Below are positions 1-64,000 of a stretch of 64,000 bases of DNA, piece after piece (within the stretch, counting starts at the first letter, position 1; each line of letters begins with the position of its first letter). The notes beneath the pieces are model-generated. The model did no database searches. It worked only from the letters and a program-made list of their open reading frames with translations, and was not told the DNA's origin. Source of the DNA: Sanghuangporus weigelae (taxonomy: Eukaryota > Basidiomycota > Agaricomycetes > Hymenochaetales > Hymenochaetaceae); assembly GCA_033182465.1 (NCBI GenBank), contig CP137327.1, positions 62,001 through 126,000 on the forward strand. Direction: 5' to 3'. Position numbers and translations under genes: made by a program.

Positions 1-53
1 CTCTGCCGATCTCTAACCCTGATATCACTATCTCCCCCATGATCGAGGATTAA
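1..53 (+). CDS. LTR-borne ORF, C-terminal tail (truncated by window start)
   Basis: Last 17 codons and stop of the ORF found complete at 9843-10718. Only the tail is in the window. Confidence 0.6.
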   Translation, partial: LPISNPDITISPMIED

Positions 54-657
54 GCGGCAGAAGCTCGGCCCGGGAACGGAGCGCCAGAGAAGCGATAGCT
101 TGGCAACTATCATGGGAACCCGTCTGGGAACGGAGAAGGATCGCGGGGTAAAGATAAGGAGAGATTAACATGTGATAACGATTGCAGATCGGAGGAAGCA
201 CGGAAGAAGCTTCTCGAAGCATCGGGGTAGTAGGACTCAAACAAACCCTCCTAATATGGTAGAAGTATTGTGATTCAACACTAGAGGAAAGTATCGGTGT
301 TGGCACCAGAGTAGAGTACTGGTGTCAGAGAAAACATATTGTCTAGACCAATAGCAAGGCTGTAGTCGGTAGTAATAGGTAGTCGGTACTATTTAGTAAA
401 TAGGTTATTTAAGGGCCAGCTGAGCGGGGCATTGTCCCTCAGCAAAATTATTTTGTACTCTCAATCGAAAACTGTACCCTTTGATTGAAACCCTGTTCTA
501 CTACTGAGGTCAAGCTTGAGCCTATCGCTCGCTTCTAAAGTAGTACATCTACAACCTTCGATTCCGTCTCCAATCAATCATCATCAGAAGGAATAAGCAG
601 GGACTTGTTCCGGTACGCTTAGACTGACCACCTCGTCTAAAAACACTGGTCCTAACA
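1..657 (+). repeat. 5' LTR of element 1, 3' portion only
   Basis: Matches 10666-11322 base for base as far as I can see, and ends in the CTAACA terminus shared by all four LTR copies. A TATTTAA-like box near 405-411 is a possible promoter element. The first 53 bases are the end of the LTR-borne ORF. Confidence 0.95.
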
Positions 658-787
658 TTATAATTTTGCTCCAATCTTGGGGTAACCAATCTTGCTGTTT
701 CGTAGTGCAAATACCCACTAACGATCAGTAAGTATTGCTCTGCCTCAGGAGGGTTCTCTTCCTGTGCCTGTGACACATTGAGACTGA
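658..787 (+). other. Retrotransposon leader: subterminal inverted repeat and possible splice donor
   Basis: The bases just inside the 5' LTR do not start with TGG, so no ordinary tRNA primer-binding site abuts the LTR. AATCTTGCTGTTTCG at 688-702 is the exact reverse complement of 9702-9716, just before the 3' LTR. GTAAGT at about 727-732 is a consensus splice donor, with possible acceptors before 788, so the leader may be spliced. Both features are conserved in element 2. Confidence 0.5.
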
Positions 788-1714
788 CACACGCCAGCGT
801 GGCGACAACAGCTCAAGCAGGCTTATCAAGTACACAAGGGATTCGTTCAAGCCCTTCGAAGCTTCGAAGAAGAGTTAACTGTCGCCTTTCGCACGCTTAA
901 CTTCTATCGAGGTAAGAAGGATTTAACAACCCCTATACCAGAACCCTACAGGTCGGTTATACTATCCGCCCTGGAGCTTCAATTTGCCGCCGCCCAACAA
1001 GAAGGGGTTGGGAGAAGATTCCTGTGTCAGCAGGTAGACAAACTGCTAGACGGCAGTAAAGTCAATTGGGAAGTACTGCGAGGACAAACACCGGAAGAAA
1101 AGGAATTGTACGCTCTCACCCAACAATATAAAGCTTTCGAATACACCCTCTTGGAACACGGACACTTCCTACACCAAGTACTAGCACTGGTCTACCGAGG
1201 CAACTACTCATTCGCGAAACAACTATGTCACCGATGGAACTGTGGCAAGCTTGTTGGACTAGTTTCTGGATTGCATCAAGCGTCCTCTGGTTTTCTTCCC
1301 TGGTATACGTCCTTACTCAACAATGCGCAGGTAGAGGAGGCGTACTTCACGGCTTTGCAACGGTACGGGTCTGGCTGGAACGGGAAATCATCCAAGGAAT
1401 GTCCTCACTCCGTCAAACCGGTCGGAGAGTTTTACTCTACGCTCAACGACTGGCGGTACCTCAGCACGGAGCTGGAGAACACCTGGAATCCGTTTTGGAC
1501 CGCATCCGAGAACGACTCGACGGTCTACATGGACGCCTGGATCGAATGGTCGGCACTAACGGGAATGCTGACGAAGCTCTCGCCCGACTACGGAATTCCA
1601 TCATCAGCCTCGATCTCCGACTTACAAGCCTTGATCGGTCCATGCGAACTCTCACCGCTACTGTCTCTCGACTCTATGACATGGGTTCAGAATTTTCCGA
1701 ACACATCACAGTAG
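788..1714 (+). CDS. Open frame upstream of gag, overlapping the 597-codon ORF
   Basis: A frame open from the TGA at 785-787 to a stop at 1712-1714 (about 308 codons) with no ATG in its first 300 bases, so it would need splicing or a non-AUG start. The translation looks protein-like and is rich in Trp, Tyr and Leu. From 1225 it overlaps the next ORF in another frame. Four substitutions that I could align between elements 1 and 2 in the overlap change two residues in this frame but four in the other, so this frame may be the more constrained one. No family recognised. The alternative is a chance open frame. Confidence 0.4.
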   Translation, partial: HTPAWRQQLKQAYQVHKGFVQALRSFEEELTVAFRTLNFYRGKKDLTTPIPEPYRSVILSALELQFAAAQQEGVGRRFLCQQVDKLLDGSKVNWEVLRGQTPEEKELYALTQQYKAFEYTLLEHGHFLHQVLALVYRGNYSFAKQLCHRWNCGKLVGLVSGLHQASSGFLPWYTSLLNNAQVEEAYFTALQRYGSGWNGKSSKECPHSVKPVGEFYSTLNDWRYLSTELENTWNPFWTASENDSTVYMDAWIEWSALTGMLTKLSPDYGIPSSASISDLQALIGPCELSPLLSLDSMTWVQNFPNTSQ

Positions 1715-3018
1715 AAGGACAGACTCTGGGAGAATTCCTACACCACACCCTCGAACACACCCTGGAGGGAATGGTAACGACGATCAACGAGCAGACAGAT
1801 CGAGTCACCACGATGCAGGACACAAGGCTGAACTTCGCCTTTGGACTCTTGCAAGGACGACTTCTTGGTGCAATAACGGCGACGGCTAATGGCAGTCAAT
1901 CAGCCATGACTCAACAACTCGTCAATGCCCAACAAGAGATCGTCCGACTTTGTGGGGTAGACTTCCTGCAGCTTCATACGCAGGTCGCCTATCTGATCGA
2001 GCAAGTCGAAGCTACCCGAGCGCGAATCAGCAACGCCGAAGAAGAAACCGCGAGCCACTACTCCATTACCGAAGGTATTCGTCGAATCCAGCAAACGATC
2101 CGGTCTAGGCAGTCCTACCGAATGCGAGAAACAAGACGTGAAGGAAGGGTTTCCCCAGAATCACCACTCGCCGGGAGAGGACAGCTGTTTAGTCGCTTCG
2201 CAACCTTAACAGCTGACTCCGACGACATGCCACCACCTCTCATTCCAATACATGAAGAAGGCAGGCCACGTATTGCACGGTTGATCGACGAATATCTCCA
2301 AGATGCAGGACAACGCCAGGCAAACGATCAAACCGAAACAGGACCCCCGCAAACGCTAGAACAAGAGGAAGTACTGGAAGAACAGTCAGTCGTCGCCCAG
2401 CTCGATAGTGAGGAACTCGAGGACTATGTTTCCACCGCCAGCCAGACAGAAGACCTTGACCAGCAAGCCGAAGAACTGCTGAGGGAGGTAATACCCACGG
2501 AAAATCGACCGTGGCCTACGGGAGATGGCTGGCGAAACCCAGGGCTCGGAGGAGAAGCATTTCCTGAGCTGATGTGGAACGAAGAAGGAGTGTTAGTCGA
2601 GGTTCGCCCCCAACGACTTGGGGCAAACGGATATCGTTTCGAACGGAATGGACTCCAAGGCCCTCATGAAAACTCGCCACCTGGAACTCCAACCCCTAGC
2701 GCCCAGACAATTGGGGAAAGGGAGGAAAGGCTTCAGGCAGCGAGTGAGTATTCCCCAGAATCAGAATTCATTTATGATCCTATCTTGCGTCCTAGTAGCT
2801 GCCCTCCACGGCCAGAGTCTACCACAGTGGTAGTGGGAGAACCGGTGCAGGGGGTAGCGAACATGACACGGGTGGTTTGGGTACGAGGTCCCGATATTGG
2901 TATATTTCCGTATACAAGCGACTACGATTATCTCACATCGAATAACGACGACTGGGAAACGGAAGAGGAAAGCGAAGAGCATGAGAGTGGCGAGGAGAGA
3001 GTTGAAGCTCGGGAATAA
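1225..3018 (+). CDS. Retrotransposon ORF1, 597 residues, coiled-coil protein upstream of gag
   Basis: ATG-initiated ORF between the leader and gag, kept intact in both elements. Residues about 7-28 are hydrophobic and Trp/Phe/Leu-rich, resembling a membrane segment. Residues about 70-290 are heptad-like (repeated LxxRxRLDxL patterns and Gln-rich helices), suggesting coiled coil. The C-terminal half is acidic and low in hydrophobic residues. There is no zinc knuckle, protease or other catalytic motif. Standard Ty3/gypsy elements start with gag, so an extra ORF here is unusual. It may be an accessory or structural protein; the function is unknown. Confidence 0.7.
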   Translation: MSPMELWQACWTSFWIASSVLWFSSLVYVLTQQCAGRGGVLHGFATVRVWLEREIIQGMSSLRQTGRRVLLYAQRLAVPQHGAGEHLESVLDRIRERLDGLHGRLDRMVGTNGNADEALARLRNSIISLDLRLTSLDRSMRTLTATVSRLYDMGSEFSEHITVEGQTLGEFLHHTLEHTLEGMVTTINEQTDRVTTMQDTRLNFAFGLLQGRLLGAITATANGSQSAMTQQLVNAQQEIVRLCGVDFLQLHTQVAYLIEQVEATRARISNAEEETASHYSITEGIRRIQQTIRSRQSYRMRETRREGRVSPESPLAGRGQLFSRFATLTADSDDMPPPLIPIHEEGRPRIARLIDEYLQDAGQRQANDQTETGPPQTLEQEEVLEEQSVVAQLDSEELEDYVSTASQTEDLDQQAEELLREVIPTENRPWPTGDGWRNPGLGGEAFPELMWNEEGVLVEVRPQRLGANGYRFERNGLQGPHENSPPGTPTPSAQTIGEREERLQAASEYSPESEFIYDPILRPSSCPPRPESTTVVVGEPVQGVANMTRVVWVRGPDIGIFPYTSDYDYLTSNNDDWETEEESEEHESGEERVEARE

Positions 3019-3221
3019 AGGAGATAGGCCTTGGCTCAGAGCGGAGAGCTCGCCAAGATAAGGAAGACGCCCAAGAACCGACCGGGCAGGAAGGGTAAGG
3101 TGGTTAGCTGGAAAGCGGAGGTGGAACTCGCTGGATAGTTAACTACTTAACCATGTACTATTAAATGCGCTGAATGAGAGTGATACTCACAAATTTTTTG
3201 GTTGCATTCGTCCAGATCAAT

Positions 3222-4250
3222 ATGTCTAACAAAGATATCATGAAGTACCCTTTGTTTAAGGGAAACCCATATGAGTCGCTTGAAAACTTTCAGAATCAAA
3301 TGATCAGTCGGTTGAACGAGAAACATCCCGACAATCCAGAAAAACGGGTTAAGATCATTTTGGAATGTTTACGAGGACAAGCTCAGACTTGGGTTAACGG
3401 CAAATGGGCTGTGAATAGGAATCGACTAGTCTCCACCTGGAAGCAAGAACCGGTCACGAATAATTGGATTATTGACCAAAAGGGTGGATGGGACACCGAG
3501 ACAGATCTATGGAACGAATTAGCGCTCAACCACAATGGCATTTTCGGACTAGAAGAAGAGGCCGAGCGAAACATACGAACGATTTATCAGGAACGGGCGC
3601 GGGTAAAGCTGTATAGTAGGGCCTTCAACGACATCAGGATGAGACTACCAAAGCATTACAATGGACAAGCACTGGTTTACGAGTTCAAACGAGGACTGAA
3701 CCAGACCATCCTAAAGGCACTCCTTACAAATACGGAACACCCTAATTGGGACCTGACCCAATGGCAGGATAACGCGAAAAATCTGGAGGACAGTCTAATA
3801 GCAGCCAAAGTAATTGGCAGTAATAAGAAGTATACCCCTATGTTTAAAGACGGGCAGGCGGTATCGTACACGCCGGTGCCCCCTGAAGCTCGTCATCCAG
3901 CTGAGTTTCAGGGTGAGCCTATGGACATTGATATGTCTAGGCGCTTTACTAGGGGGTCCCGAGGGGAAAATTCCGGGGCATGCTGGGTATGCGGCAAAAC
4001 AGGTCATTTTGCACGGGACTGCAACAATGTAGGGCGAGAACAACAGGGAAGCCGTGGACACCGAACCAACTACAAGAGACGGGTGCAAAAGAAACGATCT
4101 GGCAAGACTGGCCGCTTCCTAAAACGCCGGGAAGTTGGGATTGATAGCGATTCCGAAATGGAAGAATTACTGGACAAACGGGCGAAGTTACCAAGGCGGA
4201 AGGAACGGGCTTCGCACACCCTCGAGGAGGATTCCGAGGAGGATTTTTAA
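3222..4250 (+). CDS. gag: Gag polyprotein (capsid and nucleocapsid)
   Basis: 342-residue Gag starting at the ATG at 3222 (MSNKDIMKY). The frame is open to about 3174 upstream, but this is its first ATG. The central region resembles retrotransposon capsid, with a YxQERARVKLYSRAFND stretch and Trp-rich helices. Near residue 250 is a CCHC zinc knuckle, C-x2-C-x4-H-x4-C (CWVCGKTGHFARDC), followed by a Lys/Arg-rich tail and an acidic C-terminus. It packages element RNA and forms the particle. It ends at TAA 4248-4250, where pol is open in the -1 frame. Confidence 0.93.
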   Translation: MSNKDIMKYPLFKGNPYESLENFQNQMISRLNEKHPDNPEKRVKIILECLRGQAQTWVNGKWAVNRNRLVSTWKQEPVTNNWIIDQKGGWDTETDLWNELALNHNGIFGLEEEAERNIRTIYQERARVKLYSRAFNDIRMRLPKHYNGQALVYEFKRGLNQTILKALLTNTEHPNWDLTQWQDNAKNLEDSLIAAKVIGSNKKYTPMFKDGQAVSYTPVPPEARHPAEFQGEPMDIDMSRRFTRGSRGENSGACWVCGKTGHFARDCNNVGREQQGSRGHRTNYKRRVQKKRSGKTGRFLKRREVGIDSDSEMEELLDKRAKLPRRKERASHTLEEDSEEDF

Positions 4251-4252
4251 AG
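4241..4252 (+). promoter_or_regulatory. Candidate gag-pol -1 frameshift site
   Basis: Gag ends GAT TTT TAA. The T5 run at 4244-4248 allows the TTT codon to slip back one base, giving TTT TTA AAG, which reads directly into the pol frame. That frame stays open from within gag through 4391 to 9544. Element 2 keeps the arrangement. The overlap is seen; slippage is inferred. Confidence 0.45.
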
Positions 4253-4390
4253 AGCAGTCAGTCACCATCGGGTACTGACAAGGGCTCAAAGGAAGTAAAG
4301 CGCCGATGGACTATTGCTAGACCAAATTCCAACCATCCCACTATACCCATTGACGTCATTCAGGGACAGAGAAAGGTTAATCTCTCGGCT

Positions 4391-7300
4391 ATGATTGACT
4401 CCGGATCCGCAATCACTACTATTAGTCCAACGGTGGTACAGAGCCTAGGACTAAAAACAGTGCCGGCGGAAGGTAACTATACCATCCGGAATGCCGATGG
4501 ATCGATTAATCATGGTGGATGGACTCGGAATGTTCGAGCAATAGTGGATACAGGGATTACTAGAGGTTTAATGGACATCGCCGTGGTAGACACTCATGAA
4601 GACAAGTTTCTCATAGGGAATGATTGGCTTGAACAGTATAAGCCAACCATCGATTGGACCAAAGGAACGCTCAGCAAAGGAAGCAAAGAAGTTAACTTCA
4701 ATGGTACGGCACGTCTGCGTATGATCGAACTAACTATTGCCTCGAGACGAACCAGGAAGCGCAAACGATGGCGAAAGGTTCCCAAATACGCTCCCCAGAA
4801 TTGGGGGAGGGGCGCAGAAGACGAACGGGAAGAAGAATGGGAAACTAGGGTCTACTACCACAGCGATATGGATTCAGGACACTACACCGAAAGTGAGGAA
4901 GAAGTCGAGGAACCCGCGAATCTACCACCAGAAGGAGTACCAATGGAGAAAACCGAAATCGAACCACCAATAGTGTTTCTAAGCGACATGCATCCAGAAT
5001 CCAAATCCGTCCTCCACAAGGAAGTCGGAAAATGGCAATTCTATACGAAGGATGACATACACAGGATAACCCTTGACCGTAGGGAATTTTTCGATTTTAA
5101 CTCCCTAGAAGAGGCAGATCAAGCAGTGTATAATGCGATGATGAGGGACATAGACAAAGGGTCCGACTCAGAAATGCTCTACCAATGGTATGGAAGCATG
5201 TACGGAGCGCATTTACAGCTGCAGGAGATCAAGAAGAATGCCGCACGACAAGAGGAAACTTCAACCACGACACACGAGGCACAAGCAAGAGTGCAAGCCG
5301 AGATTCAAGGGCAAATGTCTGTCGACTCAGAAGGATCGGATACGAAGAAAGGAAAGAGGCCGAGCGTGCCACCAAAGGCAGGAAAGCCAGGGCACTATGC
5401 CTCTGATCCGCTACGAGTTCGAAGACAACGCAGTGGGGGAAGTGGTACCGATTCGAACCCTGTAATAAGGAGTATTAGGGTGGAGTGGACTCCTCCATCC
5501 ATGCACGAGGGAGAAAATGACTCAACCCTGGCAGTGCAGAAGCAGTCGGTTAGTTTCACCACACGAAACAAGCGTACTAGCAGGAGTATGCGGGGTCGGG
5601 AGCCTCAGAGAACTAATGCTCTGCAGCGCACTAGGTTCGGCCACCTAGCGAGATCTCCCACTTCGAGAGAAAAGGGAGCGACCAGACCCAAGACGTCGTT
5701 CAAGGGTAGACTAAGGCCTGGAGAAATGGTCCACCCCAAAGGGAGGGTAGTCCCATTCCGGCACAGAGCCGAAGACAGTACGCCGCAAGCATCAAGTAGG
5801 CTGGCTTTGGGAGCTCAAGTGCGCCCGCGAAGACCATGGCGAGAAGCCAAAATGCAGGGCCCTGCTCCGACAGGGAAAACAAACGGTAAAGGTAGCAGGT
5901 CAATTAGATATGCCGCGATAGAGCAGAAGCTCTCGCAGGGGCAAAAGAGTCGCCAATGGCTTCCGCCTGTTGACTCGGTTAAGCAGCCGCACGAAAGGGT
6001 GAAAGGAAAAGTGCTAGAGAGAAAAGCTGGATCCGAAACGGTGTTCAAGGGTAACCTAGGATCGCATAAGCCCACCACTTCGATGCGGGTGGAGGACGGC
6101 TCTCGATTAGAAGCGCTACCCAAGCCTTCTACCTGGATTCGCCGACTAGAGCAGCGACAAGTCGCATCACGAAGGGAACGACTCCTCAAATACAACAGCA
6201 TAGCTCAAAAGTATGCTCAGGAGAAAGCACTCGACGAAAGGATGGCAGACCATGCAGGAACACAAACCCTCGAAGATATTCTTCCAAAAGAAATCTGGGA
6301 TTTCCGGGATAGGTTTGACAAGGATGCTGCTAGACGGCTACCTAACTCGAGCCAATGGGATATGAAGATAGAACTGCTACCCAATGCAGAGCTACCCAAA
6401 CCCGGACCAGTATATCCACTCGCTCCTGCCGAGAAACGAGCGGTCGAAGAATGGATTCGCGATGACCTGAAGAAAGGATGGATTCGTGTTGTAGGGAACA
6501 ACGTCCCTGCCAACGAAAAAGCAAGCACTTGTGCACCAGTATTCGTTATAGCCAAGAAAACACTAGGAAAGGATGGCAAACCAGAGTATCGTATCGTAAT
6601 CGACTACAGAGGATTGAATGCAGTGGTCATACCGGATCACCAGCCAATGCCTCTATTACATATGCTACCGGACGATTTGGCTCATGCGAAATGGTTTTCT
6701 ACACTGGATTTACGAAGCGGGTATAACAATGTGCGAATCCATCCAGGGCATGAAAAGTATGCCGCCTTCAGAACTCACATGGGGGTTTACCAGCCGCTGG
6801 TAATGCAGTTTGGATTAATGAATGCACCTGCGGTATTCCAACGTGCAATGAACGAGCTCTTTCAGGACATGATTGGGCAGGGCATACTCATTTATCTAGA
6901 TGACATTATTATCTATGCGGAGACAAAACAGGAACACTGGGACCTGCTAGCAGAAGTATTGCGCAGGTTAAGGAAAGCAGACTTCTTTTGCAAGCCAGAG
7001 AAGTGCTACTTTGCCAAACAGGAGCTCGACTATCTAGGATTTGTTGTTAACCAATCGGGCATGCAGATGGATCCCTACAAGGTAAAAGCAGTTCAAGAAT
7101 GGCCAGATTTGTCAAGCAAGCGAGACATTCGAAAGTTCATTGGTTTTGCGAACTTCTACCGAAAATTTATCGAAGGCTTCGCCAAGATCGCTAGGCCGCT
7201 AACGGAACTCATGTCTGGCAAGAAGACATTTACTTGGGGAAATCGTCAACGAGAAGGCTTCGTCAAGTTGAAGGAAGCCTTCACATCTGCACCAATGCTC

Positions 7301-9544
7301 GTACGACCCGATCACGAGAAACAATTTGTACTGGAAACAGATGCATCTAACTTTGCGATGGGAGCAGTGCTCTCGCAAGAAAGTGACGATGGAATTTTGC
7401 ATCCTATTGGATATTGGTCGAATACCTATCGAGACGCCGAGAACAACTACCCAGTAATGGACAAGGAATTGCTGGCAATTGTCAAAGCTTTGAGCAATTG
7501 GCGACACCACTTGGAAGGAGCTAAACATGAAATTCGGGTAATTAGTGATCAGGCAAACCTCCGGTATTTCATGGGAGCTAGAAAACTCAGTGGACGCCAG
7601 GCGAGATGGGCTACTTTTCTCAGCAGATTTCGATTCAGAATCGAGTATCGACCAGGAACCAAGAATTCAAGAGCGGATGCACTGTCACGACGGCCTGACT
7701 ACGAACAAGGCGTTGAAGATGTACCAGAACAAGTCCTACTTCCCCCAGAGCTGTTCCGGAACCAAGAACTGCCCGTGCGCACTATACGGGTGTTTGAAAT
7801 TACAGGAGGTCCGGAACTGGGAGAAAAGATTCGAGCAGGATACGAAAAGTCCAAGGAGCAAGAAATCGGGACTTTTGAAGAAGGATACTGGTGGAGGGAT
7901 GGAAAATTGGTAATCCCACCAGTTGATGAAGTTAAACGAGAATTAGTACGACAGTGCCATGACGCTCCAGCAGCAGGACACCCGGGGATAGACAAGACTA
8001 TCACGAAACTGGAACGAAGAGTATGGTGGCCAAAGATGAGGGAATGGGTCGAAGAATATGTGCGCACTTGCGATACGTGCCAACGGACGAAGGCAAGACG
8101 AGGAAAGACGCAACCGCCTTTACAACCGCTGCCAGTAATGAATCGGCCCTATGAAGAAATTACTATGGACTACGTCACCGGACTTCCAACTACGAGCAAA
8201 GGAAACAATGCAATACTAGTGGTAGTAGATCGGTTCTCAAAAATGGGAACATTTATACCTACCACTGTAAATGCAAACTCGAAAACCACTGCTGACATGA
8301 TGATCAAACATGTCTACAGCAAGGTTGGAACCCCAAAAACAGTAATTAGCGACAGGGGACCGCAGTTTGCAAGCCGGTTTACCGAACAAGTGAACCAGGC
8401 CCTTGGAATCGAAACGAAGCTTAGTACGGCATATCATCCACAAACAGACGGACAAACGGAACGAGTGAACCAGGAAATGGAACAGCTGCTAAGATGCTAT
8501 TCCAGTCTGCAACAGGATGATTGGGACGAACATCTTCCTATGGCGGAATTTGCCTATAACAGTCGAAGTCACTCAAGTACCGGGAAGTCACCGTTTGAAA
8601 TGGTTTATGGGTTTCAGCCGGAAGTAGGATTTAAGCTCCCGATCCAAGGTACTCAAGACTATGTGGCAATGCGGATGAAGCATCAACAAGAAGCGTTGAA
8701 AGCCCTTACTAAAGCACGAGATGCAATGAAGAAGTTTGCAGATAAACACCGAGGCCCGATGCCGGAATTCGAGATCGGAGATAAGGTCATGTTAGATGGC
8801 CGAAATCTAACACTATTAGTCCCTACTAGGAAATTAGGTGACAGAAATATTGGACCTTACAAGATCGTCGCGAAGCATGGGCCAGTCAACTACGAGCTGG
8901 ACCTTCCAAAGGAACTAAGGATCCACCCGGTGTTTTACGCAGGACTATTAATTCCCTATCGAGAACGAAAAGATCCGACACAACGAACAAGACCACCACC
9001 AGAAGTCATTGCTGGAGAAGCCGAATACGAAGTAGAAGTAATTCGGGACATGAGGAAATGGCACAACACATGGGAATACCAGGTTAAATGGCTCGGCTAC
9101 CCCGAAGAGGAAAATACCTGGGAACCTGTAGAAGGGCTACGCAACGCCCCCGAAAAATTGCGAGAGTATCACGAAAGGAACGGTTGGCCGGACGCCGTGA
9201 ACCTTCCCTTTAGAAAGAAGGTTGCAGGAATTGTCGCTTTGGCGCAGAGACTTCTGGATGTACGCAGAGCGGACGACTATTACCTGAGCACGCTTTATGG
9301 GAGAAAGGTGCTGCAGAGAACTAGACAACGAAGGAAATACGACAACAAGACAGGTATAAAGCAACGAGATTTTGCCTATCCAGAATGGCACAAGCATCAT
9401 TGGAGAGCTGCTAAACGGCCATTCACCCGAGCAAACGCTTTACCTATACGAAGATACGATAGGATGGAAGGACTAGAGGAAGGACTCTCCTATAACGATT
9501 GGTATCATGCTGACTCGACGGATAGCGAGGTCAGTGAGGCTTAG
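4391..9544 (+). CDS. pol: Pol polyprotein: protease, RT, RNase H, integrase, chromodomain
   Basis: 1717 residues from the first ATG; the frame opens about 48 codons earlier and is probably reached from gag. Protease active site IDSGSAITTIS is at residues 2-12. A roughly 500-600 residue basic, low-complexity linker follows. RT begins near residue 640, with the catalytic YLDDIIIY box near 835. RNase H (LETDASNFAMGAV) is near 981 and the domain ends at SRADALSRR. The integrase HHCC zinc domain is near 1189-1231. The integrase triad is D in MDYVTGLP (about 1260), D in SDRGPQF and E in DGQTERVNQ. A chromodomain with the WLGYPEEENTWEP core lies near 1545-1598, followed by an extra C-terminal extension of about 115 residues. 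All key residues are present and there is no frameshift, so this copy could be active. Confidence 0.96.
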   Translation: MIDSGSAITTISPTVVQSLGLKTVPAEGNYTIRNADGSINHGGWTRNVRAIVDTGITRGLMDIAVVDTHEDKFLIGNDWLEQYKPTIDWTKGTLSKGSKEVNFNGTARLRMIELTIASRRTRKRKRWRKVPKYAPQNWGRGAEDEREEEWETRVYYHSDMDSGHYTESEEEVEEPANLPPEGVPMEKTEIEPPIVFLSDMHPESKSVLHKEVGKWQFYTKDDIHRITLDRREFFDFNSLEEADQAVYNAMMRDIDKGSDSEMLYQWYGSMYGAHLQLQEIKKNAARQEETSTTTHEAQARVQAEIQGQMSVDSEGSDTKKGKRPSVPPKAGKPGHYASDPLRVRRQRSGGSGTDSNPVIRSIRVEWTPPSMHEGENDSTLAVQKQSVSFTTRNKRTSRSMRGREPQRTNALQRTRFGHLARSPTSREKGATRPKTSFKGRLRPGEMVHPKGRVVPFRHRAEDSTPQASSRLALGAQVRPRRPWREAKMQGPAPTGKTNGKGSRSIRYAAIEQKLSQGQKSRQWLPPVDSVKQPHERVKGKVLERKAGSETVFKGNLGSHKPTTSMRVEDGSRLEALPKPSTWIRRLEQRQVASRRERLLKYNSIAQKYAQEKALDERMADHAGTQTLEDILPKEIWDFRDRFDKDAARRLPNSSQWDMKIELLPNAELPKPGPVYPLAPAEKRAVEEWIRDDLKKGWIRVVGNNVPANEKASTCAPVFVIAKKTLGKDGKPEYRIVIDYRGLNAVVIPDHQPMPLLHMLPDDLAHAKWFSTLDLRSGYNNVRIHPGHEKYAAFRTHMGVYQPLVMQFGLMNAPAVFQRAMNELFQDMIGQGILIYLDDIIIYAETKQEHWDLLAEVLRRLRKADFFCKPEKCYFAKQELDYLGFVVNQSGMQMDPYKVKAVQEWPDLSSKRDIRKFIGFANFYRKFIEGFAKIARPLTELMSGKKTFTWGNRQREGFVKLKEAFTSAPMLVRPDHEKQFVLETDASNFAMGAVLSQESDDGILHPIGYWSNTYRDAENNYPVMDKELLAIVKALSNWRHHLEGAKHEIRVISDQANLRYFMGARKLSGRQARWATFLSRFRFRIEYRPGTKNSRADALSRRPDYEQGVEDVPEQVLLPPELFRNQELPVRTIRVFEITGGPELGEKIRAGYEKSKEQEIGTFEEGYWWRDGKLVIPPVDEVKRELVRQCHDAPAAGHPGIDKTITKLERRVWWPKMREWVEEYVRTCDTCQRTKARRGKTQPPLQPLPVMNRPYEEITMDYVTGLPTTSKGNNAILVVVDRFSKMGTFIPTTVNANSKTTADMMIKHVYSKVGTPKTVISDRGPQFASRFTEQVNQALGIETKLSTAYHPQTDGQTERVNQEMEQLLRCYSSLQQDDWDEHLPMAEFAYNSRSHSSTGKSPFEMVYGFQPEVGFKLPIQGTQDYVAMRMKHQQEALKALTKARDAMKKFADKHRGPMPEFEIGDKVMLDGRNLTLLVPTRKLGDRNIGPYKIVAKHGPVNYELDLPKELRIHPVFYAGLLIPYRERKDPTQRTRPPPEVIAGEAEYEVEVIRDMRKWHNTWEYQVKWLGYPEEENTWEPVEGLRNAPEKLREYHERNGWPDAVNLPFRKKVAGIVALAQRLLDVRRADDYYLSTLYGRKVLQRTRQRRKYDNKTGIKQRDFAYPEWHKHHWRAAKRPFTRANALPIRRYDRMEGLEEGLSYNDWYHADSTDSEVSEA

Positions 9545-9701
9545 AGAAGAAGTACGACCCGGACACGTCGTTAAACTATCCCTAGCGTCAGAAATTGATG
9601 CTGGAAGGATATGATATATCCATTAACTATATCCTAGCCTGTTTGGAAGCAGCTAGTATGTTGGAGGCCGACACGGAATCGAGGCCCGGTAAGGAGCCAA
9701 A

Positions 9702-9716
9702 CGAAACAGCAAGATT
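9702..9716. repeat. Subterminal inverted repeat, 3' partner
   Basis: CGAAACAGCAAGATT is the exact reverse complement of 688-702. With flanking bases the pairing extends imperfectly to about 25 nt. The same pair occurs in element 2 at 18632-18646 and 27647-27661. Confidence 0.6.
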
Positions 9717-9771
9717 ATGGCTACCACAATTAATTGGATCCACACTCTCCTTGCAGTCCGAAGTGGATCTT

Positions 9772-9782
9772 AGGAGGAGGAA
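9772..9782 (+). promoter_or_regulatory. Polypurine tract of element 1
   Basis: AGGAGGAGGAA lies immediately 5' of the TGTTAC start of the 3' LTR, the expected position for the plus-strand primer. Its counterpart in element 2 is 18566-18576 on the other strand. Confidence 0.85.
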
Positions 9783-11322
9783 TGTTACAAAAATTGTGGT
9801 TATCTATTGCGGCGTGGGCTAAATTTTACACACCGAGTTGCGATGCCAAATCAAGACTATTTCGAAAGGCTACTACGGCAGAACAGTGGTGGCGACTCAA
9901 GAGTAGCAAACCACGGATCGTCTGGAGAAGACACGGAGGACTCTAATGATTTGCAATTAGGACTAACTAATATGCACATTGGACATACTCCACCGCCGGA
10001 ACGCAGTCTGGCAGCGATGGAAGAAAGGAATGTCGCAAGGTATACGGAACTCCTGCAACGAAGACATTATCGGCGTGGTGCAACTAGAAGATTTGTACAT
10101 GAGAGCTTGGTGTGCGCCAATTGTTACTTGGCCTACCAACGAAGCTGGGTACTTGCGGAATGGCTCATGAAGAACTTCACGGAACGGTTAGTGTCAAGGG
10201 AAGCAGCCGATGTCAAGATTCGGCATAAGCCCGGACCCTCGGAACGAACAGAAGACCAACCATTACCGAACCACGGAATGAGTGCATACGACCATGAGGT
10301 ATCCATATGGCTTAGCGATAGGGATGTCTATGCATTAAAGGTCGGCGTGCGAGCTTGGATCAATCAGCATCGGCACCAGACCTTGTGCAGTCACACGGCA
10401 GTGGAAGTAGATTGGCCAGTTTACAAGCGGCCACCTTCGGACATTGAACATCTTACAGAAGAAGCGATAGAACGCTTAATGCAGGCTTGGCGAGCGTCAG
10501 AGCCAGGGGTAATTACAGTTGATGAGTGGAATGGCCGCGAGCACCTTGGACAGAGGCTACGGCTAACCACGGGCCCAGGACTACAACTATCGGACATCGA
10601 AGTCGCGGCGAGGCACAGAAGGAGTGTAGCGGAGTACACTCATTCGCCGGGAGAAGATCGGCAAGCTCTGCCGATCTCTAACCCTGATATCACTATCTCC
10701 CCCATGATCGAGGATTAAGCGGCAGAAGCTCGGCCCGGGAACGGAGCGCCAGAGAAGCGATAGCTTGGCAACTATCATGGGAACCCGTCTGGGAACGGAG
10801 AAGGATCGCGGGGTAAAGATAAGGAGAGATTAACATGTGATAACGATTGCAGATCGGAGGAAGCACGGAAGAAGCTTCTCGAAGCATCGGGGTAGTAGGA
10901 CTCAAACAAACCCTCCTAATATGGTAGAAGTATTGTGATTCAACACTAGAGGAAAGTATCGGTGTTGGCACCAGAGTAGAGTACTGGTGTCAGAGAAAAC
11001 ATATTGTCTAGACCAATAGCAAGGCTGTAGTCGGTAGTAATAGGTAGTCGGTACTATTTAGTAAATAGGTTATTTAAGGGCCAGCTGAGCGGGGCATTGT
11101 CCCTCAGCAAAATTATTTTGTACTCTCAATCGAAAACTGTACCCTTTGATTGAAACCCTGTTCTACTACTGAGGTCAAGCTTGAGCCTATCGCTCGCTTC
11201 TAAAGTAGTACATCTACAACCTTCGATTCCGTCTCCAATCAATCATCATCAGAAGGAATAAGCAGGGACTTGTTCCGGTACGCTTAGACTGACCACCTCG
11301 TCTAAAAACACTGGTCCTAACA
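9783..11322 (+). repeat. 3' LTR of element 1 (1540 bp)
   Basis: Starts TGTTAC and ends CTAACA, with TG...CA termini. The boundaries are fixed by comparison with both LTRs of element 2. It is long for a fungal Ty3/gypsy element because it carries a 291-codon ORF in its 5' part. Confidence 0.96.
9843..10718 (+). CDS. LTR-borne ORF, 291 residues, unknown function
   Basis: ATG-initiated ORF wholly inside the LTR (MPNQDYFERLLRQ start). Its frame is open back to the first bases of the LTR. It is uninterrupted in all three complete LTR copies, with only a few substitutions. The N-terminal 40 residues are polar. Residues about 65-115 are basic and aromatic with one C-x2-C pair (CANC). The rest is mixed alpha/beta-like, with His and Trp. 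I recognise no domain. In the 3' LTR position it would lie downstream of pol, like an accessory gene. Confidence 0.6.
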   Translation: MPNQDYFERLLRQNSGGDSRVANHGSSGEDTEDSNDLQLGLTNMHIGHTPPPERSLAAMEERNVARYTELLQRRHYRRGATRRFVHESLVCANCYLAYQRSWVLAEWLMKNFTERLVSREAADVKIRHKPGPSERTEDQPLPNHGMSAYDHEVSIWLSDRDVYALKVGVRAWINQHRHQTLCSHTAVEVDWPVYKRPPSDIEHLTEEAIERLMQAWRASEPGVITVDEWNGREHLGQRLRLTTGPGLQLSDIEVAARHRRSVAEYTHSPGEDRQALPISNPDITISPMIED

Positions 11323-12754
11323 ATTTCATGAACCCGGGAGATGAAGAGTAAGACTAAAGCTTGGGAGCGTACAAAGTCGTTACGACCAGTTCCGCGGTAT
11401 TCCGACTGGTTTCGCCCGGTTCCGACTGGTTTCGCTGGAGCGAGGGGACTTAGCAAGAACGCCATAGTCTAAATGGTTCGTGCACCGTTCCGTGATCGGC
11501 CATCATATAAGACACGGCGGAAGAATCACGCGACGATCCTACACGCGTCAATCACAAGTCTCCGGATCCCGGATCTGTACTCCTGACAAAGAGATTTGAC
11601 CCTGCAGCGTCGTCCACAGTCCCTCTCCCATTCAAAACGTCGCAGATTTGCCCTGTAAGGCTAGCCGAGGTCTTTCCAAGTCTTTTCCCCAAGTTCCGAC
11701 TCGTTCCGCTCAAAGACACCCGGTTCCAAAGGCTTCGCTTATGATCTCACCTTTCTATATGCGTCCCGTTTATTTCTTTATGCTCTCGTTCCGACCATGC
11801 TTAGTATTGTTTCTTTCTGTTTTATGTGTCCCTTAACCATTCATATGCGCCCCTCTCCATGGTGGATAAGTGATATGCGTTCCCCTTTTTCTTATGGCTT
11901 ATGTTTTCTGACCGATGGGAGGCTCAGTTTGGATGCTTAGTATAAATTTAGCACGAATCTCGTAGTGGGGGGGGGGGAGTGCTCAGACCGTCTCTAGTTC
12001 CCCAGCTTCGAGTTCTTCTTGTTCATAGAAAACTCTCTCGTCTCTAAAGCATAATATACGATATTTCGTGTTCTGTACAGTTGATCGGTGACCTCTCTTC
12101 GCAGCAGAGCCGTTCGTACGTTCGTATAGTTCGCCTGGTTCGTATAAAGGACCCATCCTGTCCCTGTCATCCGGATCGAAACTTCATTGCGTGTTCCGAT
12201 CGGTTTCGCTGGTTTCGCTCGTAACCCAGTTATTTAGCGTGCCGCGTGCTTTCGGTCTCGTAACACCTTCCCCTCTCTACTGTCGTCGGGAAAGGACACC
12301 ATATTATCCCTTTCCATCACCGTAAAGTCCCTCCGTCTCTTGTATCATGTTAAGGTCGCTCAGTTACCATCCCCGTCCTTCATATCGCGTTTCGAATCGT
12401 TATGCCGCGTTCCGACACTTTAGACTCCGAGTGAGATCGGCTGCCGTCGCTTCCCAGTGAGTTAGCACGGTCGATTAGTCACGTTCGAGTTGGTGGTTCG
12501 ACTAGCGTAGCCTTAGTTAGATTAGTTTTTGTGCCTTGTGTAAGTCGGCTTTAGTCCAGAGCTCGCAGTTGAGCCGGAGAGTCGATTTAGCCTTTGCACC
12601 GCCACCATCAATCTCGGGAGAAGCCCATCCTCGGAATCCTTCCTCGAGCGCTTCCCACGCGTTCCTCAGCCCTCATACAACCCTTCTCTCGTATATTCCA
12701 TTATCCCTTCATTTCCACTTGCCTTTGGTCTAGGTGTATCTCTCTGCTAACTAC
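11323..12754. other. Gene-poor stretch with short TTTCGCTGG/TTCCGACTGG repeats
   Basis: I see no convincing gene. Short motifs such as TTCCGACTGGTTTCGC recur near 11400-11430 and 12190-12220. There is an 11-G run at 11967-11977 and a TATAAATT box at about 11941. It could be the remains of another LTR or a promoter and leader region; the sequence does not decide. Confidence 0.4.
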
Positions 12755-14278
12755 TCAAAGGTATTCTAGGGCAGCCCCTCGAACTTTATATTCCCTGTCC
12801 GGTATCAGAACGCCCACAGGAGTTTCATCGGTGAGGAGCTTCAGACCGATATCCAAACCACTCCTTCCTCCGATAGCGTGAGTCGACGATTGTTCCTAAG
12901 AGATTATAAGCAATTATAAATCCTTGAAAGAAAGTGCTAAAACTCACTTCTGCCATCCTCCGTTGCAGATCGTCATTTGTGGCTTGGTTATGCAGGGTAA
13001 TCAGCGTATCGGTGCGGATGGCCAGCTCCACATGCGCCTGAAACAACTCACGGATGCAGGGTGCCACCTGCCGAATGGCAGCCAAGTACCCCCGGTAGAA
13101 ATCAGAGCTGCCGATGGCCTGCTCATTCAGAGCTCTGGACACAGACATATTCCATGTAGACATGGGCACCCGCAATTCCGAGAGGGTGCCTTATACCCGA
13201 TTATAAGTACAACGAGAATGAACTCTACATAAGAGAAAATTCTTACCTCCATCCTGAGGAACTTGGATATCTAAGACAATCTCAGAACAAGTCAAGGAGA
13301 ATGGAGGATGAGGACCCACATAAACTCTGGTTTTCGGTAGTGCCCTCAAATGACATGTTGGTCGTGGTTAGAGGGGAACAGATATCGATCTTGATATCGA
13401 TCAATTGACACGATCTCATGGGCATGGGAAAGCAAAGTCATGCCGTGAGACCAGATAGATACTTATGGACGCTTCATCAAAAGGAAGCATTCTCTTCAAA
13501 AAAACTCACCAAAAGTGACTGCTGCTTCATAAGCGAGAATCAGAGCTTCTTTGATTATTTCTGGCTCTGCCGGCAACGATCTCTATTTATAGTTACAGTT
13601 ACACATATGAAATGCGAGCATTGCATTGAAGCTGCTTGGGCCGCACTGGTGAAAGCGTTTCCTGAGTGTATGGAACACTTCTAATCGAAACAAATAAGCG
13701 CACAATGCAAGGAAAGGGGCAAGGTAAACAATCGCACCTACCGTTCATCGATCGTGTTCATCAGCGCTATATCCTTTAACGAGTTTGCCAATGCCTTCGT
13801 TGGAGTCGAGGTACCATGCTAGAACACTTGTGGTAATCTTCTTAAACTGCGGCGAGGTGGCGTTCTGACGCACATCATTATGTCGTGTCGCGATTTGATG
13901 TTCATTTTGCGCAAAGTGCCCCCCTCGTAATCTAGAACAACGAGTATCGATCGTCTTTCATTGAGAGCATACTGGACCTTAATTTTACGTTCGAGATTTC
14001 TCATGAGGCACATGTAAGATAGAACCGATGGGTCGCGTCCATTACGTCCATTATCCGGTTGTACATCAAATGCGATGGCTATCAAATCGTCAGATTGCCA
14101 TACTACTATGACGGTCAACACGCCAGCGTTTAAGGCCAAAAGTGATTCCAAATGCGCTCGGTGTTGACTTCGTCAAAATCAGCTTTCGGCCAGCATCTTC
14201 ATTAGTTGTTCGGGCAAAGCGGTATGTTCTCATGACAAAGACGACGACGAATATTGAGTACTTTATGGAACTAGGCAC
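12755..14278 (-). CDS. Multi-exon hypothetical gene, possibly decayed at its 5' end
   Basis: The C-terminal exons are well supported. A last exon ending at TGA 12755-12757 (product ends RGAALEYL) follows a 52-nt GTGAGT...TTAG intron. The exon before it (MSVSRALNEQAIGSSDFYRG region, about 12953-13187) follows a 57-nt GTAAGA...AAG intron with matching phase. The next exon carries SEIVLDIQVPQDG, and another carries EPEIIKEALILAYEA before a GTGAGT donor. Further upstream (about 13760-14151) the coding signal jumps frame near 13875 (from MMCVR to RQNATSPQFKK), which could be a frameshift or an unrecognised intron. No family recognised; the start is unknown. Confidence 0.5.
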
Positions 14279-14309
14279 GGTTCCCTGCCTGCAAGAAGAA
14301 ATAAAATAA

Positions 14310-15400
14310 ACTTGTCAGATTCTCCAAAGCCTGGACTTGATTACGGAGAATGCAAGTTCAATAGGATTGTAGTCTGGTGAGTAAGGAGGAAGAAATTCAA
14401 GCCTGACACCCCTAAGCAAAGGGGTCAGTACAAGCTGCGACTTGCATTGCTAGTGAGACAGACCGAGATTCGATGAGCTCCCGGATCTCGGGAGCCTTGT
14501 GTATTGGGCAGTTGTCCATCACGATGACTGATTAGGTGCCGGGGAAGGGATGCATTTTGTCCAACAGGCCGGCAATGAATTCCACGAACAGTTTGGTATT
14601 GAATGCGCCCTGTATGATAGTGCAGTCGATTGTCCTGTCGAGGCTGATAGCTGGCAAGACGGAGAAGCTAACGGAGTGAATCAGAAGCTTGCGACGTGCC
14701 ACAAGAGGCAGAATCACCATTTCCCCCTATTGAAAAACTGCTTGCGACACGCACGGCGACCCTCAAGAGCTCAAGCAGTGTTGCGAAGAAAAGCCCGCCG
14801 ATCGCAAGCACTCTCATTGACAAACACCAGCTGTTCCGCTGTGTACTGAGAGGCAATACGTGCGACGTACTGTGCACGCAGAGTCTCATTCCACTCGAGA
14901 GCCCTTTTCAATAACTAGACAACGACGATTTCAGTTCGCGTGGACTGTGTGAGGAAGCAAAGCGACAGAGACAGCCACCTTCTTAAGTGTGAAACCAGCG
15001 CACAGCAAGGACCTGCGTATAGTCGCATGCGAGACCTCCTTCTCCCATCTTTCCTGGAGCAGTAGCCTCAACTCGTCGATGTAACGGTCATTGAGATTGC
15101 TTAGTGACCCGCAAAGGAACTACGTGGTGTGAACCAACAGCTACCAGGACAGGTTTCAACATGTGCATACCTCGGTGTGGATATAATCAAGCACTCGAGG
15201 CCTTCCACGAAAACCAAGTTCATGTGCAGCAACAGTCCCGTTGCACTTGAACTCTCGTATTATCCGGAAAACTGTTGTCTTGGGTATGTCGATCAAGGCT
15301 GCGATCTGAGAGGCGCTGAGTTTCTTGTTCATAGTGATGATGCATTCCCGTAAATTGTTGGACAGCCTTCTGCCGCGTCGCCGGGGTTGCATGAACGAAT
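14310..15400 (-). pseudogene. Decayed IS630-Tc1-mariner transposase
   Basis: Reading on -, a helix-turn-helix N-terminus (KLSASQIAALIDIPKTTVFR, about 15200-15330) is followed by remnants matching the transposase in the arms of the large element: FVNESACDRR (first catalytic D region), VLPAISLDRTIDC, VMDNCPIHK (second D) and PPYSPDYNPIELAFS (third acidic residue). Stops interrupt it between the first D and LPAISLD, and just before VMDNC. It is clearly related to, but well diverged from, the copies at 39647 and 46779. I could not define terminal repeats, so this is a solo relic. Confidence 0.8.
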
Positions 15401-16394
15401 GCTCAACATAAGCTGTAGAGATGGTGGCTGTGAAGATGGTGATGGCTCGAGATCAAGTGGCAACTCGACACGTGAGTCCTCAAATGCGTCGCTGCCTCCT
15501 ATCTCTTTGCCGTGGTGCCTCGTCTCTCGTGATGGTCCGTCCCCAACAACTGGGGGTTCCCTCATGCCTGTGGGTGATGAGGGATTGGTGAGGGTGAGGA
15601 GGGAACTGTAGACAAGTGATGAGAGCTGCTGTGCAGGGAGATGCTGCGTACAAAAGACTACCGTCGTGTGTGTACACTCATGTTTCTCTGAGAGATGTTT
15701 CTGCGGCCCTGGCAGGCACGCTCGGTTTGGTTGCAGCAGGAGTGCATGATGGCCGAGCCGACCTTGTTCGCCCTCGCCCAGATATGATTTTGGGTGACAT
15801 TTCAGCAGAGGATGGTCACCGGGGTGGTTTCAAGTCTGATTGGTAGATAGTACAAGTAATGTAGCCACACCCAAGCTTAAGTCAGCTCAGCTACTGTCTT
15901 GGCTCAAAGCGCCTATGCTGCTGTCTTTTTAGCAGAAACAATCAGATTTTTTGGTGTCCAAATGCGTGAGTTATGACAGATGCAATGAAGTAGGGGAGAG
16001 TTCTGTGAGCAGGAGTGACAACAAACCACCCAGTTTCACTACCACAATCATGTCAGGGAGCCTCGAGGAGTTGCGTACAGGTGCCCACTGGGCTGGCCTG
16101 ATTTATCAAACTTGAATCAGATTTTTCCGGATGATGTTGGGCAAGCTACGATTTTTACACTGAACGGAGGGCATGATAAGGATTTAGCATTATGATGCTA
16201 TCTTTTTAGTAGCGAAGTACATACTCAACAAAACCCAGACATTTTTATATGTACTGGAGCGCATATTCAAGCAGGTTTTTTACATAGTTATATCAGATTT
16301 TTATGTGCTGTATTGACTGAGATATTCGCTATTTTGTTTTTTTTTGCTTATCCAGGATGCACTTTGCATCAAAAATACATGTGATTTTCCAAAT
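15401..16394. other. No gene recognised
   Basis: Short open frames only, with low-complexity Ser/Pro-rich translations and no recognisable domain. From about 15840 it becomes AT-richer and resembles decayed MITE sequence. Confidence 0.4.
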
Positions 16395-16421
16395 TGCCAA
16401 CAATTTTGCAATTAGCTGTAT
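16395..16421. repeat. Orphan terminal repeat of a family B-like element
   Basis: The stretch ending in CAATTTTGCAATTAGCTGTA closely resembles the right terminus of the complete family B element at 50735-50763. Its partner end was not found, so this is probably a decayed earlier insertion lying just left of the next copy. Confidence 0.45.
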
Positions 16422-17021
16422 GTGCCTAAATGCATTATTACAGCTGTTTGCAAAAGTAATGAGAATCATGTAATTTTACCACTTTTCTCACCATGAGAGC
16501 CTCAAAACACAGATAAAATCATATCTCACCCAAATCTCAACGGTTTCACATTATCTAAGTTGCTAAATTCATCTTTTTGAAAGGGCTTTTGCTTAAAGAA
16601 AACTGTAGAGAAAATAGAGCGAAAAATGACCCAAAAATGGCGAAAATATTGGTTTTTGCCTCTTCCTTGCATGTGCATTTTTTTCTGTGATCCCTGCTGG
16701 TCCAGCACCTCCCCAAAGCTATCCAGAATGATAATATGATTATAAAATGAATTTACAGACTGAGTTTGAGTTGAATTGTATACCAGAATGTGCTGCTTTG
16801 AGGCATGCCTGAATTACTCAAAACTCATCATTTCCCCCTAGCCTCCCAGGCTGCAGGAAAAATTCTTACAGGCCAGATTCATGCATGTAAATTCATTTTG
16901 AATATAATAGACTAGGTTTGTGTACTAGCTAAGGCCTCAGCATCCACTGGTGAGCTGGGCTGAACAAGTGATTCTGGTTGTATGCATCATTTTAGACAGC
17001 ATCTTCCTAGCTCACCAGTGG

Positions 17022-17026
17022 ATGCT
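17022..17026. repeat. Target-site duplication of element 2, left copy
   Basis: ATGCT immediately before the TGTTAG end of the LTR; identical to 29231-29235. Confidence 0.93.
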
Positions 17027-18565
17027 TGTTAGGACCAGTGTTTTTAGACGAGGTGGTCAGTCTAAGCGTACCGGAACAAGTCCCTGCTTATTCCTTCTGA
17101 TGATAATTGATTGGAGACGGAACGAAGGTTATAGATGTACTACTTTAGAAGCGAGCGATGGGCTCAAGCTTGACCTCAGTAGTGGAACAGGGTTTCAATC
17201 AAAGGGTACAGTTTTCGATTGAGAGTACAAAATAATTTTGCTGAGGGACAATGCCCCGCTCAGCTGGCCCTTAAATAACCTATTTACTAAATAGTACCGA
17301 CTACCTATTACTACCGACTACAGCCTTGCTATTGGTCTAGACAATATGTTTTCTCTGACACCAGTACTCTACTCTGGTGCCAACACCGATACTTTCCTCT
17401 AGTGTTGAATCACAATACTTCTACCATATTAGGAGGGTTTGTTTGAGTCCTACTACCCCGATGCTTCGAGAAGCTTCTTCCGTGCTTCCTCCGATCTGCA
17501 ATCGTTATCACATGTTAATCTCTCCTTATCTTTACCCTGCGATCCTTCTCCGTTCCCAGACGGGTTCCCATGATAGTTGCCAAGCTATCGCTTCTCTGGC
17601 GCTCCGTTCCCGGGCCAAGCTTCTGCCGCTTAATCCTCGATCATGGGGGAGATAGTGATATCAGGGTTAGAGATCGGCAGAGCTTGCCGATCTTCTCCCG
17701 GCGCATGAGTGTACTCCGCTACACTCCTTCTGTGCCTCGCCGCGACTTCGATGTCCGATAGTTGTAGTCCTGGGCCCGTGGTTAGCCGTAGCCTCTGTCC
17801 AAAGTGCTCGCGGCCATTCCACTCATCAACTGTAATTACCCCTGGCTCTGACGCTCGCCAAGCCTGCATCAAGCGTTCTATCGCTTCTTCCGTAAGATGT
17901 TCAATGTCCGAAGGTGGCCGCTTGTAAACTGGCCAATCTACTTCCACTGCCGTGTGACTGCACAAGGTCTGGTGCCGATGCTGATTGATCCAAGCTCGCA
18001 CGCCGACCTTTAATGCATAGACATCCCTATCGCTAAGCCATATGGATACCTCATGGTCGTATGCACTCATTCCGTGGTTCGGTAATGGTTGGTCTTCTGT
18101 TCGTTCCGAGGGTCCGGGCTTATGCCGAATCTTGACATCGGCTGCTTCCCTTGACACTAACCGTTCCGTGAAGTTCTTCATGAGCCATTCCGCAAGTACC
18201 CAGCTTCGTTGGTAGGCCAAGTAACAATTGGCGCACACCAAGCTCTCATGTACAAATCTTCTAGTTGCACCACGCCGATAATGTCTTCGTTGCAGGAGTT
18301 CCGTATACCTTGCGACATTTCTTTCTTCCATCGCCGCCAGACTGCGTTCCGGCGGTGGAGTATGTCCAATGTGCATATTAGTTAGTCCTAATTGCAAATC
18401 ATTAGAGTCCTCCGTGTCTTCTCCAGACGATCCGTGGTTTGCTACTCTTGAGTCGCCACCACTGTTCTGCCGTAGTAGCCTTTCGAAATAGTCTTGATTT
18501 GGCATCGCAACTCGGTGTGTAAAATTTAGCCCACGCCGTATTAGATAACCACAATTTTCGTAACA
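17027..18565 (-). repeat. 3' LTR of element 2
   Basis: 1539 bp, bounded by TGTTAGG on the left and GTAACA on the right in window orientation. The polypurine tract of the element abuts it at 18566-18576. Confidence 0.96.
17630..18505 (-). CDS. LTR-borne ORF, 291 residues (element 2, 3' LTR)
   Basis: Same ORF as at 9843-10718. Replacements seen include L to F in the NGREH(L/F)GQRL stretch and S to A near EYTH(S/A)PGED. No stop or frameshift. Confidence 0.6.
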   Translation of the reverse strand: MPNQDYFERLLRQNSGGDSRVANHGSSGEDTEDSNDLQLGLTNMHIGHTPPPERSLAAMEERNVARYTELLQRRHYRRGATRRFVHESLVCANCYLAYQRSWVLAEWLMKNFTERLVSREAADVKIRHKPGPSERTEDQPLPNHGMSAYDHEVSIWLSDRDVYALKVGVRAWINQHRHQTLCSHTAVEVDWPVYKRPPSDIEHLTEEAIERLMQAWRASEPGVITVDEWNGREHFGQRLRLTTGPGLQLSDIEVAARHRRSVAEYTHAPGEDRQALPISNPDITISPMIED

Positions 18566-18805
18566 TTCCTCCTCCTAAGATCCACTTCGGACTGCAAGGA
18601 GAGTGTGGATCCAATTAATTGTGGTAGCCATAATCTTGCTGTTTCGTTTGGTTCCTTACCGGGCCTCGATTCCGTGTCGGCCTCCAACATACTAGCTGCT
18701 TCCAAACAGGCTAGGATATAGTTAATGGATATATCATATCCTTCCAGCATCAATTTCTGACGCTAGGGATAGTTTAACGACGTGTCCGGGTCGTCGGCTG
18801 CTTCC

Positions 18806-21800
18806 CTAAGCCTCACTGACCTCGCTATCCGTCGAGTCAGCATGATACCAATCGTTATAGGAGAGTCCTTCCTCTAGTCCTTCCATCCTATCGTATCTTC
18901 GTATAGGTAAAGCGTTTGCTCGGGTGAATGGCCGTTTAGCAGCTCTCCAATGATGCTTGTGCCATTCTGGATAGGCAAAATCTCGTTGCTTTATACCTGT
19001 CTTGTTGTCGTATTTCCTTCGTTGTCTAGTTCTCTGCAGCACCTTTCTCCCATAAAGCGTGCTCAGGTAATAGTCGTCCGCTCTGCGTACATCCAGAAGT
19101 CTCTGCGCCAAAGCGACAATTCCTGCAACCTTCTTTCTAAAGGGAAGGTTCACGGCGTCCGGCCAACCGTTCCTTTCGTGATACTCTCGCAATTTTTCGG
19201 GGGCGTTGCGTAGCCCTTCTACAGGTTCCCAGGTATTTTCCTCTTCAGGGTAGCCGAGCCATTTAACCTGGTATTCCCATGTGTTGTGCCATTTCCTCAT
19301 GTCCCGAATTACTTCTACTTCGTATTCGGCTTCTCCAGCAATGACTTCTGGTGGTGGTCTTGTTCGTTGTGTCGGATCTTTTCGTTCTCGATAGGGAATT
19401 AATAGTCCTGCGTAAAACACCGGGTGGATCCTCAGTTCCTTTGGAAGGTCCAGCTCGTAGTTGACTGGCCCATGCTTCGCGACGATCTTGTAAGGTCCAA
19501 TATTTCTGTCACCTAATTTCCTAGTAGGGACTAATAGTGTTAGATTTCGGCCATCTAACATGACCTTATCTCCGATCTCGAATTCCGGCATCGGGCCTCG
19601 GTGTTTATCTGCAAACTTCTTCATTGCATCTCGTGCTTTAGTAAGTGCTTCCAACGCTTCTTGTTGATGCTTCATCCGCATTGCCACATAGTCTTGAGTA
19701 CCTTGGATCGGAAGCTTAAATCCTACTTCCGGCTGAAACCCATAAACCATTTCAAACGGTGACTTCCCAGTACTTGAGTGACTTCGACTGTTATAGGCAA
19801 ATTCCGCCATAGGAAGATGTTCGTCCCAATCATCCTGTTGCAGACTGGAATAGCATCTTAGCAGCTGTTCCATTTCCTGGTTCACTCGTTCCGTTTGTCC
19901 GTCTGTTTGTGGATGATATGCCGTACTAAGCTTCGTTTCGATTCCAAGGGCCTGGTTCACTTGTTCGGTAAATCGGCTTGCAAACTGCGGTCCCCTGTCG
20001 CTAATTACTGTTTTTGGGGTTCCAACCTTGCTGTAGACATGTTTGATCATCATGTCAGCAGTGGTTTTCGAGTTTGCATTTACAGTGGTAGGTATAAATG
20101 TTCCCATTTTTGAGAACCGATCTACTACCACTAGTATTGCATTGTTTCCTTTGCTCGTAGTTGGAAGTCCGGTGACGTAGTTCATAGTAATTTCTTCATA
20201 GGGCCGATTCATTACTGGCAGCGGTTGTAAAGGCGGTTGCGTCTTTCCTCGTCTTGCCTTCGTCCGTTGGCACGTATCGCAAGTGCGCACATATTCTTCG
20301 ACCCATTCCCTAATCTTTGGCCACCATACTCTTCGTTCCAGTTTCGTGATAGTCTTGTCTATCCCCGGGTGTCCTGCTGCTGGAGCGTCATGGCACTGTC
20401 GTACTAATTCTCGTTTAATTTCATCAACTGGTGGGATTACCAATTTTCCATCCCTCCACCAGTATCCTTCTTCGAAAGTCCCGATTTCTTGCTCCTTGGA
20501 CTTTTCGTATCCTGCTCGAATCTTTTCTCCCAGTTCCGAACCTCCTGTAATTTCAAACACCCGTATAGTGCGCACGGGCAGTTCTTGGTTCCGGAACAGC
20601 TCTGGGGGAAGTAGGACTTGTTCTGGTACATCTTCAACGCCTTGTTCGTAGTCAGGCCGTCGTGACAGTGCATCCGCTCTTGAATTCTTGGTTCCTGGTC
20701 GATACTCGATTCTGAATCGAAATCTGCTGAGAAAAGTAGCCCATCTCGCCTGGCGTCCACTGAGTTTTCTAGCTCCCATGAAATACCGGAGGTTTGCCTG
20801 ATCACTAATTACCCGAATTTCATGTTTAGCTCCTTCCAAGTGGTGTCGCCAATTGCTCAAAGCTTTGACAATTGGCAGCAATTCCTTGTCCATTACTGGG
20901 TAGTTGTTCTCGGCGTCTCGATAGGTATTCGACCAATATCCAATAGGATGCAAAATTCCGTCGTCACTTTCTTGCGAGAGCACTGCTCCCATCGCAAAGT
21001 TAGATGCATCTGTTTCCAGTACAAATTGTTTCTCGTGATCGGGTCGTACAAGCATAGGTGCAGATGTGAAGGCTTCCTTCAACTTGACGAAGCCTTCTCG
21101 TTGACGATCTCCCCAAGTAAATGTCTTCTTGCCAGACATGAGTTCCGTTAGCGGCCTAGCGATCTTGGCGAAGCCTTCGATAAATTTTCGGTAGAAGTTC
21201 GCAAAACCAATGAACTTTCGAATGTCTCGCTTGCTTGACAAATCTGGCCATTCTTGAACTGCTTTTACCTTGTAGGGATCCATCTGCATGCCCGATTGGT
21301 TAACAACAAATCCTAGATAGTCGAGCTCCTGTTTGGCAAAGTAGCACTTCTCTGGCTTGCAAAAGAAGTCTGCTTTCCTTAACCTGCGCAATACTTCTGC
21401 TAGCAGGTCCCAGTGTTCCTGTTTTGTTTCCGCATAGATAATAATGTCATCTAGATAAATGAGTATGCCCTGCCCAATCATGTCCTGAAAGAGCTCGTTC
21501 ATTGCACGTTGGAATACCGCAGGTGCATTCATTAGTCCAAACTGCATTACCAGCGGCTGGTAAACCCCCATGTGAGTTCTGAAGGCGGCATACTTTTCAT
21601 GCCCTGGATGGATTCGCACATTGTTATACCCGCTTCGTAAATCCAGTGTAGAAAACCATTTCGCATGAGCCAAATCGTCCGGTAGCATATGTAATAGAGG
21701 CATTGGCTGGTGATCCGGTATGACCACTGCATTCAATCCTCTGTAGTCGATTACGATACGATACTCTGGTTTGCCATCCTTTCCTAGTGTTTTCTTGGCT

Positions 21801-23959
21801 ATAACGAATACTGGTGCACAAGTGCTTGCTTTTTCGTTGGCAGGGACGTTGTTCCCTACAACACGAATCCATCCTTTCTTCAGGTCATCGCGAATCCATT
21901 CTTCGACCGCTCGTTTCTCGGCAGGAGCGAGTGGATATACTGGTCCGGGTTTGGGTAGCTCTGCATTGGGTAGCAGTTCTATCTTCATATCCCATTGGCT
22001 CGAGTTAGGTAGCCGTCTAGCAGCATCCTTGTCAAACCTATCCCGGAAATCCCAGATTTCTTTTGGAAGAATATCTTCGAGGGTTTGTGTTCCTGCATGG
22101 TCTGCCATCCTTTCGTCGAGTGCTTTCTCCTGAGCATACTTTTGAGCTATGCTGTTGTATTTGAGGAGTCGTTCCCTTCGTGATGCGACTTGTCGCTGCT
22201 CTAGTCGGCGAATCCAGGTAGAAGGCTTGGGTAGCGCTTCTAATCGAGAGCCGTCCTCCACCCGCATCGAAGTGGTGGGCTTATGCGATCCTAGGTTACC
22301 CTTGAACACCGTTTCGGATCCAGCTTTTCTCTCTAGCACTTTTCCTTTCACCCTTTCGTGCGGCTGCTTAACCGAGTCAACAGGCGGAAGCCATTGGCGA
22401 CTCTTTTGCCCCTGCGAGAGCTTCTGCTCTATCGCGGCATATCTAATTGACCTGCTACCTTTACCGTTTGTTTTCCCTGTCGGAGCAGGGCCCTGCATTT
22501 TGGCTTCTCGCCATGGTCTTCGCGGGCGCACTTGAGCTCCCAAAGCCAGCCTACTTGATGCTTGCGGCGTACTGTCTTCGGCTCTGTGCCGGAATGGGAC
22601 TACCCTCCCTTTGGGGTGGACCATTTCTCCAGGCCTTAGTCTACCCTTGAACGACGTCTTGGGTCTGGTCGCTCCCTTTTCTCTCGAAGTGGGAGATCTC
22701 GCTAGGTGGCCGAACCTAGTGCGCTGCAGAGCATTAGTTCTCTGAGGCTCCCGACCCCGCATACTCCTGCTAGTACGCTTGTTTCGTGTGGTGAAACTAA
22801 CCGACTGCTTCTGCACTGCCAGGGTTGAGTCATTTTCTCCCTCGTGCATGGATGGAGGAGTCCACTCCACCCTAATACTCCTTATTACAGGGTTCGAATC
22901 GGTACCACTTCCCCCACTGCGTTGTCTTCGAACTCGTAGCGGATCAGAGGCATAGTGCCCTGGCTTTCCTGCCTTTGGTGGCACGCTCGGCCTCTTTCCT
23001 TTCTTCGTATCCGATCCTTCTGAGTCGACAGACATTTGCCCTTGAATCTCGGCTTGCACTCTTGCTTGCGCCTCGTGTGTCGTGGTTGAAGTTTCCTCTT
23101 GTCGTGCGGCATTCTTCTTGATCTCCTGCAGCTGTAAATGCGCTCCGTACATGCTTCCATACCATTGGTAGAGCGTTTCTGAGTCGGACCCTTTGTCTAT
23201 GTCCCTCATCATCGCATTATACACTGCTTGATCTGCCTCTTCTAGGGAGTTAAAATCGAAAAATTCCCTACGGTCAAGGGTTATCCTGTGTATGTCATCC
23301 TTCGTATAGAATTGCCATTTTCCGACTTCCTTGTGGAGGACGGATTTGGATTCTGGATGCATGTCGCTTAGAAACACTATTGGTGGTTCGATTTCGGTTT
23401 TCTCCATTGGTACTCCTTCTGGTGGTAGATTCGCGGGTTCCTCGACTTCTTCCTCACTTTCGGTGTAGTGTCCTGAATCCATATCGCTGTGGTAGTAGAC
23501 CCTAGTTTCCCATTCTTCTTCTCGTTCGTCTTCTGCGTCCCTTCCCCAATTCTGGGGAGCGTATTTGGGAGCCTTTCGCCATCGTTTGCGCTTCCTGGTT
23601 CGTCTCGAGGCAATAGTTAGTTCGATCATACGCAGACGTGCCGTTCCATTGAAGTTAACTTCTTTGCTTCCTTTGCTGAGCGTTCCTTTGGTCCAATCGA
23701 TGGTTGGCTTATACTGTTCAAGCCAATCATTCCCTATGAGAAACTTGTCTTCATGAGTGTCTACCACGGCGATGTCCATTAAACCTCTAGTAATCCCTGT
23801 ATCCACTATTACTCGAACATTCCGAGTCCATCCACCATGATTAATCGATCCATCGGCATTCCGGATGGTATAGTTACCTTCCGCCGGCACTGTTTTTAGT
23901 CCTAGGCTCTGTACCACCGTTGGACTAATAGTAGTGATTGCGGATCCGGAGTCAATCAT
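18806..23959 (-). CDS. pol: Pol polyprotein of element 2, integrase catalytic Asp replaced
   Basis: 1717 residues with the same domain order as the copy at 4391-9544: protease IDSGSAITTIS, long basic linker, RT with YLDDIIIY, RNase H, HHCC zinc domain, integrase core, chromodomain. The frame is open throughout. The integrase motif that reads MDYVTGLP in element 1 reads MNYVTGLP here (codon AAC on -, near 20182-20187). This replaces the first acidic residue of the D-D-E triad, so integrase is predicted inactive although the element itself is neatly inserted. Other differences are scattered and mostly conservative. Confidence 0.95.
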   Translation of the reverse strand: MIDSGSAITTISPTVVQSLGLKTVPAEGNYTIRNADGSINHGGWTRNVRVIVDTGITRGLMDIAVVDTHEDKFLIGNDWLEQYKPTIDWTKGTLSKGSKEVNFNGTARLRMIELTIASRRTRKRKRWRKAPKYAPQNWGRDAEDEREEEWETRVYYHSDMDSGHYTESEEEVEEPANLPPEGVPMEKTEIEPPIVFLSDMHPESKSVLHKEVGKWQFYTKDDIHRITLDRREFFDFNSLEEADQAVYNAMMRDIDKGSDSETLYQWYGSMYGAHLQLQEIKKNAARQEETSTTTHEAQARVQAEIQGQMSVDSEGSDTKKGKRPSVPPKAGKPGHYASDPLRVRRQRSGGSGTDSNPVIRSIRVEWTPPSMHEGENDSTLAVQKQSVSFTTRNKRTSRSMRGREPQRTNALQRTRFGHLARSPTSREKGATRPKTSFKGRLRPGEMVHPKGRVVPFRHRAEDSTPQASSRLALGAQVRPRRPWREAKMQGPAPTGKTNGKGSRSIRYAAIEQKLSQGQKSRQWLPPVDSVKQPHERVKGKVLERKAGSETVFKGNLGSHKPTTSMRVEDGSRLEALPKPSTWIRRLEQRQVASRRERLLKYNSIAQKYAQEKALDERMADHAGTQTLEDILPKEIWDFRDRFDKDAARRLPNSSQWDMKIELLPNAELPKPGPVYPLAPAEKRAVEEWIRDDLKKGWIRVVGNNVPANEKASTCAPVFVIAKKTLGKDGKPEYRIVIDYRGLNAVVIPDHQPMPLLHMLPDDLAHAKWFSTLDLRSGYNNVRIHPGHEKYAAFRTHMGVYQPLVMQFGLMNAPAVFQRAMNELFQDMIGQGILIYLDDIIIYAETKQEHWDLLAEVLRRLRKADFFCKPEKCYFAKQELDYLGFVVNQSGMQMDPYKVKAVQEWPDLSSKRDIRKFIGFANFYRKFIEGFAKIARPLTELMSGKKTFTWGDRQREGFVKLKEAFTSAPMLVRPDHEKQFVLETDASNFAMGAVLSQESDDGILHPIGYWSNTYRDAENNYPVMDKELLPIVKALSNWRHHLEGAKHEIRVISDQANLRYFMGARKLSGRQARWATFLSRFRFRIEYRPGTKNSRADALSRRPDYEQGVEDVPEQVLLPPELFRNQELPVRTIRVFEITGGSELGEKIRAGYEKSKEQEIGTFEEGYWWRDGKLVIPPVDEIKRELVRQCHDAPAAGHPGIDKTITKLERRVWWPKIREWVEEYVRTCDTCQRTKARRGKTQPPLQPLPVMNRPYEEITMNYVTGLPTTSKGNNAILVVVDRFSKMGTFIPTTVNANSKTTADMMIKHVYSKVGTPKTVISDRGPQFASRFTEQVNQALGIETKLSTAYHPQTDGQTERVNQEMEQLLRCYSSLQQDDWDEHLPMAEFAYNSRSHSSTGKSPFEMVYGFQPEVGFKLPIQGTQDYVAMRMKHQQEALEALTKARDAMKKFADKHRGPMPEFEIGDKVMLDGRNLTLLVPTRKLGDRNIGPYKIVAKHGPVNYELDLPKELRIHPVFYAGLLIPYRERKDPTQRTRPPPEVIAGEAEYEVEVIRDMRKWHNTWEYQVKWLGYPEEENTWEPVEGLRNAPEKLREYHERNGWPDAVNLPFRKKVAGIVALAQRLLDVRRADDYYLSTLYGRKVLQRTRQRRKYDNKTGIKQRDFAYPEWHKHHWRAAKRPFTRANALPIRRYDRMEGLEEGLSYNDWYHADSTDSEVSEA

Positions 23960-24099
23960 AGCCGAGAGATTAACCTTTCTCTGTCCCTGAATGACGTCAA
24001 TGGGTATAGTGGGATGGTTGGAATTTGGTCTAGCAATAGTCCATCGGCGCTTTACTTCCTTTGAGCCCTTGTCAGTACCCGATGGTGACTGACTGCTCT

Positions 24100-25128
24100 T
24101 TAAAAATCCTCCTCGGAATCCTCCTCGAGGGTGTGCGAAGCCCGTTCCTTCCGCCTTGGTAACTTCGCCCGTTTGTCCAGTAATTCTTCCATTTCGGAAT
24201 CGCTATCAATCCCAACTTCCCGGCGTTTTAGGAAGCGGCCAGTCTTGCCAGATCGTTTCTTTTGCACCCGTCTCTTGTAGTTGGTTCGGTGTCCACGGCT
24301 TCCCTGTTGTTCTCGCCCTACATTGTTGCAGTCCCGTGCAAAATGACCTGTTTTGCCGCATACCCAGCATGCCCCGGAATTTTCTCCTCGGGACCCCCTA
24401 GTAAAGCACCTAGACATATCAATGTCCATAGGCTCACCCTGAAACTCAGCTGGATGATGAGCTTCAGGGGGCACCGGCGTGTACGATACCGCCTGCCCGT
24501 CTTTAAACATAGGGGTATACTTCTTATTACTGCCAATTACTTTGGCTGCTATTAGACTGTCCTCCAGATTTTTCGCGTTATCCTGCCATTGGGTCAGGTC
24601 CCAATTAGGGTGTTCCGTATTTGTAAGGAGTGCCTTTAGGATGGTCTGGTTCAGTCCACGTTTGAACTCGTAAACCAGTGCTTGTCCATTGTAATGCTTT
24701 GGTAGTCTCATCCTGATGTCGTTGAAGGCCCTACTATACAGCTTTACCCGCGCCCGTTCCTGATAAATCGTTCGTATGTTTCGCTCGGCCTCTTCTTCTA
24801 GTCCAAAAATGCCATTGTGGTTGAGCGCTAATTCGTTCCATAGATCTGTCTCGGTGTCCCATCCACCCTTTTGGTCAATAATCCAATTATTCGTGACCGG
24901 TTCTTGCTTCCAGGTGGAGACTAATCGATTCCTATTCACAGCCCATTTGCCGTTAACCCAAGTCTGAGCTTGTCCTCGTAAACATTCCAAAATGATCTTA
25001 ACCCGTTTTTCTGGATTGTCGGGATGTTTCTCGTTCAACCGACTGATCATTTGATTCTGAAAGTTTTCAAGCGACTCATATGGGTTTCCCTTAAACAAAG
25101 GGTACTTCATGATATCTTTGTTAGACAT
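24100..25128 (-). CDS. gag: Gag polyprotein of element 2
   Basis: Same 342-residue product as 3222-4250, starting at the ATG at 25128, with the CCHC knuckle CWVCGKTGHFARDC intact. A few substitutions (R to H before PAEF, R to C before FTRG). It ends at the same TTTTTAA context that permits a -1 shift into pol. Confidence 0.93.
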   Translation of the reverse strand: MSNKDIMKYPLFKGNPYESLENFQNQMISRLNEKHPDNPEKRVKIILECLRGQAQTWVNGKWAVNRNRLVSTWKQEPVTNNWIIDQKGGWDTETDLWNELALNHNGIFGLEEEAERNIRTIYQERARVKLYSRAFNDIRMRLPKHYNGQALVYEFKRGLNQTILKALLTNTEHPNWDLTQWQDNAKNLEDSLIAAKVIGSNKKYTPMFKDGQAVSYTPVPPEAHHPAEFQGEPMDIDMSRCFTRGSRGENSGACWVCGKTGHFARDCNNVGREQQGSRGHRTNYKRRVQKKRSGKTGRFLKRREVGIDSDSEMEELLDKRAKLPRRKERASHTLEEDSEEDF

Positions 25129-25330
25129 ATTGATCTGGACGAATGCAACCAAAAATTTGTGAGTATCACTCTCATTCAGCGCATTTAATAATACATGGTT
25201 AAGTAGTTAACTATCCAGCGAGTTCCACCTCCGCTTTCCAGCTAACCACCTTACCCTTCCTGCCCGGTCGGTTCTTGGGCGTCTTCCTTATCTTGGCGAG
25301 CTCTCCACTCTGAGCCAAGGCCTATCTCCT

Positions 25331-27124
25331 TTATTCCCGAGCTTCAACTCTCTCCTCGCCACTCTCATGCTCTTCGCTTTCCTCTTCCGTTTCCCAGTCG
25401 TCGTTATTCGATGTGAGATAGTCGTAGTCGCTTGTATACGGAAATATACCAATATCGGGACCTCGTACCCAAACCACCCGTGTCATGTTCGCTACCCCCT
25501 GCACCGGTTCTCCCACTACCACTGTGGTAGACTCTGGCCGTGGAGGGCAGCTACTAGGACGCAAGATAGGATCATAAATGAATTCTGATTCTGGGGAATA
25601 CTCACTCGCTGCCTGAAGCCTTTCCTCCCTTTCCCCAATTGTCTGGGCGCTAGGGGTTGGAGTTCCAGGTGGCGAGTTTTCGTGAGGGCCTTGGAGTCCA
25701 TTCCGTTCGAAACGATATCCGTTTGCCCCAAGTCGTTGGGGGCGAACCTCGACTAACACTCCTTCTTCGTTCCACATCAGCTCAGGAAATGCTTCTCCTC
25801 CGAGCCCTGGGTTTCGCCAGCCATCTCCCGTAGGCCACGGTCGATCTTCCGTGGGTATTACCTCCCTCAGCAGCTCTTTGGCTTGCTGGTCAAGGTCTTC
25901 TGTCTGGCTGGCGGTGGAAACATAGTCCTCGAGTTCCTCACTATCGAGCTGGGCGACGACTGACTGTTCTTCCAGTACTTCCTCTTGTTCTAGCGTTTGC
26001 GGGGGTCCTGTTTCGGTTTGATCGTTTGCCTGGCGTTGTCCTGCATCTTGGAGATATTCGTCGATCAATCGTGCAATACGTGGCCTGCCTTCTCCATGTA
26101 TTGGAGTGAGAGGTGGTGGCATGTCGTCGGAGTCAGCTGTTAAGGTTGCGAAGCGACTAAACAGCTGTCCTCTCCCGGCGAGTGGTGATTCTGGGGAAAC
26201 CCTTCCTTCACGTCTTGCTTCTCGCATTCGGTAGGACTGCCTAGACCGGATTGTTTGCTGGATTCGACGAATACCTTCGGTAATGGAGTAGTGGCTCGCG
26301 GTTTCTTCTTCGGCGTTGCTGATTCGCGCTCGGGTAGCTTCGACTTGCTCGATCAGATAGGCGACCTGCGTATGAAGCTGCAGGAAGTCTACACCACAAA
26401 GTCGGACGATCTCTTGTTGGGCATTGACGAGTTGTTGAGTCATGGCTGATTGACTGCCATTAGCCGTCGCCGTTATTGCACCAAGAAGTCGTCCTTGCAA
26501 AAGTCCAAAGGCGAAGTTCAGCCTTGTGTCCTGCATCGTGGTGACTCGATCTGTCTGCTCGTTGATCGTCGTTACCATTCCCTCCAGGGTGTGTTCGAGG
26601 GTGTGGTGTAGGAATTCTCCCAGAGTCTGTCCTTCTACTGTGATGTGTTCGGAAAATTCTGAACCCATGTCATAGAGTCGAGAGACAGTAGCGGTGAGAG
26701 TTCGCATGGACCGATCAAGGCTTGTAAGTCGGAGATCGAGGCTGATGATGGAATTCCGTAGTCGGGCGAGAGCTTCGTCAGCATTCCCGTTAGTGCCGAC
26801 CATTCGATCCAGGCGTCCATGTAGACCGTCGAGTCGTTCTCGGATGCGGTCCAAAACGGATTCCAGGTGTTCTCCAGCTCCGTGCTGAGGTATCGCCAGT
26901 CGTTGAGCGTAGAGTAAAACTCTCCGACCGGTTTGACGGAGTGAGGACATTCCTTGGATGATTTCCCGTTCCAGCCAGACCCGTACCGTTGCAAGGCCTT
27001 GAAGTACGCCTCCTCTACCTCCGCATTGTTGAGTAAGGACGTATACCAGGGAAGAAAACCAGAGGACGCTTGATGCAATCCAGAAACTAGTCCAACAAGC
27101 TTGCCACAGTTCCATCGGTGACAT
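25331..27124 (-). CDS. Retrotransposon ORF1 of element 2, coiled-coil protein
   Basis: 597 residues, collinear with 1225-3018, with a hydrophobic N-terminal segment, heptad-rich middle and acidic C-terminus. Replacements against element 1 include A to G, H to Q, F to L and V to I near the N-terminus, and several in the acidic half. Open in both copies, which supports it being a real gene. Confidence 0.7.
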   Translation of the reverse strand: MSPMELWQACWTSFWIASSVLWFSSLVYVLTQQCGGRGGVLQGLATVRVWLEREIIQGMSSLRQTGRRVLLYAQRLAIPQHGAGEHLESVLDRIRERLDGLHGRLDRMVGTNGNADEALARLRNSIISLDLRLTSLDRSMRTLTATVSRLYDMGSEFSEHITVEGQTLGEFLHHTLEHTLEGMVTTINEQTDRVTTMQDTRLNFAFGLLQGRLLGAITATANGSQSAMTQQLVNAQQEIVRLCGVDFLQLHTQVAYLIEQVEATRARISNAEEETASHYSITEGIRRIQQTIRSRQSYRMREARREGRVSPESPLAGRGQLFSRFATLTADSDDMPPPLTPIHGEGRPRIARLIDEYLQDAGQRQANDQTETGPPQTLEQEEVLEEQSVVAQLDSEELEDYVSTASQTEDLDQQAKELLREVIPTEDRPWPTGDGWRNPGLGGEAFPELMWNEEGVLVEVRPQRLGANGYRFERNGLQGPHENSPPGTPTPSAQTIGEREERLQAASEYSPESEFIYDPILRPSSCPPRPESTTVVVGEPVQGVANMTRVVWVRGPDIGIFPYTSDYDYLTSNNDDWETEEESEEHESGEERVEARE

Positions 27125-27561
27125 AGTTGTTTCGCGAATGAGTAGTTGCCTCGGTAGACCAGTGCTAGTACTTGGTGTAGGAAGTGTCCGTGTTCCAAGA
27201 GGGTGTATTCGAAAGCTTTATATTGTTGGGTGAGAGCGTACAATTCCTTTTCTTCAGGTGTTTGTCCTCGCAGTACTTCCCAATTGACTTTACTGCCGTC
27301 TAGCAGTTTGTCTACCTGCTGACACAGGAATCTTCTCCCAACCCCTTCTTGTTGGGCGGCGGCGAATTGAAGCTCCAGGGCGGATAGTATAACCGACCTG
27401 TAGGGTTCTGGTATAGGGGTTGTTAAATCCTTCTTACCTCGATAGAAGTTAAGCGTGCGAAAGGCGACAGTTAACTCTTCTTCGAAGCTTCGAAGGGCTT
27501 GAACGAATCCCTTGTGTACTTGATAAGCCTGCTTGAGCTGTTGTCGCCACGCTGGCGTGTG
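26635..27561 (-). CDS. Overlapping open frame upstream of gag (element 2)
   Basis: Counterpart of 788-1714, open without an ATG at its start, and overlapping ORF1 for about 490 nt. In the overlap I count two replacements and two silent changes against element 1. Confidence 0.4.
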   Translation of the reverse strand, partial: HTPAWRQQLKQAYQVHKGFVQALRSFEEELTVAFRTLNFYRGKKDLTTPIPEPYRSVILSALELQFAAAQQEGVGRRFLCQQVDKLLDGSKVNWEVLRGQTPEEKELYALTQQYKAFEYTLLEHGHFLHQVLALVYRGNYSFAKQLCHRWNCGKLVGLVSGLHQASSGFLPWYTSLLNNAEVEEAYFKALQRYGSGWNGKSSKECPHSVKPVGEFYSTLNDWRYLSTELENTWNPFWTASENDSTVYMDAWIEWSALTGMLTKLSPDYGIPSSASISDLQALIGPCELSPLLSLDSMTWVQNFPNTSQ

Positions 27562-27691
27562 TCAGTCTCAATGTGTCACAGGCACAAGAAGAGAACCCTC
27601 CTGAGGCAGAGCAATACTTACTGATCGTTAGTGGGTATTTGCACTACGAAACAGCAAGATTGGTTACCCCAAGATTGGAGCAAAATTATAA

Positions 27692-29230
27692 TGTTAGGAC
27701 CAGTGTTTTTAGACGAGGTGGTCAGTCTAAGCGTACCGGAACAAGTCCCTGCTTATTCCTTCTGATGATAATTGATTGGAGACGGAACGAAGGTTATAGA
27801 TGTACTACTTTAGAAGCGAGCGATGGGCTCAAGCTTGACCTCAGTAGTGGAACAGGGTTTCAATCAAAGGGTACAGTTTTCGATTGAGAGTACAAAATAA
27901 TTTTGCTGAGGGACAATGCCCCGCTCAGCTGGCCCTTAAATAACCTATTTACTAAATAGTACCGACTACCTATTACTACCGACTACAGCCTTGCTATTGG
28001 TCTAGACAATATGTTTTCTCTGACACCAGTACTCTACTCTGGTGCCAACACCGATACTTTCCTCTAGTGTTGAATCACAATACTTCTACCATATTAGGAG
28101 GGTTTGTTTGAGTCCTACTACCCCGATGCTTCGAGAAGCTTCTTCCGTGCTTCCTCCGATCTGCAATCGTTATCACATGTTAATCTCTCCTTATCTTTAC
28201 CCCGCGATCCTTCTCCGTTCCCAGACGGGTTCCCATGATAGTTGCCAAGCTATCGCTTCTCTGGCGCTCCGTTCCCGGGCCGAGCTTCTGCCGCTTAATC
28301 CTCGATCATGGGGGAGATAGTGATATCAGGGTTAGAGATCGGCAGAGCTTGCCGATCTTCTCCCGGCGCATGAGTGTACTCCGCTACACTCCTTCTGTGC
28401 CTCGCCGCGACTTCGATGTCCGATAGTTGTAGTCCTGGGCCCGTGGTTAGCCGTAGCCTCTGTCCAAAGTGCTCGCGGCCATTCCACTCATCAACTGTAA
28501 TTACCCCTGGCTCTGACGCTCGCCAAGCCTGCATCAAGCGTTCTATCGCTTCTTCCGTAAGATGTTCAATGTCCGAAGGTGGCCGCTTGTAAACTGGCCA
28601 ATCTACTTCCACTGCCGTGTGACTGCACAAGGTCTGGTGCCGATGCTGATTGATCCAAGCTCGCACGCCGACCTTTAATGCATAGACATCCCTATCGCTA
28701 AGCCATATGGATACCTCATGGTCGTATGCACTCATTCCGTGGTTCGGTAATGGTTGGTCTTCTGTTCGTTCCGAGGGTCCGGGCTTATGCCGAATCTTGA
28801 CATCGGCTGCTTCCCTTGACACTAACCGTTCCGTGAAGTTCTTCATGAGCCATTCCGCAAGTACCCAGCTTCGTTGGTAGGCCAAGTAACAATTGGCGCA
28901 CACCAAGCTCTCATGTACAAATCTTCTAGTTGCACCACGCCGATAATGTCTTCGTTGCAGGAGTTCCGTATACCTTGCGACATTTCTTTCTTCCATCGCC
29001 GCCAGACTGCGTTCCGGCGGTGGAGTATGTCCAATGTGCATATTAGTTAGTCCTAATTGCAAATCATTAGAGTCCTCCGTGTCTTCTCCAGACGATCCGT
29101 GGTTTGCTACTCTTGAGTCGCCACCACTGTTCTGCCGTAGTAGCCTTTCGAAATAGTCTTGATTTGGCATCGCAACTCGGTGTGTAAAATTTAGCCCACG
29201 CCGTATTAGATAACCACAATTTTCGTAACA
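27692..29230 (-). repeat. 5' LTR of element 2
   Basis: 1539 bp with the same termini as the 3' LTR. Directly followed by the ATGCT target duplication. Confidence 0.96.
28295..29170 (-). CDS. LTR-borne ORF, 291 residues (element 2, 5' LTR)
   Basis: Same protein as at 17630-18505 as far as I can see. In this position it lies upstream of the likely transcription start, so only the 3' LTR copy is likely to be within the element transcript. Confidence 0.55.
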   Translation of the reverse strand: MPNQDYFERLLRQNSGGDSRVANHGSSGEDTEDSNDLQLGLTNMHIGHTPPPERSLAAMEERNVARYTELLQRRHYRRGATRRFVHESLVCANCYLAYQRSWVLAEWLMKNFTERLVSREAADVKIRHKPGPSERTEDQPLPNHGMSAYDHEVSIWLSDRDVYALKVGVRAWINQHRHQTLCSHTAVEVDWPVYKRPPSDIEHLTEEAIERLMQAWRASEPGVITVDEWNGREHFGQRLRLTTGPGLQLSDIEVAARHRRSVAEYTHAPGEDRQALPISNPDITISPMIED

Positions 29231-29235
29231 ATGCT
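29231..29235. repeat. Target-site duplication of element 2, right copy
   Basis: ATGCT immediately after the LTR terminus; identical to 17022-17026. Confidence 0.93.
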
Positions 29236-29580
29236 GAGGCCTTAGCTAGTACACAAACCTAGTCTATTATATCCAAAATGAATTTACATGCATGAATCTA
29301 GCCTGTAAGAAGTTTTCCTGGAGCCTGGGAGGCTAGGGGGAAATGATGAGTTTTGAGTGATTCAGGCATGCCTCAAAGTAGCACATTCTGGTACACAATT
29401 CAACTCAAACTCAGTCTGTAAATTCATTTTATAATCATATTATCATTCTGGATAGCTTTGGGGAGGTGCTGGACCAGTAGGGATCACAGAAAAAATTGCA
29501 CATGCAAGAAAGAGGCAAAAATCGATATTTTTGCCATTTTAGGGTCATTTTTTGCTCTATTTTCTCTACAGTTTTCTTTA

Positions 29581-30340
29581 CTGCCTTTTTTATATGTATT
29601 GCCACTCGCGATTTCTGTGATTTTTGTCACACAGAACACCTCAAAATATAAAAATCACCATATCTTATTCAATTCTTGACCGTTTTGCATGATATAAGTT
29701 TCTAAATTCATAGTTTTAAGATATGGTTCAAACTCCAACAGGGATGGAGAGAAATGAGCAAAGAATGAGTGAGATATGTCATAAAAGGTCGATTTTAGAC
29801 ACTTCCTTCATGTGCAGTTTTTCCTGCCCTCAGACTGGGTGCTACAACAACCTAGACTGCACCAAAGTGAGGCTATTGGTATAATATGAACTTACAGACA
29901 TCAGATTTCCTAAGAATAAATTTATTTTGAGGTCTGAGGGTCCTTAAGAAAAGGTAGGTTTGAGCTCAGCTCAAACATGCATCAAACTAGCAGATACAAC
30001 ACAGAATAGAGCTCAAAGTCAGCCTGTAAACTTAAAATAAAATAATCATATCATTTTGAACTTGCTTATAGGACTGTAAAAGCAGGGATGAGGGCAGGAA
30101 AAACTGCATATGAAAGATGTGTCTAAAATCGGCCTTTTACGACATATCTCACTCATTCTTTGCTCATTTCTCTTCATCCTTATTAGAGTATGAAACATTT
30201 TCAAAAACTATGAGTTTAGCAACTTAGATTATGCAAAGCAGTCAAGAATTGAGTGAGATATGATGATTTTTATATTTTGAGGTGTTCTGTGTGATAAAAA
30301 TCACAGAAGTCGTGAGTGACAATACATATGAAAAAGGCAG
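29581..30340. mobile_element. Palindromic MITE, family C (760 bp)
   Basis: Starts CTGCCTTTTTTATATGTATT and ends with the inverted counterpart at 30340, flanked by TA on both sides. The empty site is visible in the opposite arm of the same host element near 16590-16600, where the sequence runs uninterrupted. The two halves are inverted repeats, with a short unique centre. It is noncoding. Its ends match the ends of the 11.1-kb element at 37655-48771. Confidence 0.9.
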
Positions 30341-30495
30341 TAAGCAAAAGCCCTTTCGAAAAGATGAATTTAGCAACTTAGATGATGTGAAACTGTTGAG
30401 ATTTGGGTGAGATATGATTTTATCTGTGTTTTGAGGCTCTCATGGCGAGAAAAGTGGTGAAATCACGTGATTCTCATTACTTTTGCAAACAGCTG

Positions 30496-31298
30496 TAAAC
30501 TTCAAATTTCATTTGTCATCTATTTATAAATTTATTCTGGTTCTAAATAAGGTAGAGAAAGTATAAAGTCAACTAGCTGTCACATGTGACTGATGTCTCT
30601 GAGAAACCCTGATCTAACCCAATTAGGAAGGACCCTAGCAGCAAAAATCTTAAGTTAAAATTTCCCAGATACTTGAAAACCACTGAGACTTCAGCTATAG
30701 TCTGCTGCTGTGTCTGGAGGTCTCTGAAAAGACTTGTTTTCAGTCTGACTCTCTATTCCCATCACCCACGAAGCCAGCCAGAATTAGTTATTACTAATAC
30801 GTGTTAGTCATAGATAATATTACTATATTTGGGCATATTAGTAATTCGGATCCTTCCGGGAAGCGGCAAAATTCTTGGGTCAAAAATTCAATTTTTTCTT
30901 AAACTTCACCAGGATGTTGGAAAATAAGTTCTGAGCTATTTAGAATATAAAAACTTATTTCCTTAATTGGAGGACTAATTCTTAATATTTTTGTAAAATA
31001 AAACTATACATCTGTAGGTATTTACAATCTGCAGAGATGTACAGAGGCCAAATTTGTGTTTGTGTGTTGTGATGCCAAATGAGGCAGGTCAGGGTCATGC
31101 GAGTCACGTCACGGCTAGTCGAGTTTATACTTCCTCTACCTTAATAGTTTGTTTGCCTGCTGTGGAGCCCTCCATCAGCTTAATAAGTCAAAAGATCGAC
31201 GCGCCGATTAGAAAATTCCCTTTTTTGGATGAATTATTAATACTTTTTGCCAAGATGTTTCAATTTTTGTCTTGAATTTTTTTACCCCCCCTCACAAT
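30496..31298. other. AT-rich stretch, no gene recognised
   Basis: Many stops in all frames; no repeat ends or coding signal found. Confidence 0.5.
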
Positions 31299-31301
31299 TA
31301 A

Positions 31302-31754
31302 GGGCCTGATCGGTAAAAAAAATAACGGCGGATAGCTTATCCAAAGATTAAGATCGTGCGACTCGGAGGCTACCTGTTGTGAGGTAATTTAGTCGGCAGC
31401 ACTCGGCATCTGCTGATCACTGGATTACAAACGCGATCGACACACTTGCCACATTTAGAAGTTACATGTCCCAACAGCTGATGGTGACTTAGAATTACTT
31501 GGTAATAATAAAAGTAGCTTTACTCTGTCAGCATGCAAGTCAAAGTCTACATATCCCAACTGGATGATTTATTGCAAATGTATGATTGAGGCAGATCCCT
31601 GCCATTTTGGTACCGGAACATTACGGAAGTGATGATTACACTATCTGAACAAATAGGAACAAATAAAGAGGGAAAATGCCGGATCCCACGTCGTTAACTC
31701 GTTATCCAGTTATCCGCCCTTATCCACCCGTTATTTTTTTTACCGATCAGGGCC
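31302..31754. mobile_element. MITE with TAA target duplication (PIF/Harbinger-like)
   Basis: Imperfect terminal inverted repeats GGGCCTGATCGGTAAAAAAA (31302) and its complement ending CGATCAGGGCC (31754), flanked by TAA at 31299-31301 and 31755-31757. It is 453 bp and noncoding. A 3-bp T-A-rich duplication with a GGGCCTG-type end fits PIF/Harbinger; the superfamily is inferred. Confidence 0.7.
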
Positions 31755-31757
31755 TAA

Positions 31758-32768
31758 ATTTTGACCAAGTAGCAATATACTATTGGACTCTCTCTATCTA
31801 CCACAAGTGATTTCAGGACGATTTACGCATTTGTGGAGGAGTTAAGTTGCGAAATTGACGCAACTTGAGTTGCCGCGTTAATGTGATATGCACCGTAGGT
31901 ATCCCAGACCAGATTTTTGTGCGTATATACCCCCCTAATAGATAGACTCAACACGCGGTGATTCAGGAAATGGGTCCTTCTCGAATGGCATCCCCGGAAT
32001 AGAAAACATTAGTTTCATAGCACGATCTTGAATTCAATAGACCGGTGCTTTTGCCGCGAGAATTGATCAAAATGAAGGTTTGCCAGACTTGATCAAGTTG
32101 GAAATATAAACATTTGAATCATGATGCGATCATTGAGGATGCGAGGAACCAACCTGTTGAAGGCGGAGAATAGCTTTGTTGGCCAGCATTGTAAGCCCTA
32201 GAGCTAGGCTACGTTGACGCCGGGAGGGGAAGCAAAGTCTACTGCATATATTTTTCCCCCTTTTGTTTGTCAGATCGTCAACAACAATTGATCATCAAAT
32301 TGCCAGATGACATATTTCTTCGAGTTTAACAATAACATGTTTCCTGTCGCCGGTCCCTAAGCACCCTATGGTTTGTTTCCTTTCCTTAGAACGGCCAGGC
32401 CTAGATTCGTTTCGAGACCGCCTTTGTCAGTTGTTGTTCGGAAATCGAGCAAGCCATACTAGTTGTCGGTACACGGTAAGAGTAAGTAAGATGACGGAGC
32501 TCAAGTCGTGCCAAGAACGATGGACAACGTGACCGCTAAGAGCGTAAGTACAGTACAGATGGACATATAATGCCTTCAGATATAGTCCACAACCCGAAAC
32601 TCGTAGTAGACGACGAGTCCCATAGAGAAAGATGTAAATAAAAGAAGGATGCCATATCATATCATGTGCCAGTCAAGCATCGTGTGAATTTCGTTCTCGT
32701 CCTCGTCGTCCTTGTCTCCTCTCCTCTCCTCTCCTTTCTCCTCCTCCTAACCTCCCTTCATTGCAACT
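31758..32768. other. Intergenic, upstream of the G-alpha gene
   Basis: No gene seen. A pyrimidine-rich CTCCTCTCCT tract at about 32717-32745 directly precedes the start codon, typical of fungal promoters. Confidence 0.4.
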
Positions 32769-34643
32769 ATGGGTCCCAGGCCAGCCCATGGTCGTTCGAG
32801 ATCTCTTTCGGACCCTCTTTCCCGCGCTCTTTTACCGCCAGAGGACGAGTCTCCCTACGAACGCGACTCACGTCTCCAAAGGGAAGAGCGTGCAAAGCGT
32901 GTTAATGATGCCATCGACGAGCAGATCAGAAGAGACAAGGCCGAGCTAAGGCGTCAGAAGAATATAATCAAGGTCCTCCTTTTGGGTCAGAGTGAGTCGG
33001 GCAAAAGCACGACACTCAAGCGTGCGTCTCTTTATCTTCCTCTTCTCTTTTCTCTCGTCCTGATCATTCTCTCTCATGCAGAATTTCAGCTCTTGCATAC
33101 TCCTTCTGCCTTCCACCAAGAACGCATTGCATGGCGGGCAGTCATTTATCTTAACCTCATTCGTTCAGTCCGGCGCATCCTTGATGCCCTCGTCCCTCCG
33201 GATTATCCCTCCGTTTATCATCATGATACCTACACCCACGGCACCGACGACATCGACTCCTTTCTTCATATAGACGGACCTTCCGCATCAAGCTCACGAT
33301 CACCGCGTTTCGATCGCTACGTAAAACGCTTACAACCGCTCCTGATTCTCGAGCAGCGCCTCATCCATCAGCTCGCTTTTCCAGACGAAGAAGACGATCC
33401 TCCAGTGGCAGACCTTTCTCCTCTATCTTTCCCTTCTCACATCGGTCTTCCTGTCCCTGCATCCCAGACATATCACACGAAAGGCGGCGAGCTCGCCCTT
33501 CGGCCCACCTCAAACTGGAAGAAGTCCTTCTCATTTTTGTCTGGAAACGAAAGTAAGAGTGCTCATACAGGCGAGTTGCGTGGATGGTGGGAAGACCCTC
33601 GTGATCCCGTTCACGTTCTGAGGAAATGTGTAGACGGTGAATATGGCATGCGTGCTTTATGGAGAGACCCAGAAGTACGCAGCACTCTCGAGCGTCGCCG
33701 AGTACGGATGGAGGAAAGCGCAGGATTTTACCTGAACGATATCGATCGTATAACGGCTCTTCGTTACATTCCCACTGATGGTGAGGCCGTCCTTGAATGA
33801 AAATCTACCCAAATTCTCATCCTGCAATATATCACACCAGATGACGTACTTCGTGCGAGACTCAAGACTATCGGTGTCGTCGAGCATTCATTCTTAGTCA
33901 AGGGTGGTGGATCGAACAGCAAGGACAGCGTCGAATGGCGTATCTACGTGAGTGACTAGCTGGTGCTGAAATATGACTGATGTTCAATTGTATCGATAAG
34001 GATGTTGGTGGTGCGAGACAACAGAGGCAAGCTTGGGCTCCATACTTCGACGACATGAATGCCATCATCTTCCTGGCCCCCATTTCTGCCTTTGATCAGA
34101 CTCTTGCTGAAGACCCTCGGGTGAACCGACTCGAGGATTCGATGCTACTTTGGCGTTCGGTCGTGTCAAACAAGCTGCTTGCGTCAACAAACATCATCCT
34201 GTTTTTAAACAAGTGCGATTTGCTCAAAGCGAAACTCGAAGCTGGTGTCTCCCTGGCCTACCATATGCCAAGCTACCGCGACCGCCCGAATGACTATGAT
34301 TCCGTTTCCAAATGCGAGTTCACATATTTGACAGTGAAGCTTGGCACGAGCTGAGTATTCGAATTTCAGATTTCAGGAACAAGTTTGCCGCTCTTCATTA
34401 TTCCCACACTCCGAATCGCCAACGAGAGCTCTACAGTAGGTTATCGTAATGTTTGCATGGACACATTTATACTGTTTATCCTAGTTCATCTCACTTCGGT
34501 CACCGACAAAACCAAGACCTCTATAATAATCTCTAGTGGTATGTATTATAAGATCTATTTCACGATATTATCTTGTCTCATTCGTTTCGATAGTGCGAGA
34601 CCTAATTTTAAAGCAGAACTTGCAGTACTCGCGACTTCTTTGA
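32769..34643 (+). CDS. Heterotrimeric G-protein alpha subunit-like, atypical switch II
   Basis: Seven exons join in phase: 32769-33021, 33082-33780, 33841-33947, 34001-34313, 34370-34435, 34485-34538, 34594-34643, giving 513 residues. The intron after exon 4 has a GC donor. Family motifs are an MG start (myristoylation possible), P-loop LLLGQSESGKSTTLK, the RITALRYIPTDDDVLRAR switch I approach, switch II YDVGGARQQRQAW, NKCDLL guanine contact and SKYFRNKF. The family catalytic Gln after DVGG is Ala here, so GTPase activity should be weak or absent. An insert of about 190 residues in the helical domain makes it longer than classical G-alpha (about 350). It probably acts in membrane signalling; the receptor partner is unknown. 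Confidence 0.93.
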
Positions 34644-36204
34644 GTATACCTGCCCTTTGAATGCAGTACTTCTCTGTCTGACCGATCTTCTCGGACAAAT
34701 GATATTCGTACCGTTTCCCGCATTACTCCAGGCTTCTGGTGCGCGACTTTCTGATTAGTCCAGTGGTGCGAGTATCTATCTCCTCTAGTCTTTTGGTTTG
34801 GCTTATTCCGGTTTGGTTGTTTGATTTCTTCTCTCCCTCATACCATTTTATATCCGCTTCGGCCTGTATTATTCTGATCTTTAAAATCTCTCGTCTGTAT
34901 CGTCCTCCTATCTTCTTCCGACACCAAAGGCAGATGGCATCTTGTACTGGTAAAATTTCTTCATTCTGATCCTGGAGAACTTCTCTTCGTCACTTGCTTC
35001 CCTCTCCTCTTAACTCTTGTCCTCTCCTTACTTGTCAATGATTTGCTACCTAATCTTCTACATTGTCCGCTTCGCTGCGACGTTCTCACTTCTGGTATAT
35101 GTGACTTGTCCGATTACAAGACTAACGTCATTGCTTCATCTTTGACTGTGTATATATACTTTACGCTAGCATCAAGTACTTGTTAAAGTGGAGTAGTCAT
35201 GAGAGGGCGAGCAGATAGACAGAAAACCCTGAAATCGAAAAGATAGATGAACGAGGACTTTCGCCGAGAATAAAGTGAAGATAGTATGTGTTTCTTATGA
35301 CACCGTACGAAGGCCAGTGCCATAAAAAAGGGACAGAGCACATATCAAACAATCAGGTAGCGACTTACCTCTCTGATATCAATCTCCTTGACGCTGATTG
35401 TCTCTAGAACATATTGCCCTCATGGCGCTCATGACAACTTTGGATTGTTTTCATTGCACTGCATCTGACGATCAGCTTGCATGATCTAACTTCAATTCAA
35501 CAGAGCGACGGTGTTATAAAACGGCATCACACCGTAAAAGGTGGATTGATGTTGAGAATTGACTGCTTCATTATGACCTTTTTTTGACAATGCGGTGTCG
35601 GATTCGCTCGTTTTCTCATCTCAGTCGCAGGATCATTGCAACCAACCGTCAATCTTCCATCTGAAGACTTCGCGCACTTTGTCAACGAGGGTTCGTCCAT
35701 GCTACTGAATGAAGAAACCTTATGTAATATATGCCACGATTGGCAGAACAAGAGCGTGGGAATCAGAAGACCGTGAAATTCCGAAACTGCAACAACCCAA
35801 CCATCTCACCCAGAGACTATCAACCGCCCATCGTATCATCACCAGTGTTGTATGATGAAATGTCAAATTCTTTTCCCAAGACGATCGATTAGACTTGCCC
35901 TGATGCAACCTTTTATTCTCTCGTAGAGTGCTAGCACAAGATCAAAGTTCCGAGATCTTGTTAGAATTTAGTAACGTCGCACACTTATGACTGCCACAAA
36001 ATGCTTCATCTACTAGGAGGGATAATCCAAGAATGTACAGCCGTACAGTTTCCGATACTCTGTTGCCGAGCTCCAGGACAATCATCTTTTTGAAGTGTCC
36101 TTACAATTATGAATCTTTCTATCTGTGCCATCAGATATTGAGCGATTTCTCCATAGTTACCATGATAACATCAAGTACACGTTCCACCGCACCTCAATTT
36201 GATC
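34644..36204. other. Intergenic, no gene recognised
   Basis: Pyrimidine-rich G-alpha downstream region, then mixed sequence with short open frames lacking any recognisable domain or consistent intron signals. Confidence 0.4.
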
Positions 36205-36989
36205 ATGGTGCTGAATATAACTGCCTCATGCTTGAAAGGTATTGCGCCAACTGTCTGTCCGATTTACCCCATGTCCACTATTGCAGCAGAGATCAGGACC
36301 CAGCTCATCGACCTAAATGCGAATAGATATTTGACTGGTGCGTGTCGCAGCTTGCATAAAAATGTGGCCTTACTCAGTTCTAATGACAACTTATAGCTGC
36401 AGGCATATTTGCTCTTGCATATGATAGCATATTGACATTCCCGGATGAGATCTGCTATGTCTGGATTCCCCTCATACGAGACATGTGTTCTAGACTACGT
36501 AAAGGTCAGAACCTTGGACCAAATCGTGCCTTATCCTTCTCTTCTTTTGCACACAAGAGCGTATTGATCGTTCTTTGTTATGTCACTCTGACGGTATCCT
36601 TGCTCTTTCTTTACTGTAAGTAGACTGTTATCCTTCATGATATGCGCACTAAGTTCTAATTTCTCTGTTTCTGTCATTCTATCGATGAAGCTCTAATGCC
36701 TAGCTCGGGTGTAACTGAAGATTGGGTGAGTCTCACTTTACATTCTCTAAGACAACTCTGCTTAAGTGGTTCAGTGAGTTACTTGAATTTCTCGCAGATG
36801 AGCATTGAGCTATTATCGATATATTATGACAATGCATCAGGTGTCGGAGAGTTTTACCAATTTCAATGGGCTTTGATATTGTTTTTGAGATAGTTGGAAC
36901 TAGTGAGTTTGAATCCCTCATTCAATACAAACTAGACAATCATGCCGTAATTCGTCTTTCCACACAGGCGCTGTTCTTTATCGTCTATA
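36205..36989 (+). pseudogene. DUF6533-type membrane protein gene, 5' part (interrupted)
   Basis: Starts at ATG 36205. The first exon joins in phase, across a GTGCGT...TTATAG intron, to an exon encoding AGIFALAYDSILTFPDEICY. That matches the Y-D-x-x-L-T-x-x-x-E signature of basidiomycete DUF6533 multi-pass membrane proteins. Later exons (near 36560-36620 and 36690-36835) are hydrophobic, and the last one before the break reads ALFFIVY. The frame then runs into the MITE at 36990 and resumes at 48781. Exon borders around 36490-36550 are uncertain. Physiological role unknown. Confidence 0.75.
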
Positions 36990-37897
36990 CAGTCATTAAC
37001 CGGTCCTTTGAACACCTATTACAGATCCACTTTTGTAGCTCACCACGTAGCAATTTTCTCAAAACTGAGTGCATACTCCAATTGTCTACCATGAGATACA
37101 CCTGCTAATTTTTTTCCCAGTCATAACATAGACAGGAAAAATTAATATGGCCAATAGAAAACTATAGGTGACTGTCATATAATACGGCTCCTTTGAACAC
37201 TGTGTGAGACATTACAAAATGCCTAATATCGGCTAATTTGCTGACTTGGCATAACAACGTCGATCACATTATGTAAAATAAAGAGCTTGTGTATCTGTCA
37301 CATTTTTTGCTTGTTTGGCTTGCATTAATTTACTGAAAGCATATTCCTCCATGAAAATATAAGGTAAGACACTTATAATAGAGTGATATTAGCTAATAAA
37401 CTCAGAATCCACATTGGTTGACAGAAAAATGCACAGGACCAATTTGATCAGAGTGAGGTTTACTGGTTTTACATAAATTTGACCAGTGTCTAATTTTTCC
37501 TGACCCAACAACTTGCCCGATTTACTTAAAAATTTGGATATCAATTCAGATATACACTTTGCATCTGCAACATTTTTCTTGTGGTGAGGGATGAAGAATT
37601 AAGTGAGAAAACGTAAGGTGTTTAAAGGAATGGTACTGTTTAAAGGACCGGTTACTGCCTTTTTCATAAGTATTGTCACACCTGCGTTTCACGTGCTCTG
37701 ATGTGTCCGAGCCAAAACAGCAAAAACTCAAGTAAATAGTGATTTTCTCTGTCAATTCTGCATGTTTCATGCCCAATTAGCACTCAAAAAAACGAGCTAG
37801 TTCGCCCATATAGATGTATGTAGAAATATTTGTGATTTGTTGCCTGTGTGTGTCGGAACAAAACAAACAACTTCACCGAGCCGTGCTCCAAAGGGAT

Positions 37898-38177
37898 ATC
37901 TGGACTGCTCGCAATATTATTCCTCCTCACACAAGCTATAATATATTTTTCCTCTGATCCATAAATTAAGTCTATAAACATGGCACTGCTCTGGCGAAGT
38001 TTCGTGTCATTTTGTGCAGTGTTTGTGTGGGAAACATCAGGCAATTTCGTCAATCCTTGTTCCAGCAGATCATCTGGACTGTTTAAAAAATCATTCCTCT
38101 TCACACAAGCCAGTCATAGTTTTTCTCTTGATCTGTAAATTAGGTCTATATGCTTTGCAATGCTCTGGTAAGGTTTT
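37898..38177. repeat. Subterminal direct repeats in left arm
   Basis: Two diverged copies of about 105 nt, starting near 37898 and 38072 (period about 174), share TCTGGACTG, ATTCCTC.TCACACAAGC and CAATGCTCTGG-like blocks. A further partial unit may follow. They are mirrored at 48249-48528. Subterminal repeats commonly bind transposase; that role here is inferred. Confidence 0.6.
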
Positions 38178-38989
38178 CAATATGTTCTGTGCAGTATTTG
38201 TGCAATAGTGCAAGTGTCTTTTGTCTCCGCAGCATTCTCAGGACCCCTTTCTGGTGCTGCAACTGCCCCGGGACTGTCATTTGAAGGCAACAAATCCTAA
38301 ACTTGCTTGTATCTGAAGAAATCATTATAGTATTCATTCCCTATGCTTGATGTGATGCTTCTATTTATGCAATCTACGAGAGGCTGTGGCTCACTCCTAC
38401 CTGCATCGATTTCCGCACCTTTCCAACACATCCTGCTTCATCACAATACTTCTCCGTCGCAGCCAGATAGCATCTCTAGTATGCATGAGCAGAACGAGGG
38501 ACAGTGAATGCCATGGTGCTACGGGTGACAGTACGGGATCGACGCAGTCCAGAGATGCAGTCAGACAGCAAATCCGGTGGACCCACCGTCAATTCCGCTC
38601 ACAATCACAGACACCTGGCTGCACCTTGACATACTTCTCTTTCCTTCCCCGTTGTCACCACAGTGGGTCATCCCACCTATCTGACCTTATTTCAGCTGTG
38701 CCAAAGAGGTAAGAAGCAGCAAGCCAGGTAAGTAGCACGTACCTTAGCGTTTGCGACTGTACCGTATCCACTCACCATTCAATGGTCAAGCAAGTGATGG
38801 CGCCAATGGTACTGCTATATCCTGTGCGAACATCGTGGCCATTGCAATCGAACTTTCTCTAACAGAGCCTCCGAGTCCAATCGCCGCATATTCAATTGGC
38901 TGTAAGTCGATTTTCTATTTCCACAGGCCTCTCAGGCCCTCACGCATGCTCTGCCCAGAATAAAATCTGCAGCAAATGAACCATTGCCG

Positions 38990-39558
38990 TTATGGTCGTC
39001 TGCTTTCTCCATTCAATTCGCCAAGTAGGCCTTCTTTGTCTGTGACAGAGATGCTCTTCCAATGCTCCTGGAAGAGTTGGATGTGTTGCAAATAGCGACA
39101 GCTTACCAGGCTCTGCACATCTTCGTGCAATCTCAGATACAGAGACAGGAAGTCTGCATCAGTACCGATAGCGGAGAGATGAGATAGGGATGAGAAGAGA
39201 CATACCGAAACCGATAAAGCAAGAGGATGCCACAGGGACACGAGACAGCAACAAATTCAGTGCATGCAAAGCACCTGGATTGAGCCACACAGGAGCTAGC
39301 TCATGGTTTTCGTAGACGTACTCAGCCACCCTCGTCTGCAATGAACAAAAAGGTGTATCTGAACCAGTCAAAGCCGCCTGAGCATATGCATCATCATACA
39401 TGTAACTTCACCCAGGTTCCTACTAGCCAGATATCATTCTGTTTTGTATCTATTGCCACCGGGAATCTGTTCAGACCTATGGGAATAATCCATTTGAGCC
39501 ATCTCCAGAGCTGCCAACAGTGCGTGGAGGAGCTAAAAGACACACGACAGACAGACAT
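38990..39558 (-). CDS. Arm gene B (left copy), unknown function
   Basis: A small gene divergent from the transposase. The best-supported part has two exons joined in phase over a 52-nt GTATGT...TGCAG intron, linking SSCFIGF to LSLYLRLHEDVQSL and ending at 38990. The start is either ATG 39401 or ATG 39558; the latter needs a 34-nt intron (39378-39411). The product is about 135-170 residues, hydrophobic and aromatic, with no recognised domain. The same gene is in the right arm. It could be a transposition accessory protein or a passenger; I cannot tell. Confidence 0.55.
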
Positions 39559-39646
39559 AGATGTAAACCAAAGAGAAGTGATGATTACGGCACGTGCGTC
39601 ATGCTGTGAGTGTGTGTGACGCCTTTCTGCTTTTGGCATAACCACC

Positions 39647-40865
39647 ATGACCCGCGGAAAGCCTTCTTCAAATGATGCCCGACAGATCATACAGAATCTG
39701 TTTGAGGCCAAGGAGTTCAGTGTAAATCATCTTTCCGCTCTGACGGGCATCAACTGCCGGACAATATTCCGCATCAACCAGCAGGTTCAGGAGACTGACA
39801 GCGTCGAGAGAGACGGTTCGCGGACAGGAAGGCCAAGGATACTGGAATATCCGGATGTCCATGTGAGCCCTCTGAGTGTATTGTCGCCTGCTAAGCTGCT
39901 CATTGTGCTGTCAGTATCTACTCAGTGCCGTTGACTTCCATAGGGATCTGTTTCTTGATGAACTTAAGAACATGTTAGGTGGAGCGTCCGGTAAATTCAT
40001 CTCGGATTCGACGGTATGGTGGACGCTAGAGCGCGCGGGCTTCACAATGAAGAAGGTGCGGCCTTCTTTGGCAAGCAAAGATGTTCATATCTATCTGACC
40101 AAGTCCAGATCACGAAGAAAGCGTGAGAACAAAGCGAAACTGCGCAAATAGAATACCACCTCAAGATAGGCTTGCAATACACCCCTGAGCAACTCGTATT
40201 TGTCGATGAGAGTGCCTGTGACCATCAAACCTTCTTACAAAACAAGGCGTGGGCCTTGCATGGCCATCACGCTACTCGGAAACAGTTCTTTGCTAGGGGA
40301 AAAAGGTGCGCTGCGTTACAGCAATTAAATTACACGAGCCGGAACTCAATTTGCATAGGTATTCGGTTCTTCCCGCCATCTCTCTGGATGGGATGCTTGA
40401 ATGCATTATCATGGAAGGCTCGTTCAATGCGGACTCCTTTGCAGCGTTCATCGATACTCTCCTAGACAGCATGCAGCCTGGCTGGCGAGGAACTCGGTCG
40501 TTATCATGGACAATTGCTCTATTCACAAGTCCGATGAGGCATGCCAACTCATTGAATCCAGGTGAGATGGTCTTCCTGCTGGGTCATCATGCAGGCTATT
40601 CATCGTGCCGTGTCTGTTTAGGGGCATGAAGCTTGAGTTCTTGCCGGCATACTCTCCTGACTTCAACCCAATCGAGCTGGTGTTTTCGTTGCTCAAATCC
40701 CGACTTTGGCGCGTTCCTCTGCCAGAGGGTGGAGGTGATGCCACGGTCTACAACAGGCTTTATGGAGAGGTTATGTCAATCAGTGTGGCCGACTGCTGTG
40801 CCTTCTATGAACACTGTGGATATGGTTGGTGTGTGGTTTGTTTTCTGATTGATCGGGAGGGATAA
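39647..40865 (+). pseudogene. IS630-Tc1-mariner transposase (left arm copy), frame-broken
   Basis: From ATG 39647: N-terminal helix-turn-helix (NHLSALTGINCRTIFR), then an exon with RDLFLDELKNML, then the catalytic core. The first D is in FVDESACDH, the second in VIMDNCSIHK and E in YSPDFNPIEL. Exactly 34 residues separate the second D from the E (DD34E), counted across an intron at about 40562-40620. Another intron (40306-40357) joins RGKR to YSVLPAISLDG. Apparent frame breaks near 40150 and near 40475 (a one-base deficit before WLARNSVV) are shared with the right arm copy. The product is probably inactive unless these are unusual introns. Confidence 0.85.
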
Positions 40866-41295
40866 CTGATTTACATTCTATGCTATTACTGCGACTATAG
40901 GTGAATGTGGTTTATATATGTAAGCAACTATGTTTATCTATGAGCTAGATTGAATCATAGTGCAGTCTTGTTCTGCATAACAAATGTGTCTTATGACTTC
41001 TGAGGTATAGTAACATCAAAAATCAATTCAAGATGCTTAATTTGAGAAGACATTGTGTACGCTTATATTGTTTATTGATTCGACTCTCAAGCTCATACAG
41101 ATAATTCAATTCCATACATAGCCACCCTTCATTTCTCTGCGTGCTAAAAGGATAACAGGTAAAAACTGAGAAACATCGAAATAGTATCATAAGTAAGTAA
41201 TCATCTCGGCAGACTCAAATTGAACACAACTACAATGATCAAGGCGAGCGTGACAAAATAAACATAGGTATCAAACAATGAGCCAACCACATACA

Positions 41296-42399
41296 TCAAA
41301 TATATTCTTCATACTCAAATCTTTCTTGCATGAAATCGAAAATATCTAACAACCCACTCCTCTTCGTGAGAGGTGCCGTCACGGCGCTCTCGTCGAAGCA
41401 ATTTGTTTTGTCTATAGCCTGATTCCAGGCAGCCAGCTTGTCCTCATCGAAGTTGATTGGAATTTGGATGCCATGAGCAGCGACGCTTCCCATATCCCAC
41501 AGATCCTCTCCACCGACAAGAACAAACCAAATGACTTCCGGCTTCTCGAGTAGTCGGTACACAAACTGGACGTAATTGAGGTATAGTCCTAGCGACTCTG
41601 TCGTCAACGTCCATTTAATGTGGTCACAGACGTATTTGACTTCCTTCTTGAATTTATCTGCATTGAAAGGCCTTCTTTCTGTAATCTGCTGGTTCCTCAT
41701 AACAGAAAAGAAACAACTCATGCCGCTCTGCCATGCCTGGACCGCTTCCGTATCCAACTTCGGCAATTTCTTAGATTTAGGAACAGCAGCCAGAACACTT
41801 TCGAGAGAGCCCTTCACCACTCTTGGCCACCATCGATCCCACATGTTGGTATCAAAATGATTTTTGCCTGAGGTGAATGGCGCGAAGTAATTTTCGTCCG
41901 ATGCAGTTGACCCAGCCTTGCTAATAGGCCCAGACCCAGAACCAGAAAGTTGTGATGCGACCGACATTGGTGAGAGGAGTAGCCCAGCTGGCGTTCCTGG
42001 TGTTCTTGGCATGGCTGATGTTCCTGGTGTTCTTGGCATGGCTGGCGTTTCTGGTGTTCCTGACATGGCTGGCATTCCTGGTGTGGCTGGTGTTCCTGGT
42101 GTGGCTGGTGTTCCTGGTGTGGCTCTGACATGGCTGGCATTCCTAGTGTGGCTGGTGTTCCTGGTGTGGCTGGTGTTCCTGGTGTGGCTGGTGTTCCTGG
42201 TGTGGCTGGTGTGACTAGCGCAGCCAGTTACTTCAAACTAAGGATTGTTGTCTTGGGTTTGGAAATGTATGGTCTGATCGATTTATCGTCATTGCCATAG
42301 AACGACCTTGCAACAAGCTGGCAGATACTCTGCTCCTCGGATTGCAAGAACCACTGAAAGAAGTGATTCAAGAAAAAAAACAATCCTTGCGCAAAACAT
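41296..42399 (-). CDS. Central cargo gene C, unknown, repeat-containing
   Basis: Predicted as exon 42399-42307 (MFCARIVFFLESLLSVVLA start, signal-peptide-like) and exon 42237-41296, joined in phase over a 69-nt intron with a weak GTCGTT donor, giving 344 residues. The N-terminal part of exon 2 is translated from an 18-nt tandem repeat, read first as His/Thr/Ser/Arg-rich and then, after an indel, as Thr-Pro-Gly/Ala-rich. The C-terminal 200 residues are globular, with Trp-rich segments (MWDRWWPRVVKGSLESVLAA, VIWFVLVGGEDLWDMGS). I recognise no family. The C-terminal region is well supported; the start is tentative. Confidence 0.55.
41990..42225. repeat. 18-nt minisatellite within gene C
   Basis: Repeats of GGTGTGGCTGGTGTTCCT (two similar 9-nt halves) with interspersed variant units containing GACATGGCTGGC. 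The unit is a multiple of three, so copy changes would alter protein length without a frameshift, except at the GTCAGAG junction near 42125. Confidence 0.85.
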
Positions 42400-42499
42400 T
42401 GTCGTCCTCCGTCGATTATTTGTCTTCGAATGATTGCATGATAATTGGGGGCGGACTATGAAAATGAATAAGCACTCTCTTTGAAAAGGGAAAGAAGTT

Positions 42500-42921
42500 T
42501 CATACGTTATAGCTCAAGTATTTTTCCATGGACTGCACTCGACCTTGCAAATTGTTTTGATTCCGAGCTCCGTCCTTAAGCTTTACGTCGTGGTCCTCAA
42601 TCTTTATGTGGTGATCCTGGCTTCTTGCCATCAAATCGTCTATACTGGCCTGCATCTCCGCAATTTTCATTTCAAGCTCCACTTGCTGTCTGGAAAGTTC
42701 AGATTTCCTCTGCAATGCCAGATTAAAGAATTCACTTGCATGGTGTGCAAAGCGCTTCTTCGTGGGACGGTTATATCACGCCAGATCGCTCCCATCACCC
42801 ATTATTTTATTGACAGCACTGTATATTTTTTGTCCAGTCTCTGCTGCAGAAATAGTCATCAGAGTGATGGTCAAAACGATATGGCAGACAGCGACATACA
42901 ATCTGAATCAATCTCTGACAT
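42500..42921 (-). CDS. Central cargo gene E, small coiled-coil protein
   Basis: Three exons join in phase: 42921-42900, 42843-42780 and 42734-42500, with introns of 56 nt (GTATGT donor) and 45 nt, giving 106 residues. It starts MSEIDSDSETGQKIYSAV and is followed by a long helix with heptad spacing (QVELEMKIAEMQASIDDLMA) typical of coiled coil. No catalytic motif. It lies upstream of gene C on the same strand and is divergent from the 595-residue gene starting at 43480. Possibly a multimerisation partner; the function is not known. Confidence 0.6.
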
Positions 42922-43479
42922 TTCAAAAACTTTTTCCACCCCCAAGAGCCGGTGTCTGGGGTGTGCGTACTGCAACATTTCAACAAAAATTCTGAGATCA
43001 GATATCGAAAACCTCAGGGATGGAGGAGAGGGAAGTGGGAGGACTGATGGGGGTGGGGACTTTGGGTGCCATCGCTCACCTATCTCATATAATGGGAATG
43101 CGGTGAGAGTTAGAAGTGATCAGAGGCAGTCGAAAGTGCTTTTCTTCCCGCTGGGAGAATATATAGTGCATGAGAAGCGATATCATCTCCGATGTCTCAT
43201 GTGGCACTTGAACATTTAGTAGAATTCGGAAAGTCGGAGTTTCAAGCGGTCAAAATCAAGCGACATCTAATAGAACTCTATATGGGGTCCTTTGGTCTTT
43301 GGAAGGGAGGATGGATCCTGAATGAACACACCACAGAGGAGCTCTACAACATGAACCAGTAGACTTGTCTGCCATACATGGGTGGATCATGGGCAGCGTT
43401 GAACTGAACTGCAAAGTGAAAATCACGTTTTGCATTTTTTTCTCAGGTTCAGGTTGATTCCTTTGTACCATCATCAACA
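42922..43479. promoter_or_regulatory. Divergent intergenic region between cargo genes E and D
   Basis: About 560 bp between two divergent start codons with no ORF of its own that fits intron or codon patterns. It presumably holds both promoters; no specific motif can be assigned. Confidence 0.35.
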
Positions 43480-45488
43480 ATGCCTCCTTCTTGCAGCAAA
43501 AAGCTCACTGAAAAGGCCAAGGCAACCCAGGACGCCAAGGCCCTTAAGAACGAGCCAAAGGTCAGGAGGGGTCCTGGGCGACCACGCAAAAATGATAAAG
43601 CGCCGGCAACTCCGGAAACGCCACAGAAGAGCCCTCGCAAGAAAAAGGGGAAAGGCGCGTCAAAAAAAAAGGTGCATTCCTAGTGCGGGTGGCGCTCAAA
43701 TTGGTACTGACACCTCTCCTCAGTTGCGCAATTCTGATGATACTATTGATTCGGATGATGATGATAACTCCGACGACGACTACCAGCTGGATGGAGACCT
43801 ATCTGTCAATGACATGGTGCAAGTCGCAAATGAAACCGGCCCGGACGAAACAACACAGTATAGGGAAGAACCGGACTTCTCCATACTAGAATACGAGCAA
43901 GTCGAAGGTGAGCGCTATTAGCCGCCGTCCCAATGATGAAAGGAAGGCTTATCATCTATCAAAGCAAATAATGACAGCATTTCATTTGGAACGGCCGCGG
44001 CTCGGGGTCTCCTTGACCCCATCACTTCAACTCCCGCAAGGAGGAAAGACCCTGTTACTTCAACTCCCGCAAGGAGCAAAGACTCTGTTACTTCAACTCC
44101 CGCAAGGAGCAAAGACCCTGTTACTTCAACTCCCGCTGTACGGAAGAGCAAACGCGACACTATTACTGTGAAAGTCTTGGTTTCCAATGGGGTTGGCGGA
44201 TGGGAGCTGCTTCTGAGTTCCGACATGTTCCTGCATGAGGTCATATCCGAAATCACGGATCTGACACGAGGTTCCTGCACCATTTCCCACCTAGGTGTTG
44301 AAGGTCCATGGTGTAGGAAAGAAGGCCCAAACAAGTATCTTCCAGAGTATCTTGATACCCAAGCAGCATTGAATAAAATTTTCGATGAGGTACGCAAGCA
44401 CCGGAAGGAACAGAACAAAAAGAAGACAAATGCGCCCAATCCCAAAATCATTGTCAGAAATCTTCCTGGGTTTGATGTTTGTCCATGTGAAATCTCATTT
44501 ATCTATCTCATTTGACTGGACTGATCTTTATAGGACACAAATGCAACGAAGAAGAAGGGAAAACAGGTAACGGCAACAAAATCGGCGCCCGCACAGCTCA
44601 ATGATGCTCAGGACACCTACAAGGAGTCTATGGCCAAAATTGCGGCCAAATTGGAAGCAAGTTTCAAATGTGACGAGCACGGATGTTTGTGTGCAAGATT
44701 ACCAGGTGCACGCAACCATATTACATACACCCATCGGGATATTGAAGAACATGCAAGACTACTTGTGAGTGGGTTGCCAATATGCTGTGTGCTTTTCACA
44801 CATATGCTTCTCAATCTAGTACCGGAATGTCCCAGGCATAACTTATGATGCTCCGCCTGGGGCGCTTAAACTTCTAGATCGGAAGCCTCTGGATTCATAC
44901 TCAGCCAGAGCTGCTATTGAGAGGATCCCGAAACCATCTGCTCCCGCATTTAGTCCATCTGAAGCAGGACAGCCACTGACCCAACCAGCCACCCTTGGTA
45001 TACAAACAACGCCTGCAGAGCCATCCACAGTTGCAGCACAGCACCCGCCAAATATGCAATTCCCGGGTTTCATGCACCTGGCAATAATCCAACAAGCACT
45101 GTCCTCAATGCAATTCCCATCCATGATGCCACCCATATACCCATTCATGATGCCGCCACTGACCCCTATGCAGCTTCCATTCATGGGACCAGCTATGCAT
45201 AATAATGCAGCTAGGAGAAGACCCAGAGATTGGCCACTGGTTGGCAATTGGCTTGAGTCTCTCCATGATGACATCGAAAGGGGCAAGGAACCATGTCCTC
45301 CGTATCGTACATTTTGCGAACCATTCGAAAAGAGAGGCTACCTTCGACTCGACGATATTCAACACATCACCAAAGAAGAGCTGCAGGAGATAGCCGATGC
45401 GGACAATTTAGACGTGACAATTGGGCTCATTAATCGGATTCTTCGCTACGCAGAACAAGACTGCACTATGATTCAATCTAGCTCATAG
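43480..45488 (+). CDS. Central cargo gene D: AT-hook protein with SAM-like C-terminus, 595 residues
   Basis: Five exons (43480-43671, 43724-43907, 43965-44476, 44534-44764, 44820-45488) join in phase with 52-57-nt introns and total exactly 596 codons, so the gene looks intact. The N-terminus is Lys/Arg/Pro-rich with an AT-hook (RRGPGRPRK, residues about 29-37), then an acidic Asp/Ser run, then four TSTPARSKDPV-type repeats. A globular domain (KVLVSNGVGGWELLL) follows, and near residue 350 a Cys/His segment (FKCDEHGCLCARLPGARNH). A Met/Pro-rich linker leads to a SAM-like helical domain (NWLESLHDDIERG to NRILRYAEQD). The last 12 codons are encoded by the right inverted arm. DNA binding is inferred; its role in the element is unknown. 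Confidence 0.82.
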
Positions 45489-45560
45489 ATAAACATAGTT
45501 GCTTACATATATAAACCACATTCACCTATAGTCGCAGTAATAGCATAGAATGTAAATCAG

Positions 45561-46779
45561 TTATCCCTCCCGATCAATCAGAAAACAAACCACACACCAA
45601 CCATATCCACAGTGTTCATAGAAGGCACAGCAGTCGGCCACACTGATTGACATAACCTCTCCATAAAGCCTGTTGTAGACCGTGGCATCACCTCCACCCT
45701 CTGGCAGAGGAACGCGCCAAAGTCGGGATTTGAGCAACGAAAACACCAGCTCGATTGGGTTGAAGTCAGGAGAGTATGCCGGCAAGAACTCAAGCTTCAT
45801 GCCCCTAAACAGACACGGCACGATGAATAGCCTGCATGATGACCCAGCAGGAAGACCATCTCACCTGGATTCAATGAGTTGGCATGCCTCATCGGACTTG
45901 TGAATAGAGCAATTGTCCATGATAACGACCGAGTTCCTCGCCAGCCAGGCTGCATGCTGTCTAGGAGAGTATCGATGAACGCTGCAAAGGAGTCCGCATT
46001 GAACGAGCCTTCCATGATAATGCATTCAAGCATCCCATCCAGAGAGATGGCGGGAAGAACCGAATACCTATGCGAATTGAGTTCCGGCTCGTATAATTTA
46101 ATTGCTGTAACGCAGCGCACCTTTTTCCCCTAGCAAAGAACTGTTTCCGAGTAGCGTGATGGCCATGCAAGGCCCACGCCTTGTTTTGTAAGAAGGTTTG
46201 ACGGTCACAGGCACTCTCATCGACAAATACGAGTTGCTCAGGGGTGTATTGCGAGCCTATCTTGAGGTGGTATTCTATTTGCGCAGTTTCGCTTTGTTCT
46301 CACGCTTTCTTCGTGATCTGGACTTGGTCAGATAGATATGAACATCTTTGCATGCCAAAGAAGGCCGCACCTTCTTCATTGTGAAGCCCGCGCGCTCTAG
46401 CGTCCACCATACCATCGAATCCGAGATGAATTTACCGGACGCTCCACCTAACATGTTCTTAAGTTCATCAAGAAACAGATCCCTATGGAAGTCGACGGCA
46501 CTGAGTAGATACTGACAGCACAATGAGCAGCTTAGCAGGCGACAATACACTCAGAGGGCTCACATGGACATCCGGATATTCCAGTATCCTTGGCCTTCCT
46601 GTCCGCGAACCGTCTCTCTCGACGCTGTCAGTCTCCTGAACCTGCTGGTTGATGCGGAATATTGTCCGGCAGTTGATGCCCGTCAGAGCGGAAAGATGAT
46701 TTACGCTGAACTCCTTGGCCTCAAACAGATTCTGTATGATCTGTCGGGCATCATTTGAAGAAGGCTTTCCACGGGTCAT
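45561..46779 (-). pseudogene. IS630-Tc1-mariner transposase (right arm copy), frame-broken
   Basis: Mirror of 39647-40865, convergent with gene D. It has the same helix-turn-helix, FVDESACD, VIMDNCSIHK and YSPDFNPIEL motifs, the same introns and the same apparent frame breaks (near 46276 and 45951). It differs from the left copy at scattered bases, for example H to R after FVDESACD, T to M near FISDS and S to C near PSLA. Confidence 0.85.
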
Positions 46780-46867
46780 GGTGGTTATGCCAAAAGCAGA
46801 AAGGCGTCACACACACTCACAGCATGACGTACGTGCCGTAATCATCACTTCTCTTTGGTTTACATCC

Positions 46868-47436
46868 ATGTCTGTCTGTTGTGTGTCTTTTAGCTCCTCC
46901 ACGCACTGTTGGCAGCTCTGGAGATGGCTCAAATGGATTATTCCCATAGGTCTGAACAGATTCCCGGTGGCAATAGATACAAAACAGAATGATATCTGGC
47001 TAGTAGGAACCTGGGTGAAGTTACATGTATGATGATGCATATGCTCAGGTGGCTTTGACTGGTTCAGATACACCTTTTTGTTCATTGCAGACGAGGGTGG
47101 CTGAGTACGTCTACGAAAACCATGAGCTAGCTCCTGTGTGGCTCAATCCAGGTGCTTTGCATGCACTGAATTTGTTGCTGTCTCGTGTCCCTGTGGCATC
47201 CTCTTGCTTTATCGGTTTCGGTATGTCTCTTCTCATCCCTATCTCATCTCTCCGCTATCGGTACTGATGCAGACTTCCTGTCTCTGTATCTGAGATTGCA
47301 CAAAGATGTGCAGAGCCTGGTAAGCTGTCGCTATTTGCAACACATCCAACTCTTCCAGGAGCATTGGAAGAGCATCTCTGTCACAGACAAAGAAGGCCTA
47401 CTTGGCGAATTGAATGGAGAAAGCAGACGACCATAA
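46868..47436 (+). CDS. Arm gene B (right copy), unknown function
   Basis: Mirror of 38990-39558 with the same intron and product. Substitutions seen include E to K in YLRLH(E/K)DVQSL, with no new stop. Same uncertainty about the start. Confidence 0.55.
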
Positions 47437-48780
47437 CGGCAATGGTTCATTTGCTGCAGATTTTATTCTGGGCAGAGCATGCGCGAGGGCCTGAGAGGCC
47501 TGTGGAAATAGAAAATCGACTTACAGCCAATTGAATATGCGGCGATTGGACTCGGAGGCTCTGTTAGAGAAAGTTCGATTGCAATGGCCACGATGTTCGC
47601 ACAGGATATAGCAGTACCATTGGCGCCATCACTTGCTTGACCATTGAATGGTGAGTGGATACGGTACAGTCGCAAACGCTAAGGTACGTGCTACTTACCT
47701 GGCTTGCTGCTTCTTACCTCTTTGGCACAGCTGAAATAAGGTCAGATAGGTGGAATGACCCACTGTGGTGACAACGGGGAAGGAAAGAGAAGTATGTCAA
47801 GGTGCAGCCAGGTGTCTGTGATTGTGAGCGGAATTGACGGTGGGTCCACCGGATTTGCTGTCTGACTGCATCTCTGGACTGCGTCAATCCCGTACTGTCA
47901 CCCGTAGCACCATGGCATTCACTGTCCCTCGTTCTGCTCATGCATACTAGAGATGCTATCTGGCTGCGATGGAGAAGTATTGTGATGAAGCAGGATGTGT
48001 TGGAAAGGTGCGGAAATCGATGCAGATAGGAGTGAGCCACAGCCTCTCGTAGATTGCATAAATAGAAGCATCACATCAAGCATAGGGAATGAATACTATA
48101 ATGATTTCTTCAGATACAAGCAAGTTTAGGATTTGTTGCCTTCAAATGACAGTCCCGGGGCAGTTGCAGCACCAGAAAGGGGTCCTGAGAATGCTGCGGA
48201 GACAAAAGACACTTGCACTATTGCACAAATACTGCACAGAACATATTGAAAACCTTACCAGAGCATTGCAAAGCATATAGACCTAATTTACAGATCAAGA
48301 GAAAAACTATGACTGGCTTGTGTGAAGAGGAATGATTTTTTAAACAGTCCAGATGATCTGCTGGAACAAGGATTGACGAAATTGCCTGATGTTTCCCACA
48401 CAAACATTGCACAAAATGACACGAAACTTCGCCAGAGCAGTGCCATGTTTATAGACTTAATTTACGGATCAGAGGAAAAATATATTATAGCTTGTGTGAG
48501 GAGGAATAATATTGCGAGCAGTCCAGATATCCCTTTGGAGCATGGCTCGGTGAAGTTGTTTGTTTTGTTCCGACACACACAGGCAACAAATCACAAATAT
48601 TTCTACATACATCTATATGGGCGAACTAGCTCATTTTTTTGAGTGCTAATTGGGCATGAAACATGCAGAATTGACAGAGAAAATCACTATTTACTTGAGT
48701 TTTTGCTGTTTTGGCTCGGACACATCAGAGCACGTGAAACGCAGGTGTGACAATACTTATGAAAAAGGCAGTAATGACTG

Positions 48781-50809
48781 TATTCCTTATGGGATCTTGA
48801 TTTCTGTTCAGCTCACATCTCTTTATGTAGCCTGGTTGCCATTACACTATTCTGCGCTATAGTAGCGATCAGTGCTATTGCGAAGACTCAAAGTGCATTG
48901 GGAACTAGATAAAGCATTCCTTGGTAGATTGATCTCTTCATTGCTTAGAACATATCATATTACAGCAGCTTGGAGACATTCGTAGTTGTTCAGCAAACAA
49001 TACGGCACCTCTCGCAATAGTTGCTATAGAGTCGACCGTAAGTATTTATTCATGAAAGCAGAAATCCTATACGTGACAAATTTCATAGCTGGCTCTGGAT
49101 ATTGCGGCTTTTTTTCTTCTTCTGAATGCATTGTCTCAACCCCGCACTGAAAGTCAACATCTACTATGGGTTTTGTATCAAGATGGAATGATTTTCTTTT
49201 TGGTGAGACCCATTTTCACTCCTTTGTATACAAAGAACTGATAAGGTTCCATTTGATTGGCAGGCGACAGTAGGTAAGCGTTCTTAGTCGCATACAATCT
49301 CGATCTCAAAATGAGACTCTTATGTGCTTCTAACATAATCAGCCATGAGACTTATGAATGTCATAATCATGGCAATTTCAATTTCGCAGGTAAATTGATC
49401 TTTTTTTGGCATTCCTTCCACTCCCTGACAAGCAGTTTAGATAGGCCTATTTTACATGGGTATTATGTTAGCTTCACACATCATACTCGAGCCGTACAAC
49501 AGCTCACACCCTCTTTTTTCAGATTCTCAGGGACTCTAGTGATAACATTGTCATGCCAATTACTGCTAAGCTTTTCACGGCGCGAGGCAGATGAAGAATC
49601 ATTCGTCGACACGAACGCGGAAAAAGTAACGGGAAAGCGGTTCTCTTCCTGTGACTCAAGATGGTCGCACGATTATTACAGCTAGTTGCAAAATTGTTGG
49701 CAATCATGTGATTTCACCACTTTTCTCGTTATAAGAGCCTCAAAACACAGATAAAATCATATCTCACCCAAATCTCAACGGTTTCACATCATCTAAGTTG
49801 CTAAATTCATCTTTTTGAAAGGGCTTTCGTTTAGGAAAAACGATCGAGAAAATAGAGCAAAAAGTGACCCCAAAATGGCGAAAATATGTTTTTTTGCCTC
49901 TTCCTTGCATGTACATTTTTTTCTGTGATCCCTGCTGGTCCAGCACCTCCCCAAAGCTATTCAGAATGATAATATGATTATAAAATGAATTTAAAGACTG
50001 AGTTTGAGTTGAATTGTGTACCAGAATGTGCTGCTTTGAGGTATGCCTGAATCACTCAAAACTCATCATTTCCCCCTAGCCTCCCAGGCTGCAGGAAAAA
50101 TTCTTGCAGGTCAGATTCATGCATGTAAATTTATTTTAGATATAATAGACTAGGTTTATGTGCTAGCTAGGTCCTCAGCATCTACTGGTGAGCTGGGAAG
50201 ATGCTGTCTAAAATGATACATACAACCAGAATCTCATGTTCAGGCCAGCTCACTAGTGGATGCTGAGGACCTAGCTAGCACATAAACCTAGTCTATTATA
50301 TCTAAAATAAATTTACATGCATGAATCTGACCTGCAAGAATTTTTCCTGCAGCCTGGGAGGCTAGGGGGAAATGATGAGTTTTGAGTGATTCAGGCATAC
50401 CTCAAAGCAGCACATTCTGGTACACAATTCAACTCAAACTCAGTCTTTAAATTCATTTTATAATCATATTATCATTCTGAATAGCTTTGGGGAGGTGCTG
50501 GACCAGCAGGGATCACAGAAAAAAATGTACATGCAAGGAAGAGGCAAAAAACATATTTTCGCCATTTTGGGGTCACTTTTTGCTCTATTTTCTCGATCGT
50601 TTTTCCTAAACGAAAGCCCTTTCAAAAAGATGAATTTAGCAACTTAGATGATGTGAAACCGTTGAGATTTGGGTGAGATATGATTTTATCTGTGTTTTGA
50701 GGCTCTCATGGTGAGAAAAGTGGTGAAATCACGTGATTGCCAACAATTTTGCAACTAGCTGTATGACAGAGACCAAGATTCATTACAGAGCAGGTGGTTT
50801 GACGAATGA
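48781..50809 (+). pseudogene. DUF6533-type membrane protein gene, 3' part (interrupted)
   Basis: After one copy of the TA is removed, the frame broken at 36989 continues directly: FFIVY is followed by IPYGILISVQLTSLYVAWL. Downstream exons include a LLWVLYQDGMIFFL segment near 49161-49200, matching the R-D-G-x-x-F stretch common late in this family, and a final exon SCQLLLSFSRREADEESFV. That exon enters a second MITE at 49679 and resumes after it at 50762, ending at TGA 50807-50809. Both joins are in frame, so the gene was probably intact before the insertions. Confidence 0.72.
49679..50761. mobile_element. Palindromic MITE, family B copy 2 (1083 bp, complete)
   Basis: Ends CAGCTAGTTGCAAAATTGTT and its inverse, flanked by TA (49677-49678 and 50762-50763). 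The arms pair over about 500 bp each around a short spacer near 50200-50240. It is noncoding and is inserted in the last exon of the DUF6533-type gene. Confidence 0.92.
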
Positions 50810-51344
50810 CCAAGCAACTGTCCAATTACTTCGACAATGTAACTCTGAGATATGATATGTATCGGTGAATGAAACCCGTCGGTTGTAACAACAAACGTCA
50901 CACTCCATCCGCAGAATGCTATATCTTTATGGCCTATCATCAATGCCTTTTCAAGAACCGAGCTCCGCGGCGTACCCCGTGCGTCATGAACAGAAAAGCG
51001 ACAATTATATCGGTCGGTAATCTAACTTTCTTAAGACCTGGCTACTTGAATACACGGGAACAAGCAAGTATGGAGTCTCGCCTGGTATATAGTCGTTTCA
51101 ATCACAAAAATTGTCAGCTTCGAAAGTCTCCAAATGGACGAAGGATTATGAATAGTCCCTCTACTAGGTAGACTACTTACTCGACAAATTTGAATTCCCT
51201 ACCAATATAAAATTCCATATTACACGAGTCTAGGCGTCTGCGGTTATAATCAGCATGATGCGTGATGTTGACGGTTGACTACGCTTACAGAATATGTAAC
51301 AGGTCTTGGTATCATCATACTGTAATTATCACATAGAATAGTTG
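50810..51344. other. Intergenic, no gene recognised
   Basis: Short open frames only; lies between the ends of two convergent genes. Confidence 0.4.
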
Positions 51345-53260
51345 TTAACTCGAGGATTGAGGATCGATATAGACGTGATCGGCTCGTCTCTTCCCCTTTC
51401 CGCTCTCTTCCTTATCTACGCGAGGCTTCAGACGCGAGTTGCGAACTGCAAGTTGACCATCATTCCTCATATTTCCACCTTTCGAGCCGATATCCTCATC
51501 CTTAGCATCGAATAATATTTCTGCGTGCGGTCTGATGCTGTCCGGAGCGCGGGAAGAACGGGAAGCCGATATATTTTCGGTCGCTTTCAGCAGACGGGTT
51601 AGCATCTGGGCTTGGGTATCTAAGGCGCCCTGAAGGTCTACGATTTGGCGTGCAAGTGCTGCTTCATCGGGCTCGTCCTACAGCGAGTTCCAGAGAAGGT
51701 GATTAACCAATTACGACTCCGCTCAATTTACTCACCATTTCGTGCTCGCACTGCTCTAATTCTTGCGTTACAACTCGTGCGCTATCGCGCGCGTGTGCAT
51801 CCCAAAGCTTGCTAAACTCTCGTCCGAGTACGAAAGACGGTAGAGCAATGAGCAAAAGACCAAAAACCAAAAGCGGTACGGTCAAAAGCCTCCCAAGAAT
51901 AGAGCGTGGCGTAAGGTCTCCGTATCCCACAGTTGTAATGGCTATCACGTAAGTGAGCACTGGGCTGAAAGAAAGGATTTGGTAGAACATACTAACGAGG
52001 ACAAACCTATAGATAATAAACAAAAGGGAAGTCTCGTCAGCAACTATGCCCAAAACGGAGAGAAATATATTACCATCCAGCGGCAGGAATAGACTGAGTT
52101 GAAAACACAAAAACCGGGGAGCGCACACATAATGCGAGTCAGATACAGTGTTACACCGAAGTGAGAAATGAGCACAAGTCAGCCGAGGCCAAGATAGCGA
52201 GCGCAGAAAAACGTACGGAAAACTGACTTGGCTCCCCGTCGACGTCAATAAAGGTCTGTAGGATCGGGTCCCAAGTCCCTCTTTCTTGTACGGCCTTCTC
52301 AGATGACATTGAAAACAAGTGATCAATGTATTCTCACCAATAAAGTATCTAAAATGGAATGGTCAGTTGGTAGACGAAATAATGCCAGACGGAAACTCAC
52401 AAGATTGTACTGAAAATCACGAGGAACATGACGAGAAAAAACCCAAGAGCCAACAAAGCATGCTGAGAACGATTGACGGAAAGATACATGACCTCAATGG
52501 TTCTTGGTATTTTCCATCAATATGCGTAGCTTCCAACGCTATCTCAGGGGACGTACAGAGTAATTGTATTGTTCGTTCTGAAAGCGCGAAATACGCGGAG
52601 CAGACGAAACGTACGGAGTATGGAGAATCGAAACATGACCGATGTATCAACCCCGAGGAAAAGCTCGATGTAATAGGGTGCGATTGCTAGAAAATCCACA
52701 ATGCCGAAGAAGGCTACAAGGCAACGCTAGTCAGTACTAGCAGAGAGAGACCACAACCATGGTGCGACGTACAGAGTGCCCATCTCCAAAACACACTCCA
52801 GCTGACGCTCCACGCAAGTGCTCTGGCAATATATTCTACGGTGAAAAGCACAACTAGAGAGCTCTCGATACCTGGAGATAGCAACGATTATTACAAAACT
52901 CGATGAGTTTGGAAAGAGATGCCCACCAAACCAGATACTTGGGCTTGTCGCTCGGAAGGTGGGAATGGTCTCACAGACGGTGACTAGAGCACTGAAGAGA
53001 ATGAGTGACGTGGTAAGGATGTGCACGAGAAAGGAAGCTGATGATGCTGAAGGGTATTCGAGCAGTTCTTTAGGGGGCTTCTATGAGCAATGTGCTACTC
53101 GTATGTACATGTGTTCTTTTTTCTCACCATGAAGAAAGCGCTTCCAAAAGGGATGAATGGACGACAATGGAGGGGAAGAAGAGACGCTGGATACATCATG
53201 AGTTCCAGTGTACGGGTGGTCGTCTGGGAATGTCTGAAGCTCGAAAACCGCAGTATTCAT
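51345..53260 (-). CDS. Voltage-gated potassium channel (Kv-type, six transmembrane segments)
   Basis: Multi-exon gene. Start ATG 53260 (MNTAVFELQTFPDD). Exon 1 (53260-53128) joins in phase to an S1 exon (FLVHILTTSLILFSALVTV) from 53067. Further exons carry S2 (SLVVLFTVEYIARALAW), S3 (FFGIVDFLAIAPYYIELF) and an S4 voltage sensor with Arg at about every third residue (FRFSILRTFRLLRVFRAF). The pore approach reads WDPILQTFIDVDG. The filter exon ITTVGYGDLTPRS is joined after a GTATGT...GATAG intron. S6 is LLVFGLLLIALPSFVLG. The C-terminal exon 51605-51345 is polar. It conducts K+ across a membrane, probably as a tetramer. All hallmark residues are present. Confidence 0.9.
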
Positions 53261-55980
53261 GGGCGTCGAACGGTACCAGTACTAGTGCCACCATCACAAA
53301 CTTCGGCTGCTTTGCTTTGATTCCGCTGACTGCACGTGACTCAAAACCGACTATCGTTCGTTGACCAAATATTCATTACCTTCATGCTCTCATCTTTGGA
53401 TTGCTTCGTTCTTTTCGCGGAGGTACTCTGGCCCATTCCCGGTGGTCAAATTTGGAATGCGGATAGATGCGCGATACCGCCAGGGGTGTGCTCAAATCAG
53501 TTTCTAGCTAACGGTCTTCCTAGCTTGCTAAAGTTGAGATAGTACCCATGAACTCGGCGAATAAACCAATTTCAACTCCAACTGAAATTCTTTCCGCAAA
53601 TCTTGGACAATAGGTACATCCATGACGACGTCGGGAAAGCATGACGCGATTGCTCGTAGTCAGCGCTACATTCTGGTGGATGTCCGACGGAACAAAATGG
53701 ATCCGTACATTCAAAAAGACGAGGCTTCGTACGATCGTGTCCTTGAGAAACGTCGGAGTCGGACTCAAACTCATTCTAACCATCAGGATGACCATTATAA
53801 ACTTGAAATACTATCATGAAACTTTAGTTATGGGCGTATCACACCCTAACATATCCTCATGCCTGCTTTCTAGTACGCTTCGCTTGAAGTCAACCTTTCG
53901 GGAGCTTCTTCGGTTATTTGCTTGAAATTGGTGGACAGGGTTATTTTGCGATTCAATCGATTCCAATGGAATGTCCAGCAGCCCAATTTCAGGCTATCCG
54001 AGACGCGACTAAACCTGAGGAGCTTCCAGGATATACTTCTTTCACGAAAACTCATTAAGTTGCAAACGGATGTTCTTTCTTTGTTTTACTGTTCACGAGA
54101 TTTTTGTCCACATGACGAACTCAAAACGTATCCCGATGAAAACAAGAACTTGCCGTGAGTGCAGCCTCACTCCTTTTGCTTATCAACCCTAATTTTCGCA
54201 CTGTTCGCACTTAAGACACCTCTCGTAATCTGGTCCAGAAAGTATGCAATATGCCCTCTTTTAGGTCTTCCGTACAAAGAATTGTGGCGTACCCTAGCTG
54301 GTCGGTAGACAATGTGAGTGCCGGCTACCTGGTGTCGTAATCCTGGAATCGCCGCAGGCACTTGGAAACAAAGCCTTTCGTGTATTCGCTATACGTAGTT
54401 CAATAGAATGCGCGAGTGTGATTGGTACGTTTAAGTCACAGGAACATACTCATCTGCGAGCTGTTAATTTTTTTTTAGGTTTCTAATCGAATCCATGCAA
54501 AGAGGTCAAGCTCATCTGCAGCGTGGGCACATGTACACGACGCGGACTCATGTCCATCCTGGTGGACCAATGACTCAGAGTCGGAAACAATTATAAACGT
54601 GTAAAGGATAGAAGACAATATGTCTCTGTCTTTTCAATTCAGCGATATCGCTAAAATATGGATATACATGAATTATGAGACTACCTGTAGCCAAGCAGAA
54701 GCAATGCTTGACTCAGACACAATCTCGCTTTCAGCGCCCAAAACAGTCTATGGAGGTTCAATTGCTCTGACATGTGCCATTGGATCACCATTGCACTTGT
54801 CCGGAACCGTCAGCCCATAACAGACCGCGTCCGTATATCCATCGTAAGCAAATATCTTCTGTATTACCCTGAACTTCCCAACAGCCTCAGACTTGACATA
54901 AACAATATGGGTATCGAGTGTCACGATTTTCACTCGCACCCTACAATGTTTGAACCGCTCAAAGTCTGGCAGATGCAAATGGCTTTATGCATAAAGACCA
55001 TTCATATATCTTCTGTAGACTTTGTTGAGCAGACATTGTTCAGGTGCGAGAGAGTTTCGTGCCTTCAGAAAAAACTGTGGATGGTCAGTATCATTAGGGG
55101 CAAGCAGGGATGTCTGGATGAGAGGCAAAGACAATTGTCTAATTTAGAGCTCCGCTGAGTATATAAATCAAACCCAGAGCAAATAAAGCAAATTTCAAGG
55201 ATATATTAAAACTCATTCAAACTCAGCACCGCGTCTATATATTCCTTTGAAAGGAACTGCCAGCGTCTAGTGGCCGATAAAGTCGAAGTCGACAGACAAC
55301 TATATGGATTTGGCAATTGATCTTAACTCTGTTCTCAAATAGCGACGGAGAGGTTAAATGAATCACGAATTAGATCATGTGCTGTTGATGAATTAAGGGT
55401 GCTCTGAAATGAAAGCAACGAGGCCGTGGGGCGGAAGGGTTTCTAACTATTCATTTTTCAGTCTGGAACGAGGATTGAAGCTAAGCGCAGCGCGACTCTC
55501 GTTGCTTGGGACAGCCATGATTTATTGCATTTAAATTTAATACTGAGTACATTTTTCTGGCTTTGTCATCGGTGCGCGGGACTGAAATTGCGAGAACTTC
55601 CTATGCCGTCATTTCATTGTTCAATAATCACGTACATTGCGGCTTCATCTCGCTACTTTCCGCGCAACCTGCGGGTATTTGGCGCCCAATACGCTTCCAT
55701 GTATACATGCCGTAACGAGGAAGTTTGAGACTCGGACGACCCACGCCGTACAATTTAGGGGGTCATAGAGCAATCGACAGCATTGAAATGCACCATTCGA
55801 TTTATGAATCGAGAGATAGAGGCAAGTTGCACGCTTACAAGACTTCACATCTCAAGAAAGACAAATGGCCCCGAGACCTGCCAAAAAGATGGGCCCGGCC
55901 GCATATGCATGGGGGTATAATGAACAGTGGAAAATCTGTAGGTAGTGCTCCACGAAAAGTCCTTGCCAGGTCCATCTGGT
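53261..55980. other. 2.7-kb stretch without a confidently recognised gene
   Basis: Several short open frames exist on both strands (for example + 53641-53925, - 54167-54361, - 54748-54978, + 54772-55158), but none shows a known domain or consistent in-phase introns. Some Trp- and Leu-rich segments look protein-like, so a diverged or decayed gene is possible. Confidence 0.35.
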
Positions 55981-57653
55981 TTACAAATACTCATGAGCAT
56001 GTGAGCGACGAGCCATAAAGTTCAGTGGAGAGATAACGTTCAAACTTGATTTATGTCCCTCTGGAGTATTAATAGCGTAAATGTACCCCTTCTGTTCGAT
56101 TGCGACAGCGGAATATTTTGTGCGATTCAATACGGGATCACTGTGTATGACTTTCCGCGGAGTATTGAGCCAATATAACGGGTAAACTTGTTCATGAAGC
56201 GAGACCAGAGGTTGGCGCTTCAACTGGAGCTGCAAAGTGCAATTCTCACCTGCACCGCTGTCTGGTTTATCGCGATGTCCACCCTGACATCTCCACGAGG
56301 AATCAATCTTGTACGAAACAGTTGTTATCGTACCGAATTCCAGAAAGTTTGCTCCATATTGAGAATCCAGACGGTCTACCCTCACTTCGTTATATATCCA
56401 GCAGTTATCATAACCCTGGCAGCCTACCAAATGGATGGTGAGTCCTGGCAGGATACTTGAAACGAAATTAATTTACCCGGCCACAATACTCATCCGTCTC
56501 ATTCCAGCTAGCTCCGATCTCACGGGCAACTTGAAAATCGTATGCAGTATCGTCTATGTTGATGAAATTCCCTGTCGGAATGGCAATTGAATCTGTAGCC
56601 ATGACTTTCGAGCTGTCGACTTTCAGTGTATGGTTCATTTTATCCTCTCTGCCCTGCTGTAATGCATCCAGGTTCATGAATCATTGTCGGTAAGGGTAGA
56701 TGCGCATAGATTAAAGAGTATATCAATAGATATGCTGAGTAGTCATGACAGGCGTAAGCGTAGTCACTGATGCGTGCACCATCGTTCGAAGAGTAGCACC
56801 GCTCTCTACAGTATGAGTAGTCTATAATTCATTTGAATCAGCTCCTTTATGTGTGTATCAGGATCAAAATCCACATAAACACAGTGGCATTTCCGGGAAA
56901 GCCCTCATCTGCAGCATCAAAATGTTTGTACGGAACGCGTGTAGCTGTCCTTTCAATAATCGTCCAGTTACGTCGGTCCCTAACATAAATTCCACCATGA
57001 AGCGTATCCAGACTCTATAGTGGGTGAATGACATTCGTAAACTGAAAATGTGCGGATTGAGCTTACCACTATGGTCGTTAGTAGGTATATGAAAAGGTCC
57101 ATCAGGTAGAGGATCCTTCGTTATTGGAATCGAGAAGGTTCCTATAGAACAAAAGAACTAGAAATTCTCTCCGCATGCATTTTCCCCACCATCCTTGATT
57201 CGATTTGCATATCTTAAAGAGACTGTGATTAGTCTAAGTCCTGCGGAGACCCTGAGTATGCTTCTTCCCACCTTCCGACAATCACATTGAAGACAGGATG
57301 TGCAGGATCTGTAAGTAACATTGTCTGTGTAAAGTTCACATTATTGCTATATACTTGAAGGAGAGCCAGAGCAGTACCTACCAGATCGTCATAACCCAAT
57401 ACGACGTCCCTTGATCTACCGAACTTGTCTTTAACGCACAGTTCTGCCGTTGTTGCACCGATTGAGACACATTTGGCTGTAACAGACCCATCGGGAGCGG
57501 TGAGAGTTGTGGTATCAAATAGCCATCGTTCATGCGGATCAGAACGATGTTATCACTACCGCATGGGAGAAATACTCGTACCCATTCTGATCCGAAGGTC
57601 ATAGACGGACAGCATACAAGGTTGAACAGGAAGATCCCGGTCACGTGAAACAT
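55981..57653 (-). CDS. Aldose 1-epimerase (galactose mutarotase family)
   Basis: Family segments appear in order across short introns: TLTAPDGSVTAKCVSIGATT and DKFGRSRDVVLGYDDL (N-terminal), NRIK with a following GTFSIP, HGGIYVRDRRNWTIIE with the substrate-binding His, HTLKVDSSKVMATDS and IPTGNFINIDDTAYDFQV, GYDNCWIY, then WLNTPRKVIHSDPVLN and SAVAIEQKGYIYAINTPE near the C-terminus. It interconverts alpha and beta anomers of aldoses. The ATG at 57653 would give a hydrophobic signal-like start (MFHVTGIFLFNLVCC), but its join to the first core exon is not resolved, so the start and secretion are tentative. Confidence 0.85.
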
Positions 57654-58408
57654 TGCAGCATCCAAAGGTACTGATTCGTCGTCGCCGCTCCTCTTACCCT
57701 CGATGCCTTTTGGATCATGTTGGGCGCTTCCGGTTGCTTCGAGCGCGGAAATCATCCCTTTGCAGTTAGAAATTTTGCATTGGAAACCCCAATTGTATAT
57801 AGACCGCGCTGAGAAAGGGTCATTTGACTTATGCTTGAGGATGCTTTTGATTGTTACAGCTTGCGGTGACTGAAGTTCAGGCCGGGTTAGCCATGGTACG
57901 TGTGCAATCCACAAGGCTACTCTTCTGTTTTCGCTTTTCGCCGAGCATTAAAAAGACATGGAAATTCAGTTGCTAGAGATCAAAGGAAGAGATAATCAAG
58001 CTAAGCGCATTGGATTGTCGAGAAGGACACGGAGTAGGACACGGGCGGTTGCTTCGAACCAGTCAGGAGTATGTCAGTGCATAGATACACATGCTCTCTG
58101 ATTCTTTATAAGACTTGCTGGCAGACTCTAAAAACGATGAGAGGATCATGCGTAATCTTGACATAATAGGATGTATAATGTATTCACACACAATCTTTTT
58201 TTGTTTCCTCGCGAAACGACAGCTATCTGCACCACACTCAGCAAAGTCAGGAGAACGAAAAATATTGCGACTCACCTAAGAGTCGTAAGTAGTATAATTT
58301 TACTTTGGTCAGCTTGCTGAAACGCAACCACAATTCATTCATGGTGGCGAAGAATGCAACCGCTGGGGAGCACGATGGCTTACCCAACTGCCCACGTTTC
58401 GGGGAACC
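57654..58408. other. Intergenic, no gene recognised
   Basis: Separates the epimerase start from the RPC40 stop; no consistent coding signal. Confidence 0.35.
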
Positions 58409-59768
58409 TCAAATTTCCATCATCACAATGTCTCCATTAGGGTTATCCCCCTGTCCATTAAGCACGGCCCCGCCAACTTCAGGCTCCTCCCCGGATGCTA
58501 ATGCCTCTGCAGCCCGTTTTAATGTCCCAACACGAGCCCGAAGCACACGGGTGGCAGCTGGAAAGAGATCCTGGGGTGCATAAGGTCCCTCAGATTCTAT
58601 GTTGACTGATTATTCGCGATGTAAGAAGACGAGGTTGCATAGAAGAAATGCAGGGCACACATAAGAACCAATCACGAACACGACCCAGCTTCACGCAACC
58701 TTCAAACTCCGTATGTCGAAAGACCTCGCGACTCATACTTTCCTCTCGGACTCTTTGTAGGTCAATTTCCACTCTTTCCTCTCCTGATAATTTGGTCAGC
58801 TCTGCACAAACAAACTCACAATAAGCAAATGCACGTACCAGTACCATCGTCGGTGATTTTGATGATACCGGGAGAAAAACAATTAGCAAACTTGAGCGCC
58901 GTTCCGTGCGGAGGCTGCTTAAGAAGCACAATGTGCGGGTGTAAGCGGTACGATGCTGTCGCTGGATGAATTTGTCGATCAGCCAATATCGTTGGGACAG
59001 TGGAATCGAAGTCGTACCAACTGGTGACCATTTCGCATGCTCTTTCCCGACATTTTTAATTGCATGGCATTCCATTTCGATCACTTGTCCAGGCCGCAAT
59101 TTTGCCAAGACAATGTCAGGATTTGTTGGTCTCGGGGGCTCTCCCTGGGAACAAGCGTTCATGCCAGACTCAGAGGTTAAAGATTGAGGACATACCCTCA
59201 ATTGGTCCATATCAGCTTGCTCCCCTTGCGGCTCCCATCTAAGCATACCAGCTGTGACTAGATGATTCTCGTAGAGCTCGTCCGGGTCCGAACTATCCGC
59301 TGGAGCGCCCGGCTTTTCTCTGCACTCGACTTCCAGCTTGAACACGAGAGTGTTACGGTCTGTAGCATCTCCGTCGTCATCCCGCATTTCGAAGAGACTG
59401 GGGTCAACATTGAGAGGCACAAGTCCGAGACGATGCGCAAGCACCTCGTCATGAATGACACTTGTATTGTTCCAGACATATACGTGCTCAATGGCTATAG
59501 TCGGAACCTCCGCAATAAGGGTTCGGCGAATAGCATTCGCAATTGATGGATCGACTCCAATGAGGTCGAGGTCAATGCTACGCTGAGAAAGGCGCGTGAT
59601 GTTCACCTGCAAAGACCGACGAAATGCAACAAGATCCCAGCTGTGGTCTTCACCTGGGTAGTGGCCAGGAAACTCGGTGCTAGACACATTTGTGACGCAT
59701 TCTGCGTGCACTCTGACCAGGCGTCGTTCGCAGATATCTGCGGGCGATGAGACCGCTGGCACTGGCAT
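58409..59768 (-). CDS. RPC40: RNA polymerase I and III subunit RPAC1 (AC40)
   Basis: Starts at ATG 59768. The N-terminal exon is long, with the family core ANAIRRTLIAEVPTIAIEHV and WNNTSVIHDEVLAHRLGLVP, corresponding to the alpha-like dimerisation domain. Introns split AKWSPV from ATASYRLHPHIVLL, then GIIKITDDGT from AELTKLSGEERVEI, and the last exon (YAPQDLFPAATRVLRARVGT) ends at TGA 58409-58411. The product pairs with AC19 in the assembly platform shared by RNA polymerases I and III in the nucleus. Single-copy housekeeping gene; no anomalies seen. Confidence 0.95.
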
Positions 59769-59949
59769 TGTCGGCACTGCAGGCAATCGACGCAGAGGAG
59801 AGGTTCAAAAAACGATTATGTAACGACATCACGTTACGTGATCTTCATCCGGCATTTTTTTTTAAAGTAAAGGAAAGAAAAAAAAAAACATCGCTCAGAT
59901 AATAAAAAATCGTAGTAAACTAATATTTATCAAAATTGAAATCTCGCGG

Positions 59950-61507
59950 TTATTTGACTTTAAATATCATAACAGTTCTCCCTACGTAAGCGATGATAGC
60001 GCCACTCCATGGTTCAACAGTAATAGTAGGCTCACAATCATCTCGTTGCTGCATATCCATGTCAAGTTCTGCTAAAGGCTGATGCGCCTCAGAAAACAGT
60101 GAAAAACACCGGAGAGCATTCCGAACACAGAAAACTTGACCTGAATTGGAAATGCAATGTGGATCCCATGGCAATCGTGCCGTAGGAGCTCGGGTCGCGT
60201 TCTTTAGCTTCGGGTTTAGATAGCCATTTGAGGCGTCAAGATGGATACGGAACGATAGCAATTTCGGTGAGTCCCATGATCCACTGTATGCGACAATATA
60301 CATTTCTGTAGATGCTTTCTTCCAAGTCGGGGTGAACACGTGAGATGTCAACATCCAACACGTTTCTCCATCTGGTTGCCGGAGATTTAAAGTACCACCC
60401 CTTTCCGCATCGTATCGGAAAGTTTGCCATGACCTATAGTCAGAACTTGATGACCAATGCCCATCAAGAGTCGATAGCTGAAGAGAAATGAGTGAAAAAC
60501 CACTCGGTAGTCTTCCTGCAGCTAATAAGTGACTATTGTGAATATGAAGGCAGCGTACGCCATCATTAATGCTATTCCCCTGCAATGCCGTTGTACGTGG
60601 GTAATCGTCGTACTCATCATACAAGTCGTTGGCGCACCTTGGAATCCACAAAATCTAAGAATACGCTTTCTCTATTCATCCAGTCCACTAGAAGCGTCTG
60701 GAAGTGAGAAGGGAGGAATGCCATGCAAAATCTATTTTTGACTGTTAGTCGAAAAAGGTTCGTATAAGGCAAGCAGATCTCATAGACTAGTTCTGCAGAA
60801 TGCCCCTCGAATCCATAACGAAGGACACGAAGGTACCTGACTACTGAGTAAGAAAATCATATATCAACGAAGTTGTACTCACGTAGCTGTCTCCTCTGGC
60901 GAAATGAATTCCCCGACAATCGTGACAAATTTGCCATCTGTTTCTAGTTCGAAATCGAACGAAGTGCATTGATTTCTCCCACGGAATAACGGAGCGTTCC
61001 AGATGCGTGATAATGTTCTGAGACACCACAGTTCGAGCCTCCCTGAGTTAGAAACCAAGAGATACCTCTGCGCCCCTCCAGGAAGAAGGCGGGCAGAGGA
61101 ATGCACATCCGACTCGGTATCCGGCAAAGGCACCCGCAATACCAGGTCATAGAAAATTCGAAGCTTATCGGGGTTCTTCCATGCTCGACAACGCATCACA
61201 GCATCCTTTACCTTCTCTCTCAAATCAACCAGACTCAACAACTCCATAGAAACCTGAGGGGGGACATCTGGAGCACAGACGATGTCGAGGCTCCGGAGCA
61301 GATCGACCCAGATTTGACGACTATTACAAAGCCGATAAAGACGTCTGCAGGTCTGTGAGAGATCAGGCTGTCAGTCACAGCGAACCAGACGATACAGCTT
61401 TTACGTACAGCTTCCAGATGTAGAACGTCTCCCAACGAGCAACGGGAAATGAGTTCAACCAACAACTCGTCGGGCAGCGACAGTATCTTGGTTTCAGAGA
61501 GGGACAT
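59950..61507 (-). CDS. F-box domain protein
   Basis: Starts at ATG 61507 with an F-box (ILSLPDELLVELISRCSLGDVLHLEA, residues about 8-33) interrupted downstream by short introns. It continues through LRIFYDLVLRVPLPD, a stretch reading YLLVSNSGRLELWCLRTLSR, and a long C-terminal exon (60651-59950) with repeating beta-rich, Trp/Ser-rich segments resembling a propeller. It ends at 59950 (VGRTVMIFKVK). F-box proteins bind SKP1 and present substrates to SCF ubiquitin ligases; the substrate is unknown. Such genes form large families in basidiomycetes. Intron borders near 60660-60890 are not fully worked out. Confidence 0.8.
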
Positions 61508-62136
61508 CGAGGAGGAAGTGCCTATTCAAACAGCTTTTTGACCGAATCTCAACGTAAGAGGATGAAAGGAAAGGAATGGTAGACGAATGAATGGCCATAT
61601 TTGAGGATTGCAAAGTACGCCACATCGCTATCTATCACAAGATTCTCCTAAACAAGTAAGAATTGCGCTTCTGGATCGATGAAGCGATCGCAGCGCGGCT
61701 ACACGCCTTTTTCGCGAACATTTGTGGAGTAGATGTGTATCCCTCATCAGACCTCAGAGTAGAAGTAGAACAGTAAGGTAAGAAGTGGAAGAACGTTGGT
61801 CTTATCATTACGTAAGAGGCCTGGTTTCTCACGATAAAATTCATCTATCCGACCGAAATGCCATTCGCGCCCGCGCCTTTATCTTAGCTTAGACAGGTGC
61901 GACAAATAGCTTGCCTTGAGAGAAAATGCAGTCAGGCTTCAAATGGATAATTAAAATATGAGCTATACTCTGTCGAGCAATTCGTAACGGATCGACTATT
62001 AGCATGGATGCAACGCATCTGACTGAGTTGTTTCTGGAGAATAGAAAGTAATATGAAAAGTGAAGAAATATGCTCTCTAAGGGACTGATTGAAAGTGCAC
62101 GAAAAATGTGTCTGTGTCATAACGCCCACCGTCTTC
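61508..62136. other. Intergenic, no gene recognised
   Basis: Contains the F-box gene promoter; no convincing ORF. Confidence 0.4.
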
Positions 62137-63070
62137 TACGCATCAAGATCCATGCCAGGAAGAAGCGAGTTTTGCACTGCCAATTGTCCCCTGTATTTCA
62201 AAATTTGCTCAAGGGCTAATTCTAATCGAGCCATGCGTTCTTCGACGATGGGAAACTGTGCGAGAAGGTCAAGTCAGCCGGAATTTTCTGTTGATCAGAC
62301 TGCCAGATGGGTCCATTATGCGCCATTCTCTGACAATGGCACAAAAATGGATCGAAATAGACCCAGAAGAATTGGATTAGAGCTCACGTAATCCAATGCA
62401 GTCCCCGGGATGGTTCCCAAATTTTTGCGCGGTTTCCGTGACCTACTCGCCTCGGGACTACGGATGTATTGCCGAGGAGGAAGATCCGTCGGGCCGTGTT
62501 CGAAGAACTGACTTTCTGTCTCGGCCTTAAGATCTACCATCGACATGTATGTCGCGCCTTCAAGCTCACAATTTGATGTTTCTAAGCTGACAGAGAACGT
62601 TGAAAAAGCGAAGATCCATGCAAAAGGTCTCGTTTTTGGTCCTCTAAGAAAATTTGATGAGCAACTTACTTCGAGTGCAATGCCGTTTCTTGCCCTACCC
62701 TTGAGCGAGACTTCCGTGAGATACGATTTTGAGATGAGGTTGACCTTTTCTGACGACAACCAGATATTACCACTTGAGAGCCGTCCGAGCTGCTTCCTGC
62801 TTGATAGGAAGAGTCAGGACTCAATGGCGATAGTCTGCGACGCCGAAGCGAACGTTTCACTGAATTCCCGGAATAAAGCAGTGGCATCGAAGCAAATTGC
62901 GACGATAAGTGTCCCGGAGATGCATCACGGTCGACACAGAATTTCTGCAATAGCTCTCCTCGTGTACTGAAGGAAAAAGCAAAGTTCTGATTCGAAGGCT
63001 GCAAGTAGCGAGCCGACGTGAAGTCGTATGAGTCAGGAATGTGTGCGTGAATATCCGACTCAGTAGCCAA
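62137..63070 (-). CDS. Hypothetical multi-exon protein
   Basis: Coding signal on - from ATG 63070 (MATESDIHAHIPDSYDFTSA), through a basic Ser/Arg-rich part, to segments KVNLISKSYLTEVSLKG and LPPRQYIRSPEASRSRKPRK. A well-supported last intron (GTGAGC...CACAG) joins GTALDY to FPIVEERMARLELALEQILK, ending at TAG 62137-62139. The C-terminus is a probable short coiled coil. No family recognised. Internal splice sites near 62760 and 62560-62660 are uncertain. Confidence 0.5.
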
Positions 63071-64000
63071 CGTATGAGAGATCTACAGCATATGCGATTT
63101 GGGTGGCAGAGCCATTTTATTGCGGGAACTGATACGCGGGCACGGTTTTACAGAGTTTGGTGAGTATAGGCTAGCCGATGAACGGCTGAAGTGCATCGCT
63201 GTTGAGGAGCAACGAGCTCCTGAACGGGAATCATATGCCGCCAATGGAATGTTTTGGTCGAACTGATTTTTATCGGCTATAAGTGGTAGTTCTAGTTCTT
63301 GGATAGTTCCAGGACAATATTGCCTAGAATATTCCCATTCAAATTCTACAATCGAAAATTACCATGAGCAGATTATTTTAATAGTAAAAAATCAGAAGTC
63401 ACCATGTAACTGAATTGTAGGATAGCTCGGTACAATAGCTGCGGATGAAGTTTCTCGTGTCACGAGGTCGATGCTCCCGTTGCTGAATGAAAGCAGGTCT
63501 ATATCATGCTGGTTATCCCGGATATCGAGCGTGTATGAAGAGCTCTGCATTTCGTCCTGAGTTGCAGTGTGGACATGTATGGAACCAAGTGGCGAGAAGA
63601 CATCCTCAGCAGCTAGTGATCGAGACAAGCCCTTATATATACACTCTCGGCTTCAAGGCATAAGCACGGAACTGCCTCTCGGAATGATCTGAGTACGGCA
63701 GATTGCAGATTGGTAAACCAAGCAAGTTCAGGCACACTACGGAAAATTGATTGGAAACTAGCGGAATGCAAGCCGAAGCAAGCCGATAACAGCATGCGAA
63801 AGAGGAGCGGGACTCCACAGGCTATGCAGAGAACATGCGTTTTGTTTATCTCAGTGGTTTCAGAAGCGAAGAGCAACCCAGTGATTACGGGATTGACACA
63901 AGATGTGAGACGAACGGAGGATGGTCAACGTAACTTATCAATATCCAGGTGAGATCGACAAAGTTACCTAGAATTTGTGAGAGAGGAAGTACATATAGAA
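63071..64000. other. Unassigned end of window
   Basis: A 78-codon ORF on - (63628-63392, starting MSRSLAAEDVFSPLG) is protein-like but has no recognisable domain or intron context. It may belong to a gene extending beyond the window. Confidence 0.3.

What the first reader, a model, noticed from the sequence alone, without database searches (positions are those of the whole stretch)
37655..48771. An 11.1-kb palindromic Tc1-mariner-type transposon with 3.3-kb arms and a cargo module
Seen: identical outer ends flanked by TA, arms of exactly 3322 bp each with a constant mirror sum (86426), a DD34E transposase plus a second gene in each arm, and a 4473-bp centre with three non-transposase genes. 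Known: IS630-Tc1-mariner elements are normally 1-3 kb with one gene; large cargo-bearing members are rare. Inference: a previously undescribed class of large palindromic cargo transposon in basidiomycetes. This is my main candidate for a new system.
Basis: partly seen in the sequence, partly recalled or inferred. Interest (0 to 1): 0.88.

Follow-up and report, generated by a model that had tools for sequence, protein, structure and literature searches.

The report
Palindromic multi-gene fungal Tc1/mariner transposon
This is a genuine jumping gene from a Sanghuangporus mushroom, several times the usual size for its kind, whose two ends are long mirror images that each carry a copy of the enzyme gene for moving it and that seem to evolve together as a pair.

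Summary
Window 37655-48771 is an 11,117-bp element with 3,322-bp inverted arms (23 mismatches). It is a real transposon: 12 of 12 fetched copies of the repeat it landed in show the uninterrupted site, giving a clean insertion with a TA duplication inside TTAA. The same arms and centre recur at C2b (both ends) and C2a (right arm cut short); C1 and C12 hold remnants. The host is a Sanghuangporus, most likely S. weigelae. The arm gene is a DD34E IS630/Tc1 transposase with four introns, intact in C2b; both arms here share a 1-nt deletion.

"Cargo" is doubtful: all 34 gene-B matches in this genome lie in or beside transposase-bearing elements of five families, so gene B looks like machinery. All five have long inverted arms; in F1-F3, and partly in a damaged F4, the arms cover the transposase. 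In the trees the arms of one element are sisters in 9 of 9 elements (7 well supported; 6 of 9 also by raw distance), so arms are probably copied onto each other. A new variant of Tc1/mariner.

The parts
37653..37654 (.). left TA target-site duplication (target TTAA)
   Evidence: 12 of 12 fetched empty copies of the target repeat read GGACCGGT-TA-ATGACTG without insert
37655..40976 (+). left arm, 3,322 bp
   Evidence: found again in whole or part at C2a, C2b, C1 and C12 of the host assembly
45450..48771 (-). right arm, 3,322 bp
   Evidence: 23 mismatches to the left arm, 22 of them transitions
48772..48773 (.). right TA target-site duplication
37831..38202 (+). subterminal direct repeat, two ~200-bp units about 70% alike (mirrored in the right arm); possible transposase-binding region (inference)
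39647..40865 (+). DD34E-type transposase gene, left-arm copy, 5 exons by my splice model; a 1-nt deletion in exon 4 shifts the frame before the second D in this copy
   Evidence: frames, alignment of copies, intact homologue, Pfam DDE_3 106.4 bits on that homologue
45561..46779 (-). DD34E-type transposase gene, right-arm copy, same 1-nt deletion
41296..42237 (-). gene A, main exon (313-aa ORF with a Pro/Thr-rich repeat at its N-terminus); function unknown; upstream exons not worked out
   Evidence: 3 matches in this genome, the three copies with this centre; 2 S. weigelae proteins
43480..45488 (+). gene B, 595 aa, exons 43480-43671, 43724-43907, 43965-44476, 44534-44764, 44820-45488; AT-hook-like GRPRK near the N-terminus (motif recalled), SAM-like C-terminus (weak); last codons inside the right arm
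   Evidence: reading frame intact in 3 of 3 copies, dN/dS 0.25-0.52; relatives in and beside transposons
29579..30342 (.). 764-bp MITE sharing only the ~25-bp ends of this element

Best explanation
A large DNA transposon of the IS630-Tc1/mariner group in a Sanghuangporus fungus, grown to 11.1 kb. It carries a transposase, gene B and gene A between terminal repeats that have expanded inward until they took in the transposase gene and the last codons of gene B. Shown: the unit went as one block into a TTAA site and duplicated the TA; ~764-bp MITEs carry the same ends; differences are mostly shared by both arms of an element. Inferred: the transposase binds the two ends and cuts and pastes the whole unit. 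Because the ends are long inverted repeats, the gap left on excision, or a break inside an element, is at times repaired by copying one arm onto the other. That keeps the arms alike and now and then moves the arm's inner border across a neighbouring gene, which doubles the transposase. The window copy has the same broken transposase in both arms, so it would now depend on a transposase from another copy.
For: Empty sites, 12 of 12 fetched. Same arms and centre at C10, C2b and (right arm cut short) C2a; arms at C1, whose centre carries a retroelement; fragments at C12. Intact 333-aa transposase in C2b with 83 and 34 residues between D, D and E, Pfam DDE_3 106.4 bits against a cut-off of 28.6. 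75 of 78 ends of this type are preceded by T-TA, the other 3 by TA after another base (one search had found 81 ends). Long inverted arms in four other families: F2 2,094 and 2,085 bp, F3 1,575 bp, F4 946 bp, F5 1,389 bp. Neighbouring arms in inverted order: F2 14 of 16, F5 16 of 17 (see its limits in the full report). Arms of one element are sisters in the tree in 9 of 9 elements, support 0.92 or more in 7; informative sites F2 58 whole-element, 5 same-arm-type, 15 mixed; F1 107 against 14. All five transposases fall in one clade (100/99) with two database proteins, one from S. vaninii.
Against: No assay of movement or arm exchange. By raw distance only 6 of 9 elements have their own two arms as closest relatives: C13_L is nearer to C12 arms, C1y_R nearer to C12_R, and C2a_L nearer to C2b_L. 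Two tree pairings are weak (C2b 0.10, C1y 0.54). The F2 re-pairing control still scored up to 46 against 58. Whether arms are matched at transposition or by later conversion is open: within-element divergence runs from 0.33% to 4.3%. True outer ends and TA of F3 and F4 were not established; the F4 example is damaged. The transposase rests on my splice model, not on RNA.
Confidence: 0.82

Rival explanations
1. Composite element: two complete 3.3-kb Tc1-like transposons in opposite orientation that trapped DNA between them, like bacterial Tn10.
For: A transposase in each arm; arms nearly identical.
Against: The end motif occurs only at the outer ends of the element, not at the inner borders of the arms; the third window match is a MITE. 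The inner border cuts gene B in F1 and the transposase itself in F2 and F4. Gene B relatives occur in all five families, and in the F5 example the transposase is single and outside the arms.
Confidence: 0.04
2. Assembly artefact or chromosomal rearrangement rather than a mobile element.
For: Long palindromes are prone to mis-assembly; I could not inspect reads.
Against: Clean TA-flanked insertion against 12 of 12 fetched empty sites; copies with different flanks; genes A and B near each other by locus tag in another S. weigelae assembly, with sequences not identical to the copies here.
Confidence: 0.02
3. The arms are alike only because the copies are young; there is no arm-to-arm copying.
For: Low arm divergence in several elements (0.33-0.69%); elements of one family differ by only about 2-6%; by raw distance 3 of 9 elements do not have their own arms as closest relatives.
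Against: Without exchange, old differences should be shared by arms of the same side. Instead 58 against 5 sites (F2) and 107 against 14 (F1) are shared by both arms of an element.
Confidence: 0.1
4. Genes A and B are captured host cargo.
For: No Pfam match above cut-off for either; gene A matched only the three copies with this centre and has a stop in two of three; homologues found only in Sanghuangporus.
Against: All 34 gene-B matches in the genome (28-38% identity outside F1) lie in or beside a transposase relative; the frame is intact in 3 of 3 F1 copies with dN/dS 0.25-0.52. Gene A may still be a passenger.
Confidence: 0.12

Closest known systems
IS630-Tc1/mariner transposons of basidiomycetes (Tc1-like DDE_3 transposases)
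   Same: DD34E triad, DDE_3 domain, TA duplication, inverted ends, related MITEs; transposase 42-51% identical to proteins of Ceratobasidium theobromae, Panaeolus cyanescens, Dentipellis fragilis and two Mycena species
   Different: 11.1 kb, three kinds of gene, 3.3-kb TIRs. From my own knowledge typical members are 1-3 kb with one gene; Verticillium members are about 2 kb with 41-102-bp TIRs and ORFs that do not overlap the TIRs (PMC3441728, passages seen)
Oxytricha TBE elements (Tc1/mariner)
   Same: Tc1/mariner with three ORFs: a 42-kD transposase and two accessory ORFs (PMC4724952, passages seen)
   Different: TBE TIRs carry the telomeric repeat and lie outside the ORFs; accessory ORFs described as zinc finger/kinase and as unknown; a ciliate
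Galileo / Foldback-like elements (P superfamily, Drosophila)
   Same: Long TIRs of very variable length that can recruit inner sequence (PMC3573991 and PMC4168063, passages seen)
   Different: P-type transposase and 7-8-bp duplications; in D. [quoted passage not shown]
Bacterial composite transposons such as Tn10/Tn5 (recalled)
   Same: A transposase at each end; in family 2 one end has the full-length and the other a C-terminally shortened version
   Different: No inner ends, so the arms cannot move alone by the same ends; gene B recurs across families
Chloroplast inverted repeat and Y-chromosome palindromes (recalled)
   Same: Inverted arms kept alike, with shifting borders
   Different: Those are not mobile

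Membership tests
IS630-Tc1/mariner superfamily | DDE transposase of the Tc1 type with DD34E spacing | tested here: met
   D152, D236, E271 in the C2b copy, 34 residues between the last two; DDE_3 106.4 bits. The window copy itself is frame-shifted
IS630-Tc1/mariner superfamily | TA target-site duplication | tested here: met
   12 of 12 fetched empty sites have one TA, the filled site two
IS630-Tc1/mariner superfamily | terminal inverted repeats | tested here: met
   3,322 bp
IS630-Tc1/mariner superfamily | usual size 1-3 kb and a single gene (recalled; typical, not strictly defining) | tested here: not met
   11,117 bp; transposase twice, gene A, gene B
IS630-Tc1/mariner superfamily | cut-and-paste activity of the transposase | not testable with these tools
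   no bench assay
Galileo/P superfamily | P-type transposase and 7-8-bp duplication | tested here: not met
   DDE_3 transposase; 2-bp TA duplication
Composite transposon (Tn10-like) | each arm is a complete insertion sequence with its own inner end | tested here: not met
   end motif, up to 3 mismatches, only at the outer ends of the element; the third window match is the MITE
Cargo transposon | passenger genes that differ between elements of the family | tested here: inconclusive
   gene B relatives in five families; gene A matched only family 1

The most novel reading that the evidence does not exclude
In this fungal Tc1/mariner lineage the terminal repeat is itself a gene-bearing, self-copying unit. 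Arm-to-arm copying is a regular part of the element's life cycle, so new copies start with matched arms (a clock like that of LTRs). The moving border has made two transposase genes per element; in families 2 and 4 the two share the catalytic region but differ in their C-termini, which could work as transposase and regulator.
Probability: 0.4. Interest if true: 0.72.

Novelty: new variant of a known kind. Interest (0 to 1): 0.58.

Why it matters
Tc1/mariner elements are the textbook minimal transposon: short ends and one gene. Here is a clade, with some thirty inverted arm pairs for two of its families alone in one genome, that carries extra genes and in which the ends have grown over genes. 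It gives a natural series of border positions (outside the transposase, inside it, at its stop codon, past it) for asking how long inverted repeats expand, how they stay alike, and how a large palindromic element survives hairpin formation and silencing. Arm divergence may also give an age for each insertion.

Tried and rejected
Second gene in each arm: outer-arm ORFs do not hold across copies, except one 109-aa ORF. Composite transposon: the arms lack inner ends. C1 copy as an alternative-cargo version: its centre has gag- and protease-like ORFs (read by eye) and direct repeats, so it reads as a retroelement insertion. F5 as a non-palindromic type: my first reading from a 5-kb piece, wrong once the flanks were fetched. 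'Gene B always convergent with the nearest transposase': true for F1, F3, F4 and F5 examples, not for F2, where gene B lies between the two transposases and runs the same way as the nearer one. Pfam gave nothing above cut-off for genes A or B; 'SAM-like' rests on a weak SAM_2 hit (E 0.12) in the F5 relative only and on recalled resemblance. A possible GN..AHP motif shared by third genes was seen by eye only and is not claimed. Structure prediction of gene B's last exon was queued and was not finished; gene A could not be queued. Prior description: ten searches (listings and starts of abstracts seen; one search aimed at Agaricus, a wrong first guess at the host) showed none of transposase-bearing TIRs in this superfamily; most subscription papers, bioRxiv and Repbase were not searched.
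Full report
What is there. The window holds an 11,117-bp unit, 37655-48771, with two 3,322-bp arms that are reverse complements with 23 mismatches. The 30-nt pattern of its ends matches exactly at both; the shuffles gave none. The assembly around it has 33.87 Mb in 13 contigs. The six gene B homologues found are from Sanghuangporus weigelae, S. sanghuang and S. baumii. A published S. weigelae assembly has 33.96 Mb, 13 contigs, a longest contig of 4.49 Mb and an N50 of 2.77 Mb (PMC10803629, passages seen), against 4,491,666 bases for C1 and 2,774,212 for C5. I take the host to be S. weigelae or a close relative; this is an inference. That paper's repeat table lists 45 TcMar and 74 TcMar-Ant1 elements; 'tc1' as a word start does not occur in it.

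It is a transposon. The left flank lies in a repeat: the search with joined flanks gave 45 matches, many running about 10 bases past the junction. Twelve of these were fetched around the junction, and 12 of 12 read GGACCGGT-TA-ATGACTG without interruption; the window reads GGACCGGT-TA-[element]-TA-ATGACTG. So the whole unit went in as a block and duplicated TA. Of 78 ends of this type caught with their flank, 75 have T before the TA and three have another base (without the flank, had caught 81), so the preferred target is TTAA. Many of these ends form pairs about 764 bp apart; the one read, window 29579-30342, shares only about 25 bp at each end with the large element.

Copies. Arms and centre recur at C2b (C2:2895752-2911548, both ends present) and C2a (C2:2693020-2708490, whose right arm lacks its outer 2.4 kb), 94-96% identical, each with a long insertion in the left arm. 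C1:3294017-3310250 keeps arms, but its centre carries a retroelement and no gene A or B match was found there. C12 has fragments.

Genes. By my splice model the arm gene has four introns of 52, 53, 53 and 60 nt. In the C2b right arm it gives 333 residues with D152, D236 and E271, 83 and 34 residues apart, and Pfam DDE_3 at 106.4 bits. The window copy and C2a lack one nucleotide in exon 4 in both of their arms. Gene B (595 aa, five exons) runs towards the right-arm transposase and its last codons lie in the arm. Its frame is intact in 3 of 3 copies with dN/dS 0.25, 0.48 and 0.52, although one donor site in C2a reads AT; gene A has dN/dS 0.49-0.97 and a stop in two of three copies. S. weigelae proteins carry gene B and gene A under near locus tags on two contigs: ACEPAI_1927/1929 and ACEPAI_4105/4104. 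None is identical over its length to a copy here, so that is another assembly or strain.

Relatives in the same genome. The transposase gave 188 matches, not all listed. Gene B's last exon gave 34: 3 in family 1, 1 in F3, 2 in F4, 16 within about 3 kb of an F5-type transposase match and convergent with it, and 12 inside F2 arm pairs (my count). Fetched examples show four more families with long inverted arms: F2 (C13:1434245-1444304 and C6:1309345-1320257; arms 2,094 and 2,085 bp, 97.5 and 99.5%), F3 (C6:819794-828873; 1,575 bp, 98.5%), F4 (C2:1699266-1711507; 946 bp, 95%) and F5 (C7:2568052-2580045; 1,389 bp, 98.4%). F1, F2 and F5 have TA at their ends. The F3 arm's outer end is next to an F2 element on the left and has no TA on the right, and the F4 example is damaged (its left transposase lacks the first ~66 residues and has lost the E), so their true ends are not known.

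Inverted order genome-wide. From the arm matches I used 41 of 48 (F2) and 41 of 69 (F5), leaving out pieces of at most 31 and 184 bp, and merged same-strand pieces under 8 kb apart. F2 then gives 14 '+-' and 2 '++' neighbours within 30 kb, 6 arms unpaired; F5 16 '+-' and 1 '-+', 7 unpaired. Merging hides close same-strand pairs, and the searches scored only 40 of 73 and 40 of 68 candidates, so these are lower bounds and not a clean test of orientation. Both arms were read as sequence in five F2 pairs and one F5 pair.

Where the arm ends. In each family example the inner border falls near the 3' end of a gene. F5: about 60 codons before the end of a gene present in two outward copies, the transposase being single and outside the arms. 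F2: inside the transposase; in C6 the full version goes 43 codons past the border, in C13 the short one stops about four codons past it, still with the DDE region (in the C13 right copy my motif search found nothing). F4: about 12 codons before the left stop. F3: at the stop codon. F1: in gene B's last codons. A tree of 60 transposases puts all five families, S. vaninii P0007 and unnamed P0068 in one clade (100/99), F2 with F4 (99/98); the grouping of F1, F3 and F5 is weak (86/69), and the F3 branch is inflated because I used unspliced pieces. It does not tell whether the transposase was taken in once or several times.

The arms evolve together. In F2, the five elements with both arms fetched (5 of 14 pairs) have arms 0.33, 0.43, 0.48, 2.39 and 2.48% apart; arms of different elements are 1.8-3.6% apart; in the tree each pair is sister (support C12, C2y, C6 1.0, C1y 0.54, C13 0.97). 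In F1, arms are 0.69 (C10), 1.2 (C1), 1.4 (C2b) and 4.3% (C2a, 942-bp overlap) apart, and the four pairs are sisters too (1.0, 1.0, 0.10, 0.93). By raw distance this holds for 6 of 9: C13, C1y and C2a have an arm that is nearer to another element. Sites shared by both arms of an element outnumber those shared by arms of one type 58 to 5, with 15 mixed, in four F2 elements (C12 left out because its arm types could not be told apart), and 107 to 14 in three F1 elements (C2a left out). Re-pairing the F2 arms in the other 23 ways gave at most 46. Nearly all differences are transitions, 22 of 23 in the window element, 16 of them in CpG/TpG context, as methylated DNA would give.

Mechanism. Shown: block insertion with TA duplication, shared ends, gene B in all five families. 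Well supported: exchange between the arms of an element. Inferred: cut-and-paste by the DD34E transposase, and copying of one arm onto the other during gap repair or by gene conversion, which matches the arms and moves the border. Gene B, with a basic AT-hook-like N-terminus (recalled motif) and a SAM-like C-terminus (weak Pfam hit in F5 only), might be a DNA-binding or scaffolding partner; this is a guess.

Compared with what is known. A member of IS630-Tc1/mariner by triad, domain and TA; it differs in size, gene number and gene-bearing arms. Galileo shows that TIRs can recruit inner sequence, but its longest-TIR copies in D. mojavensis lack the transposase ORF (PMC3573991, passages). Oxytricha TBEs are three-ORF Tc1/mariner elements whose TIRs lie outside the ORFs (PMC4724952, passages). 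I found no description of transposase-bearing TIRs in this superfamily in the ten searches named under Tried and rejected.

Noticed in passing
window 49677-50763: A 1.1-kb inverted repeat (arms of 218 and 307 nt, 98-99%) whose ends TACAGCTAGTTGCAAAATTG resemble family 2; looks like a foldback MITE of that family, 0.9 kb from the main element.
   Followed up: partly
window 12828-16423 (minus): Truncated family-2 element: one arm plus part of the centre, 96.7% to the C13 copy.
   Followed up: partly
window 29579-30342: 764-bp MITE with the ends of the main element; many end pairs at the same spacing in the genome.
   Followed up: partly
window 37255-37654 and 48774-48783: The main element sits about 10 bp from the end of another repeat (45 matches to the joined flanks, two of them its own), itself ending in ATGACTGTA.
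   Followed up: partly
L031/L033 (family 2) and L037/L038 (family 4): The two transposases of an element share the DDE region but have different C-termini, a possible activator/inhibitor pair; in F4 the left copy has lost the E.
   Followed up: no
L036:1-95: A family-2 element ends directly at the left end of the family-3 arm; nested or abutting insertions.
   Followed up: no
window 41952-42243: Coding repeat with 9-bp steps (Pro/Thr-rich) in gene A; 119 and 155 nt shorter there in C2b and C2a.
   Followed up: no
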